DNA of 41,292 bases. It comes from a virus. The notes beneath the pieces were generated by a model. The model was not told the DNA's origin. It did no database searches and saw only the letters and a program-made list of their open reading frames with translations. The stretch's first letter is position 1; every line of letters starts with the position of its first letter. Both the position numbers and the translations under genes were made by a program. The stretch lies in the IMG/VR virus record IMGVR_UViG_3300025117_000134, positions 1-41,292 of that record; one strand, 5' to 3'. This document shows, piece after piece, positions 1-41,292 of this stretch.

Positions 1-93
1 AAAAAGTGGGCAGATCAGTCGGTTAAATACGAAGGAAAAGAATATTTATTGGTAAAGATAGAGGATTTAATAGCAAAAATAGATGAGAATTAA
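1..93 (+). CDS. groES: groES co-chaperonin, 3' end (second copy of the overlap)
   Basis: This is the C-terminal 30 codons of the GroES-like protein whose full copy is at 41012-41269. The frame enters at base 1 with KKWADQS and stops at TAA 91-93. It overlaps the groEL start by 11 bases, so the two genes are translationally coupled. It is partial only because the circular genome was cut here. Confidence 0.93.
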   Translation, partial: KKWADQSVKYEGKEYLLVKIEDLIAKIDEN

Positions 94-116
94 AAAAGAA
101 ATAGTATTTGATAAAG
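1..116. repeat. Terminal direct repeat, copy 1 (circular closure)
   Basis: These 116 bases are identical to 41177-41292. The repeat cuts through the groES 3' end and groEL 5' end, which read continuously across the join. That points to assembly overlap of a circular or circularly permuted genome rather than a physical T7-type terminus, because it lies inside two overlapping coding sequences. Confidence 0.93.
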
Positions 117-1657
117 AAGCAAGGGAAAAACTTTTAAGAGGGGTAGATATTTTGGCTAATGCTGTAACTACTACGTTAGGACCAAGGGGAAGGAATGTTG
201 CTATTAAAGAACCAAATAGAGACCCTGTAATATTACATGATGGTGTATCAGTCGCCAAACAGGTTATTTTAAAAGACCCCCTAGAAAATATCGGTGCTGA
301 AATACTTAGATCGGCAGCAGTTAAAACTAATGAAATAGCGGGAGACGGTACCACAACGGCAACTTCACTTGCACACGCCATCATTACTGAGAGTATGCAA
401 GCAATAGCTTCGGGGATTAATCCAATGGTTATTAAAGAGCAGATTGAAAAAGCCTATATCAAAGTAATTAAAGAACTTCAAACACTATCAAAAGGTATCA
501 AAACTGATAAGGAAGCTGAACAAATTGCAACCATATCTTCAGCAAGTGCAGAGATAGGAAAGATAGTTGCAGATGCTATTAAGAAAGTTGGTAAAGATGG
601 TGTTGTTACCGTGGAAGAGAGTCAAAGTTCACAAACATATGTAGATTTTAAAGAGGGTGTAGAGATAGATAGAGGCTATCTTTCGGCTAATTTTGTTAAC
701 CAGTCTGATACAAAAGAGTCTATAATAGAAAACCCATATATTTTAATAACAGATAAAAAAATTAACCATGACTACGATATAGTAGGATTTTTACAAAAAG
801 TTAAAAATGCAGGAGTTAATGATTTGGTTATTATCGCTGGAGAATGTGTAGAAGAAGGACTAACCACACTTGTACTAAATAAACTTAAAGGGTCATTTAA
901 TTTAGTAGTTATACAGGCACCATCATATGGTGTTAGAAGAACTGATGAGTTAGAAGATATATCAATTTTAACAGGTGGTACATCAATCTTATACGAAAGT
1001 GGTAGATTACTAGAGAGTGTTGAAATAGAAGAACTTGGTAGAGCTGAAAAAATTAAAGTAAGTGAGGACAAGACAATTATTATCAATGGGCTAGGTAACA
1101 AGGATGTTCTTAAAAAAAGAACTGATGAACTTAAATCTCAAATTAAAATAGCACAAACTCAATACGAAAAGGATGCACGCAAAGAAAGGCTTGCTAAATT
1201 AATGGGTGGGGTGGCAGTTATATATGCTGGTGGACCTACTGAGATAGAAGTTAAAGAAAAGAAAGAAAGAATTATAGATGCTGTAAACGCTACAAAAGCG
1301 GCAATAGAAGAAGGTGTTGTTGCTGGTGGACAATTGGCGTTAACAACCATTGCTAGGATGCCGTTCTGGGGCGATGAGAGCGATTTTGGGGCTACTGTAC
1401 TTAAAAAAGCACTAACTGCACCATTTAAAAAACTAGTAGAGAATTCAGGTTTAGATTATGCACAAGTTTGGGGGCAGTTGTCTAAAGTTGAGTATCCTTT
1501 TGGAATAGATGTTACAGATGGCAAGATAAAGGACTTAATTAAAAGTGGTATAATAGACCCATTGAAAGTTGAAAGAGTGGCACTAGAAAATGCCGTGTCA
1601 GTAGCAGTTATGTTGATGACCACAAATTGTTTAATAGTAGATGTAGACGATGAATAA
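83..1657 (+). CDS. groEL: GroEL chaperonin (60 kDa, group I)
   Basis: A full-length 524-residue group I chaperonin, the ATP-driven folding cage that works with GroES. Visible hallmarks are LGPRGRNV at residues 32-39, the nucleotide-binding GDGTT at 87-91, and the segment near 398-415 (DAVNATKAAIEEG then VVAGG) holding the catalytic-type Asp. It ends in an acidic DVDDE tail and lacks the Gly-Gly-Met repeat common in bacterial GroEL. The start overlaps the groES stop by 11 bases. The next gene starts 8 bases before this stop. Phage-borne GroEL is known, mostly in large phages; in a 41-kb genome, paired with GroES, it probably assists folding of capsid or tail proteins (inference). Confidence 0.97.
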   Translation: MRIKKEIVFDKEAREKLLRGVDILANAVTTTLGPRGRNVAIKEPNRDPVILHDGVSVAKQVILKDPLENIGAEILRSAAVKTNEIAGDGTTTATSLAHAIITESMQAIASGINPMVIKEQIEKAYIKVIKELQTLSKGIKTDKEAEQIATISSASAEIGKIVADAIKKVGKDGVVTVEESQSSQTYVDFKEGVEIDRGYLSANFVNQSDTKESIIENPYILITDKKINHDYDIVGFLQKVKNAGVNDLVIIAGECVEEGLTTLVLNKLKGSFNLVVIQAPSYGVRRTDELEDISILTGGTSILYESGRLLESVEIEELGRAEKIKVSEDKTIIINGLGNKDVLKKRTDELKSQIKIAQTQYEKDARKERLAKLMGGVAVIYAGGPTEIEVKEKKERIIDAVNATKAAIEEGVVAGGQLALTTIARMPFWGDESDFGATVLKKALTAPFKKLVENSGLDYAQVWGQLSKVEYPFGIDVTDGKIKDLIKSGIIDPLKVERVALENAVSVAVMLMTTNCLIVDVDDE

Positions 1658-2396
1658 ACTAAAAGTAATAGCAGTTACAATAGCAACAGGTAATCATATG
1701 AAACATTATGAAAGACTTAAAAATTCTCTCCGCAAATTTCATTCAGAAGAAGAACTACCTCTTTACTTAATAGACGAAAAAGAAATTAAAACAGTACCAG
1801 ATGATAGTTTCTTCTATAGAGCAACTCCAATAATAGGACACAAGTTTCTACAAGACTTTGATGTAGTCATTAAACTAGATGCAGATCAAATAATAACAGG
1901 AGATATAAGTCATGTATGGGAAGGGGATTTTGATGTGGCTGTGGTTAATAACTCTAACCCCAGAGAATTTAAAACATACCCCGTAAGTGTTTGGGATGTT
2001 CATCCTCTGGCATATATAAATTGTGGTTTTGTTGTAATGAAGTCTAAAGTATTTGCTAAACATTGGCTAGATTTATGTTATTCGGATCATTTCGTAAATT
2101 ATCAAATGAAAGAGCAAGACCTTTTAAACATAATGGTTTTTTACGGAAACTATACAGTTAAATTTTTAGATGCAACTCCTAAGTGGCATGGACTCATAGC
2201 TAAACAATATTGGTCTAAATGTATATTAAAAGATGGAAAACTTATTTTACCAAAGAATGATGAATGGCCCAAAGATGAAGATAAAGAGATTGTTTGTTTA
2301 CACTGGGCTGGTGGTAATGACGTTAATAAAGGAAACTATAAACTTTATTTTAAAGAAGAGGTATCAAAATGGATAGACAAACTAATAAAAGAATAG
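1650..2396 (+). CDS. Glycosyltransferase, GT8-like GT-A fold
   Basis: A 248-residue putative retaining glycosyltransferase. The metal-binding DxD is DAD at residues 77-79 within VVIKLDADQ, followed by a GFVVMKS segment near 126-132 and HWAGG at 218-222. Both resemble the GT8 family, which uses nucleotide sugars. There is no signal peptide or membrane segment, so it acts in the cytoplasm. It overlaps groEL by 8 bases. A second glycosyltransferase lies at 2861 and a nucleotide-heptose operon lies elsewhere in the genome, so an activated heptose is a plausible donor (inference). The acceptor is unknown; virion protein or host surface are both possible. Its TAG stop lies inside the next gene. Confidence 0.82.
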   Translation: MNKLKVIAVTIATGNHMKHYERLKNSLRKFHSEEELPLYLIDEKEIKTVPDDSFFYRATPIIGHKFLQDFDVVIKLDADQIITGDISHVWEGDFDVAVVNNSNPREFKTYPVSVWDVHPLAYINCGFVVMKSKVFAKHWLDLCYSDHFVNYQMKEQDLLNIMVFYGNYTVKFLDATPKWHGLIAKQYWSKCILKDGKLILPKNDEWPKDEDKEIVCLHWAGGNDVNKGNYKLYFKEEVSKWIDKLIKE

Positions 2397-2584
2397 ATAC
2401 AGGTTGGGATTGTTGTATTTGCGACGAAGTTGGTCGTGTAATGGGAGAGGGTTTAACTTGGTGTAAGAGACATTGGGAAGAGTTTGATTTAGGTAGAAAT
2501 ACGACATTAGATGGTAGAGAAATGTTAAGTATTGCAAAAATGAAAGATATGTATACTGTAAATGAAAAATATGAAAAAAAATAG
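2369..2584 (+). CDS. Small Cys-rich protein, possible zinc finger
   Basis: A 71-residue protein beginning inside the end of the GT8 gene (28-base overlap). It has a CCIC cluster near residue 15 and a CKRH near 32, spaced like a single zinc-binding knuckle. No family is recognised. It sits between two glycosyltransferases and is followed by another Cys-rich reading frame, so it may be part of a small homing-nuclease-derived insertion. Function unknown. Confidence 0.6.
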   Translation: MDRQTNKRIDTGWDCCICDEVGRVMGEGLTWCKRHWEEFDLGRNTTLDGREMLSIAKMKDMYTVNEKYEKK

Positions 2585-2864
2585 AGTAAGTTTAAAATGT
2601 AAGTATTGTAAAAAAGTATTTCTAGTGATTCCCTCTAGGGTGGGTCGTGCTAAATATTGTTCTCAACAGTGTTCGTTGTATGGTTCAATTGGTGTTCATG
2701 GATATTGGGGTGGAAAGAAAAGACCAAAATCTAAAATGGGAAATGCAATAAAAACAATGTTTAAAAGTGGAACATATAAGAGATTGTTTGACGATTGGGA
2801 GTTTCTTTGTCGTAAGTGTCATAGACACGAACACAACAGACTGAAAGGGGGTGGTGCCATATGA
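2562..2864 (+). CDS. Degenerate HNH-type endonuclease-like protein
   Basis: A 100-residue protein with an N-terminal CxxC...YCSxxC zinc finger (residues about 12-38) typical of phage HNH homing nucleases. Its C-terminal LCRKCHRHEH is the usual end of an HNH domain. The central ββα part with the His-His catalytic motif appears to be missing, so it looks like an internally deleted relic. An ATG at 2571 is an alternative start. It overlaps the GT4 gene start by 4 bases (ATGA). A segment like its C-terminus (DW-WLCRKCH) recurs in the HNH-like gene at 21016. Confidence 0.6.
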   Translation: MKNMKKNRVSLKCKYCKKVFLVIPSRVGRAKYCSQQCSLYGSIGVHGYWGGKKRPKSKMGNAIKTMFKSGTYKRLFDDWEFLCRKCHRHEHNRLKGGGAI

Positions 2865-4072
2865 TCAGAAAAACTGTTAAAAACAGAAGACTAAGAATTC
2901 TTTGGAGTTCAAATAGTCACTGGTCTCAATAGCAAAGCGGCTATGGAGTATTTACCCGTGATTTACTTTTTAGACTTAGAGATGATGGGTGGCCTATTGC
3001 TGAAGTAGGGTTCTTTGGTTTACAAGGAAACCCTGTAACAGTTGATGGTATTAAAGTATATCCTTGCATGGGTGATCCATATGGTTCTGATGCTTTACTT
3101 CATGCTGCCATAGATTTTAAAGCAGATGTGGTGTTTACCATGCAAGATGTATTTACTCTTAACCCTCAGTACCTAGATGCATTAGCAAAACAAAAGATAC
3201 CTTGGATTCCATATATGCCCATAGATCAAGACCCTGCACCAGAGGTTATTATTGAAAGAATAAAGTTTGCTCATAAAATAATTACTTTCGCTGAATATGG
3301 ACAAAATGTATTGGAAAATCAAGGATTTGCATCTACCTTAATTAAAGAAGGAACGGATACAGACATATTTAAACCAGGAGATAAATTTAAAGCTAGAGAA
3401 GAACTTAAAATTCCACAAGATGCTTTTACATTTGCAATGATTGCAGCTAATAAAGAAAACCCACCACGCAAAGGGTTTCAAGAAGTATTAGAAGCATTTA
3501 AAATGTTCCATGATAAACATCCTAAATCTAATATATTATTTCATACACAACAAATAAGCCCTGCTGGTTTTCCTATTGCTGACTACGCTAGATATTTGGG
3601 TATACAAAAAGATATATTTTTCATGGAACAATATAAATCTACTTATTTATCAGATTCTTATCAGATAGCTAAGGAAATGAATGCTTGTGATGTATATTTA
3701 CAACCTTCACAAACCGAAGGATTTGGTTTAACTGCAATTGAAGCTATGAGTTGCGGTAAACCAGTAATTGTTAATAATTGTACATCAATGCCAGAAATGG
3801 TTAAAGCTGGTAAAACGGGTGAGATTTGCGATACAGCAGAGTACAAATGGTGGAGGTCACAGAACGGATTTGTCTATCCTGCTAACCCCAAATCAATGTA
3901 TGAGAAAATGGAAATACTTTATAACAAGTTAAATGATCCTAAAAATAGCCTCGAAAAAGACTGTAGAGACCATATTTTGACAAATTTTGATATTAATACT
4001 ATATTTAAAGAAAGGTGGGTTCCTTTTTTGGAAGAACTGCAAACAGAACTTCTAAATAAACCCACTAAATGA
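2861..4072 (+). CDS. Glycosyltransferase, GT4-like GT-B fold, with in-frame TAG
   Basis: A glycosyltransferase of about 403 codons in GT4 style. The C-terminal Rossmann domain has the E-x7-E signature in EGFGLTAIEAMSCG (genomic about 3717-3760) and an N-terminal domain typical of retaining GT-B enzymes. The start at 2861 follows a strong AAGGGGGTGG sequence and gives a natural N-terminus (RLRILWSSNSHW). Codon 24 is TAG (2930-2932), followed by SGYGVFTRD in the same frame, so homology continues through the stop. The only internal start, ATG 3068, has no Shine-Dalgarno and would lose the first 69 residues. It is either read through, a mutated gene, or an assembly error. It probably uses the phage-made nucleotide sugar (inference). 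Confidence 0.7.
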
Positions 4073-4102
4073 ATCGACATATAGGGCGATCAGGCGAGAG
4101 AC

Positions 4103-4132
4103 ATAAGAAGTCCGCAGGGGCTTCTTATTTTT
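4103..4132 (+). terminator. Rho-independent terminator after the glycosyltransferase
   Basis: Perfect 8-bp stem ATAAGAAG/CTTCTTAT with a 10-nt loop, followed by TTTTT. It separates the groEL-glycosyltransferase run from the tail operon. Confidence 0.75.
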
Positions 4133-4135
4133 GTT

Positions 4136-4145
4136 AGGAGGTGAT
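4136..4145 (+). promoter_or_regulatory. Near-perfect Shine-Dalgarno of the first tail gene
   Basis: AGGAGGTGAT lies 5 nt before ATG 4151, fully complementary to the 16S anti-SD core. It shows that the phage uses canonical SD initiation for abundant structural proteins, in contrast to its SD-less operon starts elsewhere. Confidence 0.85.
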
Positions 4146-4150
4146 TAATT

Positions 4151-4450
4151 ATGCAACCATCAAGCGGATACCAATACAATGCAGTAGCTGGCGGGACAGC
4201 CGCTTCAACTACTGTGTTAAAAAGTACAAATGCTGTACTTCAAAGTATAATTATTCCAGGAACTTATGTAGGAAGTTTAGTCTTTTTTGATTCAGCAACA
4301 GCAGCAGGAACGGCATCAACAAATCAAGTATTAGCACTTGGTTTACCAGCTACAGCAGTGCCAGCATCTTTGCTTATTGAAGCAGAATTTAGAAACGGAC
4401 TAACATATACAGCATCTGGAACACCAACAGTAACTGTAATTTGGAATTAA
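4151..4450 (+). CDS. Small structural protein (first tail-module gene)
   Basis: A 99-residue β-rich protein dominated by Ala, Thr, Ser and Gly with no signal peptide or TM helix. Sequences of this kind (IIIPGTYVGSLVFFDS, then SLLIEAEFRNG) resemble small phage capsid-decoration or tail-associated proteins, but I do not recognise a named family. It has the best SD in the genome, which suggests high expression. The next gene starts 1 nt after its stop. Confidence 0.7.
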   Translation: MQPSSGYQYNAVAGGTAASTTVLKSTNAVLQSIIIPGTYVGSLVFFDSATAAGTASTNQVLALGLPATAVPASLLIEAEFRNGLTYTASGTPTVTVIWN

Positions 4451-4451
4451 A

Positions 4452-4670
4452 ATGATAAATGTTAAGGATATAAAACCAAGTTTAGGAGTTATAAAAACTA
4501 ATAAACCAAAAATTTTAGTTAGTGATATTAAACCTAAATTAAATTTTATAGGAAGAGAACAGTATGCATATGTGACTGAGAAAATAGCTTACAAAGGTTC
4601 TCCTATGGGATTACTTTTAGCTCTAACATATCCAATCAATACAGTAGTAGGTACAACAATAAGATTATAA
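4452..4670 (+). CDS. Small hypothetical protein of the tail module
   Basis: A 72-residue basic protein. It contains a short internal repeat, DIKPSLG near residue 6 and DIKPKLN near residue 25, then a hydrophobic stretch MGLLLALTYPI near 52-62. No family recognised. Position between two structural genes suggests a virion or assembly role. Confidence 0.6.
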   Translation: MINVKDIKPSLGVIKTNKPKILVSDIKPKLNFIGREQYAYVTEKIAYKGSPMGLLLALTYPINTVVGTTIRL

Positions 4671-4674
4671 AAAT

Positions 4675-5787
4675 ATGGGAGTAACAGTAACAGAGGGAAC
4701 ACAGACAGTAATAAAAACGACTACCGATACGGGAGCCGAGATTCAACATGTCAGAAATGACGGTGGAACTATTGCTGTTATTTCTTCTATTCCAAATGTA
4801 AATATTGATTCAGGAACCCAACAAACATTGGGTACAGTAGGAACTGTTGTAGGTATAGGAACTATATCAAACATAGTCACTACTTCAGGTACTACCACTG
4901 GTATTGGAACTCTATCAAACGTAGGTTCAGTTGGATTAGTTACAAGAATAGGTAATATAGGAACTATTGAATCGGGAACATTTACAACTTCACTAACTTT
5001 AAACACAGGGACTATCACAACTGGTTCACTTTCAAATATAGCAATGCTTCATGGTGGAACTGTTGTTATATCTGGTACAGTTCCTGTTTCTGGTGCTTCT
5101 GCTGGGACTGATGTAAACATTGTCACGGGAACAATATCATCACTACCATCATTACCTTCAGGAACTAATATTATTGGAGATGTCATAATAACTAACGGAA
5201 CATATAAAGCTTTGGTGACCAATGCTGGAAATGTTGGAGTTTATATAGGAAATACAAATCTTCCTAATATTAATGGTGGAACAATAGGGAGTATTTTAGG
5301 TATAGGTGGAACAGTACAAGTTTCTGGTGCTTCTGCTGGGACTGATGTAAACATTGTAACTGGGACTGTAACCACAGGAAGTCTTGCTAATGTGGCTGTA
5401 GTCAACAATATAGTTACAGGAACTCTATCTTCAGTAACAATAAGTAATATTTATACAGGAAGTCAGGTTTTAATTGCTCAAGCAGTAGGAACTACAGGGG
5501 GAACGATAGTTGGTACACTTTCTGCAGCGTCTGGGGCAGGCACTTATCATTGGGTATCAGGGCTTCAAATAGTTGTAGGGGCAGGAACTACAGATGTTTT
5601 CCTAGGATTTGGTACTACAACCACTGGAGGATCAGTACTTGCGAGGGGTATTTTTACACCAGGTGGGGGTATTATGAGAGATTTAACTTTCCCAGTAAGA
5701 AGTGTGGGAACAAACTCTGAAATTTGTTACATAATAGCAGGAGCAGGAACTGCATTTATAGCAGTTAATTACTGGAAAGGAATCTAA
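4675..5787 (+). CDS. Gly-Thr-rich repetitive structural protein (fibre-like)
   Basis: A 370-residue protein with pervasive GT dipeptides spaced about 7-10 residues apart (e.g. GTVGTVVGIGTIS), suggesting a β-helix or β-roll stalk. A 38-bp exact direct repeat (5086-5123 and 5320-5357) encodes VSGASAGTDVNIV twice. The C-terminal 100 residues, from about residue 262, are non-repetitive and resemble a small β-sandwich domain (QAVGTTGGTIVG, VGAGTTDVFLGFG). Probably a tail or head fibre; the Thr-rich repeats are possible O-glycosylation sites (speculative). Confidence 0.72.
   Translation: MGVTVTEGTQTVIKTTTDTGAEIQHVRNDGGTIAVISSIPNVNIDSGTQQTLGTVGTVVGIGTISNIVTTSGTTTGIGTLSNVGSVGLVTRIGNIGTIESGTFTTSLTLNTGTITTGSLSNIAMLHGGTVVISGTVPVSGASAGTDVNIVTGTISSLPSLPSGTNIIGDVIITNGTYKALVTNAGNVGVYIGNTNLPNINGGTIGSILGIGGTVQVSGASAGTDVNIVTGTVTTGSLANVAVVNNIVTGTLSSVTISNIYTGSQVLIAQAVGTTGGTIVGTLSAASGAGTYHWVSGLQIVVGAGTTDVFLGFGTTTTGGSVLARGIFTPGGGIMRDLTFPVRSVGTNSEICYIIAGAGTAFIAVNYWKGI
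5086..5357. repeat. 38-bp exact direct repeat inside the Gly-Thr-rich gene
   Basis: Copies at 5086-5123 and 5320-5357 are identical and in the same reading frame (234 bp apart). This indicates recent internal duplication of a fibre-stalk segment or concerted evolution by recombination. Confidence 0.9.
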
Positions 5788-6473
5788 TGGCAGATACATT
5801 TTATGCATCACTTGATGGTTATGTCGGTAGAGAAACGGCAGACCTTGATGCTGGACAGACATGGGCTAATTTAAAGGCTGGGGCTGGTACTGTATTTAAT
5901 TATACTGACAACGGTTCTATTGTTTTTTATTCAGAAACAGCTCATGTAACTAATCCTAATTGGGCAAAGTTATTTAGATCAATATTTTTATTTGATACCT
6001 CCTCCATTCCTGATGGAGCAACAATTACTGCAGCCACATTATCAATTTACGGTAAAGCATCCAAAGCAAGAAATCAAACTAATGAACCATCTTTAAATAT
6101 CTATGCTTCTACACCAGCATCTACATCTGCTTTAGAGGCAGCAGATTTTACACAAATAGGTTCAACTCCATTTTGTGATACCCCTATTAGTTATACAAAT
6201 TGGAATGATGCTGGATATAATGATTGGGTTCTAAATGCTACTGGTTTAGCTGCAATTAGTAAAACTGGGGTCAGTAAGTTCGGTGTTAGAGATTCTGTCT
6301 ATGATGTAGGTTCAACTTCTCCTACTTGGGATGGGGCAAATTATTATTTAATATTTAGAGATACTACTACTGAAAGTGCTAGTAATAAACCAATGCTTGT
6401 TGTTGAATATACAACAGAAAGTGCATCAGTAGGAACTAATAGTAGAATGACATTATTGGGGGTAGGAAGATGA
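5787..6473 (+). CDS. DNRLRE/CBM96-like β-sandwich structural protein
   Basis: A 228-residue protein. The segment FLFDTSSIPDGATITAATL (residues about 67-85) followed by SIYGKA is the characteristic start of the DNRLRE-type domain found in surface and phage-tail proteins. Near the end, PMLVVEYTT closes that β-sandwich. Likely a tail appendage with carbohydrate-binding potential (inference). The start overlaps the previous stop by one base (TAATG), and its own stop overlaps the next gene by 4 bases. Confidence 0.7.
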   Translation: MADTFYASLDGYVGRETADLDAGQTWANLKAGAGTVFNYTDNGSIVFYSETAHVTNPNWAKLFRSIFLFDTSSIPDGATITAATLSIYGKASKARNQTNEPSLNIYASTPASTSALEAADFTQIGSTPFCDTPISYTNWNDAGYNDWVLNATGLAAISKTGVSKFGVRDSVYDVGSTSPTWDGANYYLIFRDTTTESASNKPMLVVEYTTESASVGTNSRMTLLGVGR

Positions 6474-7606
6474 TAATACAACATACAAACAATCTACACA
6501 TTAACACAACCAAAACAAGGTTGAACTTTCCTGTTGCAGCAGGCACTAATGTAATTAGATGGGAAAATCCAAATGGGTTTGCTACATCTTGGGCAGTTCA
6601 ATTAGGAGAACAGGGAGAAGAACAAACAGAAATAATATTATTAGGAACAGTTGCAGTATCGGGAACTTCTGGAACATTAGGAACAAATACTTTATATGAA
6701 CATCCAACAGACACGCCTGTATACTCCATCAAATATGACCAAGTAGTTTTTGAAGTCTCTACAACTGGAACTGCTGGTACAGCCACACCTATCACAAATG
6801 GTACGATAACCTATCAGCCAGACCAACAATACACATCATTCGATCATACAACGGGGTCGGCATCATATGCTTACAAAACTTATTATAGAAATTCTGTTTT
6901 AAATGAAACCACAACCGAAAGTGATTGGCAAACATCGGGGGGATTCTCATTCTACTCACTAGGTAAGATCAGACAAAGAATTAAAGACAAGTTGTGGGAT
7001 TCTTCATTTTTACAAGACGATCAATTAATTGATGATTGGATTAATGAGTATAGAGAACAAATGATTAACGAGGTTGTATCTGTAAATGAAGACTACTCAA
7101 TGGGTACAGCAGCGGTGGCTTTTGGAACATCGGGATTAGGAACTATAACTACAGAAGATTTTATACAACCAAGAAGAGTATGGATTACTTATAACGGATC
7201 AGATAAGTATCAATCTACAAAAATGAATGTTAATGACTTCTACGCTGATGAGCAATTTAGTTCAGTACATCCTTATCACTACTGGCAAGGGGATACAGTG
7301 TTAGGAATTAAACCATCAGATGTAGGAACAGCAGAGATAGTTTATTATAAATTTGGTACAACATTAGTTAATGATAATGATGAGTTGGCACAACCAATGA
7401 AGACTTTTACTAAGGGTTTTGTTGACTATGCTCTAGCACAAGCTTTCTTAAAAGATGGCAAATTAAACGAGTATAGAGATAAAACAACTGAAGCTAATCA
7501 AGTTAAAAGGGATTTTGTAAATAAAATTGTTCCTAGAGATAAAACAGGCCCTACAATGATTTCACTGGTTGAACCCGTTAATGGGGATGATTATATGCTA
7601 CCGTAG
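6470..7606 (+). CDS. Head-tail adaptor protein with N-terminal β-domain
   Basis: A 378-residue protein with two parts. Residues about 1-155 are β-rich and GT-rich. Residues about 160-350 are α-helical, opening with LGKIRQRIKDKLWD and continuing with LIDDWINEYREQMINEV, the pattern of phage adaptor (head completion) proteins that dock under the portal. It lies directly upstream of the tail-nozzle gene (apart from an inserted HNH gene), which fits a podovirus neck. Ends at TAG 7604-7606, which is part of an inverted repeat. Confidence 0.68.
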   Translation: MIIQHTNNLHINTTKTRLNFPVAAGTNVIRWENPNGFATSWAVQLGEQGEEQTEIILLGTVAVSGTSGTLGTNTLYEHPTDTPVYSIKYDQVVFEVSTTGTAGTATPITNGTITYQPDQQYTSFDHTTGSASYAYKTYYRNSVLNETTTESDWQTSGGFSFYSLGKIRQRIKDKLWDSSFLQDDQLIDDWINEYREQMINEVVSVNEDYSMGTAAVAFGTSGLGTITTEDFIQPRRVWITYNGSDKYQSTKMNVNDFYADEQFSSVHPYHYWQGDTVLGIKPSDVGTAEIVYYKFGTTLVNDNDELAQPMKTFTKGFVDYALAQAFLKDGKLNEYRDKTTEANQVKRDFVNKIVPRDKTGPTMISLVEPVNGDDYMLP

Positions 7607-7656
7607 GCACAATAGGGGAGTATATAGCGATAGGGGACACCTTAATTCGTGCCTAC
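7603..7656. repeat. Inverted repeat at the adaptor/HNH junction
   Basis: GTAGGCAC (7603-7610) and GTGCCTAC (7649-7656) are perfect 8-bp arms around 38 nt. The segment also holds imperfect direct repeats, GGGGAGTATATAGCG and GGGGGAGTATAGCG. No T-run follows, so it may be an mRNA-stabilising or processing structure, or a trace of the HNH insertion, rather than a terminator. The rest of 7607-7705 holds no gene I can support. Confidence 0.6.
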
Positions 7657-7705
7657 ACATAGACAGATACTAAGTGGGGGAGTATAGCGGAAAATATGAG
7701 GAAAT

Positions 7706-8257
7706 ATGGCAAAATATATATGTAAAAAATGTGGAAAGACAATTCTTGACAAACCTTCACATAAAAGGAAATTTTGTTCAAGAAAATGTATGTGTGTACT
7801 TAAACCCGACTGTATTTCGTGTGGTAAAAAATTAAGTCTTAACTCTTGTAAGAGATGTAAATCATGTGAGATAAAAAATCGTTGGAAAACGGGTAAATTA
7901 AATAAAAGTATATTTCCTCCATCATGGCTAAAAGGAACAAAGGGTTTAATTGGTCCAAATAAAGGTTCTTTTAAAAAGGGCCAGTTTGCTGGAGAAAAAC
8001 ATCCAATGTGGAAAGGTGGTATTACTAAGTTAAGAAAACCAAGGTTGACATGGGAATACCTTAATTTAATAAAATACATTCAGGAAAGAGATAACTATAC
8101 CTGCCAGAGTTGTGGCATAAGGGGTAGAAAGTTGCATGTTCATCATATAAAACCGTGGTGTATATATCCTGACTCGAGAATGGATGAAAATAATTTGAAA
8201 ACATTGTGTGTTAAGTGTCATAAACAAACTGAGTCTTACGGAAGGAATATCTATTAA
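7706..8257 (+). CDS. HNH homing endonuclease
   Basis: A 183-residue free-standing HNH nuclease. N-terminal zinc fingers (CxxC at about 5-8, FCSRKC near 25, CISCGKK, CKRCKSC) precede a NUMOD-like segment GEKHPMWKGG near 97-106. The HNH core follows: CQSCG, LHVHHIKPW, ENNLKTLCVKCH. The catalytic His-His and the distal His are all present, so it is probably active. It interrupts the adaptor-nozzle gene order, as selfish homing genes do. Confidence 0.88.
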   Translation: MAKYICKKCGKTILDKPSHKRKFCSRKCMCVLKPDCISCGKKLSLNSCKRCKSCEIKNRWKTGKLNKSIFPPSWLKGTKGLIGPNKGSFKKGQFAGEKHPMWKGGITKLRKPRLTWEYLNLIKYIQERDNYTCQSCGIRGRKLHVHHIKPWCIYPDSRMDENNLKTLCVKCHKQTESYGRNIY

Positions 8258-8258
8258 T

Positions 8259-9680
8259 ATGATCGACAGAGCTTTTAATCTGGGTGAACTTCAGCTCAAA
8301 GTTAGCCCTTTTCTTCAACAGAAAGGGTCGCTTTTACGTTCTTTAAATGTACAAAGGGATTCAATCGGTGCATACCAAAAAAGACCTGGATATACAACTT
8401 ACTTAGGAACTCCAGACAATAGCCAAGTTAATACTCTATTTTCTTGGACAAGAAATGATGGGACGACTCTTTATACTTATAGATATTCAGGAAGTGTACT
8501 ATATTACTCAACACAAGGAACAGGTGCTTGGACTGTTTGTGGTGCTGGTACATTTACACCTAATTCTAAAATAGGCTATACATCCTATGATGATGTTATG
8601 ATAGTTGGTGATGGAACTGCGGTTACAAGACACACTACAACTGGAACATCATTTACTACAACATCTGGGGCGCCACTATCATCACAGTTTGTAGAGTATC
8701 AAGGTAGAATATATTCTGGTCGTGGAACTGCTACTGCGGGTACAGATACTAATTTATTCTATTCAACTACGGGTACTGTAACTGATTGGACAACAGATTC
8801 TTCTTCTATTAGGATACCAGGTGAAGGAAGAATACTATCAGTATTTAAAGCTAACGACAAAGTGGTTATTACTAAAACTTCGGGGCTTATGTATAAATGG
8901 GATGGATATTCTTTGATAGATAATGTAACAGATTTTGGGCCAACTTCGCCTTATTCAATAGCAGATGTAGAAGGATATAAAATTTATCTTAATAGAAGAG
9001 GAGTATTTGGATATGGTGGTAATAGACCTGAAATATTAAGTAACCCAATTCAAAGACAAATATATAACGATTTGGGTAGTGGAATAACTGGGGCGAACTT
9101 TAGTACAGCACCTGCTGAAATATTTAAGTATGATTATATGGCAGCTGTAGGCACTATTACAGACGACTTAACAGATCAAACTGTATCGGATTGTGTCTTG
9201 CGTTACAACTATCAACAAAACGAGTGGGGTAATTGGAAGTTTGCCAACAACCCCACAGCAATGCATTCATATACAGATGCTAGTGGTGATGAACAGTTTA
9301 TATGGGGAGATTCAGGAGGACAGTGTTATAAATTATCAGGTACAGCAACAAGTGACAATGGACAAGCAATAGAATCTGTTTTAATGGGAATGTTACATTA
9401 CGATCAACCTGAGACTGAAAAGAAATTTAATTACATATGGGCTTTCACTAATCCAGGTTGTCAAGCAAAAATTCAGGTTGCTATTGGAAATACTTTTACT
9501 AAGGGTAAATTAAATTGGATAGATTTAAAACAAACTAGTGATGGTGTAATGGAAGCTAGATTCCCATCTGGTAGTCAAGGAAGACTTCTATTCTGGAAAT
9601 TATATGAATCCAGTAAAGCTTCACGATGGAATTTCTACGGATTCTCAACCGATGTAGAATTTTTACCAAGAAATGGCTAA
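8259..9680 (+). CDS. Tail nozzle / stabilization protein (podovirus β-propeller type)
   Basis: A 473-residue protein from ATG 8259, chosen because it falls just after the HNH stop and gives the natural N-terminus MIDRAFNLGEL; an upstream in-frame ATG lies inside the HNH gene. It opens with AFNLGELQLKVSPF and QRDSIGAYQKRPGY, typical of phage stabilization or nozzle proteins that introduce themselves as a list of 'contributions'. β-strand blades with Trp/Tyr follow throughout. In P22 and T7 relatives this protein seals the lower tail tube. It is the main evidence for podovirus-like morphology. Confidence 0.75.
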   Translation: MIDRAFNLGELQLKVSPFLQQKGSLLRSLNVQRDSIGAYQKRPGYTTYLGTPDNSQVNTLFSWTRNDGTTLYTYRYSGSVLYYSTQGTGAWTVCGAGTFTPNSKIGYTSYDDVMIVGDGTAVTRHTTTGTSFTTTSGAPLSSQFVEYQGRIYSGRGTATAGTDTNLFYSTTGTVTDWTTDSSSIRIPGEGRILSVFKANDKVVITKTSGLMYKWDGYSLIDNVTDFGPTSPYSIADVEGYKIYLNRRGVFGYGGNRPEILSNPIQRQIYNDLGSGITGANFSTAPAEIFKYDYMAAVGTITDDLTDQTVSDCVLRYNYQQNEWGNWKFANNPTAMHSYTDASGDEQFIWGDSGGQCYKLSGTATSDNGQAIESVLMGMLHYDQPETEKKFNYIWAFTNPGCQAKIQVAIGNTFTKGKLNWIDLKQTSDGVMEARFPSGSQGRLLFWKLYESSKASRWNFYGFSTDVEFLPRNG

Positions 9681-10329
9681 CAACTACTCTGAAATTGGAC
9701 TCAACGCACAACTAATTGCTGAAGACTCGCCAGCAGCTCGACCTTTGGAAACAATAAGTAATTATGATTTTAGTACAACATACGATAGGGGTATAATAAC
9801 CCAAACCCAGATAGGAAGTGGTGCCATTGGAAGTGCTAATATAGCAGACCTTTCAATTACCACTGCTAAATTAGCAGATGCGGCGGTTATAACTTCAAAA
9901 TTTGGTACAAATTCAGTTGATTCAACTATTCTACAAGATTTGGCTGTAACTGCTGGTAAATTAGCGGGGAGCGCTGTCATATATGGGAAAGTCGGAACTG
10001 GAGCAATAGGAAGTTTAGAGATACAAAATGGAGCTATTGGGTCAGCTAATATAGGAAATGCAGCTATAGGTTCAGCACATATTCAAAACGCAGCTATTGG
10101 TGCAGCGGCCATAGCAGTAGCAGCCATAGGAAGTGCAGCAATAGGTACAGCAGTAATTCAAGATGTCCATGTAGCTAATGTTGGTGCTGAGAAAATAACA
10201 GCAGGTACAATAGACGTAGCCATAGGGGTAGGAACGGGGACAACTGGGTATGTTAGAATAGATGGGGCTAATAATAGAATTGTTGTAAACGACGGAACTA
10301 CTGATAGGATTATAATAGGAAATATTTAA
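9673..10329 (+). CDS. Tail fibre protein with GAIGSANI repeats
   Basis: A 218-residue fibre. Residues about 45-165 are repeated 7-9-residue units of the type GAIGSANI/AAIGSAHI, forming an apparent β-helical trimeric shaft. An ITAGTIDV motif and a compact tip (VRIDGANNRIVVNDG) follow. These 'KI-TGTI-…-IDG' endings are common in phage fibres. It overlaps the nozzle gene by 8 bases. Likely receptor-binding shaft. Confidence 0.75.
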   Translation: MANNYSEIGLNAQLIAEDSPAARPLETISNYDFSTTYDRGIITQTQIGSGAIGSANIADLSITTAKLADAAVITSKFGTNSVDSTILQDLAVTAGKLAGSAVIYGKVGTGAIGSLEIQNGAIGSANIGNAAIGSAHIQNAAIGAAAIAVAAIGSAAIGTAVIQDVHVANVGAEKITAGTIDVAIGVGTGTTGYVRIDGANNRIVVNDGTTDRIIIGNI

Positions 10330-10330
10330 T

Positions 10331-11185
10331 ATGGGGTATACTTTAGATCAATCTCAAGGAACTATTTCTTTTTACTCAATTTGGGGAGTAACAACAAATC
10401 CAAAAATTGCTCAATCTTTTACACCAAGTGTTAGTGGTTCTCTTTCTAAAATGACTTTTTATTTAGGATATGATGATACAACCCCAACAGATTCAGTTAA
10501 AATGGAGTTATATTCAGAAAGTGGGACACAACCAGGCACACTTATTAGTACCGCGAGTAATACTTGGTTTGCAAATTATAAAGGAACTATCGGTACAGCA
10601 GATTTTATATTTAATAGTATGCCAAGTTTGACAACAGAAACAAAATATTGGGCTGTTTTGTCTAGGGGTACGGTTGGAACAAGTACATACTATCAAGTGG
10701 GTAATTATATAGCAGAAAGCGGCAGTGAAAGTTATACAAGAGGTGAAATGTTATCATATTTAGCGGGTACTGGTTGGGGTTATAATGAGGGTACTTTTCC
10801 ACAAGACATGGCTTTTTACGAATATTATTACACACCATCTCAAACAATGAGGGTTAGTTTACCAGGATACAATGCTGGTACTGATACAAACTTAGATCAT
10901 TATGCTTTATATGCTGATACTGATAATGTTTTAATTAAAGAAAAATCAAGGGGAACTCTCAATGTTGCACCATATACTAATGGTACTGTTGCCCATAACT
11001 TAGGTTATCCACCTTTTTATGCTGTTTATTCAAAAAATGCAAGCAATCAAAATAATTGGGTTTATGGTATAGGAATTTATAATTTAACTAAAACATGGTC
11101 AAATGGTACAAATATAATTTTAAGAAATTCATCTGATGGAACTGTAACTTTTTTCTATTATATATTTTACGATCAACAAGTATGA
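10331..11185 (+). CDS. Receptor-binding tail protein with duplicated C-terminal module
   Basis: A 284-residue protein. An N-terminal β-sandwich (residues 1-165; SQGTISFYSIWG, AQSFTPSVSGSLSKM) resembles choice-of-anchor/jelly-roll adhesin domains. A C-terminal module begins at about residue 174 (MRVSLPGYNAGTDTNLDHYA) and includes VAHNLGYPPFYAVYS. That module resembles the two following genes (VPFVFGF and VTHGLGYYPFFTV). Probably a tail tip or adhesin. Confidence 0.65.
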   Translation: MGYTLDQSQGTISFYSIWGVTTNPKIAQSFTPSVSGSLSKMTFYLGYDDTTPTDSVKMELYSESGTQPGTLISTASNTWFANYKGTIGTADFIFNSMPSLTTETKYWAVLSRGTVGTSTYYQVGNYIAESGSESYTRGEMLSYLAGTGWGYNEGTFPQDMAFYEYYYTPSQTMRVSLPGYNAGTDTNLDHYALYADTDNVLIKEKSRGTLNVAPYTNGTVAHNLGYPPFYAVYSKNASNQNNWVYGIGIYNLTKTWSNGTNIILRNSSDGTVTFFYYIFYDQQV

Positions 11186-11559
11186 CACAAGTAATTAAAG
11201 TATCTAAACAGGGTGTGAATGTGGGTACGGCAACTAATCCCAACGATTTGATATTTGATTCAACATTAAATACATTTAAGATTTTATCTGTTGGAACTAA
11301 AACGGCATCTTTTGGGTCAAATGATAGTGTTCAATATACAAATACTGCACATGGTCAGTCTGGTGTACCTTTTGTTTTTGGTTTTGCAAAATATAATGAG
11401 AATTATATTTGTATACCTGGAGAAAAAGCATACAGTATAGATTCTTGGTTTACTGATATGTATGTGGATGGAACCAATATAAATTTTGGTGTATATTATG
11501 CTGCTGCTGGTAGTCAAACTATAACTTTTAAATATATTATTTGTGAACCGACTTTTTAA
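11182..11559 (+). CDS. Tail-tip module paralogue 1
   Basis: A 125-residue protein starting IKVSKQGVNVGTATNPNDL. It shares layout with the next gene: a short SK-G-xxGTA-NxNDL opening, LNTFKILSVGT, then a histidine-containing turn (TAHGQSG-PFVF) and aromatic β-strands. Likely a receptor-binding or fibre-tip protein. It overlaps the preceding stop by 4 bases. Confidence 0.65.
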   Translation: MTQVIKVSKQGVNVGTATNPNDLIFDSTLNTFKILSVGTKTASFGSNDSVQYTNTAHGQSGVPFVFGFAKYNENYICIPGEKAYSIDSWFTDMYVDGTNINFGVYYAAAGSQTITFKYIICEPTF

Positions 11560-11561
11560 AT

Positions 11562-11975
11562 ATGTCTCAAAAAATACAAATATCAAAAGCTGGAATAGGT
11601 GCAGGAACTGCGGTGAATGCAAATGATTTAACTTTTAGTTCTGATTATAATACATTAAAATATTCAACATCTGGTTCCATAACAGTAACTACTGGTACGG
11701 CTATTGGATCAGTCCAAGCAATAGGCACAGTTACTCATGGTTTAGGTTATTACCCATTTTTTACTGTAACAATGACAGATTTAGGAGGATATTTTGGATA
11801 CCAAATTGCACCAACTTGTTTTGCTGATGCTGGTTATTATGGATATGAATTTAGTTACGCTGATTCTCAAAAACTATATTTTAAAGTTATTAAGGGAAAC
11901 GTGTGGAGTTCCAATACAGGAATAGGAACTGGTATATTTCATTACAAAATATTTAAAAATAATCTCAATCTGTGA
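11562..11975 (+). CDS. Tail-tip module paralogue 2
   Basis: A 137-residue homologue of the preceding gene: IQISKAGIGAGTAVNANDL, YNTLKYSTSGS, then VTHGLGYYPFFTV. Divergence from its sister is high outside these anchors, as expected for diversifying host-recognition tips. No chaperone or chimeric nuclease domain is visible. Confidence 0.65.
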   Translation: MSQKIQISKAGIGAGTAVNANDLTFSSDYNTLKYSTSGSITVTTGTAIGSVQAIGTVTHGLGYYPFFTVTMTDLGGYFGYQIAPTCFADAGYYGYEFSYADSQKLYFKVIKGNVWSSNTGIGTGIFHYKIFKNNLNL

Positions 11976-11981
11976 TATAAT
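11974..11981 (+). promoter_or_regulatory. Extended -10 promoter ending 6 nt before ATG 11988
   Basis: GATATAAT preceded by TGT gives TG-A-TATAAT (TATAAT at 11976-11981). The expected transcription start falls on or next to the ATG at 11988, so the mRNA would be leaderless. Confidence 0.55.
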
Positions 11982-11987
11982 AACAAT

Positions 11988-12125
11988 ATGACCCAATTTC
12001 TAGTATTTGGTTACATAGCTTCTATTTTTATAACTATTGGTATTATTTTTTCATTAGGACTTCTTTTGGGTGTATCTCTTTGGACAATTTCTTCACTTTT
12101 TGACAAAAAACAACTTCGGCTCTAA
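11988..12125 (+). CDS. Small single-pass membrane protein
   Basis: 45 residues: MTQFLVFGYIASIF then a long hydrophobic run to about residue 35, ending KKQLRL. One or two tight TM helices with a basic C-terminus. No SD is present, but a consensus extended -10 ends 6 nt upstream. It lies between tail tips and internal virion proteins. It could be a small holin or pinholin-like peptide or a virion membrane peptide; not decidable. Confidence 0.55.
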   Translation: MTQFLVFGYIASIFITIGIIFSLGLLLGVSLWTISSLFDKKQLRL

Positions 12126-12135
12126 TATTTAATAG

Positions 12136-13092
12136 ATGGGATATATTCAAGATTTAATAAGTAAAGGTTACACTGGCTATCAAGGCTGGAATGATGAAGC
12201 CGCTGTTCGTGCTGATTTTAATGCAACGGGTGGTTCTGGTAAATATCATCCAACAAGTAGTTCTTCTGGTTCGTCTGGTTCTTCTAGTTCTTCTTCTGGT
12301 GGTGCATTTAATATTGTTGATTATGCTAAACAACTATTGGGATTTCAACAACAGGCTAATAAACCAGCAATTCAATCATTACAAGCTGGTATACCAGAAG
12401 TACAATCTACAATAGGTGCTGAAAAAACTAGACTTGAAGGAGAAAAACAACCACTTACAGCAAGATATGAACAACTATTAAAAGACGTAACCTCAAGAAC
12501 AGAAATGGCAACAGCCCAAGAATTTGGAAGAAGGGGAATACCTACAACTTCAGGATTATTAGACAAAACCTTAGCTGAGAAAATATCACCTGAAACTGAA
12601 AGAATTGGACTAGCAAAAGAGGCAGATATTAGAGGAATAGATGAACAAATATCAGGACTAACAGGAATTGAAACTGAAAAGATTAGAGAAATAAGAAATG
12701 CTGTAGCACAACTTGAAGATGGTGATTCTAGTGGAGCAATAGGTAATGCATTAAACATGGCACAATTAGGAGAATCAACAAGACAGTTTAATGTTGGGGC
12801 GGAGTTACAGAAGTTACAGGCGGAGAAGGTGGATACTTCAACAATCACAGCAGGGGGTAGGGTTCTTCTTGTAAATAACCAAACAGGGCAAACTATTAAG
12901 GATTTGGGATCGTCATTAACGGGTACAGATAAAGAAGATATGGATGCTACATCTAGTGCTATAAATACTATGATTTCTAGTGCGGGTGGGGATAAGTCTA
13001 AAGTTTGGCAATGGATTCATCAATGGGAACCAGAATTTAAGAAACAGGGTGTAGATTCATCAAGATTGTGGGCTTTGTATAACAATATGTAA
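12136..13092 (+). CDS. Putative internal virion (ejection) protein
   Basis: A 318-residue protein. The N-terminus has YTGYQGWNDEAA followed by a Ser/Gly low-complexity linker (residues about 40-56). A long α-helical, coiled-coil-prone region (about 70-230) is rich in Glu, Gln and Lys, and a globular C-terminus includes VWQWIHQWEPEF. Helical proteins of this kind, placed after the tail genes and before lysis, are commonly core or ejection proteins in podoviruses. Assignment is by context and composition only. Confidence 0.55.
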   Translation: MGYIQDLISKGYTGYQGWNDEAAVRADFNATGGSGKYHPTSSSSGSSGSSSSSSGGAFNIVDYAKQLLGFQQQANKPAIQSLQAGIPEVQSTIGAEKTRLEGEKQPLTARYEQLLKDVTSRTEMATAQEFGRRGIPTTSGLLDKTLAEKISPETERIGLAKEADIRGIDEQISGLTGIETEKIREIRNAVAQLEDGDSSGAIGNALNMAQLGESTRQFNVGAELQKLQAEKVDTSTITAGGRVLLVNNQTGQTIKDLGSSLTGTDKEDMDATSSAINTMISSAGGDKSKVWQWIHQWEPEFKKQGVDSSRLWALYNNM

Positions 13093-13093
13093 T

Positions 13094-14635
13094 ATGGCAA
13101 AATATCCTTGGGAAACAACAGCAACATCAGCAGGGCCGACTAAATTAACTGGGGCTACAGCCACAGATGTAAATTTATTTAAAAACATCATAGGAGCAGC
13201 ACAGGGGGCATCAACTAGTTATGATCCGAAGACCACAGGATTTTTAAATAACATTTTTAGTAGAATCGGAGCTTCTGTCAATGCTCCAGGATCAGAAAAA
13301 GGTGTTGCTTTTAGAGGGGATATTGCTGACATCAGAACCGCTATTAGAAATTATATTTCAGGTGCGGCTATTCCAAATGCTGAGGCAAAAGAATTTTTAG
13401 ACTTAATACCAAAGACAAGTGAGTCAGATACAAAAGTAAAAGAGAAATTAAGAAAATTACAAGAGATGTTTATTCGCAAGACAGAAAATGCTATACAAAC
13501 AGCAGGGGTGAATCAGACTGGCAAAGAATATTTGAGTACAGATGTTATTGATCCAAATCAGGGTGAGCAAAAAAAACCATTTAATTTAGTAGACTTCTTA
13601 AAGAATACTTCTTCTTATAAATATGCTCAGGATGTTGGGTTGGGTGCTGGATTAAAAAGTAAGGACGCTGAAGGTATGAAAGCTTCACAGCAAAATGCTA
13701 TGCAAATGGCACAAAAGCTAACAGAAAGGGCAAAAACAGTAACCGACCCAGCAGAAAAACAAAGGCTATTAAAATTAGCTGGAGAGGTATATAACACAAT
13801 TAGTGGTAGTAACCAAGAAATAGAAAGTAAATTTAGTGATGATATTGATAAACCATATGCACAAAGATCATTGGAGGTTGGGGCAGAGATAGCATCAACA
13901 GCAGAGTTGCCAAGTTTGATTAAGGGTGTTGTTAAAACTGGAGCAAAGGGGGTATCTGCTATAAAAAATGCTAATTATTCTAAAATATTAGAGCCGATAA
14001 AAAGAATATTTAAGGATGAGATTGTACCTCCAAAATACACATCAGACCTACTGGAACAGGGACTTAAAAAAATTGATAAAGGTAGTACCTTAAGGAACAA
14101 GGTTTTAAATATAGCTTCTAAAAAGGGTGTAAAAGTTGACGGTAAAAAAATTGTTACTGCAGTTAATGAATGGGCATCTAGAGCAAAAAGAGCATATCCA
14201 ACAAAAACCAAAGCAATTGATGCTTATGTAAGTGCTGCAACGAAAAGATTTAAAGGTAAAAAGGTTACTGTTGAAACGATAAAAAAACTTTGGGATGATG
14301 CAGACAAAGGATTTTCAGCTGCTGGAATGAAAGGATCAAGTATCGAAGGTGGCTATCATAGAACTATTAGAGATGCTACTAGAAAGTTGTTAGATAAGGC
14401 TGCCCCAGGATTTGAAAAGGGAACTGGTTTAATTAGAGAAGGTCTGACCGAAGAAAAAATACTTAAAACAATCAGGGCTTCTTTGGAAAAGGCTGACATT
14501 AAAACGGGATTATCACCAACCACAGTAGAACCGACAAAAGGTATTAAGTTTTTAAGAACATTATTAAAAGGTGGAGCCACGGCAGGAGCAACAGCCCTTA
14601 TTCTTAGCAAGCTCGGTATTAGAAGTGGAGACTAA
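13094..14635 (+). CDS. Putative internal virion protein, large helical
   Basis: A 513-residue, Lys/Ala-rich, mostly helical protein with no catalytic motif I recognise. The centre (about 195-240) is strongly coiled-coil. A basic segment (about 310-400) and a C-terminal hydrophobic patch (GATAGATALILSKLGI, about 492-507) may contact membranes. It is adjacent to the 12136 gene with a 1-nt gap and is probably a partner in DNA ejection (inference). Confidence 0.5.
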   Translation: MAKYPWETTATSAGPTKLTGATATDVNLFKNIIGAAQGASTSYDPKTTGFLNNIFSRIGASVNAPGSEKGVAFRGDIADIRTAIRNYISGAAIPNAEAKEFLDLIPKTSESDTKVKEKLRKLQEMFIRKTENAIQTAGVNQTGKEYLSTDVIDPNQGEQKKPFNLVDFLKNTSSYKYAQDVGLGAGLKSKDAEGMKASQQNAMQMAQKLTERAKTVTDPAEKQRLLKLAGEVYNTISGSNQEIESKFSDDIDKPYAQRSLEVGAEIASTAELPSLIKGVVKTGAKGVSAIKNANYSKILEPIKRIFKDEIVPPKYTSDLLEQGLKKIDKGSTLRNKVLNIASKKGVKVDGKKIVTAVNEWASRAKRAYPTKTKAIDAYVSAATKRFKGKKVTVETIKKLWDDADKGFSAAGMKGSSIEGGYHRTIRDATRKLLDKAAPGFEKGTGLIREGLTEEKILKTIRASLEKADIKTGLSPTTVEPTKGIKFLRTLLKGGATAGATALILSKLGIRSGD

Positions 14636-14636
14636 T

Positions 14637-14870
14637 ATGACAAAACCAACAATTATAGATTATAAAGTAAACGATTTAAGTGGTGATGTTGATAAACTAA
14701 AAGCTGATGTTCAAAAAATAATGAACAATCATCTACCACACATTCAAAACTCTGTTACAGAATTAAAAGGTGAAATAAACAATCTTTCAAACAAAGTAAC
14801 CACAGCAGTGGGAATAAATATATTTTTGATAATATCAGGTGTTGTTGGTGTTATACTACTAATTAAATGA
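14637..14870 (+). CDS. Coiled-coil protein with C-terminal TM (XhlA-like)
   Basis: 77 residues from ATG 14637 (1 nt after the previous stop). A heptad-like helix (VNDLSGDVDKLKADVQKI … ELKGEINNL) precedes one TM helix (residues about 58-76, INIFLIISGVVGVILLIK). This is the plan of XhlA-type proteins that accompany holin and endolysin. It overlaps the endolysin gene by 4 bases. Confidence 0.65.
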   Translation: MTKPTIIDYKVNDLSGDVDKLKADVQKIMNNHLPHIQNSVTELKGEINNLSNKVTTAVGINIFLIISGVVGVILLIK

Positions 14871-15535
14871 CGCTAGAAGAATTTATAACTAAATACAATG
14901 GTAAGGGGATAGATTTTGATAACTACTACGGTTTTCAATGTATGGATTTGTACCGTCAGTATGTTAAAGAAGTTTTAAATCTTCCACAATCCCCAGCAGT
15001 ACCAGGAGCTAAAGATGTTTGGACTACTTATTTAAAAGATAACTACGATAGATTTGATAATTCACCGACAGCGGTTCCAATTAAAGGAGATATTATTATT
15101 TGGGGAGTTGGTGCGGGAACTTACGGACATATAGCAATTTGTACTGATGCAAATATTAACGACCTAAAGTCATTTGACCAGAATTGGCCAGTTGGTTCGG
15201 TTTGTCACATCCAACCACATAATTATACTAATATTTTAGGTTGGTTAAGAGCAAAACCAGTAGTTAATCCACTTCCACCACAGACCCCCCTTAAAATCGA
15301 TTTAGGAGAGCCATACGGCCTTCAGGAAGTCCAAGCGATTAAAAGCATGTTAAATGATAAAGATAGAGATATTACCAATCTAAGACAAGAACTAGATTTA
15401 AACAAAAGTACAATAGTAAGACTATCTGAGGAAAACGATAGATTAAGAAATATGTTAATAGAAATTGAAAATATTTGTTGGGGCAAGGGCTGGGTTTGGG
15501 TTAAATTGAATAAAATTAAAGAGTTACTAGGGTAA
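14867..15535 (+). CDS. CHAP-domain endolysin
   Basis: A 222-residue peptidoglycan hydrolase. The N-terminal CHAP domain (about 1-132) has catalytic Cys25 in GFQCMDL and His88 in TYGHIAI, the usual Cys/His pair of CHAP amidases or endopeptidases. A proline-rich linker (PVVNPLPPQTP) leads to a C-terminal coiled coil (about 150-205) and a small Trp-rich end. No signal peptide, so export needs a holin. Two membrane-protein candidates flank it. Confidence 0.85.
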   Translation: MTLEEFITKYNGKGIDFDNYYGFQCMDLYRQYVKEVLNLPQSPAVPGAKDVWTTYLKDNYDRFDNSPTAVPIKGDIIIWGVGAGTYGHIAICTDANINDLKSFDQNWPVGSVCHIQPHNYTNILGWLRAKPVVNPLPPQTPLKIDLGEPYGLQEVQAIKSMLNDKDRDITNLRQELDLNKSTIVRLSEENDRLRNMLIEIENICWGKGWVWVKLNKIKELLG

Positions 15536-15567
15536 AGAGTAAGTGCCTACTCCTTAATGTAGGAATT

Positions 15568-15771
15568 ATGATAAAACCAAAAACAGACCCGCTAGAATTG
15601 AAAGCAGAACAGTTTTTGAGTAAGACATGGGTTATAATAAAGAAAGAAAGTAAAAGATTACAAAACTGGTTATTCTTTTACAAAAAGGAAGATAAAATGG
15701 ATGGAATTTTACATATGTTAGACGTAATCGCAATAATTTACATAGTTCTTAGACTGTCAAAAATACAATGA
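15568..15771 (+). CDS. Small protein with C-terminal hydrophobic segment
   Basis: 67 residues. A basic amphipathic N-terminal half (EQFLSKTWVIIKKESKR) precedes a hydrophobic C-terminus (MLDVIAIIYIVLRL, about 50-64). Placed between endolysin and holin, it may be a lysis accessory protein. An ATG at 15697 within it would encode a bare TM peptide. Function unknown. Confidence 0.5.
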   Translation: MIKPKTDPLELKAEQFLSKTWVIIKKESKRLQNWLFFYKKEDKMDGILHMLDVIAIIYIVLRLSKIQ

Positions 15772-15902
15772 AAACATTTATTTGGGAAATAAAAGAGTTT
15801 GGGTTTCGAGGTGCTTTGGAAAGCAGACTTATAAGTTTTACAAAGTGGTTTCTTGGTGCAAAAAGAATACAAATAACTTACTTTAAAAAAGATAGGCGGT
15901 GA
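15768..15902 (+). CDS. Small basic protein of the lysis region
   Basis: 44 residues (MKTFIWEIKEFGFRG … YFKKDRR), amphipathic and Lys/Arg-rich. Starts with an ATGA overlap on the previous stop and ends 5 nt before the holin start; the overlap supports translation. No family recognised. Confidence 0.5.
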   Translation: MKTFIWEIKEFGFRGALESRLISFTKWFLGAKRIQITYFKKDRR

Positions 15903-15907
15903 TTTAT

Positions 15908-16129
15908 ATGAGTAAACAACTAATAGAAGCATTAAAAGAAGCACTTAGAATAGTTTTAATTTCAATTCTTCCAGTAGCAATTTCAATGATTGAAACTGGT
16001 AAGTTTGATTTTAAAGTTCTTGGAATAATAGCAGGAGTTACCTTTTTAAGATTTGTAGACAAGTATATGCACGAACTTGGTAAAGAAGAAAAAGACAAAG
16101 TATTAACAGGTGGACTTACAAGATTTTAA
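15908..16129 (+). CDS. Putative holin
   Basis: 73 residues from ATG 15908, preceded by AGGCGGTGAT, a good SD; an in-frame GTG at 15899 is less likely. Two hydrophobic segments (about 12-28, LRIVLISILPVAISMI, and about 37-50, VLGIIAGVTFLRF) and a charged C-terminus (HELGKEEKDK) fit a class II holin. It sits two small genes downstream of the CHAP endolysin. Confidence 0.6.
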   Translation: MSKQLIEALKEALRIVLISILPVAISMIETGKFDFKVLGIIAGVTFLRFVDKYMHELGKEEKDKVLTGGLTRF

Positions 16130-16143
16130 ATACAGGTAAGTAA

Positions 16144-16365
16144 ATGGAACGAGACAAGAGGCACTTAAAAGAAAATAAAAGAATTTTATACGAGTTACAT
16201 GGTTATGACACTAGAGATGGAACTAAAAACGTACATCACATAATACCGAAAAGTGAAGGTGGGTCAAGTGAGTTTGAAAATTTAAGTTTATTAGATAAAG
16301 ATTTGCATATGTGGATACATAAACTAATAGAAAGAATTGACAATAATGGAAAGAGACATCGCTAA
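16144..16365 (+). CDS. Minimal HNH endonuclease
   Basis: A 73-residue protein. VHHIIPKSEGG (about 31-41), EFENLSLL and DLHMWIH form a compact HNH core (His-His, Asn, His) without zinc-binding cysteines. It may be a free-standing homing nuclease or a remnant. Overlaps the next gene by 20 bases. Confidence 0.75.
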   Translation: MERDKRHLKENKRILYELHGYDTRDGTKNVHHIIPKSEGGSSEFENLSLLDKDLHMWIHKLIERIDNNGKRHR

Positions 16366-16630
16366 ATTATTTAATGAAAGTTTAGAAGAAAGTTTAAAAG
16401 ATAGAATGGTTGATGCAGTATGTAAAGTAAACACTCTTTTAGAAAAAGGTGGGAAAGTAAACAGAGAAGAAATAATAAATTGTTTATTTGAAGCCAATAA
16501 AGCAATAAGTAATATATGTATGCAAAACGACGAGCTTTTTTCAGAACATGAATATCATTTCTTTGAAGGAGCAAGTGGTGGATGGGTAGCACAAGGTAGA
16601 GAAATAAAAGTAACAAATCGATATGACTGA
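16346..16630 (+). CDS. Hypothetical helical protein
   Basis: 94 residues from ATG 16346 (an in-frame TTG at 16337 is possible but has no SD). Predicted mostly helical and acidic; the C-terminus is glycine/aromatic (FFEGASGGWVAQG). No family recognised. Overlaps the next gene by 8 bases, consistent with an operon of early genes. Confidence 0.55.
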   Translation: MERDIAKLFNESLEESLKDRMVDAVCKVNTLLEKGGKVNREEIINCLFEANKAISNICMQNDELFSEHEYHFFEGASGGWVAQGREIKVTNRYD

Positions 16631-16844
16631 AGTATATAATAGTAATGGAATAGGAAAACAACTAGAAACAATTGCAATTTTAAGAGGGTTGCAAGAACAA
16701 GGTATGAAAGTCGGAACACTAGAAAAAGAAACTTGGGATAGGGTAGCAGACTTAATAAAAAAAAGAGATATGGATAAATTAGAAACATTAAGAGAAGAAT
16801 TAAAAACTAGCGACACGAAGAGTTTGAACCAATCATCAAATTAG
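16623..16844 (+). CDS. Hypothetical small helical protein
   Basis: 73 residues, charged and helical (IAILRGLQEQGMKVGTLEKETW … LIKKRDMDKLETLREEL). No domain recognised. Its 3' end overlaps a 9-bp inverted repeat, so transcription probably stops here. Confidence 0.55.
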   Translation: MTEVYNSNGIGKQLETIAILRGLQEQGMKVGTLEKETWDRVADLIKKRDMDKLETLREELKTSDTKSLNQSSN

Positions 16845-16861
16845 TACCCTTCGTGTCTTTA
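16812..16861 (+). terminator. Terminator-like inverted repeat
   Basis: GACACGAAG (16812-16820) and CTTCGTGTC (16849-16857) are perfect 9-bp arms with a 28-nt loop, followed by TTTAGTTAAT. The loop contains the stop codon of the preceding gene. The weak T-run leaves terminator function uncertain. Confidence 0.5.
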
Positions 16862-16911
16862 GTTAATTATAGCACATAAGTACAACAAAGTGATACAAAT
16901 CATATCATGTA

Positions 16912-16917
16912 TATAAT
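16912..16917 (+). promoter_or_regulatory. -10 promoter element before the metallophosphoesterase
   Basis: TATAAT at 16912-16917 in the AT-rich gap 16845-16932, 15 nt before ATG 16933. No convincing -35 box. The leader would be only about 8 nt and has no clear SD. Confidence 0.4.
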
Positions 16918-16932
16918 TGCGGAAATTAAAAA

Positions 16933-17892
16933 ATGGAAAGATTAATAATAAATGGTAGGGGAGACGAAAAAATAATATCTCCTACACTTCCTTTCCCCAA
17001 TAAAAAACCCCACGAATACAACTACGACAAAACTACACAATTCCTACAAGAATCCAAACAACTAGCCAAAGAAGCAAAAGTTGGACAAAAAGAAGGAACA
17101 TGGATTCCACAATTAGAATATCCTACACTTCCGTTTGCCATTTGTTTAATGAGTGATATGCACTATGGAAGTATAAATGTAGACTATGACCTTTTAGATG
17201 AACACTTTAAAATTGTAGAAGATACACCTAACTTTTTTTTAGGAACTAATGGTGATCATGTAGATAACTTCAATGCAGTTCAGTTCCCAGATGGTATGTA
17301 TGAAAACCCTCTACCACCTAACTACCAAGCAAAGGTTATGTTTAAAAAACTATTAGAGTTAGACAGAAAAGACAAAGTTTCAGTTATTGCACATGGTAAT
17401 CACGACTTGTTTGGAAAAAAGGGAGGACAAGACTTCTTTGAAACATTTGCATCAGAGTTTAAATGTCCTATCTTTACAGAAGGTGGACACCTGGATATTC
17501 AAACCGCGGGATATACTTATAAAATGATACTTAATCATACCTACTGGGGCAAATCAAAAATTAATATAACTAACGCTCCTAAGAGACTAATGGAGTATGA
17601 AAGTGGTGAAAAAACAGCAGATATAGGTTGGTTAGGACATACTCATCAATCTTCGTTTGAACACTTTACTAAAGGTGGAAAAGACATCGTTGCAGTAGTA
17701 TCAGGAACTTATAAAGTAGAAGACCCCTGGGCTTCCAGAATAGGTCTAGGAATGAATCCAGGTCACGCTGGTATAACTCTAGTTCTTTGGCCTAACGAAA
17801 GAAAAATTGAAGTATTTAAAGATATAAAAACAGCACAAACCTTTTTGTTAGGTCAGATATTTAAAGAAGACTATGAAAGAAATAAAAAATGA
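16933..17892 (+). CDS. Calcineurin-like metallophosphoesterase
   Basis: 319 residues. The full set of metallophosphoesterase motifs is present: SDMHYG (Asp75/His77), NGDHVDN (Asp108), GNHD (155-158), NHTYWG (His202) and GHTH (235-238). These bind two metal ions and cleave phosphoesters. An N-terminal 60-residue extension is charged. Phage homologues are often annotated as phosphatases or nucleases with unknown substrate; a DNA-metabolism or nucleotide-signal-cleaving role is possible (inference). It overlaps the C39-like peptidase gene by 20 bases. Confidence 0.85.
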   Translation: MERLIINGRGDEKIISPTLPFPNKKPHEYNYDKTTQFLQESKQLAKEAKVGQKEGTWIPQLEYPTLPFAICLMSDMHYGSINVDYDLLDEHFKIVEDTPNFFLGTNGDHVDNFNAVQFPDGMYENPLPPNYQAKVMFKKLLELDRKDKVSVIAHGNHDLFGKKGGQDFFETFASEFKCPIFTEGGHLDIQTAGYTYKMILNHTYWGKSKINITNAPKRLMEYESGEKTADIGWLGHTHQSSFEHFTKGGKDIVAVVSGTYKVEDPWASRIGLGMNPGHAGITLVLWPNERKIEVFKDIKTAQTFLLGQIFKEDYERNKK

Positions 17893-18310
17893 GCAAGAGG
17901 GATACTGCGGTCCAGCCGTTATTCAGGACATACTTCATCAAGAAGGAATGTTTGCATCACAATCAGAAATAGCAGACTCATGCCGAACCTCCAACAAAGA
18001 AGGTACTTCACACATAGGACTCTTGATGGGTGCTAGAGAACTAGGACTTAAAGTTTTTAAAATTAAAGGACTCCCTATTGAAGAATACAAAGACCTACTT
18101 AAATTCCACCATGTAGTAGTTAACTGGATGGACGGACCAGATGATAGCGAGGATGGCCATTACAGCCTCCTTGAGAAGGTCGAAGATGGTAAAGTTTACC
18201 TTCACGACTATACTTTTACTATAGAAGAATTTAACAGTAAGTGGTACGACATAGACAGAGGACAACGTGTTAATAGGTGGGCTATGTTAGTACACAAAAC
18301 AAAATGTTAA
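17873..18310 (+). CDS. C39-like papain-fold cysteine peptidase
   Basis: 145 residues. Cys12 in EGYCGPAVIQDIL, His96 in DGHYSLL and Asp112 in LHDYTF form the C39/papain-fold Cys-His-Asp order. C39 domains normally cut double-glycine leaders of bacteriocins as part of ABC exporters. Here the domain stands alone, with no membrane part and no signal peptide. A role in processing a phage or host protein is plausible; no Gly-Gly leader substrate is obvious nearby. It overlaps the metallophosphoesterase gene upstream. Confidence 0.75.
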   Translation: MKEIKNEQEGYCGPAVIQDILHQEGMFASQSEIADSCRTSNKEGTSHIGLLMGARELGLKVFKIKGLPIEEYKDLLKFHHVVVNWMDGPDDSEDGHYSLLEKVEDGKVYLHDYTFTIEEFNSKWYDIDRGQRVNRWAMLVHKTKC

Positions 18311-18444
18311 CTTGTATAGGCTACGAAATAGTTAAAACAAACTTCAAACACCATTTAAGGAAAACTTTTAGACCAATTTACAAAGACCTAGGTAAATCAA
18401 CCCCCAAAGATAAAGTGGTATTCATTAAAGATAAGAATAAATGA
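18304..18444 (+). CDS. Small basic hypothetical protein
   Basis: 46 residues (MLTCIGYEIVKTNFKH … FIKDKNK), 7-base overlap with the peptidase gene. Lys-rich with no recognised motif. Overlap and codon pattern favour a real gene, but it is short. Confidence 0.45.
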   Translation: MLTCIGYEIVKTNFKHHLRKTFRPIYKDLGKSTPKDKVVFIKDKNK

Positions 18445-18491
18445 TATAGTTTTATATAATTTATTAGTAATAGTTGATAGTTGACAACAAA

Positions 18492-18520
18492 AACGCCACC
18501 GATTAAGATGGCGTTATGTT
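18492..18520 (+). terminator. Terminator-like hairpin
   Basis: AACGCCA (18492-18498) and TGGCGTT (18509-18515) form a perfect 7-bp stem with a 10-nt loop, preceded by an A-tract and followed by ATGTTT. It ends the 16933-18444 operon. A TTGACA at 18481-18486 just upstream could instead make it the start of the following RNA. Confidence 0.5.
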
Positions 18521-18553
18521 TAAGAAACTTCATTATATCACACTTTTCAACAA

Positions 18554-18790
18554 GAAACGCATGGGGAACTTAAATTTGGTGTTGTGCGTTTCATAAATAG
18601 AACACCTGACTAGAACCGAAAACCGAAAGGATGACGGAGATAGGGTTAAGCTAACAATAAGCCTTAGACAAATTGGAGGCTGTTACACTAGATAGATAAC
18701 AGGGAAAGACACTATTAAGTTATAGTAATTTGCCGATTATAAACCCTTTAAGGGGTAGGGGAACTCTTTCCTCTAACCTCAGGAATCTGG
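18554..18790 (+). ncRNA. Putative structured RNA 1
   Basis: The 382-nt gap 18445-18826 has no supported gene. From 18554 it shows serial helices: GAAACGCA/TGCGTTTC (18554-18561/18585-18592); TGTTA/TAACA near 18680-18700; ACTAT/ATAGT near 18711-18726; TAGGGGAA/TTCCTCTA around a CTCT loop near 18756-18775. CCTGA (18605-18609) can close with TCAGG (18779-18783) into a multibranch domain. I do not recognise an Rfam family; group I intron P7 and RNase P cores were looked for and not found. Confidence 0.5.
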
Positions 18791-18814
18791 AGATAAAATT
18801 TAACTAAAACATAG

Positions 18815-18820
18815 TATAAT
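18815..18820 (+). promoter_or_regulatory. -10 box ending 6 nt before ATG 18827
   Basis: TATAAT at 18815-18820 followed by ACTCAT then ATG. No SD. The spacing predicts transcription starting at the initiation codon (leaderless mRNA). The -35 region is poor. Confidence 0.55.
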
Positions 18821-18826
18821 ACTCAT

Positions 18827-19033
18827 ATGAAATCAAAAGAAGAACTTTTAAAAGGACTAGACTACCTCTACCAAAGAAAACCTAGTGAATGGAATGCAGC
18901 ACTCATACTACGTTTTAAAATGCATCTACTCCCGTCTTTGATAGAATTTATATCCGCCGCCGATGATAATATACATACCAAGGTTTCTGAAGGAGTTACC
19001 TCCCAAGAAGCACAAGGAATACTGGAAGGGTAA
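18827..19033 (+). CDS. Hypothetical protein before the methyltransferase
   Basis: 68 residues (MKSKEELLKGLDYLYQRK … SQEAQGILEG), helical. It begins 6 nt after a consensus -10, so it is probably the leaderless first gene of the dcm operon. Its last 71 bases overlap another open frame (18963-19091). Function unknown. Confidence 0.6.
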   Translation: MKSKEELLKGLDYLYQRKPSEWNAALILRFKMHLLPSLIEFISAADDNIHTKVSEGVTSQEAQGILEG

Positions 19034-19091
19034 GTTTAAAACAAATAAAGATAAAGCAGAATGGCTTAAGAAGCTATATGAAAAATTATGA
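18963..19091 (+). CDS. Overlapping 42-residue basic protein
   Basis: Out of frame with the preceding gene but linked to dcm by an ATGA overlap (stop 19089-19091). The product is MIIYIPRFLKELPP then a Lys/Trp-rich helix (YWKGKFKTNKDKAEWLKKL). The second half lies outside any other gene and looks protein-like. It could be a separate gene or the frameshifted C-terminus of 18827-19033. Confidence 0.45.
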   Translation: MIIYIPRFLKELPPKKHKEYWKGKFKTNKDKAEWLKKLYEKL

Positions 19092-20074
19092 AATATATAG
19101 ATTTATTTGCAGGAATAGGAGGATTTAGATATGGACTTGAAAAATGTAATGGTGTTGAATCAACAAACAAGAAGTCCAAATCGACCAAGCCTGAAGTACA
19201 GTTCCGGGGGGAGCGGTCCGCTTTGGAAGAAAAACGAAGCATTTTGTATTCCAACAAGCGGTGGTTCAGGGCAGTATATAGTAATGAATGGGACAAATAC
19301 GCCAGTTCAATCTACAAAAAACATTATGGAGAATGCGACACAAGGGACATCAGAACAGTTAAGTCTAGTGAAATCCCAGACTTTGACTTACTTGTTGGAG
19401 GATTTCCTTGCCAAGCATTTTCAATCGCTGGAAAACGCAAAGGATTTGACGACACCAGAGGGACTTTATTTTTTGAAATCGCTAGGATTCTTGCCGACAA
19501 AAGACCCAGATATTTTATACTTGAAAACGTCAAAGGTTTACTTAGTCATGACGAAGGCAAAACTTTCCAGACAATACTTGGGGTTCTCACCGACTTGGGG
19601 TATGAGTATCAATGGCAGGTTCTTAACAGCAAAAACTTCGGAGTCCCCCAGAACAGGGAAAGAATCTTCATTATCGGACATCTTAGAGGAGAACCCAGAC
19701 CCAAAGTATTTCCTATCAGAGAAAATAACAGCGTTTCTATTAAACGACAGGGGCAAATTTCCCCCACAATTACGCAGCGATACTACAAACAAGGACAGTC
19801 AGACCCTTATATCGTTACTGAAAAATCAAAGACAGGGGAACAGAGTTTACAGCAAGAAAGGAATCAGTCCAACAATACCGACATCAGTGGGGGGGAGACA
19901 CATTCCACAAGTATTAGAAGATTGACACCAACTGAATGTGAGAGATTACAAGGATTTCCTGATGGTTGGACAGAATACGGAACGGAAGGGAAAATATCAG
20001 ATACCCAACGCTACAAAACACTTGGAAATGCAGTTACCACTAATGTAGTATATGAAATAGCAAAACGATTATGA
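19088..20074 (+). CDS. dcm: DNA (cytosine-5) methyltransferase
   Basis: 328 residues with the ordered C5-methylase motifs: I DLFAGIGGF (5-13), IV GGFPCQAFS with catalytic Cys108, VI ENVK (146-149), VIII QNRER (188-192) and X GNAVT (313-317). It transfers methyl from S-adenosylmethionine to cytosine, probably protecting phage DNA from host restriction; no partner nuclease is seen. About 40 extra residues (about 20-62) separate motifs I and II. The gene is less AT-rich than its neighbours and fully contains another open frame (19131-19925), which may explain both features. Confidence 0.95.
   Translation: MKYIDLFAGIGGFRYGLEKCNGVESTNKKSKSTKPEVQFRGERSALEEKRSILYSNKRWFRAVYSNEWDKYASSIYKKHYGECDTRDIRTVKSSEIPDFDLLVGGFPCQAFSIAGKRKGFDDTRGTLFFEIARILADKRPRYFILENVKGLLSHDEGKTFQTILGVLTDLGYEYQWQVLNSKNFGVPQNRERIFIIGHLRGEPRPKVFPIRENNSVSIKRQGQISPTITQRYYKQGQSDPYIVTEKSKTGEQSLQQERNQSNNTDISGGETHSTSIRRLTPTECERLQGFPDGWTEYGTEGKISDTQRYKTLGNAVTTNVVYEIAKRL
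19117..19122 (+). promoter_or_regulatory. Internal Shine-Dalgarno for the overlapping frame
   Basis: AGGAGG, 8 nt before ATG 19131, inside the dcm codons for motif I (GIGGF). It gives the nested frame an ideal ribosome-binding site, although the codons for GIGG favour such a string anyway. Confidence 0.6.
19131..19925 (+). CDS. Overprinted gene inside dcm (+1 frame), 264 residues
   Basis: A 264-codon open frame, offset +1 from dcm and wholly nested in it, with AGGAGG 8 nt upstream. Its translation looks like a real protein. It has GGSGPLWKKNEAFC (about 26-39), WGMSINGRFLTAKTSESP (about 156-173), SLSDILE (180-186), PKYFLSEK (191-198) and RVYSKKGISPTIP (238-250). From memory, phage proteins with a SLSDILE…KYFLSEK signature occur next to or over C5-methylases, but I cannot search. 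Function unknown. Alternatively it is a chance frame imposed by dcm composition; its length and motif content argue against that. Confidence 0.6.
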   Translation: MDLKNVMVLNQQTRSPNRPSLKYSSGGSGPLWKKNEAFCIPTSGGSGQYIVMNGTNTPVQSTKNIMENATQGTSEQLSLVKSQTLTYLLEDFLAKHFQSLENAKDLTTPEGLYFLKSLGFLPTKDPDILYLKTSKVYLVMTKAKLSRQYLGFSPTWGMSINGRFLTAKTSESPRTGKESSLSDILEENPDPKYFLSEKITAFLLNDRGKFPPQLRSDTTNKDSQTLISLLKNQRQGNRVYSKKGISPTIPTSVGGRHIPQVLED

Positions 20075-20265
20075 CACACCCCAAAGACTCATATCTAATT
20101 AAAAAAATACGAAAGAGTAATAGAATATTTAAAAAATTTAAAGTAATAAAACACCAGGAACCTCCAATGACAGACGCAGAGATAGACGAGATCCGAGAAA
20201 GAATGGGTATTAAATTAAACGATCCAAAAAAATATAGAATGGGTGGTCATCGAGGGGCCTTGTGA
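20071..20265 (+). CDS. Hypothetical small basic protein
   Basis: 64 residues, ATGA overlap with dcm. A Lys/Arg-rich N-terminus precedes MTDAEIDEIRERMGI, a helix-turn-helix-like acidic/basic segment. No family recognised. Co-translated with dcm. Confidence 0.55.
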   Translation: MTHPKDSYLIKKIRKSNRIFKKFKVIKHQEPPMTDAEIDEIRERMGIKLNDPKKYRMGGHRGAL

Positions 20266-20336
20266 TATAATTAGAACGCCCTTACTAAACTTCTAGTAAT
20301 CCATGATTTCTAATTGTTATTCACAATAGTAAGGGC
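20266..20336 (+). ncRNA. Possible small hairpin RNA with its own promoter
   Basis: An extended -10 (TGTGATATAAT, TATAAT at 20266-20271) places a start near 20278. That is exactly the first base of GCCCTTACTA (20278-20287), which pairs perfectly with TAGTAAGGGC (20327-20336) around 39 nt. A transcript would be a roughly 59-nt hairpin. No strong T-run follows. Confidence 0.4.
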
Positions 20337-20355
20337 AAAACTAGCTTCAATTTTC

Positions 20356-20393
20356 TGCGTAAAATGCGTAAACTAATTTATTCTATTTACGCA
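20356..20393. repeat. TGCGTAAA cluster: two direct copies and one inverted
   Basis: TGCGTAAA at 20356-20363 and 20365-20372, with the reverse complement TTTACGCA at 20386-20393, in an AT-rich stretch just upstream of a strong promoter. This looks like a multi-copy protein-binding site, either an operator or replication-origin iterons. It is part of the 186-nt gap 20266-20451, which holds no gene. Confidence 0.6.
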
Positions 20394-20416
20394 ATTATCC
20401 TATAACAAACTACTAC

Positions 20417-20445
20417 TTGACACTATTTAGTGTAAGTATTAATAT
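20417..20445 (+). promoter_or_regulatory. σ70-type promoter with embedded palindrome
   Basis: TTGACA (20417-20422), 17-nt spacer, TAATAT (20440-20445), then exactly 6 nt to ATG 20452. The palindrome ACACTA-TT-TAGTGT (20420-20433) overlaps the -35 and spacer and may be a repressor operator. No SD precedes the ATG. Confidence 0.7.
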
Positions 20446-20451
20446 ATATCT

Positions 20452-20604
20452 ATGAATAACAAAACAATCGAGGATTACATTAAAGACATGGAAAAAACTG
20501 TCAAAAGAATTAAAAACATTCAAAAGATGCAAATTGACCTACCAGAAGAAACTTATATCAAAGAACAATTATTAAAAAGAGAGGTATTAAAACTATATAT
20601 ATGA
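20452..20604 (+). CDS. Small coiled-coil protein, leaderless first gene
   Basis: 50 residues (MNNKTIEDYIKDMEKTV … LKREVLKLYI), highly helical with heptad-like Ile/Met spacing. It starts 6 nt after a good -10 and overlaps the next gene by ATGA. Possibly a regulator or assembly partner of the following gene; no family recognised. Confidence 0.6.
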   Translation: MNNKTIEDYIKDMEKTVKRIKNIQKMQIDLPEETYIKEQLLKREVLKLYI

Positions 20605-21014
20605 AAGACGAACAAACATCTTGGACCAGTGTAGATCTTTATTATAAAGGGGTACATATTAAAAAATCAGTACCAGACAATATAAAGATAGATCTGTTAA
20701 AAGAAACAATAGATGATTATTTAAATGCAGGTTTTAAACCTTCATGGAATGAAGACACTAACAAACAAAGTATAAAAACTCCGACAGATCCAAATGCAAC
20801 CATGTGTGGAATACACAATGTACCAATGTCTCTAAGACCAGCAGGAGTAAGTAAAACGACAGGTAAACATTATCCAGCATTTTGGTCTTGTCCTAATAAA
20901 AACCCTGACGGATCATTTTGTAAATTTAAACCACAACCAAAACTAATAGATTCTGATTATAATATTAGCCAAGTAGGAAATATAGATAAAGCAATGGAGG
21001 AATGGGGAGCCTAG
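20601..21014 (+). CDS. Hypothetical protein with C-terminal zinc-finger-like motif
   Basis: 137 residues. The N-terminal half (VDLYYKGVHIKKSVP) looks like a small β/α domain. The C-terminal half has MCGIHNVPMSLR … FWSCPNKNPDGSFCKF, a CxxH/CxxxxxxxxC zinc-binding arrangement like topoisomerase-type ribbons. DNA binding is plausible. Second gene of the 20452 operon. Confidence 0.6.
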   Translation: MKDEQTSWTSVDLYYKGVHIKKSVPDNIKIDLLKETIDDYLNAGFKPSWNEDTNKQSIKTPTDPNATMCGIHNVPMSLRPAGVSKTTGKHYPAFWSCPNKNPDGSFCKFKPQPKLIDSDYNISQVGNIDKAMEEWGA

Positions 21015-21015
21015 C

Positions 21016-21432
21016 ATGAAAACAAAAAATAGAATAGACATGGCAGGGCAAAAATTTAACAAATTGTTAATTATTGATTTTGCAGAATCTTTAAACAATG
21101 TTGTTTATTGGAATTGTGTTTGTGATTGTGGTAAAAGAATAGTTGCTCATGGTGGTAACGTTAGATATGGTTTAAAGAAAAGTTGTGGATGTTCTCATAA
21201 AACAGGAGAAACAGGATATAAAAACGAATTTAATTATTTCAAGATACATAGATCAACTAAAAAGTTGTTACCAAAACCAGAAGTTTGTGATAATTGCAGA
21301 CTATCTAAGAAGTTAGAATTAACAAATATAAGCGGTGAATATAAAGAAAATGTAAATGATTGGAAATGGTTATGTAGAAAATGTCACATGATAAGCGATG
21401 GTAGATTTTTTAATCTTAGACAATATACATGA
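21016..21432 (+). CDS. HNH-type homing endonuclease-like protein
   Basis: 138 residues. The N-terminal DNA-binding module has GQKFNKLLIIDF, CVCDCGKR and KSCGCSHK (a zinc-containing domain frequent in phage homing nucleases). The C-terminal half has VCDNCRLSKKLELTNIS … WLCRKCHM, an HNH-like fold in which the usual His-His pair is replaced (LELTN). It may be catalytically weak or inactive. Confidence 0.7.
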   Translation: MKTKNRIDMAGQKFNKLLIIDFAESLNNVVYWNCVCDCGKRIVAHGGNVRYGLKKSCGCSHKTGETGYKNEFNYFKIHRSTKKLLPKPEVCDNCRLSKKLELTNISGEYKENVNDWKWLCRKCHMISDGRFFNLRQYT

Positions 21433-21596
21433 AGAAGCTAACGTGTCGTTGTGGTGCTAGATTTGATCCACAAAACTGGGATGGAACTAAAACTTACAGT
21501 ATGTGTTGGAAATGTTGGTCTACTCAACCAATGCGAATAACAGAAAATGAAGGTTACGCTAGTCAAAAAGATTACGAAGAAAGTACTTTAAAATAG
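21429..21596 (+). CDS. Small zinc-ribbon protein
   Basis: 55 residues with CRCG (6-9) and CWKC (26-29), a minimal zinc ribbon. It overlaps the HNH-like gene by ATGA and ends 5 nt before structured RNA 2. Function unknown. Confidence 0.55.
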   Translation: MKKLTCRCGARFDPQNWDGTKTYSMCWKCWSTQPMRITENEGYASQKDYEESTLK

Positions 21597-21601
21597 TTTT
21601 T

Positions 21602-21717
21602 TTATAAGACAGTGCTACACTATTGTACTGCCTGCCCGACTGAACTGGGGCCAAACAGAAGTATAGACAAGCCGAGTGCTGGGTTTAACTCGCTAAGCGA
21701 TTCGGCCTGTCTTATAA
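21602..21717 (+). ncRNA. Putative structured RNA 2
   Basis: Perfect 11-bp closing stem TTATAAGACAG/CTGTCTTATAA (21602-21612/21707-21717) around a GC-richer core. A second helix GCCGAG/TTCGGC (21671-21676/21701-21706) stacks directly on it, with CGC/GCG inside. The 5' half (CCTGCCCGACTGAACTGGGG) can pair internally. It ends 7 nt before the ribbon-helix-helix gene, so it could be a cis-acting leader, riboregulator or free RNA. No family recognised. Confidence 0.6.
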
Positions 21718-21724
21718 GGAAACT

Positions 21725-21883
21725 ATGAAAAATAACAAAGTTAGAATAGGACTATATTTAGAACCGCAAGATGCGGCTACTTTTGAAATGCTTAGAAGAA
21801 GTATCTTTGCAATAGAAGTATCTCAATCTGCTATGTTTAAATGGATGTTAGATCAGATATTTAAAAAATACGGGAAAAAATGA
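21725..21883 (+). CDS. Ribbon-helix-helix-like regulator
   Basis: 52 residues. A short β-strand (KVRIGLYLE) followed by two helices (AATFEMLRRSIF, SQSAMFKWMLDQIF) matches Arc/MetJ-type repressors, which bind short palindromes as dimers. Candidate targets are the promoter palindromes at 20420 and 39716. Preceded by GGAAACT and RNA 2, and overlapped by the next gene (ATGA). Confidence 0.55.
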   Translation: MKNNKVRIGLYLEPQDAATFEMLRRSIFAIEVSQSAMFKWMLDQIFKKYGKK

Positions 21884-22413
21884 AACAATCTGTCCTTGCA
21901 ATATATATTGGATCAAAATTAATACCACAGTCTAAGTTTTATTTAGATGGTAATATTCCAGTCTATCAATTTAACGGTAGGTTTGTAATTTCTCTAAGGA
22001 CAGGAAAGTTAGTTCTAAATAAACTCCACGAAAACTCAGGAGGAATAATAACAATGTCTACTAGAATCTACGATGTTATGAGGGATCAATTAAAATCAAG
22101 ACCGTCTCCTAGAATTAGATACTATATACAAAGTAAAAATTACTATATGGAAACTACTCTTGCAAAGTTAAGAAAACACGCTTGGGAAGATGACTTTGGT
22201 AAGGAGGGATCGGAACATAGACAAAAAATTTTACATATGGATTATTGGGAAACAATCAAAGGAAAACCAAACGAACCATTTAATTTACCAGTAATGGAAC
22301 TTAACAACTGGCTTATTTATAAAGACTCCAAACCTAATAACGACAAACCTGTTAAAATAGCAGAAGATGTAATGTTAAGACTTAAAAAAGAATGGAATAA
22401 TAAATATGCCTAA
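21880..22413 (+). CDS. Hypothetical protein
   Basis: 177 residues. β-rich N-terminus (LAIYIGSKLIPQSKFYLDG), basic centre (KSRPSPRIRYYIQSKNYYM) and helical C-terminus. No recognised domain. Linked by 4- and 8-base overlaps to the RHH and NinG-like genes, suggesting a DNA-processing role by context. Confidence 0.6.
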   Translation: MKQSVLAIYIGSKLIPQSKFYLDGNIPVYQFNGRFVISLRTGKLVLNKLHENSGGIITMSTRIYDVMRDQLKSRPSPRIRYYIQSKNYYMETTLAKLRKHAWEDDFGKEGSEHRQKILHMDYWETIKGKPNEPFNLPVMELNNWLIYKDSKPNNDKPVKIAEDVMLRLKKEWNNKYA

Positions 22414-22798
22414 AATATCTAAAGATGGTCTAATGAAGAAATTGGATAAACTAGTAAAAGAAATCGTCTTTGAAAGAGATGGACATTGTGTTACTTGCCC
22501 TCTTTGGAGAGAAATTAAACCAGAACATCAAGGATCAGATATAATGCAACCAGGACACTATATAACTCGTGGAGCTAAGTCAGTTAGGTGGGATTTAAGA
22601 AATGTTTACCAACAATGTAGAACGTGTAACTATCTCCATGAAATGCGTCCATCTGTTTTAGCAGAATATGTTATATCTGTTTTAGATGTTGCAGGACATG
22701 AAGATTTAGTAAGAGATGGTAACAAACCAATGCCTTCAATACACAAGTGGCAACTAGAAGAAATATACAAAGATCTAATGAAAAAAAGATCTACTTGA
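22406..22798 (+). CDS. NinG/Rap-like HNH nuclease
   Basis: 130 residues. ERDGHCVTCPLW (zinc CxxC), MQPGHYITRGAKSVRWDLRN and QQCRTCNYLHE match the layout of NinG (Rap) recombination nucleases, which resolve branched DNA during phage recombination. The His in GHYITR and the RWD-RN segment are conserved. It is the only candidate recombination gene in the genome. Confidence 0.7.
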   Translation: MPKISKDGLMKKLDKLVKEIVFERDGHCVTCPLWREIKPEHQGSDIMQPGHYITRGAKSVRWDLRNVYQQCRTCNYLHEMRPSVLAEYVISVLDVAGHEDLVRDGNKPMPSIHKWQLEEIYKDLMKKRST

Positions 22799-22822
22799 CA
22801 ACACACCAAGTAGTGTTAATAT
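22795..22822 (+). promoter_or_regulatory. σ70-type promoter, -10 ending 6 nt before ATG 22829
   Basis: TTGACA (22795-22800), 16-nt spacer, TAATAT (22817-22822), then 6 nt to the ATG. AACAC…GTGTT arms flank the spacer. Same geometry as the 20417 promoter; predicts a leaderless transcript. Confidence 0.6.
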
Positions 22823-22828
22823 TTATGT

Positions 22829-23284
22829 ATGAATAACTTAATTAGAAACATATTTATAAGTATTATGCTAACTACATTTTTAGTAGGCTATGATATTGCT
22901 CATACCCCTAAGGCAAACGCTCAAGAAAATACACCTGTGCCATCACCTACGCCATTTATAGGTACTTCTAATATAAAACTTGGTGAAGTGGTCATCTCTA
23001 CCCCAACACCTAAGCCTTTAACAGTTGAAGAAAAGATAGAAGCAACCTTTGGTGAAGATACAGAAATGCTACATATTGCTTTTTGCGAATCTTCTTACAA
23101 TCTGGGTGCAAAGCATACAATTAGTTCCGCTAAAGGACTTTTTCAGATCATAAATGGAACCTGGAACCACTACAAATGTACTGGTGATCCACTTGATGCT
23201 GATGATAACATCAAATGTGCCAAAAGAATTTACGACAAAGAAGGTACAAGACCATGGGTAGCATCTTATAAATGTTGGAAATAA
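22829..23284 (+). CDS. Secreted lytic transglycosylase-like protein
   Basis: 151 residues. Signal peptide or N-terminal anchor (1-31, ending KANAQ), Pro/Thr linker (TPVPSPTP, TPTPKP), then an SLT-type domain (about 70-151). Catalytic Glu87 is in AFCESSYN, followed by SAKGLFQI and CAKRIYDKEGTRPW. Cysteines 86, 117, 130 and 149 could form disulfides. It cleaves peptidoglycan outside the membrane. Far from the lysis cassette and under its own promoter, it may act early (host wall remodelling or superinfection effects) rather than in final lysis (inference). Similar small proteins are frequent in CPR genomes as I recall. Confidence 0.78.
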   Translation: MNNLIRNIFISIMLTTFLVGYDIAHTPKANAQENTPVPSPTPFIGTSNIKLGEVVISTPTPKPLTVEEKIEATFGEDTEMLHIAFCESSYNLGAKHTISSAKGLFQIINGTWNHYKCTGDPLDADDNIKCAKRIYDKEGTRPWVASYKCWK

Positions 23285-23286
23285 CT

Positions 23287-23490
23287 ATGAAAATAACAAA
23301 ATCAGGAACAGAATATCTTATACAAACTAAAGGAACTAATGGTAAAACCTTAACAATATTTGCCTATATCTCAGATGAAGGTATAACACTTTTTACCAGG
23401 AACCATCAAGAAGACTTTACATTTATAGATACTAAACCAGAAATACTAGCAAAGTTAGGTAAGATGTTTATAAAAATAAGTAAGATATGA
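23287..23490 (+). CDS. Hypothetical small β-rich protein
   Basis: 67 residues from ATG 23287, 2 nt after the previous stop; an ATG at 23272 inside the transglycosylase gene is an alternative. Pattern of short strands (TEYLIQTKGTNGKTLTIFAYI). No family recognised. Confidence 0.5.
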   Translation: MKITKSGTEYLIQTKGTNGKTLTIFAYISDEGITLFTRNHQEDFTFIDTKPEILAKLGKMFIKISKI

Positions 23491-23651
23491 AACAACCAGA
23501 CTTTACAAAACAAGCTAAGAGATTACTCAAAGACATACAAAAATGGAATGGTGTCTTAGAAGACTCTAAAATAATTGAAACAATCAGCCAAGACTTACGG
23601 ATTTTTTATTTAAAAGGTCGTCTTGATTGCTTAAAAGAACAAATAAAATGA
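23487..23651 (+). CDS. Hypothetical small helical protein
   Basis: 54 residues (MKQPDFTKQAKRLLKDIQ … LKEQIK), amphipathic helices. ATGA overlaps on both sides place it in a chain of co-translated genes running from 22829 to 24246. Confidence 0.5.
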   Translation: MKQPDFTKQAKRLLKDIQKWNGVLEDSKIIETISQDLRIFYLKGRLDCLKEQIK

Positions 23652-23803
23652 AAAATAAAGAGAAGAAAAATATATCGCTTGAGCTTTTAAGGTGGAAAAC
23701 CAAATATCACCCTATAAATTCTTTACCCTTTTTATTCTCGCTAGACGTTGGAGATATAAAGACATATCAAGAAAATCTTGACCGATATAATAAAAATCTA
23801 TGA
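23648..23803 (+). CDS. Hypothetical small protein
   Basis: 51 residues (MKNKEKKNISLELLRW … DRYNKNL) with a hydrophobic LPFLFSLDVG centre. ATGA overlaps with both neighbours are the main support. Function unknown. Confidence 0.5.
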   Translation: MKNKEKKNISLELLRWKTKYHPINSLPFLFSLDVGDIKTYQENLDRYNKNL

Positions 23804-24246
23804 AACCATCTTTATCTAAATTGAAAGATACACAGTTGAAAAAGACTTGGGAAGAAAGATTTGAAAAAATAGACCTTTGTGGTTGCACCAGAGTTTGTTA
23901 TGGACACGACGGACTTAGAAAAACCCTTAAATCTTTTATCCACTCCGCAGTAGAGGAAGCAAGGAAAGAAGGATATATGGAGGGAAATGTCAAATATACA
24001 ATAACAGCTTTAAATGAAAAGGGAGATGCAGTTCCTATTAGATTAAAAAAGATGAAACTAACTAAACTAACTAAGTTAAACAAAATCCACAAAGAAGGTT
24101 TTGATGCTGGATATAAAAAAGCAAGGAAAGAAATGGAGAAAGAGATAAAAGAAGCATATAAAAAGGGCTATCATAATGGGTATTACACAACATATAGAAG
24201 AAATCTAATAAATAAAATACAACTATCTCACAAGAAAGATAAATAG
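23800..24246 (+). CDS. Hypothetical protein with repeated basic helices
   Basis: 148 residues. A CGCTRVC cluster near residue 27 may bind metal. EEARKEGYMEGN, FDAGYKKARKEME and AYKKGYHNGYYTT are repeated amphipathic Lys/Tyr/Gly helices (about 50-135). No family recognised; last gene of the overlap chain. Confidence 0.55.
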   Translation: MKPSLSKLKDTQLKKTWEERFEKIDLCGCTRVCYGHDGLRKTLKSFIHSAVEEARKEGYMEGNVKYTITALNEKGDAVPIRLKKMKLTKLTKLNKIHKEGFDAGYKKARKEMEKEIKEAYKKGYHNGYYTTYRRNLINKIQLSHKKDK

Positions 24247-24249
24247 AAT

Positions 24250-24456
24250 ATGAAAAAATATACAGAAAAGAAAATACATATAGCATTAAGATTGTTCTTA
24301 CAAGATATACACAATAACCAAAATGAAATACAAGCTTTAAGCAAAAAGCCAATAGTTTGGGGGGGAGTATTTGGTGAGGAAATAAAGAAGTATTGGAAAC
24401 CTTTTAAAAAATATTTGAAAATGGATTTGAAAAAAATTGATTATAAAAATTTATGA
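24250..24456 (+). CDS. Hypothetical small protein
   Basis: 68 residues, basic and aromatic (PIVWGGVFGEEIKKYWKPFKKYL). 3 nt after the preceding stop. Nothing recognised. Confidence 0.5.
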   Translation: MKKYTEKKIHIALRLFLQDIHNNQNEIQALSKKPIVWGGVFGEEIKKYWKPFKKYLKMDLKKIDYKNL

Positions 24457-24490
24457 AATAATCAAATATAATTAAAGATATAAATAGAAT

Positions 24491-24706
24491 ATGACAAAAA
24501 TAACTAAAAAATTTAAAGACGGAGGATATTTTAAGTCAGAAGAAATAATGCCAGGAGTAACTGTAATGGAAATGGATGGTAAAGGATTTGTAGAAAAATT
24601 TGTAAATACAAGTTATACCTGTTGCAACATAGAAGTATCAGAACCAGCAGGAACAGAGGTACTTTGCAAGGCTTGTTGTGAATGGTGTAAAACAAAAACA
24701 GAATGA
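24491..24706 (+). CDS. Small Cys-rich protein
   Basis: 71 residues. C-terminal half has YTCCNIEVSE then VLCKACCEWCKTK, a CC…CxxCCxxC cluster consistent with zinc binding. ATGA overlap with the next gene. Function unknown. Confidence 0.55.
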   Translation: MTKITKKFKDGGYFKSEEIMPGVTVMEMDGKGFVEKFVNTSYTCCNIEVSEPAGTEVLCKACCEWCKTKTE

Positions 24707-24879
24707 AGAAATTTAAAACTAAAAGAGAAAACTTAATTTATATGGAGGGAGTAAGAGATGGTCAGAAAATGTACTGGAAAAAGCTTGAATCAACAAATAA
24801 TTTATTGTGGGATATGGCATGGATGTTAAGAAAAGAAATAGATAATACTGTAAAACAAAAGGGGAATAAGGAACTTTAA
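24703..24879 (+). CDS. Hypothetical small protein
   Basis: 58 residues (MKKFKTKRENLIYMEGVRDG … KQKGNKEL), helical, Trp/Met-rich centre (LLWDMAWML). Coupled to the Cys-rich gene by ATGA and followed 5 nt later by structured RNA 3. Confidence 0.5.
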   Translation: MKKFKTKRENLIYMEGVRDGQKMYWKKLESTNNLLWDMAWMLRKEIDNTVKQKGNKEL

Positions 24880-24884
24880 AAGAT

Positions 24885-25040
24885 TAATTGGGGAGGCGGG
24901 AGCGCAACATCTAAACCTAGAAGCAAGAGCGTAGGCGGTTCCAGACATGAGGATGCTCTAAGTGACTGTCTGGCTAAGTTGGCAACAAACCTTGCGACAG
25001 CGGAGTAACATCCAAGTCGCCCCTCCCAATTAGTTTTTTA
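24885..25040 (+). ncRNA. Putative structured RNA 3, with terminator-like 3' end
   Basis: A closing stem pairs TAATTGGG (24885-24892) with CCCAATTA (25025-25032), continued by AGGCG/CGCC…T. Inside, CCAGACA/TGTCTGG (24941-24947/24967-24973) carries a GAG-GATG-CTC hairpin. Its GGATG can pair with CATCC (25009-25013), a possible pseudoknot. The segment is visibly GC-richer than its surroundings and ends in TTTTTT (25034-25039), as a terminated RNA would. Family not recognised. It fills the 180-nt gap 24880-25059. Confidence 0.65.
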
Positions 25041-25059
25041 AATAAGTAATATAAATAAA

Positions 25060-25638
25060 ATGAAACCAAATAAAACTAAATGTCCAAAATGTGGAATAGA
25101 ACTCAAATGGTGGTCGGACGAGAGAGTTCACGAATACTGCAATAAATGTGGATATGAAAAAATGCCAACAGCAAGTCGTTTGGGGTTAATAAGTAGCCCT
25201 TGTAAACAAGCTACAGAAAACACCAAAACAGGCAAAAAGATACGAAGAATTATAGAGGCAGAACTTGTCCACGCTGTCTTTCCATCTACCCCCACTCTCG
25301 GAGTAATCCAACACAAAGAAAAACACATAGACAGGATGGTTTACATCTTAACTAGAAGTGCCGAACATTTAATTGAAGCTATTAGGTGGAAGAAAAGTCT
25401 ATCGCATCCGCTTGACTCAATTACCCCAGAGTTTGATAAAGGGACGATGTTTGGATATAACCAATCTATTAGTCTAATTTCAGACTTGTTTGATTTAGAG
25501 GGAGAAAGAACTGTGACAACAACTGATGATACGGATTTGGGTTACAATAAAAACTACAAAAGAGAGGATGAAAGTTGCCCTGTCTGTGGTTCTGAAAATC
25601 ACAAATGGTGTGGTGTTAATCCTGCTAAGCCAGCATAA
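25060..25638 (+). CDS. Protein with two terminal zinc ribbons
   Basis: 192 residues. N-terminal ribbon CPKCGIELKWW … YCNKCGYE (about 8-33) and C-terminal CPVCGSENHKWC (about 172-183) flank a helical middle (HIDRMVYILTRSAEHLIEAI). It probably binds nucleic acid or a protein partner; no family recognised. First gene after RNA 3. Confidence 0.55.
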   Translation: MKPNKTKCPKCGIELKWWSDERVHEYCNKCGYEKMPTASRLGLISSPCKQATENTKTGKKIRRIIEAELVHAVFPSTPTLGVIQHKEKHIDRMVYILTRSAEHLIEAIRWKKSLSHPLDSITPEFDKGTMFGYNQSISLISDLFDLEGERTVTTTDDTDLGYNKNYKREDESCPVCGSENHKWCGVNPAKPA

Positions 25639-25642
25639 ATAT

Positions 25643-25734
25643 ATGAAAATCTTTAATAATCAGAAATTATAGAAAAACTAAACACCATAGAAGGGGATAA
25701 ATCATTGACTAGAGAGGAAGTAAAGGGGGTATAA
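25643..25734 (+). pseudogene. Frameshifted micro-gene remnant
   Basis: ATG 25643 opens MKIFNNQKL then stops. If one base is inserted near 25660 the frame runs on as SEIIEKLNTIEGDKSLTREE to a TAA at 25732-25734. The continuation is typical of a small helical phage protein, so this looks like a one-base deletion (or a sequencing error). Confidence 0.4.
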
Positions 25735-25739
25735 ATAAA

Positions 25740-26144
25740 ATGAATAGAATAATTAAATTTAGAGCTTGGGATATTAAAAATAAGCAAATGCGAGAAGTTA
25801 AATGTATAAAATTTAATTGGGATAATATCCCTCTAAAAATTAACGGTTGTATAGATGAAGAATGTAAACCAGAAAATTTAATGCAATTTACAGGTCTAAA
25901 AGATAAAAATGGAAAAGAGATATATGAGGGGGATATTGTAAAAAATAAATACGGTTACAATAAAAAAGTAGGTAAAGGTTATATTACGAAGACAAAGACT
26001 GAGATTGGGGTATTTGAATGGGATAGTCATTGGGCATCTTTTAAGTGGTCAAAAAGTGTGGTATCTAATATGGGTATTTTTGAAGTCATAGGCAATATAT
26101 ACGAAAACAAAGAACTTTTAACCATACAGGAAGGAAAGAAATGA
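25740..26144 (+). CDS. YopX-family protein
   Basis: 134 residues. The opening IIKFRAWDIKNKQM, the centre MQFTGLKDKNGKEIYEGDI and the ending FEVIGNIYENKELL are the standard signature of the YopX family, widespread in phages of Firmicutes and others. Its molecular role is unknown. Preceded by AAGGGGGT, a usable SD. Confidence 0.85.
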   Translation: MNRIIKFRAWDIKNKQMREVKCIKFNWDNIPLKINGCIDEECKPENLMQFTGLKDKNGKEIYEGDIVKNKYGYNKKVGKGYITKTKTEIGVFEWDSHWASFKWSKSVVSNMGIFEVIGNIYENKELLTIQEGKK

Positions 26145-26278
26145 AAGAAAAGAAATATACATTAAAAGAACTTCGTAAAAAGATAAGAAAAGAATATCTA
26201 AACGAATTAAATAAAAAATATATTGATTGGACAATAACATTTTTAAGGTGGATTGAAAAGGAAGAATATGAAGTTTAA
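26141..26278 (+). CDS. Hypothetical small basic helical protein
   Basis: 45 residues (MKEKKYTLKELRKKIRK … EKEEYEV). ATGA overlap with the YopX gene and an upstream AAGGAAAG. No family recognised. Confidence 0.5.
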   Translation: MKEKKYTLKELRKKIRKEYLNELNKKYIDWTITFLRWIEKEEYEV

Positions 26279-26305
26279 ATAACCAATGCAAAATACACAG
26301 ACAAT

Positions 26306-26491
26306 ATGAAAGAACAAGAACATAAAATACCACACGTCCAACTAAATGATGATGTTGATGCTGGAATTATTACAAAAGAACAAGCTAATATGTTAATGAA
26401 AAAATGGTTAGAAGAAAAAATGGAATGGCAAGAAGTAATGGATTGGTTTGAATTAGAGTATCCTTATGATAATTTGCACCTAGGATCATGA
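26306..26491 (+). CDS. Hypothetical small protein
   Basis: 61 residues, acidic (VQLNDDVDAGIITKEQANMLMKKW, written here in part). Helical with Trp/Glu-rich C-terminus. ATGA overlap with the next gene. Function unknown. Confidence 0.5.
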   Translation: MKEQEHKIPHVQLNDDVDAGIITKEQANMLMKKWLEEKMEWQEVMDWFELEYPYDNLHLGS

Positions 26492-26655
26492 AATTTAAAA
26501 TAATTAAAGATAATATAAGCTACGATGATATAATCTCCATTTCACTAAGAGATAAAATTATAGTCTATAAAGTAAAAAATAGATTCTTAGCAGACGATTT
26601 TGATGATGTAGAAATTTATGTACAAATCAAAAATGGGTGGAAAAAAATTGTTTAA
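26488..26655 (+). CDS. Hypothetical small protein
   Basis: 55 residues (MKFKIIKDNISYDDI … NGWKKIV), alternating β-like pattern. Last gene before the heptose operon; its stop lies just before that operon's promoter. Confidence 0.5.
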   Translation: MKFKIIKDNISYDDIISISLRDKIIVYKVKNRFLADDFDDVEIYVQIKNGWKKIV

Positions 26656-26662
26656 AATAGTG

Positions 26663-26668
26663 TATAAT
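26663..26668 (+). promoter_or_regulatory. -10 box of the heptose operon
   Basis: TATAAT at 26663-26668 in TAGTGTATAATAC, the same core as the promoter at 39736. Only 8 nt separate it from ATG 26677 and no SD exists, so the operon's first gene is probably leaderless. No good -35 is visible. Confidence 0.55.
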
Positions 26669-26676
26669 ACCAGTAA

Positions 26677-27123
26677 ATGTCTGCCAAACATATTGCCCAA
26701 CAGATAATTAAATGCTTCAATAGAGGTGGTAAACTATTAATTTTTGGAAATGGCGGATCAGCTTCTATGTCTCAACATTGGGCTGCGGAATTTATAAATA
26801 AGTTTGAACACGAAAGAGATCCACTTCCTGCAATAGCACTAACAACAGACACTTCGATATTAACTTCAATTAGCAACGACTATTCTTCTGATGAGATATT
26901 TACTAAACAAGTATGGGCATTAGCAAAACCAGAAGATATTGTTATTGGTATATCTACGAGTGGTAAATCAGTAAATGTAATATACGGATTAGAAGCAGCA
27001 AAACATCATGGAATAGAAACAATAGACTTACCAAGAAAAGGAAAAACTACTGCCAAAGTACAAGAATATCAACTTAAATTAATGCATGATATAACTAGAA
27101 TAGTAGAAAAGGAATTTATATGA
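26677..27123 (+). CDS. gmhA: Sedoheptulose-7-phosphate isomerase (SIS domain)
   Basis: 148 residues, a compact SIS-fold isomerase of the GmhA type. GNGGSAS (24-30), SQHWAAEF (32-39) and STSGKS (93-98) form the phosphosugar site, and the last helix (VQEYQLKLMHDITRIVE) carries the family's usual His. It converts sedoheptulose 7-phosphate to D-glycero-D-manno-heptose 7-phosphate. It lacks roughly 40 N-terminal residues found in bacterial GmhA. First gene of an operon with a kinase, nucleotidyltransferase and transketolase of the same pathway. Confidence 0.85.
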   Translation: MSAKHIAQQIIKCFNRGGKLLIFGNGGSASMSQHWAAEFINKFEHERDPLPAIALTTDTSILTSISNDYSSDEIFTKQVWALAKPEDIVIGISTSGKSVNVIYGLEAAKHHGIETIDLPRKGKTTAKVQEYQLKLMHDITRIVEKEFI

Positions 27124-27434
27124 AGTATGCTTTAGATTTTGATGGTGTGATACTCTCTCACCCAGAGTTACCTAGTAGTTCTAATTGGTTCAACAATAAA
27201 CCAGTTAAAAATTCATTAGAAGCAATAAATTATTTACTATCCTTAGGTCATGATCTTTATATATGTACAAATAGAACTCCAGAAGAATGGGACAAAATTC
27301 AATCTTGGCTTGATAGGTATAATTTTCCACACATAACTATAACCAATATAAAACAAAAAGGTACGACTATATACATAGACGATAGAAGTTTGCGTTTTAC
27401 AAATTGGCAGGATATACGCAAATATTTTGGTTAA
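27120..27434 (+). CDS. Small HAD-superfamily phosphatase (GmhB slot)
   Basis: 104 residues. Motif I DFDGV (Asp6, Asp8), motif II Thr50 in ICTNRT, Lys78/80 and the acidic IYIDDR (Asp87/88) form a minimal capless HAD phosphatase. In the nucleotide-heptose pathway a phosphatase must remove the 7-phosphate from the bisphosphate between HddA and HddC. The position of this gene fits that role, although its sequence is much shorter than bacterial GmhB. ATGA overlap with gmhA. Confidence 0.7.
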   Translation: MKYALDFDGVILSHPELPSSSNWFNNKPVKNSLEAINYLLSLGHDLYICTNRTPEEWDKIQSWLDRYNFPHITITNIKQKGTTIYIDDRSLRFTNWQDIRKYFG

Positions 27435-27473
27435 ACATAAATATGGCTCATATACATATATGAAAAAAGTCAA

Positions 27474-28400
27474 ATGAAAATAATATCACAAGCACCATGC
27501 AGAATAAGTTTATTCGGAGGTGGTACTGATATTAATCCTTACGCTTCAAAATATGGTGGTGTTGTTTTTAGTATAGCTATAAATATAAGACAACATATAA
27601 TACTTGATACAGAGTCTTTTAAACATGATTGGCTAGAAGGTGATAGTTTAGATTTTATTAATAAATTTCTCAATCCTTTTAAGGTTGGAAATTGTGGAAT
27701 AAAACACACTTTTGATGGCCCTATTGAATCTGGCTTGGGTTCGTCTGCATCATTAGCTGTTGCTTTGATAGGTGCTGTAAATAAAGCAAAAGGAATAATA
27801 ATGAATAAAGATCAAATAGCAGAAATGGCCTGGAACATAGAAGTAAACGAACTTGGATTATTTGGTGGTAAACAAGATCAATACGCAGCCATTCACGGTG
27901 GTATCAATGTAATGGAATTTACTGATAAAGTTAAAGTTACACAACTATCGCCATCTTTTGTTGATCCCCTACTTCCATATCTAACCTTATTTTATACTGG
28001 AAAGAACCGTAGATCAGGTAAAATACAAGAAGCATTTAAAGAACTATCTAAACCACAACTAAACGCATTAGACGGTATAAAACAACTAACATATGATGGT
28101 GTAAATGCTATTGCTAATAAAGATGTGTATTCTGTGGGTAAACTATTAGACTATGCTTGGCAATTAAAGAAGAAATCTAATGCTGGTACTACAAATGAAA
28201 AGATAGACGCAATATATCAAACTGCATTGAAAAACGGTGCAATAGGTGGAAAGATACTCGGAGCAGGAGGTGGAGGACACATTCTGTTTGTTTGTCCACC
28301 AGATAAACAAGATCAACTAAAAGAAGCATTATCTAAATATGATTGTACTTGGACAGATTTTGGGATAGATTTTAATGGCTTAGAAACGAGGATATTATGA
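27474..28400 (+). CDS. hddA: D-glycero-D-manno-heptose 7-phosphate kinase (GHMP family)
   Basis: 308 residues. GHMP kinase motifs: SLFGGGTDI (12-20), the ATP loop ESGLGSSAS (85-93) and LGAGGGG (262-268). The GGGTD opening with FGGKQDQYA (130-138) is typical of HddA, which phosphorylates heptose 7-phosphate at C1 (α-anomer, GDP branch). Full length. A short GTCAAATG leader without SD precedes it, and a 30-residue peptide gene overlaps its end. Confidence 0.88.
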   Translation: MKIISQAPCRISLFGGGTDINPYASKYGGVVFSIAINIRQHIILDTESFKHDWLEGDSLDFINKFLNPFKVGNCGIKHTFDGPIESGLGSSASLAVALIGAVNKAKGIIMNKDQIAEMAWNIEVNELGLFGGKQDQYAAIHGGINVMEFTDKVKVTQLSPSFVDPLLPYLTLFYTGKNRRSGKIQEAFKELSKPQLNALDGIKQLTYDGVNAIANKDVYSVGKLLDYAWQLKKKSNAGTTNEKIDAIYQTALKNGAIGGKILGAGGGGHILFVCPPDKQDQLKEALSKYDCTWTDFGIDFNGLETRIL

Positions 28401-28489
28401 ATACATTTTATTATATAAATATATTACCGTGGACTATAATGGGATTTCTTTCGTTATTTTTACTAATTAGAAAGACACTTAAGAAGTGA
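28397..28489 (+). CDS. 30-residue membrane peptide between hddA and hddC
   Basis: MNTFYYINILPWTIM then FLSLFLLI and RKTLKK: one TM helix with a basic tail. It has an ATGA overlap with hddA and a GTGA overlap with hddC, so it may chiefly couple translation of the two enzymes or anchor them to the membrane. Confidence 0.5.
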   Translation: MNTFYYINILPWTIMGFLSLFLLIRKTLKK

Positions 28490-29019
28490 AAGCAATAATA
28501 CTTTGTGCTGGGTATGGTACTAGACTTAGACCACTTACATACTTTAAACCTAAGTGCTTAATAGATATATGTGGTAAGAGTGTACTTGAAAGAATTATGA
28601 ACTATCTACATTTCTACGGTATATTTGAAATAGCAGTTAATACACATTATAAACCACTACAAATAATGAAAAAGTTTGGAAATAATTTTATATACACATA
28701 TGAAAAAGAATTACTTGGAGAACAGGGTACAATTGATTCATTGTCAGGTTGGATAGGTGATGAACAGTGTGTTGTTGTAAATGGGGATACTTTAACAAAT
28801 GTAGATCTGTATTCAATGATAAGTCTAAGTAAAGGAAAGAACCTTAGATATATGGATAACAACATATATGCAGGAATTAGATTGGTTAATCCTTTTGAAC
28901 AAGATATACCATCTCTCAGGTATGGACAGAAGTCTGCTTTCTGGGTAGATGTAGGAACATTCAAGGGTTTAAAAAAGGCTAGAGAAATATATGCGAAAAA
29001 AACTGGTAATTTGTCCTAA
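28486..29019 (+). CDS. hddC: Sugar-1-phosphate nucleotidyltransferase (HddC-like)
   Basis: 177 residues with a GTG start in the GTGA overlap. AIILCAGYGTRLRPLT (3-18) with Lys22 and VVNGDTL (97-103) are the nucleotide-binding and catalytic motifs of GT-A-like NTases. It would make GDP-D-glycero-α-D-manno-heptose from heptose 1-phosphate. It is about 50 residues shorter than bacterial HddC; the part after NGD is abbreviated but retains the terminal FWVDVGTFKGLKKA motif. Donor nucleotide (GTP versus another) cannot be read from sequence. Confidence 0.8.
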   Translation: MKAIILCAGYGTRLRPLTYFKPKCLIDICGKSVLERIMNYLHFYGIFEIAVNTHYKPLQIMKKFGNNFIYTYEKELLGEQGTIDSLSGWIGDEQCVVVNGDTLTNVDLYSMISLSKGKNLRYMDNNIYAGIRLVNPFEQDIPSLRYGQKSAFWVDVGTFKGLKKAREIYAKKTGNLS

Positions 29020-29362
29020 TTGTCAATTACAGTCTAAAAAAACTGTAAGCAAATGGAAAGGTAATGGATTTAACATAGAGATTGTTAGACCTAAACCTTT
29101 CGTGATTGGAGAAATAGACGATGATAGAAATTTTAAGATTAAAAGAGGTGGAGAAAACTATACAATAATATCTGGTTCTCAATTTGAAGTTCTTTGCGGG
29201 AATTGTGGTGAAAAAGTTTATATTAAAGAAATACCACCTGTAAATTTGACGAAACCCTATTTTTCTAGTAATATGGTTTTATATGCATACACCAAAGGCA
29301 CAACTTCTCAAGAACAAAGAATATTATTGGGCACACAGGGAACAAGTTTTGGCACGAATTAA
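28991..29362 (+). CDS. Protein with zinc-binding CxxC pairs
   Basis: 123 residues. CPNC near 8-11 and CGNCGEK near 70-76 suggest a split zinc ribbon around a small β-domain. It overlaps the hddC end by 29 bases and the HNH gene by 80. The C-terminal 27 residues lie in the overlap and look less protein-like, so the original gene may have been altered by the HNH insertion. Confidence 0.5.
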   Translation: MRKKLVICPNCQLQSKKTVSKWKGNGFNIEIVRPKPFVIGEIDDDRNFKIKRGGENYTIISGSQFEVLCGNCGEKVYIKEIPPVNLTKPYFSSNMVLYAYTKGTTSQEQRILLGTQGTSFGTN

Positions 29363-29678
29363 GAAATATAGGGAAGCAAATCCTGAAATAATTAAAGAAA
29401 GAAAAAAGAAATATTGTCAAAAAAATAAAGATAAGGTTAACGCTTGGAATAAAAAGTATATTAGAAAAAGAAAAAAAGATATTTTAATTAAATTGGGAGG
29501 TAAATGTAAGAACTGTGGATTTGATAGAGTTGCAGCTTTACAGATTCATCATAAAATAGGAAAAGGAAAACCAAATGGTAAAAGATATGGAGGTGATTAT
29601 ATGCGATTGAAAAATTATCCATTAGAAGGGTTAGAAATCTTGTGTGCAAATTGCCACGCAATATTACACTATGAGTAA
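29283..29678 (+). CDS. HNH endonuclease inserted in the heptose operon
   Basis: 131 residues. An N-terminal basic helical repeat (YREANPEIIKERKKKY…) typical of phage HNH proteins precedes the core: CKNCG, LQIHHKIGKG, and LEILCANCHAILHYE. Catalytic His-His and the last His are intact. It overlaps both neighbours and probably entered as a selfish element. Confidence 0.82.
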   Translation: MHTPKAQLLKNKEYYWAHREQVLARIKKYREANPEIIKERKKKYCQKNKDKVNAWNKKYIRKRKKDILIKLGGKCKNCGFDRVAALQIHHKIGKGKPNGKRYGGDYMRLKNYPLEGLEILCANCHAILHYE

Positions 29679-30507
29679 ATGTTTAATTACAGGAGTCAGC
29701 GGATTCTTGGGTACCAACTTGCGACAACATCTATTACGGTTGGGACATTCAGTAGACATATGGGATCGCAAACATCTTGAAAGCGATAATAGGATAGAAG
29801 GTCATTATGATTGTATATTTCATTTGGCAGCATACGGTCAACACTTGGGTCAAAGAAACGGAATAGATGAGATTTATAATACTAATGTTACTAAACTTCT
29901 TAAATTACTAAAGGCATCAAACCATATCAAATATAAAGCATTTATAAATATAGGTACTTCAAGTGAGTACGGGGTTAAAAATAAACCAATGAAAGAAACT
30001 GATCTTTTGGAACCAGATTTTCTTTATGCATCAAGTAAGGCAGCTGGAACTTTATTGTGTCAGGCTTGGAGTAAAATAAACAACAAACCTATTGTAACAG
30101 TAAGACCATTCTCTTTATATGGTGGGTTTGAAGAAAAATTTAGATTTATTCCAAAATTAATGACATCTGCTATAAGTGGGACAAATATGGAAATATCAGA
30201 CGGATCACATGATTGGATATTTGTTACAGATTTTATAGAAGCAATGATGATAGTTGTTAAAAATATCAAAAAATTAAAAGGTAAGATAGTAAACATAGGT
30301 ACAGGTAAACAACATACTAATTGGGAAGTAGCTGAAATTGTTGAAAGTATGGGCAATATGATAAGTTTCAAAAAGTGTAAGAAACGACACAACGACATGA
30401 AAAGTTGGGTTGCTGATACCAAACTTATCAGATCATTAGGTTGGAAACCAAAATTTACATTAAAAAAAGGTTTAGAAGAAACAATGCAATATTATCTACC
30501 ATATTAA
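29671..30507 (+). CDS. NAD(P)-dependent nucleotide-sugar epimerase/dehydratase
   Basis: 278 residues from ATG 29671; upstream in-frame codons belong to the HNH gene. Extended SDR: GVSGFLG (8-14) for NAD(P), IGTSSEYG (94-101) and catalytic YASSK (Tyr119, Lys123), followed by VRPFSLYG. In a heptose operon it most likely modifies the GDP-heptose (4,6-dehydration, epimerisation or reduction), but sequence does not fix the reaction. Confidence 0.82.
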   Translation: MSKCLITGVSGFLGTNLRQHLLRLGHSVDIWDRKHLESDNRIEGHYDCIFHLAAYGQHLGQRNGIDEIYNTNVTKLLKLLKASNHIKYKAFINIGTSSEYGVKNKPMKETDLLEPDFLYASSKAAGTLLCQAWSKINNKPIVTVRPFSLYGGFEEKFRFIPKLMTSAISGTNMEISDGSHDWIFVTDFIEAMMIVVKNIKKLKGKIVNIGTGKQHTNWEVAEIVESMGNMISFKKCKKRHNDMKSWVADTKLIRSLGWKPKFTLKKGLEETMQYYLPY

Positions 30508-30508
30508 C

Positions 30509-31198
30509 ATGGATTTAAAGAAACGCATTATTGATATTAGTTATAAAAAAGGTTTATCTCATTTGGGTAGTTGCCTTAGTGCTGTCAATATAATAGATGA
30601 AGTTTACGCAATTAAACAAGAAAAAGACACCTTTGTATTATCCGCTGGTCATGCTGCCCTGGCTTTGTATGTAGTTTTAGAAAAGTATTTAGGGCATGAT
30701 GCTGAAATACTTTTTGACCTTCACGGAGTACATCCTAATAGAGACATAGAACATGGAATAGAGTGTAGTACGGGCAGTCTAGGGCAGGGTTTACCTATTG
30801 CTCTCGGTATGGCAATGGCTAATAAGAATAAGAATGTATTTTGTTTGATAAGTGATGGTGAGTGTTCCGAAGGTTCTATATGGGAAGCTTTAAGAGTTGG
30901 GTGGGAATATAAAGTATCAAACTTAATAGTTTTAGTAAATGTAAACGGTTGGGGTGCATACAAAAGAATTAAAGGAGAAGACCTACATGCACAGTTAACG
31001 GGATTTATGGGTGATGTATTGGTAGAAACTGGTATGGGTAGAGGTAAACTACCTAAATTATTAAAACAACGCAGGAGATTCCCAACTGTGATATTTTGTA
31101 GAACATCAGTACAACAACATCCAGCATTAAAAGGAAATTTGGCACATTATAAAGTTTTAACTAAAGAGGAATACGAAGTAAAGGAGGTGTCCCATTAG
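30509..31198 (+). CDS. tktA-N: Transketolase, N-terminal (TPP-binding) subunit
   Basis: 229 residues. Thiamine diphosphate motif ISDGECSEG with DGE at 116-118 and Asn146, plus STGSLGQGL (87-95). With the next gene it forms a split transketolase that can make sedoheptulose 7-phosphate from pentose phosphates or fructose 6-phosphate, feeding GmhA. Stops at TAG 31196-31198, inside the start of the C subunit. Confidence 0.88.
   Translation: MDLKKRIIDISYKKGLSHLGSCLSAVNIIDEVYAIKQEKDTFVLSAGHAALALYVVLEKYLGHDAEILFDLHGVHPNRDIEHGIECSTGSLGQGLPIALGMAMANKNKNVFCLISDGECSEGSIWEALRVGWEYKVSNLIVLVNVNGWGAYKRIKGEDLHAQLTGFMGDVLVETGMGRGKLPKLLKQRRRFPTVIFCRTSVQQHPALKGNLAHYKVLTKEEYEVKEVSH
31182..31196 (+). promoter_or_regulatory. 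Strong SD before an ATT start codon
   Basis: AGGAGG (31182-31187) is 6 nt before ATT (31194-31196). No ATG, GTG or TTG lies in range in the right frame. The next ATG (31230) has no SD. This arrangement decides the start of the downstream subunit. Confidence 0.65.
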
Positions 31199-31673
31199 AA
31201 AACAATTTGCAGAGTCATTATACAAACACATGATTAAAAATGAGAATATCTGGTTAGTTACTGGAGACTTAGGCTTTGGTATGTTTGATAAAATAAAAAA
31301 GAATATAAAAGATAGATTTATTAATGTAGGTGCAGCAGAACAAACAATGATGGGAGTTGCTGTTGGTATGGCATTAGAAGGAAAGATACCATTTGTTTAC
31401 TCAATAACACCATTCTTACTTTACAGACCATTTGAAACTATCAGAAACTACATTAATCACGAAAACATACCAGTTAAAATGATAGGATCAGGAAGAAATA
31501 TTGATTACGCACACGATGGATTCTCTCACTGGGCTGAAGAGGACGAAGAAGTAATGAGAATATTTAAAAACATACAATCAGTATGGCCTACAACTAAAGA
31601 AGAAATACCTAACTTAGTTGAGGAGATGATAAAGACAAGTGTTCCTTACTATGTGAATCTGAGTAGGACTTGA
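31194..31673 (+). CDS. tktA-C: Transketolase, C-terminal (pyrimidine-binding) subunit, ATT start
   Basis: 159 residues from ATT 31194 (147 if ATG 31230 is used). The ATT start yields RKQFAESLYKHMIKN, the usual opening of transketolase C subunits, which the ATG start would remove. Catalytic Glu49 lies in GAAEQTM, and HDGFSHWAEED supplies the conserved His. The third, C-terminal domain of full transketolases is missing, so this is the minimal Pyr domain. The start overlaps the N-subunit stop by 5 bases. Confidence 0.85.
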   Translation: MRKQFAESLYKHMIKNENIWLVTGDLGFGMFDKIKKNIKDRFINVGAAEQTMMGVAVGMALEGKIPFVYSITPFLLYRPFETIRNYINHENIPVKMIGSGRNIDYAHDGFSHWAEEDEEVMRIFKNIQSVWPTTKEEIPNLVEEMIKTSVPYYVNLSRT

Positions 31674-31698
31674 CATGGTATAATATGACTATTACAAC
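31670..31698 (+). promoter_or_regulatory. Promoter region of the packaging operon
   Basis: TTGACA at 31670-31675 overlaps the transketolase stop. TATAAT at 31679-31684 follows only 3 nt later, and TACAAC (31693-31698) is at the proper 17-nt distance and 9 nt before the terS ATG. The string TTGACATGG is repeated at 36290 ahead of the scaffold gene. Confidence 0.45.
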
Positions 31699-31707
31699 CT
31701 ATTAAAA

Positions 31708-32151
31708 ATGACAAATAATAAATTAACACTAAAACAAAGGAAATGGTTAAAACTATATCTTGAGTTGGGAAATGCGACAGAAGCAGCCTCAAAAGTATAT
31801 AATTGCAAAAATAGAGATAGTGCCAAACAAATAGGGTGGGAAAACCTTACAAAACTAGACTTTGCAGACTTTTTAGAGGAGGCTGGTATAACAGATAATT
31901 TACTTCAACAAAGAATAATGGAAGGACTTGATTCAACAAGGACTGTAAGCGCAGTTAATACTTCTAAGAATGCAAGAGCAGACAGTAATGATTTTATTGA
32001 TGTTCCAGACTTTATGGCGAGACATAAATATCTAGAAACGGCATTAAAACTTAAAAGAAAAATGGTTGAAAGGACAGAAATAACTGGACCTAATGGTTCA
32101 GAATTAAATATTCGAATTATAGAAGAAGATAAAAAGAAATTTGCAGAATAA
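31708..32151 (+). CDS. terS: Terminase small subunit
   Basis: 147 residues. LTLKQRKWLKLYLELGNATE followed by AASKVYNCK and IGWENLTKLD is the N-terminal helix-turn-helix of Terminase_2-type small subunits. The C-terminal part holds oligomerisation helices. It recognises phage DNA for packaging. Lies 2 nt before the large subunit gene. Confidence 0.82.
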   Translation: MTNNKLTLKQRKWLKLYLELGNATEAASKVYNCKNRDSAKQIGWENLTKLDFADFLEEAGITDNLLQQRIMEGLDSTRTVSAVNTSKNARADSNDFIDVPDFMARHKYLETALKLKRKMVERTEITGPNGSELNIRIIEEDKKKFAE

Positions 32152-32153
32152 AT

Positions 32154-33455
32154 GTGTCAGATATTAACTTACAGATTAAAAACTTTCCAGCACAACAGAC
32201 TGTATTTGATAGCACAGCAAGATACAAGATAGTTGTAAAAGGTCGTAGATTCGGACTAACCAAAGGTGCTGCTAATGATTTTATTAAATGTGCTTTAAAT
32301 AAAAGTTTTAAACAAGGACTATGGATAGACACAGTAAACTCAAATATAGAAAGATATGTAGAACGTTATTTTCTACCGCACCTTAAAAATCTACCACAAG
32401 ACTTATGGAGTTGGCGTAAACAACTTAAAATCCTAGAGATTAATGGAAGTTATATTGATTTTAGATCATCAGATAGACCTGAGAATATTGAAGGGTTTGG
32501 ATACGACAAATTATTCATCAACGAAGCAGGTATAGTCTTAAAAGACGAGTACTTATGGAACAATGCAGTTAGACCTATGTTATGGGATTATGCACCATCA
32601 TCAGTAATAGGTGGTACTCCTAAAGGTAAAGGTGTATTTTATCAACTAGCAGAGCAAGGTAAAGACCCTGAACAAAGCGAATATGAGTACTTTCATTTTA
32701 CTTCATTTGATAATCCTTATTTAAACTTAGATGCACTTAAAAAAGATATGGCAGATATGCCAGAGAATGTTGTCAAACAGGAAATATATGCTGATTTTAT
32801 AGATGATAGTGGAGTAGTTTTCAGGAACATATTATCAGTAGCTACTGCTGTACCCCATAAACCAATAGATGAACACACTTACGTTATGGGTGTAGACCTA
32901 GCTAAAACTCAAGACTTTACTGTAATAACAGTATATGACCGTAAAACTAACGCACAGGTATATCAAGACAGATTTAGAAATGTTGAATGGCCAATGCAAA
33001 AGAAACGTATTAAAGCTGTATCTGATTTGTATCATAGAGCCTTAGTAGTTATAGATGCTACGGGACTTGGTGATCCAATAGCTGATGATTTAACAAGGGC
33101 TGGAGTTCCAATACAAGCATTTAAACTTACTAATCAATCTAAAAAGGAACTGATTGAAAAGATGGTAATATGGACTGAACAAGGTAAGTGTACATTATTA
33201 AACATACCTGAATCAGTACAGGAGTTTAATAATTTTACATATGATGTTAGTAGTAGTGGTAGAATACGTTATGAAGCACCAGTTGGATTTCATGACGATA
33301 TAGTTATAGCACATTGCTTAGCTATATGGTCATTGAACCCATTATATAGAGAGGAGGTGACAAAGCCCAAAACGGCATTGCAAGAAGCATATGAAAGACA
33401 AAAAGAAGACTACATTGAAACAAGCGAAAGTGAATCAGACATTGACGAATACTGA
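32154..33455 (+). CDS. terL: Terminase large subunit
   Basis: 433 residues with a GTG start 2 nt after terS. ATPase: Walker A-like GRRFGLTKG (30-38) and Walker B LFINEA (119-124; Asn replaces the usual first Asp). Nuclease: Asp246 in VMGVDLAKTQD, Asp299 in VVIDATG, and HDD (378-380). Motor for DNA packaging. Its 3' end overlaps the next gene by 65 bases. Confidence 0.95.
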   Translation: MSDINLQIKNFPAQQTVFDSTARYKIVVKGRRFGLTKGAANDFIKCALNKSFKQGLWIDTVNSNIERYVERYFLPHLKNLPQDLWSWRKQLKILEINGSYIDFRSSDRPENIEGFGYDKLFINEAGIVLKDEYLWNNAVRPMLWDYAPSSVIGGTPKGKGVFYQLAEQGKDPEQSEYEYFHFTSFDNPYLNLDALKKDMADMPENVVKQEIYADFIDDSGVVFRNILSVATAVPHKPIDEHTYVMGVDLAKTQDFTVITVYDRKTNAQVYQDRFRNVEWPMQKKRIKAVSDLYHRALVVIDATGLGDPIADDLTRAGVPIQAFKLTNQSKKELIEKMVIWTEQGKCTLLNIPESVQEFNNFTYDVSSSGRIRYEAPVGFHDDIVIAHCLAIWSLNPLYREEVTKPKTALQEAYERQKEDYIETSESESDIDEY

Positions 33456-33939
33456 ATTAAACGCCTATAAAGACGGACAATGTGTATTTTGTGGTGGACA
33501 CGACTGTAATGAAAAGAACCCATGTAAATGGAGGAAACAAATTATAGGAGATGATAACTACCCAGAAGAATTAGTAGATAAAGCTGTACATCATGTACAA
33601 GATTTATTGAATAGAACACAGATTCCATTTATATTACTAGGAGACCTTGTTGAAAGAATAGTGAGAGGTCAATCCATTGGTGGTATTAAAGAAATAGAAA
33701 TAGGTGTTTTTCAAAAAGATTTGGTAAGAGAACGTCTATCTAGCCTTAAAACAGAGATTGGAGACATAACTACAGACTATGGTTTTGGTTATAAGTTTGA
33801 CAGAATCTCAATTCATATTAAGATAATAAGTAGGGATCATAAATTCTTTGAGAATCCTGATATTATTTTTTATAAGTCAGGTGAATATAGAATTCCTAAT
33901 CCAATAGAGGATTATTTGAAGGTGAGGCATACAATATGA
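33391..33939 (+). CDS. Hypothetical protein, zinc motif plus nucleotidyltransferase-like region
   Basis: 182 residues. An N-terminal CVFCGGHDC … NPC cluster (about 30-44) is followed by FILLGDLVERIVRG (about 80-93), KEIEIGVF and HIKIISR, a pattern reminiscent of MNT-type nucleotidyltransferase folds, though the GS-D catalytic motif is not clear. The 65-base overlap with terL makes an internal start (e.g. around 33440-33480) possible. Confidence 0.5.
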   Translation: MKDKKKTTLKQAKVNQTLTNTELNAYKDGQCVFCGGHDCNEKNPCKWRKQIIGDDNYPEELVDKAVHHVQDLLNRTQIPFILLGDLVERIVRGQSIGGIKEIEIGVFQKDLVRERLSSLKTEIGDITTDYGFGYKFDRISIHIKIISRDHKFFENPDIIFYKSGEYRIPNPIEDYLKVRHTI

Positions 33940-34184
33940 TAGAAGTTATTACAATCGTAGCATTATTAACCTTAATCGGTTGGGAGAAGTATCAGAATAG
34001 AATAGAACGAGCAAAGTATTTAAACGCCATATTAGGCAAGAACGTGCATGAAATTGCTAGTCTAAACTTAGCTGATAAAACAAAAATAGTTGCTAACGAA
34101 ACAGTAACCGAGAATCAAACACCAACAGAATCTTTATCGGATGAAGAGTTTATGAAACAACTAGATAAGGAACAAAATGGCTGA
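33936..34184 (+). CDS. Small membrane-anchored protein
   Basis: 82 residues. N-terminal TM helix (IEVITIVALLTLIGW, 2-16) then a soluble acidic tail (SLSDEEFMKQLDKEQ). ATGA overlap upstream and 8-base overlap with the portal gene. Role unknown. Confidence 0.55.
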   Translation: MIEVITIVALLTLIGWEKYQNRIERAKYLNAILGKNVHEIASLNLADKTKIVANETVTENQTPTESLSDEEFMKQLDKEQNG

Positions 34185-36282
34185 ATTAAAGAAACACTAT
34201 AGAACTAATGCTATTACATCTGTTGCTATGGGTCAAACCATAGAAGAGATATTAACAGCCGCTTCGTCTCAAAGAATGGGGTTTGAGAGACGCTGGTATG
34301 ATAACAACTTCTTTGATGATGGTTACCACTTCAGATACCTATCAAGAACTCAAAACAAGATTGTAGATTTAAGTGAAAGACAAAATATATGGGCGCCAAT
34401 TAGAGCTATACCTAAAGCCTCAAGACAAATAAGAGGTGTTGCTAATCTTCTTGTATCAAGAGACTTTGTTCCTGTAATATACCCTGAAAGAGTTAATAAG
34501 ATTCAATTTACAGACCCACAAGAATATAAAATGGCATTGGAGATGGCTAAAAATGTTGCTAAGAAATCAGGTCATTGGGTAGAGGAAGAAATGAGAAACC
34601 AAGATATAGTTATTAAGATTGCTCAAATGGTTATTCTCGCTGCTAAACATGGCGTATCTTATATGCAAGTATGGCCAGACGCAGTATCAGAAAGTATTAA
34701 AACCTCAGTACTAGATGCCTTTGATATATACCTAGATGGTACAGTAACCGATATAGAAGATTCTCCATATATAATCAAGGCAATTCCTAAGTTTATAAGT
34801 GAAATTAAAGCTAATGAGAACTTTGATGAAGAACAATTAAAGAAGATTAATCCAGATAATAAACAAGCATCAAGTGAAATCAAAAACGCTTACATGTCTA
34901 CTAGGTTCGCAAAAATGACAGTAGCAGATGCAACAGCTACGATAATTCAAAAAGAAGCATTTATTAAAGAGTATCTAAACGAAGAAACAAGAGAACGTAT
35001 TAGATTGATGGGTAATGAAGATGTTATCAAAGATAAAAAAGATGGGGATATGGTTATGCGTCACACTTTTGTGGCTGGTAACATTACCTTAAGGGATGAG
35101 TACCTAGATATGCCAAGCTACCCCATCGTAGACTTTAGATTTGAACCAGGACCAATGTATCAAGTTCCATTAATTGAAAGGTTTATTCCCGCTAATAAGT
35201 CTTTAGATATGTTACTTTCAAGGGCTGAAAGATATGCTCATACAATGGTTGTGGGAACATGGCTTAAACAAAAAGGTCAACAATTTAACATTACTAATCA
35301 AGCAGGTGGGCAGGTTATTGAATACGAAGGAACTCCACCAGTTCAGGGACAGATGGCATCAATTCCATCATTCTTTTTTGATTTAATTGGTTATATGCAA
35401 GGACTAATTGAAGAACAAGGAGTAACCACAACAACACTAGGTAAACTACCTAAAGGTGTTAAAGGACAAGGTGCAATAGAATCTCTTAAAGAAAGTGAGT
35501 ATGCTAACCTAGTAATAGCGGATAGAAGACTTAAAGACACCTTAACTAGAATAGCTGAGAAGTTTCTAGATATAGCAGATGATTATTTTGTAGAACCACA
35601 AACTGTTTATTATCTTGAAAAGGGTGAACCACAATATTTTGATGTAATAGGTGGTGGAGCTAAGGATAAAAGGGCAGAAATGGGAGTAGAAGCACCATCT
35701 GATGCAGTACCTCTTAAAAAGGATTACAAAGTTGAGATAGAGATAACCTCCGCTCCAGCTTATACAAGAGATGGGCAAAGACAAGTATTGGTTGACTTAA
35801 TGGATAGAATGATACAGCTAAGTCAAATAGGTGCAATTCCTCCAGAGGCTCTTAAAGTAGTAACACAGCAATTCTTAGAGACTTTCCAGTTCGGGGCTAC
35901 TGCTGAGATTATGGATGCAATAGAAGAATATGGACAACAGGGCAATATGGCAGAAGATCAAATAAGTGCATTAAAAGTAGCTATCATGGAAGTATTTAAA
36001 GACTTACAAAAAGCAGGTATGTTACCAAGTGAAGAAGAAAGAATACAAGAAGCTAAGGTTGCTAACTTGGAAGTAATGAAAGAAACAGGTGGTAAACAGG
36101 AAGAAAGTAAACCACCTAATAGATCAATAACATTTAAAGACTTACCAGCAGAAGGTAAAATTCAACTAGCAGAACAGGCAGGAATTCAGTTATCACCAGA
36201 AGCAGTTATTCAACAAGATCAAATGGAGGCTGCTAAAGTTGCAGTATCAGATAAAGGTAAGGTTGGTGAATCTAAAACATAA
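34177..36282 (+). CDS. Portal protein
   Basis: 701 residues, the size of podovirus-type portals. Position between terminase and scaffold/capsid genes and the α/β composition with long helices (stem/wing; about 270-480) support the call. Recognisable segments are RFEPGPMYQVPLIERF and PSFFFDLIGYMQGLIEEQG, which resemble portal clip and stem regions. The C-terminal 100 residues are Gln/Glu-rich helices (barrel-like). Forms the DNA entry ring at a capsid vertex. Confidence 0.82.
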   Translation: MAELKKHYRTNAITSVAMGQTIEEILTAASSQRMGFERRWYDNNFFDDGYHFRYLSRTQNKIVDLSERQNIWAPIRAIPKASRQIRGVANLLVSRDFVPVIYPERVNKIQFTDPQEYKMALEMAKNVAKKSGHWVEEEMRNQDIVIKIAQMVILAAKHGVSYMQVWPDAVSESIKTSVLDAFDIYLDGTVTDIEDSPYIIKAIPKFISEIKANENFDEEQLKKINPDNKQASSEIKNAYMSTRFAKMTVADATATIIQKEAFIKEYLNEETRERIRLMGNEDVIKDKKDGDMVMRHTFVAGNITLRDEYLDMPSYPIVDFRFEPGPMYQVPLIERFIPANKSLDMLLSRAERYAHTMVVGTWLKQKGQQFNITNQAGGQVIEYEGTPPVQGQMASIPSFFFDLIGYMQGLIEEQGVTTTTLGKLPKGVKGQGAIESLKESEYANLVIADRRLKDTLTRIAEKFLDIADDYFVEPQTVYYLEKGEPQYFDVIGGGAKDKRAEMGVEAPSDAVPLKKDYKVEIEITSAPAYTRDGQRQVLVDLMDRMIQLSQIGAIPPEALKVVTQQFLETFQFGATAEIMDAIEEYGQQGNMAEDQISALKVAIMEVFKDLQKAGMLPSEEERIQEAKVANLEVMKETGGKQEESKPPNRSITFKDLPAEGKIQLAEQAGIQLSPEAVIQQDQMEAAKVAVSDKGKVGESKT

Positions 36283-36450
36283 TTGACATTTGACATGGTC
36301 TGATATAATATAATTATAGCAACTAATAAGGTTGCCATGTAGACGATTAGAAGGTCGCTTTTAAAGGCGGCTTTTTTTGTGTCTACAAGTGTATCGGTCA
36401 TATTTTGACCGAATCACAGCTCTAACGAGACTGGAGGGGGTGAATAAATT
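36283..36450 (+). promoter_or_regulatory. Promoter and three-hairpin leader of the scaffold/capsid genes
   Basis: Two TTGACA boxes (36283 and 36290) and overlapping TATAAT boxes (36304, 36309) follow the portal stop. Then come GCAAC/GTTGC; an outer TGTAGAC/GTCTACA stem (36338/36381) enclosing GTCGC…GGCGGC and TTTTTTT (36372-36378, terminator-like); and TCGGTCA/TGACCGA (36394/36406). The leader ends in GGAGGGGGTGAATAAATT before ATG 36451. A leaky terminator or mRNA-stabilising leader is likely. Confidence 0.6.
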
Positions 36451-37146
36451 ATGGCAGATGATTTAATAAAAGATGCAGAAGTAGAACAACCCGAAGGTCA
36501 AACTGAGGAGCAAAACGAAGTACCCGAAACTATTAAAGTAGGGGAAGAAGAATACTCACAGGAAGAACTTCAAAAAATGGTTGGACTAGGTAAAGTTGCA
36601 TCCGAATTAGAAACAAAGTGGAACACTGATATTAACAGATTGTTTCCCGAATACACAAAGTTAAGCCAAGAGAAAAAGGAATGGCAAAAACAGCAAGAAG
36701 CACCTGCACCAGCAGTAATCAAAAATGAAAATACTGGTGAAGATGAAGTACAACAGGCTGTAGCTAAACTAAAAGAACTTGGTTTTATAAGTAGAGATGA
36801 TGTAGACAGAGAAGTTAGCTCAAAAGTTATGTCAGTATTAGCAGCTAAAGAGTTGTTAAGTGAAACTGAAAGACTTGTGAGAGAACAATCTGAAAGCGGA
36901 AATCCTAAGTTAAGTTCTAATGAACTTTTAGAATACATGCAAGAAACTGGAATTAAAAGACCAGACCTAGCATATAAAGCTAAATTTGAAAGAGAACTTG
37001 ACGAAATACGAGAAAAGAAACTTAGCAGTATAAAGCCTAAGGGGTTTATAACGGAAGATGGGGGAGCAGGAGCAAAAGTTCCACAAGCAAAACCTATAAC
37101 ACGGGATAATATCACCGAAGCCCTAGCAGAAGTTCTAAATCGTTAA
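36451..37146 (+). CDS. Scaffold protein
   Basis: 231 residues, strongly acidic and helical, with little β or aromatic core: EVEQPEGQTEEQNEVPE at the N-terminus, coiled coil in the middle (about 100-175). It sits directly before the major capsid gene, as scaffolds do. Would guide procapsid assembly and then leave. SD GGAGGGGGTGA is unusually strong. Confidence 0.78.
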   Translation: MADDLIKDAEVEQPEGQTEEQNEVPETIKVGEEEYSQEELQKMVGLGKVASELETKWNTDINRLFPEYTKLSQEKKEWQKQQEAPAPAVIKNENTGEDEVQQAVAKLKELGFISRDDVDREVSSKVMSVLAAKELLSETERLVREQSESGNPKLSSNELLEYMQETGIKRPDLAYKAKFERELDEIREKKLSSIKPKGFITEDGGAGAKVPQAKPITRDNITEALAEVLNR

Positions 37147-37151
37147 TTTGA

Positions 37152-37170
37152 TACTAAATACAATTTAGTA
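37152..37170 (+). promoter_or_regulatory. Hairpin/palindrome in the capsid gene leader
   Basis: TACTAAAT-ACA-ATTTAGTA, a perfect 8-bp inverted repeat (37152-37159/37163-37170), followed by GGAAGGGGGTGAATATT before the capsid ATG. The CTAA…TTAG core resembles the promoter palindromes at 20420 and 39716. Confidence 0.6.
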
Positions 37171-37196
37171 GTGCGGAAGGGGGTGAATATTATTAT

Positions 37197-38453
37197 ATGG
37201 CTTTACAATTATCAGGCGTTACAGCAGCACTTAAAGAGGTAGTTTTACCTTATGTTAGAGATAATTTCCCAAAGGATAAAATTCTTTTGGATCAAATGAA
37301 GAGAAATGCTGGAGTCACTTTTATGAACGATGAGTTCATAGCTCCTATTTGGACATCAAGACACGGCGGAATCTCGAATCTAGCGGATGACGGTAATAAC
37401 GTTATTTCTTCAAGTGGTAGAAGCTCAAGTAGAGGTACAGTTGGAGTAGAGATTGTTACTGGTGCGTTCGATATATCTAAATTGGTAATCGATGCGACTA
37501 AAACAGTCAAAGGAGCAGTTGAAAACATGCTCACAGCTCAAGCAAGAACCCTTTCTTCAGACCTCGGTAGACACGTCAATCGTATGATGTATGGTGATAG
37601 TATAGGTGTTATTTCCAAAGCAAGAGCAACAGGAGGTTCAGCAGGTGCGGCAACAGTCGCAGTTGAATCAGTTGATGCTAGTGCAGACGACGGAAGAATC
37701 CAAGACTGGTACGGAACAATTAACGGAGACATTTCTCCTGTTAAATATGTTGCAAACGGTCAAATTCTTAGTGTTGGTACAGGTGGTGTAGCACAAGGAA
37801 CAGTCAGTTCTTATACGGGAACCTCTATTGTCTTCACAGGCAATACAGCAATCGTAGCAAACGACTCAATATACCTAGCAGATGGATCATTAGAAGGTGC
37901 AGGGACTTCCGAGTTCCTAGGGCTTAAAGCAGCTCTTTCATCTTCAACAGGTACATCAACATACGCTGGATTAGCAAGAACAGTACAAGGTTGGACTCCA
38001 GCCTTTGGTTCCGCTTCAGAAGCATTAACCCTTAGCAGAATGGAAGATTCTTATCTTTCAGCTAGAGAATATGCACAAGGAGGCGATACTTATGTTATCT
38101 TGGTAAATAAATCTTTATTCAAAAAATATGGTGACATATTAACCGCCATGAGAAGATCAGTCGACAAGGCTGACCTCCTTGGAGGATTTAAAGGTTTAGA
38201 ATTCGCAGCAGGCGATGGAAGTGTAGGCGTTTTCTTGGATTATGATGTTCCAGATGGTGCAGTATTCATTTTGAATATGGACACTTGGACTCTATGTCAA
38301 GTAGACGACTTAAATTGGCTCGAAGACCCAAATGGTGGAGGACTTTTGCGTTTGCAAAATACTCTTACCTATCAGGCAGTTATGCATTGGTTCGCAAACA
38401 TGTTATGTTTGGCTCCAGCAGCAAACGGACACGAGACAAGGAAGACAGACTAA
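37197..38453 (+). CDS. Major capsid protein
   Basis: 418 residues, HK97-like by size and position (after scaffold). Early region (LKEVVLPYVRDNFPKDK; TWSRHGG-type segment at about 47-55) and ending (LTYQAVMHWFANMLCL) are typical of phage coat proteins. A GT/Ser-rich insertion (about 145-245; GTVSSYTGTSIVFTG) probably forms a surface domain. Preceded by a hairpin and GGGGGTGAATA SD. Confidence 0.82.
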   Translation: MALQLSGVTAALKEVVLPYVRDNFPKDKILLDQMKRNAGVTFMNDEFIAPIWTSRHGGISNLADDGNNVISSSGRSSSRGTVGVEIVTGAFDISKLVIDATKTVKGAVENMLTAQARTLSSDLGRHVNRMMYGDSIGVISKARATGGSAGAATVAVESVDASADDGRIQDWYGTINGDISPVKYVANGQILSVGTGGVAQGTVSSYTGTSIVFTGNTAIVANDSIYLADGSLEGAGTSEFLGLKAALSSSTGTSTYAGLARTVQGWTPAFGSASEALTLSRMEDSYLSAREYAQGGDTYVILVNKSLFKKYGDILTAMRRSVDKADLLGGFKGLEFAAGDGSVGVFLDYDVPDGAVFILNMDTWTLCQVDDLNWLEDPNGGGLLRLQNTLTYQAVMHWFANMLCLAPAANGHETRKTD

Positions 38454-38461
38454 TGGTGTTT

Positions 38462-38534
38462 TGTCGGTTTTACATCAACAAGGAGATAGGTTATACGAAC
38501 ACATAAATATAACTAAGGCTCTGATAAACCGACA
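38462..38534. repeat. Inverted repeat after the capsid gene
   Basis: TGTCGGTTT (38462-38470) and AAACCGACA (38526-38534) are perfect 9-bp arms around 55 nt. No T-run follows. It probably helps define the capsid mRNA 3' end or stability. This is in the 143-nt gap 38454-38596, which holds no supported gene. Confidence 0.6.
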
Positions 38535-38538
38535 CAAA

Positions 38539-38594
38539 GAGGTAAAGGTGTTGCTTGGGGCAGATAGCAACGGAAGTTCGATTCTTCCAACCTC
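38539..38594 (+). ncRNA. tRNA-like fold lacking a D arm
   Basis: GAGGT/ACCTC (38539-38543/38590-38594) closes two hairpins: GTTGC/GCAAC (38550-38554/38567-38571) and GGAAG-TTCGATT-CTTCC (38572-38588). The second has the exact size and TTCGA loop of a tRNA T arm. At 56 nt it is too short for a tRNA and lacks a recognisable anticodon loop. It may be a decayed tRNA or a tRNA-mimicking leader. Confidence 0.35.
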
Positions 38595-38596
38595 AC

Positions 38597-38947
38597 ATGG
38601 ATGTAGCAAAATCAGACTGGAAATTTGTTAAAGTAAATCCTGATCCGAATTTTGACCCTGATAAAAATAGAAGGGTTATAGATGAGGTTATTAGAGAAAC
38701 AGATTCTTTATCTAGAAAAAAAAGAAGGGAGTTTGATTCTAATATCCAAGAAAGATCAGAAGCCTTGGCTAAGTATTTTGAGTCTGGTCAAATGAAGGAT
38801 AGTAGCTCGTTAGCTAAATACTTTGGAAAGAAATATTTTGACTATTTAAGAGGACAAAAGACTAGAGAAGAGATAATGTCTAAAGACGGATTAACAGTTG
38901 TTGATTCTAAAGGTAAGGTTTTAAGAAAGCCTTACGAAGTTAAATAG
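38597..38947 (+). CDS. Hypothetical head-module protein
   Basis: 116 residues from ATG 38597 (an earlier in-frame ATG at 38555 would lie within the tRNA-like fold). Highly charged, helical: RVIDEVIRETDSLSRKKRREF and LAKYFGKKYFDYLRGQ. Between capsid and a second structural protein; may be a head-completion or minor head protein. No family recognised. Confidence 0.55.
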   Translation: MDVAKSDWKFVKVNPDPNFDPDKNRRVIDEVIRETDSLSRKKRREFDSNIQERSEALAKYFESGQMKDSSSLAKYFGKKYFDYLRGQKTREEIMSKDGLTVVDSKGKVLRKPYEVK

Positions 38948-38958
38948 AAAATTACTAT

Positions 38959-39031
38959 GTCAGATTGGGTTGCTCGCATTGACCCAGTGACTTGATTAAA
39001 TTGATATGCGTTAAGAGGGGGTGAATAATAT
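38959..39031 (+). promoter_or_regulatory. Structured leader and SD of the next head gene
   Basis: GTCA-GAT-TGGGT pairs with ACCCA-G-TGAC (38959-38970/38982-38991), then AGAGGGGGTGAATAATAT before ATG 39032. Third occurrence of a hairpin followed by GGGGGTGAATA in the head module. Confidence 0.6.
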
Positions 39032-39709
39032 ATGTCATTAAAAAGAGTAGAACCAGGATTAAGATTTGATTTAAGTTCAAATGCCGTTACACCTGACGAA
39101 CAGGATATTTATGTTGTTTACAATATAATCAATCCAAGCGTCAGTGCAACTTATTTGGGAACAACTGCAGTTACAGGTACATCTACTGCAAGGGCTATTG
39201 TGTTTACCAATATTCTTTTGGACTATCCAAGAAATTTGGAAGTAGTTCATTTAGGAACACATGCAGCCATGAATGGTACATTCGTTATTAACGGATATGA
39301 CCAATTTGGAAGTGCAATTACTGAAAACTTTGCTATTGCTAGTGCCTCAAACGGAGGTACTACAGCTGGAACTAAAGTATTCTCTTCAGTAAGAAGTGGT
39401 ACATTTACACCAGGTACAGCAGTTGGAAACGGTACAACCAGTATTGGAGTGGGAACATCAGGAACAACCTGTTTGTTCGGACTTCCTTGTAAGATTGGAT
39501 CTGCGACTGATGTTAAGTTGTTAACTCAAACTAACGCTACAGGAGCAGTTGCTTTCGGTGGTGGAACTATTGCTGCGTATGTCAATACAGGCATGCACGC
39601 AATTGAATCTCCTATCGATTTAGCAGGTACAAGAAGTATTTCTGTATGGGTGAAATCAACCTATGGAAATGAAGAAGCTGTACAGGCTAACATGAGCCAA
39701 CAGGTTTAA
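39032..39709 (+). CDS. Gly-Thr-rich head structural protein
   Basis: 225 residues, β-rich, with dense GT motifs (YLGTTAVTGTSTA, TSIGVGTSGTT). The non-repetitive parts (LLDYPRNLEVVHLGTH, FVINGYDQFGSAI) resemble capsid decoration or head-fibre domains. Strong SD implies abundance in the virion. Assignment as decoration or fibre protein is by context. Confidence 0.62.
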   Translation: MSLKRVEPGLRFDLSSNAVTPDEQDIYVVYNIINPSVSATYLGTTAVTGTSTARAIVFTNILLDYPRNLEVVHLGTHAAMNGTFVINGYDQFGSAITENFAIASASNGGTTAGTKVFSSVRSGTFTPGTAVGNGTTSIGVGTSGTTCLFGLPCKIGSATDVKLLTQTNATGAVAFGGGTIAAYVNTGMHAIESPIDLAGTRSISVWVKSTYGNEEAVQANMSQQV

Positions 39710-39713
39710 GGGA

Positions 39714-39741
39714 TTTACACTAAATAAAATTAGTGTATAAT
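39714..39741 (+). promoter_or_regulatory. Promoter with palindrome, FkbM-groESL operon
   Basis: TTTACA (39714-39719), 16-nt spacer, TATAAT (39736-39741). The palindrome TACACTAA/TTAGTGTA (39716-39723/39730-39737) spans the interval between the boxes, as expected of an operator. It would drive fkbM1, fkbM2, groES, groEL and the GT8 gene. Confidence 0.65.
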
Positions 39742-39743
39742 GG

Positions 39744-39776
39744 TGAGCAGGTAGGTTACTAGAACTTGCCTGCTCA
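39744..39776 (+). promoter_or_regulatory. Leader hairpin before fkbM1
   Basis: TGAGCAGG/CCTGCTCA, perfect 8-bp stem beginning next to the expected transcription start. It ends 7 nt before ATG 39784, where an SD would normally be. It likely protects the mRNA 5' end or controls initiation. Confidence 0.6.
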
Positions 39777-39783
39777 TTCTAGT

Positions 39784-40425
39784 ATGAACGGTATATTTTA
39801 TAACGGTAAGATAGAAGATAACTATATAGGCCATATAATGGCAGAAGTTTACAAGGATCGGGTTTACGATCCTTTTTTAATGGGCAAAAAAGACCTAACT
39901 ATTTTAGATATAGGTGCAAATATAGGAATAACCGCTAACTACTTCTCACAATTCGGCAGAGTATTTTCACTAGAACCATCTAAACAGCATTTTGAATGTT
40001 TAAGCCATATGGTGGAATATAACAAACTAGATCAAGTTACACCAATCAATAAAGCCTTATATATAAAAGATGGTAAATTACCATTCTTCCACAATACAAA
40101 CAACACAATGTTTTCCCTTCATCAATCTGTTAATGACAACTCATCTCCACCAGAAGAAGTTGAATGCATAGCAATAGATACTTTATTAAAAGAATACAAG
40201 ATAGAACATGTAGACTTTATGAAATTAGACATTGAAGGTAGTGAAGTTGAAGTTATATCTAGTAAAGGTTTTAAAGAAGTTGCTAATAAAATAGACATGA
40301 TGGTTATAGAAGTACACGCTTGGAATGGTAGGAATTCTAACCAACTATTAGATACTCTAAAAATGCGTGGATTTTATGTTGAAACATTACCAGCAGATGC
40401 AAATATTATAGTAGCCAGAAAATGA
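39784..40425 (+). CDS. FkbM-type SAM-dependent methyltransferase 1
   Basis: 213 residues from ATG 39784; an in-frame TTG at 39766 lies in the leader hairpin and is less likely. SAM motif ILDIGANIGIT, then FSLEPSKQ (acidic loop), VDFMKLDIEGSEVEVI and MVIEVHAWNG match the FkbM family, which O-methylates sugars or polyketides. Likely methylates the phage-made sugar (inference). Confidence 0.85.
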   Translation: MNGIFYNGKIEDNYIGHIMAEVYKDRVYDPFLMGKKDLTILDIGANIGITANYFSQFGRVFSLEPSKQHFECLSHMVEYNKLDQVTPINKALYIKDGKLPFFHNTNNTMFSLHQSVNDNSSPPEEVECIAIDTLLKEYKIEHVDFMKLDIEGSEVEVISSKGFKEVANKIDMMVIEVHAWNGRNSNQLLDTLKMRGFYVETLPADANIIVARK

Positions 40426-41015
40426 GCAAAATATTAGAAGTATACAAAGATTGTTTTGAAAACAATGGTAGATTTTTAGATGAGACCTTTGTAGAAGAAA
40501 TTTACTCCTCAATAATAGATAGGAAGGTAATAGTTGATATTGGTGCGTATGAGGGAGAATTTGGTTATTATTGTTATAACTTCGCAAGTGAAATATATGC
40601 AATAGAACCAGACCCAAGACCTTTTAATGTAATGAAGGAAAGAGCTAAAAAATTTGAATTAGATAGATTTAAATTATTTAATATTGGTATTTCAGGTAAA
40701 AGTGGAGACCGTAAACTTCACGCCTCTGGTTATGGTGGAAGTACTATACAGATTTCACAAGATACAAACATGATAACGATTAAAACATTATCGTTAGATG
40801 ATTTTATAAAAGAAAATAATATTAAACATATTGATATATTAAAAATTGATGCAGAAAGTTCGGAAGGTGAGATATTTGAAAACACTAAGTCTTTTGAAAT
40901 GATAGATAAAATAATAGGAGAAAATCACGGAGGAAACAAAGTAGAACAAATATTAACAGATAATGGTTTTAATTATAAGGATTTAGGTAAGGGAGTATTT
41001 TTAGCAACAAAATGA
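40422..41015 (+). CDS. FkbM-type SAM-dependent methyltransferase 2
   Basis: 197 residues, ATGA overlap with the first methyltransferase. VIVDIGAYEGEFG, IYAIEPDPRPF and IDILKIDAESSEGEI are the FkbM motifs. Divergent from its neighbour, so not a recent duplicate; the pair may methylate different positions. Overlaps groES by ATGA. Confidence 0.85.
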   Translation: MSKILEVYKDCFENNGRFLDETFVEEIYSSIIDRKVIVDIGAYEGEFGYYCYNFASEIYAIEPDPRPFNVMKERAKKFELDRFKLFNIGISGKSGDRKLHASGYGGSTIQISQDTNMITIKTLSLDDFIKENNIKHIDILKIDAESSEGEIFENTKSFEMIDKIIGENHGGNKVEQILTDNGFNYKDLGKGVFLATK

Positions 41016-41269
41016 TTATACCTTTAGAAAACTACATATTAGTCGACCCAATAAAAGAGGACACTGTTAGTGGTGGAATTTATGTTCCACAGAATGAAAC
41101 TGAAAGACCCATGCGTGGAAAAGTGTTAAAAATAGGCTCAAAAGCCCCTGTAATCGAAGGAGATGTTATCGTTTTTAAAAAGTGGGCAGATCAGTCGGTT
41201 AAATACGAAGGAAAAGAATATTTATTGGTAAAGATAGAGGATTTAATAGCAAAAATAGATGAGAATTAA
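41012..41269 (+). CDS. groES: GroES co-chaperonin
   Basis: 85 residues, the complete copy. The mobile loop (EDTVSGGIYVP, 16-26) that binds GroEL and the β-barrel segments MRGKVLKIGSKAP and GDVIVFKKWADQ are present. Slightly shorter than bacterial GroES (about 95). Translationally coupled to fkbM2 upstream and to groEL, whose start is 11 bases before this stop. Confidence 0.93.
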   Translation: MIIPLENYILVDPIKEDTVSGGIYVPQNETERPMRGKVLKIGSKAPVIEGDVIVFKKWADQSVKYEGKEYLLVKIEDLIAKIDEN

Positions 41270-41292
41270 AAAAGAAATAGTATTTGATAAAG
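41177..41292. repeat. Terminal direct repeat, copy 2 (with groEL 5' end)
   Basis: Identical to bases 1-116. Bases 41259-41292 are the first 34 bases of groEL (complete copy at 83-1657). Marks circular closure. Confidence 0.93.

Follow-up and report, generated by a model that had tools for sequence, protein, structure and literature searches.

Layout of the methyltransferase locus

The window, i.e., the whole 41,292-nucleotide stretch of viral DNA analysed here (IMG/VR record IMGVR_UViG_3300025117_000134), harbors a complete C5-cytosine DNA methyltransferase (MTase) gene on its plus strand and, nested in it, an open reading frame (ORF) in the +1 frame. The frame of the MTase is referred to as frame 0. 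The features of the locus are the following:

19088-20074, plus strand: frame-0 C5-cytosine DNA MTase, 328 amino acids, complete, motifs I-X present
19117-19122, plus strand: AGGAGG Shine-Dalgarno (SD), 8 nt upstream of the ATG at 19131 and within frame-0 motif I
19131-19925, plus strand: +1 overlapping ORF, 264 codons, ATG to TGA, with homologues in the +1 frame of ~320 loci
19145-19282, plus strand: frame-0 insertion between motifs I and II, variable in relatives, pLDDT below 50
19149-19283, plus strand: +1 residues 7-51, a stretch resembling a target-recognition-domain (TRD) cassette inside the frame-0 motif I-II insertion, with matches to frame-0 TRDs
19668-19742, plus strand: +1 residues 180-204, conserved module SLSDILEENPDPKYFLSEKITAFLL, immediately 3' of frame-0 motif VIII
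19745-19816, plus strand: frame-0 cassette-like stretch RQGQISPTITQRYYKQGQSDPYIV, with one frame-0 substitution between the window and L002
19833-19922, plus strand: +1 residues 235-264, second +1 TRD cassette NRVYSKKGISPTIPTSVGGRHIPQVLED, best E=1e-6 among frame-0 TRDs of other MTases
19913-19963, plus strand: frame-0 motif IX, with the +1 stop TGA (19923-19925) inside its first codons

The frame-0 product belongs to the C5 MTases, possessing motifs I, IV (PCQ), VI (ENV), VIII (QxRxR), IX and X together with the M.HhaI fold. The motifs were located as FAGIGGF, GGFPCQ, ENV, QNRERIF, RRLTPTECERLQGFPD and GNAVTTN, and the product matches PF00145 (E=3.6e-85) and phrog_116 (E=4.5e-98). M.HhaI is the best fold match of its AlphaFold model (Foldseek, E=6e-21). 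The core of this model displays pLDDT values above 90, and the insertion (residues 25-55) and the TRD region (213-271) remain below 50; the low confidence of the TRD region possibly reflects a shallow alignment of 23 sequences. The insertion, located at frame-0 residues ~20-60, is 14-92 amino acids long in relatives. A run of seven G (19889-19895) occurs in the dual-coding region just before motif IX, and slippage there would shift both frame 0 and +1 with respect to this motif. The GC content of the locus is 40.6% as compared to 34.3% for the window (98th percentile), so that the suggestion of a less AT-rich locus, made in an earlier sequence-only reading, held.

The nearest named relative of the window by its MTase gene, Methanobacterium virus Drs3 (L081), possesses the same +1 ORF with the same SD-ATG. 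The window +1 product gives no significant match against Pfam, NCBIfam or PDB sequences, Pfam returning sub-threshold noise only. Its AlphaFold model has a mean pLDDT of 55.5, mostly below 65, with the module at 82-89; the protein is hence predicted to be mostly disordered, the module alone being modelled with confidence. Foldseek analysis of this model returned no match, as expected at such confidence. Low values outside the module are expected for a chain that depends on a partner, and the AlphaFold predictions of both products agree with the proposed recognition-type role of the +1 protein, without proving it.

Homologues of the +1 product were identified with tblastn in the MTase genes of many phages, and also in the +1 frame of many viral contigs. 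Between the window and its relatives, identity in +1 is often above that of the whole frame 0 (76% in +1 for L007, 71% for L001). The conserved core, directly 3' of motif VIII (QNRERIF), reads SLSDILEExxxxKYFLS and is extended in P1/Vibrio-like phages by ..KACxGILRRAEKRGKxLPxxL. The +1 module is found in dmt of E. coli phage P1 and in the MTase genes of Vibrio phage PS17B.1, Streptococcus phage MM1, Pseudanabaena phage Pan4, a Ruminococcus phage and Mycobacterium phage Porcelain, six phages spanning AT-rich and GC-rich genomes. In MM1, this ORF is annotated as a "C5 methyltransferase beta subunit" nested in an "alpha subunit"; in the other five phages it is unannotated. MM1 orf14 (DQ113772) is the same +1 ORF at the same place, starting 151 nt into the alpha gene, i.e., in +1, and its "beta subunit" label rests on annotation only. 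The family phrog_16143, annotated as "DNA methyltransferase", corresponds to the +1 overlapping ORF of MM1-like phages (MM1 orf14, E=5e-82), and the window +1 product belongs to it, residues 80-200 matching in an identical frame and position (E=4.2e-21).

The median length of the 312 closed +1 ORFs across all loci is 161 amino acids. At 160 of 161 loci, the module was located in +1 of an MTase; only L036 deviates, with MTase matches in two frames. No stand-alone +1 protein was found among these 161 loci, although rare stand-alone copies are not excluded because half of the sample was picked by module similarity. For one probe, a 46-residue consensus-like peptide, only the database matches were used. 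The statement in the sequence-only reading that SLSDILE-type phage proteins exist near C5 MTases held, but they are located inside the MTase genes, in +1, and not beside them. No report of the +1 overlap in phage C5 MTases was found in the open-access literature searched. A separate break, distinct from the +1 module, is seen in the MTase of phage Porcelain (L087, 1511-2711): its annotation lists a pair of overlapping "DNA methylase" genes, with motifs I-VIII in frame 0 and motifs IX-X in +1 after a frame-0 stop.

Homology of the +1 module to recognition-domain segments

In cellular MTases, a segment similar to the module is found in frame 0, ~20-60 residues after motif VIII, for example RLLDVLENEVDEKYYLSEEKTSKLI in L329 and KVGDILEDNVDEKYTISDKIWIGHQRR in L341. 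The frame-0 segment of the viral L311 corresponds in alignment to M.HhaI residues ~190-208, where the recognition domain begins. Two sets of phage loci were gathered by the frame-0 N-terminal half only, because selecting on the +1 frame had to be avoided: set A comprises P1/Vibrio-like genes and set B MM1-like genes. Profile comparison with hhalign relates the set B +1 module to the in-frame segment with P=9e-9. Against the in-frame profile, 63 of 65 genes have a +1 module that outscores every one of its own synonymous shuffles; in the case of the window, 2 shuffles out of 2000 reach the real score. By sequence, the +1 module is homologous to the in-frame TRD segment.

A module HMM was built from in-frame controls (10 cellular genes plus L311 and L312) and used with a cut-off of 10 bits. 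It detects the module in frame 0 of 16 of the 18 controls, which are mostly cellular, and of none of 193 phage-type genes; conversely, the module is detected in +1 in 171 of the 193 phage-type genes and in 0 of 18 controls. The in-frame and +1 layouts are mutually exclusive by this HMM over these genes. The same cut-off retrieves the +1 module in 54 of 74 genes in set A and 70 of 71 in set B, and a looser pattern retrieves it in 69/69 and 68/70 distinct genes, respectively. An absence of homologues beyond close copies could have refuted the sequence-only claim of a conserved second gene; homologues of the +1 product are instead present throughout phage C5 MTases, and its C-terminal module has the cellular in-frame counterpart described above. 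A scan of viral contigs with a cellular MTase gave no matches. To note, L311 and L312 are viral genes with a frame-0 module. The upstream part of their +1 frame remains free of stops, although +1 stops appear right after motif VIII. This open upstream frame looks like a relic, possibly left after a reversion or a TRD swap.

The 5' part of the +1 ORF resembles recognition domains as well. In the window clade, the +1 peptides of 11 of the 17 distinct motif I-II insertions match frame-0 TRDs of other MTases, as compared to 1/17 for frame 0 and 0/17 for frame +2. The best match is that of L020 (72% over 32 amino acids, E=1.3e-14); that of the window is modest (E=4.3e-4), and the E-values given for the insertion and for the second cassette refer to a small private database. 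Comparison of relatives shows stronger conservation of the insertion in +1 (window/L018, E=4e-8 versus 0.007 in frame 0), with identities of 85% versus 62% for L004/L021 and 82% versus 64% for L001/L008, and its substitutions fall mostly at the +1 third position. The view that the odd 40-residue insertion is kept for the second protein held, the insertion being variable and predicted to be disordered in frame 0 and better conserved in +1. The +1 frame of the window, L002 and L004 runs past the module into the second cassette (NRVYSKKGISPTIPTSVGGRHIPQVL in the window), for which the window and L002 differ by 8 synonymous and 6 nonsynonymous changes in +1, as compared to 1 and 13 in frame 0. Cassette-like stretches are present in both frames. 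Searches of phage records and viral contigs with short cassettes returned little.

Selection and predicted translation start in the +1 frame

Stop codons were counted against synonymous shuffles that keep the codon usage of each gene but ignore codon-pair bias, a bias that the +2, downstream and cellular controls address. The only stop in the window +1 frame is its own terminator, as compared to an average of 8.7 over 1000 synonymous recodings (P=0.001); frame +2 has 24 stops versus 24.9 expected. Over the 80 codons upstream of motif VIII, 3 +1 stops are observed versus 135 expected in set A, and 3 versus 270 in set B. Such depletion is absent from frame +2 (218 versus 246 expected in A, 571 versus 541 in B), and +1 stops 3' of the module are not depleted either (143 versus 130 in A, 304 versus 230 in B). 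The window clade has no +1 stop in the 60 codons before motif VIII (81 expected) and none in the module (28 expected). Sixteen cellular MTases devoid of the +1 module contain 100 +1 stops versus 93.6 expected, and 0/16 are stop-free.

A first substitution profile was dropped, its loci having been partly selected on the +1 module, and the analysis was redone on sets A and B. Scaled to the upstream part of the same genes, frame-0 synonymous change after motif VIII falls to 0.08-0.26 of expectation over codons 0-39 in set A and to 0.21-0.42 over codons 0-19 in set B; in the ten codons before motif VIII it is not reduced in set B (1.42). In most of the module the fastest site is frame-0 position 1, i.e., the +1 wobble position. 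Excess openness of the second frame and purifying selection in it, both features of overlapping genes, are fulfilled, and selection on the +1 frame is strongly supported and very probable.

These results also bear on several points of the sequence-only reading. Its claim that +1 is open for 264 codons from 19131 to 19925, starting with an ATG 8 nt after AGGAGG, is borne out by the sequence and the synonymous recodings, and its impression of a genuine protein, based on strings such as SLSDILE and KYFLSEK, is supported by stop depletion, synonymous constraint and module homology. Stops in close relatives or normal synonymous variation in frame 0 would have refuted it; +1 stops are nearly absent, and frame-0 synonymous variation is strongly reduced exactly over the +1 module. 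One P1-like gene, L206, keeps the module but has a +1 stop 10 codons upstream of it, leaving only a TTG, which makes it an informative exception with regard to how ribosomes enter +1.

A first alternative is that there is no second protein, the open +1 frame arising passively from the conservation of frame 0, from codon bias or from a signal acting at the nucleotide level. In its favor, motifs II-VIII of frame 0 are highly conserved, and similarity in +1 is therefore partly passive; moreover, the window by itself provides only P=0.001. Against it, shuffles that preserve frame 0 still yield 135-270 stops where 3 are observed, cellular MTases with the same motifs have the expected number of +1 stops, substitutions track the +1 codon structure, and shuffles fit an independent in-frame protein segment far less well than the +1 module. 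This explanation is considered very improbable.

The translation start was searched as an SD core of at least 5 bases plus ATG or GTG among codons 1-30 of the +1 ORF, again versus synonymous shuffles. The window clade has such a start in 24 of its 41 genes (6.8 expected) and set B in 50 of 68 (13.2 expected), with no enrichment in set A (2 of 67, 1.1 expected) and little or none elsewhere in the +1 ORF. The AGGAGG-ATG element of the window is common to L001, L003, L007, L011, L012, L018, L021 and Drs3; genes without the insertion often have another SD-ATG just 3' of the last upstream +1 stop. A start of its own, a further feature of an overlapping gene, is thus fulfilled in two of the three clades, namely the window clade and the MM1-like genes. 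Independent +1 initiation, although inferred as far as translation itself is concerned, is well supported for the window and MM1-like phages but lacks such support in P1-like ones. Taken as a selected and translated gene, the +1 frame is very likely real, translation being inferred in the absence of expression data.

A second alternative is programmed frameshifting, in which ribosomes reading frame 0 would slip to +1 where motif VIII ends, and possibly return to frame 0 ahead of motif IX, to yield a fused enzyme with the recognition domain of +1. Several observations favor it: the +1 module begins where motif VIII ends, and its cellular counterpart sits shortly after the same point; the constraint in MM1-like genes begins abruptly at the end of motif VIII; the window +1 frame extends to the first codons of motif IX; and P1-like genes lack internal SD enrichment. 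Conversely, frameshifting needs neither the 80-160 stop-free +1 codons 5' of motif VIII nor initiation signals where the +1 ORF begins, and a complete enzyme would require two opposite shifts. There is also no sign of a conserved slippery site, since synonymous change is unreduced in codons -10 to -1 of MM1-like genes (1.42, above). Frameshifting is therefore held to be unlikely.

A putative TRD-like subunit acting in trans

The favored reading, considered more likely than not, is that of two overlapping genes whose +1 product is a TRD-like subunit acting in trans; its translation, its association with the enzyme and its effect on activity or specificity are all inferred. Frame 0 would encode the catalytic C5 MTase. 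The +1 frame would be translated from its own internal SD/ATG in motif I into a 264-residue protein made of recognition-domain pieces: from N- to C-terminus, a cassette-like part, a linker under loose constraint that overlaps motifs II-VIII, then the DILE-KYFLS module followed by another cassette reaching motif IX. This protein would bind the frame-0 enzyme as a second (beta or TRD) subunit and complete or change its recognition domain. The second-subunit role is proposed because cellular C5 MTases have the DILE module in frame 0, while the viral enzymes lack it there. Frame 0 may nonetheless be active alone, because all motifs and some cassettes are in frame 0. The lack of expression data for +1 leaves the subunit role inferred, and the absence of SD enrichment in P1/Vibrio-like genes and the stop in L206 weigh against the proposal. 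The sequence-only reading had envisioned a conserved overprinted partner of Dcm, perhaps a modulator: the partner is supported and the modulator is left open, a TRD-like subunit providing a better fit.

C5 MTases made of two polypeptides, as well as ones working as split fragments, are known (PMC3404938). M.EcoHK31I (YGGCCR) is a two-polypeptide enzyme; the paper that first described it, cited in PMC3404938, states in its title that in vitro methylation requires both chains. The coding sequence of its beta polypeptide is likewise nested in that of alpha, in a different reading frame. Its small subunit carries motif IX and its large one the TRD (PMC3404938), whereas at the phage locus frame 0 keeps motif IX and +1 holds TRD pieces. 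In M.AquI (CYCGRG), as at the phage locus, the recognition region is split over two polypeptides (PMC3404938); however, the small M.AquI subunit comprises the distal variable region and motifs IX-X, whereas the phage +1 partner, encoded within the first gene, has neither motif IX nor X. The M.AquI feature of a recognition region lying partly in a second polypeptide is thus found by sequence, and the division of catalytic motifs between polypeptides, seen in M.AquI and M.EcoHK31I, is not, all motifs being in frame 0. For this reason, the phage locus is not classed as a two-polypeptide C5 MTase but only as working like one. Inactive fragments of M.HhaI, M.BspRI, M.BsuRI and M.SssI can assemble to an active enzyme (PMC3404938), but these complementing pieces are artificial and do not stem from overlapping genes. 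Multispecific phage C5 MTases of the SPR and phi3T type have exchangeable TRD cassettes between motifs VIII and IX. All their cassettes are in one frame and one protein, whereas some of those of the phage locus are in a second frame and protein.

The C5 MTase gene of phage SpSL1 has been linked to RCGRC methylation of phage DNA (PMC6755750). This gene also has an unannotated +1 ORF, with an ATG at codon 50 behind GGGAG, and its methylation consequently does not decide whether frame 0 alone is active. A third alternative is that +1 encodes a separate regulator, i.e., a TRD-like decoy or inhibitor binding to the MTase, to its DNA sites or to a host restriction enzyme, and not a working subunit. 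The +1 product is mostly disordered with one short conserved module, as for a binding peptide, and all catalytic motifs are kept in frame 0, both in favor of a regulator; the RCGRC methylation of SpSL1 with a +1 ORF present fits a regulator or a subunit. Against it, the module is exactly the segment absent from frame 0 in 193 of 193 genes, which points to recognition, and the +1 cassettes are of the recognition type. A regulator is accordingly judged improbable.

Beyond the preferred TRD-like subunit at this locus, a bolder reading is that phage C5 MTase genes commonly encode a +1 trans-acting specificity subunit, with cassettes interleaved between the two frames to give two alternative or composite target specificities; the balance of evidence tips slightly against it for now. 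What is new here is the breadth of the +1 overlap, largely overlooked; two-polypeptide C5 MTases and the MM1 beta-subunit annotation were already known. C5 MTases and phage P1 are among the best-studied systems, yet this conserved nested gene is unannotated in most records examined. If +1 is needed for methylation or alters it, orphan phage MTases that were cloned as a single frame may have been tested in its absence or, unknowingly, in its presence, and the specificities assigned to phage MTases would need rechecking. Among the tailed viruses of bacteria and archaea, it would also stand out as an overprinted gene of unusual breadth, age and testability, the likely origin being a piece of the enzyme's own recognition domain shifted to another frame.

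Other genes on the plus strand of the window were noted. The ORF just 5' of the MTase (17873-18310) encodes a peptidase C39-like protein (PF03412, E=6.5e-8) without the remaining parts of a bacteriocin exporter in that ORF. A 524-residue Cpn60/TCP-1 chaperonin (83-1657; PF00118, E=3e-59) is unusual cargo for a tailed-virus contig, and a GHMP kinase (27474-28400; PF00288 and PF08544) represents a metabolic gene in a viral contig.

Follow-up and report, generated by a model that had tools for sequence, protein, structure and literature searches.

Why would a 41.3-kb viral genome carry a split transketolase (TK) next to genes for nucleotide-heptose synthesis? A sequence-only reading took the TK to be the source of sedoheptulose 7-phosphate for a complete heptose pathway. 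We asked whether the genes, their relatives and their neighbors fit that role better than a role later in the pathway, on the nucleotide sugar itself.

The operon and its genome

The window (the whole stretch of DNA that was analyzed, 41,292 nucleotides) has a 116-bp direct terminal repeat, with positions 1-116 equal to 41177-41292, and the viral genome is therefore probably complete. The operon takes up about 5.0 kb of it (26677-31673), in agreement with the earlier estimate of 12% of the genome. The genes named in the sequence-only reading are all present, all on the + strand, and profile searches match them to the families expected:

26677..27123, + strand, GmhA-like sedoheptulose 7-phosphate isomerase (SIS domain), 148 aa, short N-terminus (TIGR00441, PF13580)
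27120..27434, + strand, mini HAD phosphatase, 104 aa, with visible DFDG and DD motifs (EcbF-BcbF, phrog_1238)
27474..28400, + strand, HddA-like GHMP kinase, D-glycero-D-manno-heptose 7-phosphate kinase (NF049969, PF00288/PF08544)
28397..28489, + strand, 30-aa ORF, apparently one membrane span (sequence read by eye)
28486..29019, + strand, compact HddC-like sugar-1-phosphate nucleotidyltransferase (NTase), 177 aa, GTG start (PF00483)
28991..29362, + strand, zinc-ribbon ORF (CxxC...CxxC), recurs in the operon
29283..29678, + strand, HNH endonuclease ORF, preceded by the zinc-ribbon ORF and followed by the SDR gene (phrog_2255, 1.3e-15)
29671..30507, + strand, extended SDR, 278 aa from ATG 29671 (PF01370, 9.8e-34)
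30509..31198, + strand, TK N-part (TK-N, ThDP-binding domain), 229 aa (PF00456, 7.8e-14)
31194..31673, + strand, TK pyrimidine-binding part (TK-C), 159 aa, ATT start (PF02779, 1.9e-22)

The first inventory lacked three of these ORFs (the 30-aa, zinc-ribbon and HNH ORFs) and misplaced the start of TK-C, which is the ATT at 31194, preceded by AAGGAGG, and not the ATG at 31230; a near-identical contig (L001) shares the ATT start. The 30-aa ORF overlaps both of its neighbors, hddA at its stop and the NTase gene at its start. The zinc-ribbon ORF has no Pfam match and lies beside the NTase and SDR genes in relatives (local HMM), and the HNH ORF also matches PF01844 under the cut-off (0.0024). None of the seven operon proteins scanned reached its curated NCBIfam cut-off. 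A search of related viral contigs, one of the checks proposed earlier, recovered the heptose block with SDR-TK downstream in ten others, one of them without gmhA, and the order gmhA-hddA-NT-SDR-TK is fixed in several TK lineages. Recurrence of the same ordered block in other contigs indicates that the operon is not a chance arrangement. A promoter upstream of gmhA, striking by eye, was dropped because promoter-like sites are no commoner in the region (23) than in shuffles (29.6, sd 6.2); no terminator-like site was found in the operon region.

The heptose genes

The family matches support a phage-encoded route that would turn sedoheptulose 7-phosphate into a nucleotide heptose. The GmhA-like protein matches TIGR00441 (1.1e-39, 136 bits against a curated cut-off of 209) and PF13580 (1.9e-22). 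Aligned to E. coli GmhA, it starts about 30 residues late and misses about 17 residues near the C-terminus; it keeps the catalytic Glu/His, the phosphate-binding STSxxS and the residues aligned with E65, Q172 and H180, positions that we take to be functional in the E. coli enzyme. The HddA-like kinase scores 161 bits against NF049969 (4.3e-47; curated cut-off, 600), has both GHMP domains (PF00288 and PF08544) above cut-off, and carries the motifs GLGSSAS, GKQDQ and GGGG, which are invariant in alignment A4.

The NTase (PF00483, 3.2e-13) was described as HddC-like, and HddC (6jq8/5xhw) is indeed the best PDB match to a profile of nine phage homologues (alignment A2; 4.9e-28). The NTase is, however, shorter than HddC (177 against about 225 aa) and lacks some 41 residues that include the EK-type sugar-binding segment (the gap against 6jq8/5xhw), while the elements GxGTR, PK, NGDT and DxGT are present in the nine-row alignment. 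Its AlphaFold model is confident (pLDDT, 93.4), and the predicted fold superposes on MurU 4y7t (Z, 22.8; 1.7 A over 173 residues) and on HddC 5xhw (Z, 19.8; 2.2 A over 168). With this segment, stretches of GmhA and the TK C-terminal domain missing, the statement that all key motifs are intact was too strong. The deletions in NTase and GmhA, together with a HAD that is not GmhB, could mean that the block is partly decayed and that only part of it works, but this is very improbable, given that the reduced NTase is common to nine diverged contigs (identity to the window's copy, 25-47% in the others), with invariant catalytic residues and a confident model.

The HAD protein had been placed in the GmhB position. 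No GmhB model is among the NCBIfam matches listed for it, of which EcbF-BcbF is the best (3.7e-5, 23.7 bits against a cut-off of 162); it matches phrog_1238 at 4.3e-15 and aligns weakly to E. coli GmhB (8.7 bits). A sequence comparison with the PDB gave no credible relative, the sole match being a spurious lectin. The gene occurs in 4/11 operons and is missing from 7/11. On its sequence, the protein is a candidate for the bisphosphate step that is not recognizable as GmhB. The claim that every step to a nucleotide heptose is encoded can thus be kept for GmhA, HddA and the HddC-like NTase, which are conserved together, and not for the GmhB step, which depends on a mini-HAD found in 4/11 operons. 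Compared with the GDP-D-glycero-alpha-D-manno-heptose pathway (GmhA, HddA, GmhB, HddC), the window shares the isomerase, the GHMP kinase and an HddC-like NTase; it differs in the roughly 41 fewer NTase residues, the short GmhA and the mini-HAD in place of GmhB.

Completeness by itself is not striking, because sets of gmhA and hddA are common in viruses: gmhA is present in 56 of the best 80 viral hddA loci. Caulobacter phage Cr30 and Synechococcus phages also carry hddA near SDR and glycosyltransferase genes, and in Cr30 and SynMITS9220M01 it is accompanied by gmhA, as in the window. They differ from the window in being large phages, with about 30% identity and no mini-TK match in the loci compared.

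The transketolase and its SDR partner

We give an even chance to a reading in which the operon has two modules, one for nucleotide-heptose synthesis and one, SDR plus TK, for tailoring (C2-branching) of a nucleotide sugar. In the first, GmhA, HddA, the HAD or a host phosphatase, and the compact NTase would act in turn to convert host sedoheptulose 7-phosphate to a nucleotide-activated D-glycero-D-manno-heptose. In the second, the SDR would create a keto group on the nucleotide sugar, to which the ThDP enzyme would add a two-carbon hydroxyacetyl unit; the product would be a sugar with a branch or a longer chain. Most simply, the acceptor would be the heptose from the same operon and, in relatives without gmhA and hddA, another nucleotide sugar. 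The sequences and models themselves show the genes with their order and conservation, the core residues for ThDP and in the SDR, the predicted NTase and SDR folds, modules that can occur apart, and a prophage relative; from these we infer all substrates, the nucleotide, the direction of the TK reaction, the acceptor and the final glycan.

This reading draws mainly on the company that the mini-TK keeps. A TK-C alignment search found relatives in at least 351 viral contigs, of which the best 80 were kept; a scan with TK-C alone found 39 relatives, and single-protein scans with TK-N (1 relative) and hddA (0) were too narrow. Collapsing viral loci whose 400 bases at the TK-C end were identical took their number from 119 to 89 distinct contigs, 7 of which are without flank or a TK half. 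In the remaining 82, an SDR gene lies beside the mini-TK in 80, as it does in 46/60 genome loci. RfbH accompanies the mini-TK in 47/89 contigs and hddA in 8/89, never together. The modules separate both ways: one operon (L206) has gmhA-hddA-NT-Zn without TK, in another (L195) the place of SDR+TK is taken by an SDR and an RfbH-like enzyme (395 bits; cut-off, 423), and a third, partial heptose operon (L199) is also without TK. Among 26 of the 31 genome loci L051-L081 (L062, L071, L072, L077 and L081 being left out), only 3 SDR-TK genomes have matches to both GmhA and HddA. SDR-TK is carried by Omnitrophota and Patescibacteria genomes, mostly without both genes; such absences are soft because most of these genomes are MAGs for which no completeness is stated. 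Beside SDR-TK in these and other genome loci, a class I methyltransferase cluster (23/42) and GT2 (28/42) recur.

The SDR itself has the motifs GTSSEYG and YxxxK (motif census), and the window's SDR is without the RmlB-type 4,6-dehydratase active-site motif TDE. In most contigs of the RfbH/RmlB-like kind TDE is present (motif census); examples of that kind are an RfbH above cut-off (L014, 473 against 423 bits) and an RmlB-like SDR beside TK (L018, 319 bits against a cut-off of 365). The best PDB match to the SDR profile is the UDP-GlcA 4-epimerase 6zl6 (2.4e-63), followed by MoeE5, which favors the branching reading. Against it, the top 50 matches in a fold search with the SDR model (pLDDT, 93.2) are tied among 4-epimerases, reductases and dehydratases (Z, 34.0-31.6), and the window has no second SDR adjoining TK that could reduce the new ketone. 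Structure modeling, another proposed check, covered the NTase and the SDR; fold searches against viral models were uninformative on function.

The TK ends just past its counterpart of Arg520 in E. coli TktA, without the C-terminal domain. It keeps residues matching TktA H26, H66, H100, D155, N185, D381, E411 and H473, each found in 9/9 type II rows except N185 (8/9). The equivalents of H66 and H100 were placed in TK-N by HMM alignment, and those of H26, D155 and N185 are presumed from motifs. The catalytic Glu49 (TktA E411) is present in 143/143 sequences. At the position of TktA D469, 33/33 type II/III rows have Asp and 56/56 RfbH-type rows have Leu, as if the acceptor differed; the switch may be a single event because it is confined to one clade. 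Leu at this position is also common in long TKs (16/22), which counts against branching, as does the retention in types II and III of Arg2, Asp108, His112 and Arg158 (Arg158 but for one Lys), which fits ordinary sugar-phosphate TK chemistry.

In the original proposal, the split TK would feed the pathway with sedoheptulose 7-phosphate and the SDR would tailor the nucleotide heptose; a host whose pentose phosphate pathway is weak would be one setting for such a supply. The TK lies downstream of the heptose genes within the same operon in 11 contigs, it retains the residues matching TktA R358, D469, H473 and R520, and the likely hosts are reduced Patescibacteria. However, the equivalents of TktA S385 and H461 are not retained, TK-free heptose operons exist (L195, L206), and in most viruses and host genomes the TK is accompanied by an SDR but by no heptose genes (in viral contigs, SDR in 80/82, RfbH in 47/89 and hddA in 8/89). 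We therefore do not favor the supply role, although it keeps a real, minority share of the probability. A still less probable view is that two pathways share one transcript, the heptose genes making one nucleotide sugar and SDR+TK converting a nucleotide hexose of the host to a second, C-branched one. SDR+TK without nearby heptose genes, in relatives and in a Roizmanbacteria prophage, would fit, but the fixed gene order across several TK lineages suggests a joint product.

There is a proposed precedent for C2-branching by a TK. According to section 2.3 of PMC12247030, a split-gene TK with an oxidoreductase was proposed for the branched sugars of miharamycin and amipurimycin and never shown, and the 13 candidate split-TK sequences are all from Streptomycetes. 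As in the window, an oxidoreductase adjoins a split TK in sugar biosynthesis; the likeness is one of gene context, and the window's kind differs in being found in phages and in Patescibacteria/Omnitrophota, with a TK without C-terminal domain. In the yersiniose (CDP-yersiniose) pathway, YerE branches a keto-deoxy sugar (PMC12247030), the kind of sugar to which RfbH and an RmlB-like SDR would lead. The RfbH-type relatives likewise have a 4,6-dehydratase-type SDR, RfbH, a ThDP enzyme and another SDR next to one another, although YerE is a decarboxylase-type ThDP enzyme and theirs is of TK type. Unlike the YerE system, the window's operon has neither RfbH nor the dehydratase motif. Our literature searches on TK with RfbH and O-antigen, and on phage-encoded or split TK, found nothing relevant, which may nevertheless exist in print.

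A TK tree, which took in 143 of 150 candidates, places viral mini-TKs among and beside those of Omnitrophota and Patescibacteria. Almost every TK of the RfbH type falls in a single clade (basal support, 0.989, neighbors included). The phylogeny called for earlier thus groups viral with bacterial TKs; support at some deep nodes is low (0.11 at the lowest), and we draw no direction from the tree. More broadly, and tentatively, since we hold it to be wrong more often than right, viruses, Patescibacteria and Omnitrophota may use a dedicated minimal TK, of two short subunits without C-terminal domain, to put carbon branches on nucleotide sugars; here, a virus-made nucleotide heptose plus two carbons would yield a branched sugar of nine carbons, destined for glycans of the virion or the host. 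If so, an enzyme type proposed and, by the account in PMC12247030, never shown for such a reaction would exist in hundreds of viral contigs at a size that suits expression and assay. It would be an unusual viral way to rare sugars and a handle on the surface sugars of Patescibacteria and their phages.

Candidate users of the sugar and a prophage relative

Elsewhere in the window, four genes could act on the product:

1650..2396, + strand, GT8-like glycosyltransferase, candidate sugar user (PF01501, 2.5e-5, 24.4 bits against a cut-off of 24.3)
3068..4072, + strand, GT1/GT4-type glycosyltransferase, candidate sugar user (PF00534, 1.9e-21)
39766..40425, + strand, FkbM-type methyltransferase (PF05050, 2.2e-18)
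40422..41015, + strand, second FkbM-type methyltransferase (PF05050, 5.9e-13)

Under the branching reading, the two glycosyltransferases and two methyltransferases would attach and methylate the sugar on the virion or host surface. In the 'phages' collection, TK-N, hddA, TK-C and SDR had no match at 60% identity or above, and many hits are unannotated contigs whose phage origin is uncertain. Reduced Patescibacteria are the likely hosts, and one member of the lineage is a prophage of Candidatus Roizmanbacteria UBA1450 (L080, L194). The prophage's SDR (39%), TK-N (47%), TK-C (59%), portal (42%) and capsid (45%) resemble the window's, as do the GT8-like (43.8%), GT1/GT4-type (44.5%) and first FkbM (43.3%) proteins. 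Unlike the window, the prophage has no hddA or NTase match near its TK, a different terminase, and TK-N separated from TK-C by a TylF-like methyltransferase.

The operon and its heptose enzymes

From first to last, the genes of the operon (26677-31673, + strand) specify a GmhA-like isomerase, a 104-aa mini-HAD phosphatase, an HddA-like kinase, a 30-aa ORF with the look of a membrane span, a 177-aa HddC-like nucleotidyltransferase (NTase), a zinc-ribbon ORF, an HNH endonuclease, an SDR, and a transketolase (TK) split into a ThDP-binding part (TK-N) and a pyrimidine-binding part (TK-C). The terminase genes come right after it. TK-C starts at an ATT codon (31194) that overlaps the TK-N stop and has AAGGAGG directly ahead, and L001, a contig near-identical to the window, shares this ATT. 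Because all seven window proteins scanned fall under the NCBIfam curated cut-offs, the enzyme names are family-level.

The sequence-only reading described a complete heptose route with all key motifs intact, and both statements hold in part. The GmhA-like isomerase, HddA-like kinase, and NTase are present, but the HAD phosphatase was not identifiable as GmhB by sequence comparison and occurs in only 4 of 11 operons (window, L116, L121, and L122). The HddA motifs are intact, and the aligned GmhA, with a short N-terminus and one loop missing relative to the E. coli enzyme, retains the positions matching E65, Q172, and H180. The NTase retains its catalytic elements but has lost ~41 residues spanning the sugar-binding EK segment. 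Since the reduced form (159-202 aa) recurs in eight further viral contigs, and since a confident predicted model (pLDDT 93.4) matches MurU (4y7t; Z 22.8, rmsd 1.7, 173 aligned) and HddC (5xhw; Z 19.8, rmsd 2.2, 168 aligned), the NTase looks like a functional reduced enzyme rather than a wreck.

Distribution of the short-form transketolases

Relatives of TK-C were found in at least 351 viral contigs (search with alignment A1), with the top 80 retained; the 119 viral loci correspond to 89 distinct contigs after duplicate removal. RfbH is encoded in 47 of these 89 and hddA in 8, and no contig has both. Three layouts were distinguished. Type I consists of RfbH, an SDR (with a TDE dehydratase motif in most), TK-N, TK-C, and a second SDR. 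Type II, gmhA-(HAD)-hddA-NTase-(zinc ribbon)-SDR-TK-N-TK-C, lies mostly ahead of terminase and comprises the window, L036/L035, L115, L116, L119, L120/L012 (gmhA not found), L121, L122, L126, L200, and L202 (sequence ending within TK-N). Type III is SDR-TK-N-TK-C, with heptose genes absent from the locus; FkbM genes occur in 10 of 24 such loci and GT8 genes in 8.

Phage gmhA and hddA genes are already known and common, with hddA relatives in at least 537 viral contigs. In L229, L232, L238, L241, L245, L259, and L271, a DegT/RfbH-type enzyme and an SDR are encoded close to viral hddA; these may be amino- or deoxy-heptose pathways. In our literature search, no publication described a phage transketolase of this short kind, which lacks the C-terminal domain (mini-TK). 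What is new is the reduced NTase, the conserved operon uniting heptose genes with SDR and mini-TK, and the broad viral distribution of the mini-TK.

A genome scan for TK relatives yielded 60 loci. The closest (mostly 55-66% identity) belong largely to Omnitrophota and Patescibacteria (Microgenomates groups), with one from Elusimicrobia; the weaker (about 30-40%) are long-form TKs of Pelagibacteraceae, Planctomycetes, Verrucomicrobia, and others. Short-form TKs in genomes usually neighbor an SDR (GSSSEYG-type motif), a class I methyltransferase, and GT2. Among 26 short-TK genomes, 10 have HddA-model matches (strong, <1e-30, in 4), 7 have GmhA matches, and 3 have both. Contigs L082-L084, assigned to Maricaulis and Thaumarchaeota bins, contain the RfbH-type TK cluster. 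In the tree they are placed among viral sequences, and they are likely viral contigs within MAGs.

Tailoring or supply by the transketolase

The split TK had been read as the source of sedoheptulose 7-phosphate. We instead favor a tailoring role for the SDR and TK, because the SDR, not the heptose genes, accompanies TK across contexts (80 of 82 viral contigs) and because the heptose and SDR-TK modules are separable in both directions: L206 has gmhA-hddA-NTase-zinc ribbon without TK, and the heptose operon of L195 (7525-11720) has an RfbH-like enzyme (395 bits; cut-off 423) and an SDR where others have SDR and TK. As far as the yersiniose branch is covered in PMC12247030, the type I cluster resembles it, with TK in the place of YerE. 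A role of split-gene TKs and an oxidoreductase in moving hydroxyacetyl onto a keto sugar has been proposed, not demonstrated, for miharamycin and amipurimycin (PMC12247030). The window SDR lacks the dehydratase triad in a motif census. Its structural matches are tied across several SDR activities; by profile, the best PDB matches are UDP-glucuronate 4-epimerases, which react via a 4-keto sugar.

TK residues were compared with E. coli TktA and then across 143 members, with R358, S385, and R520 matched by spacing and H26, D155, and N185 by motif rather than by HMM alignment. The catalytic Glu, the ThDP Asp, three His positions, and the matches of R358 and H473 are conserved in all short-form TKs; a single type II row departs at the ThDP Asn. 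Either Arg or Lys occupies the R520 position, the S385 and H461 positions are substituted, and Arg101, adjoining the H461 position, is almost invariant among the short forms. In TktA, D469 senses the alpha-hydroxyl of the acceptor. At this position, Asp is found throughout type II (9 rows) and type III (24 rows), and Leu throughout type I (56 rows). Of the 32 short rows from the Omnitrophota/Patescibacteria group, 27 have Asp, and the 22 long-form TKs mostly have Leu or Asn. Leu would suit a 3-deoxy acceptor made by RfbH. Because type I TKs cluster in one part of the tree, this correlation may reflect a single event. Supply of sedoheptulose 7-phosphate to the heptose route by the TK is unlikely, yet we retain it as an appreciable alternative to tailoring, since type II TKs keep most ordinary TK residues and no second reductase adjoins the window TK.

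Host and genome of the phage

Locus L080 lies within a 487-kb contig labeled Candidatus Roizmanbacteria. To its left are chromosomal genes (UvrA, UvrB, SecG, and others, read by eye), followed by an integrase (PF00589), zinc ribbon, SDR, TK-N, a TylF-like methyltransferase (9360-9977, between TK-N and TK-C), TK-C, terminase, and portal. The right part of this prophage, up to the contig end, holds phage genes matching the window capsid, GT4, GT8, and FkbM. Given the genes common to both (capsid, 45%; portal, 42%; GT8, GT4, FkbM, SDR, TK-N, and TK-C), the window phage probably infects Patescibacteria or similar bacteria, as judged from a prophage in a MAG contig that reaches the contig end. Nucleotide-sugar genes have been published for Patescibacteria phages (PMC12911398), in a main text where the words "heptose" and "transketolase" are absent.

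Because it has a 116-bp direct terminal repeat, the window probably represents an entire genome, about 41.2 kb long; on a circular map, the right-end FkbM genes would adjoin the left-end GroEL-like, GT8, and GT4 genes. The GroEL-like gene (83-1657; PF00118, 3.1e-59) encodes a chaperonin of the GroEL/Cpn60 type, and the window also has a C5 cytosine DNA methyltransferase (19088-20074; PF00145, 3.6e-85). TerL is 99% identical between the window and L001, and the small-terminase genes (window 31708-32151, L001 1570-1959) are unlike except in the last 26 residues: this gene has been swapped between near-identical phages.
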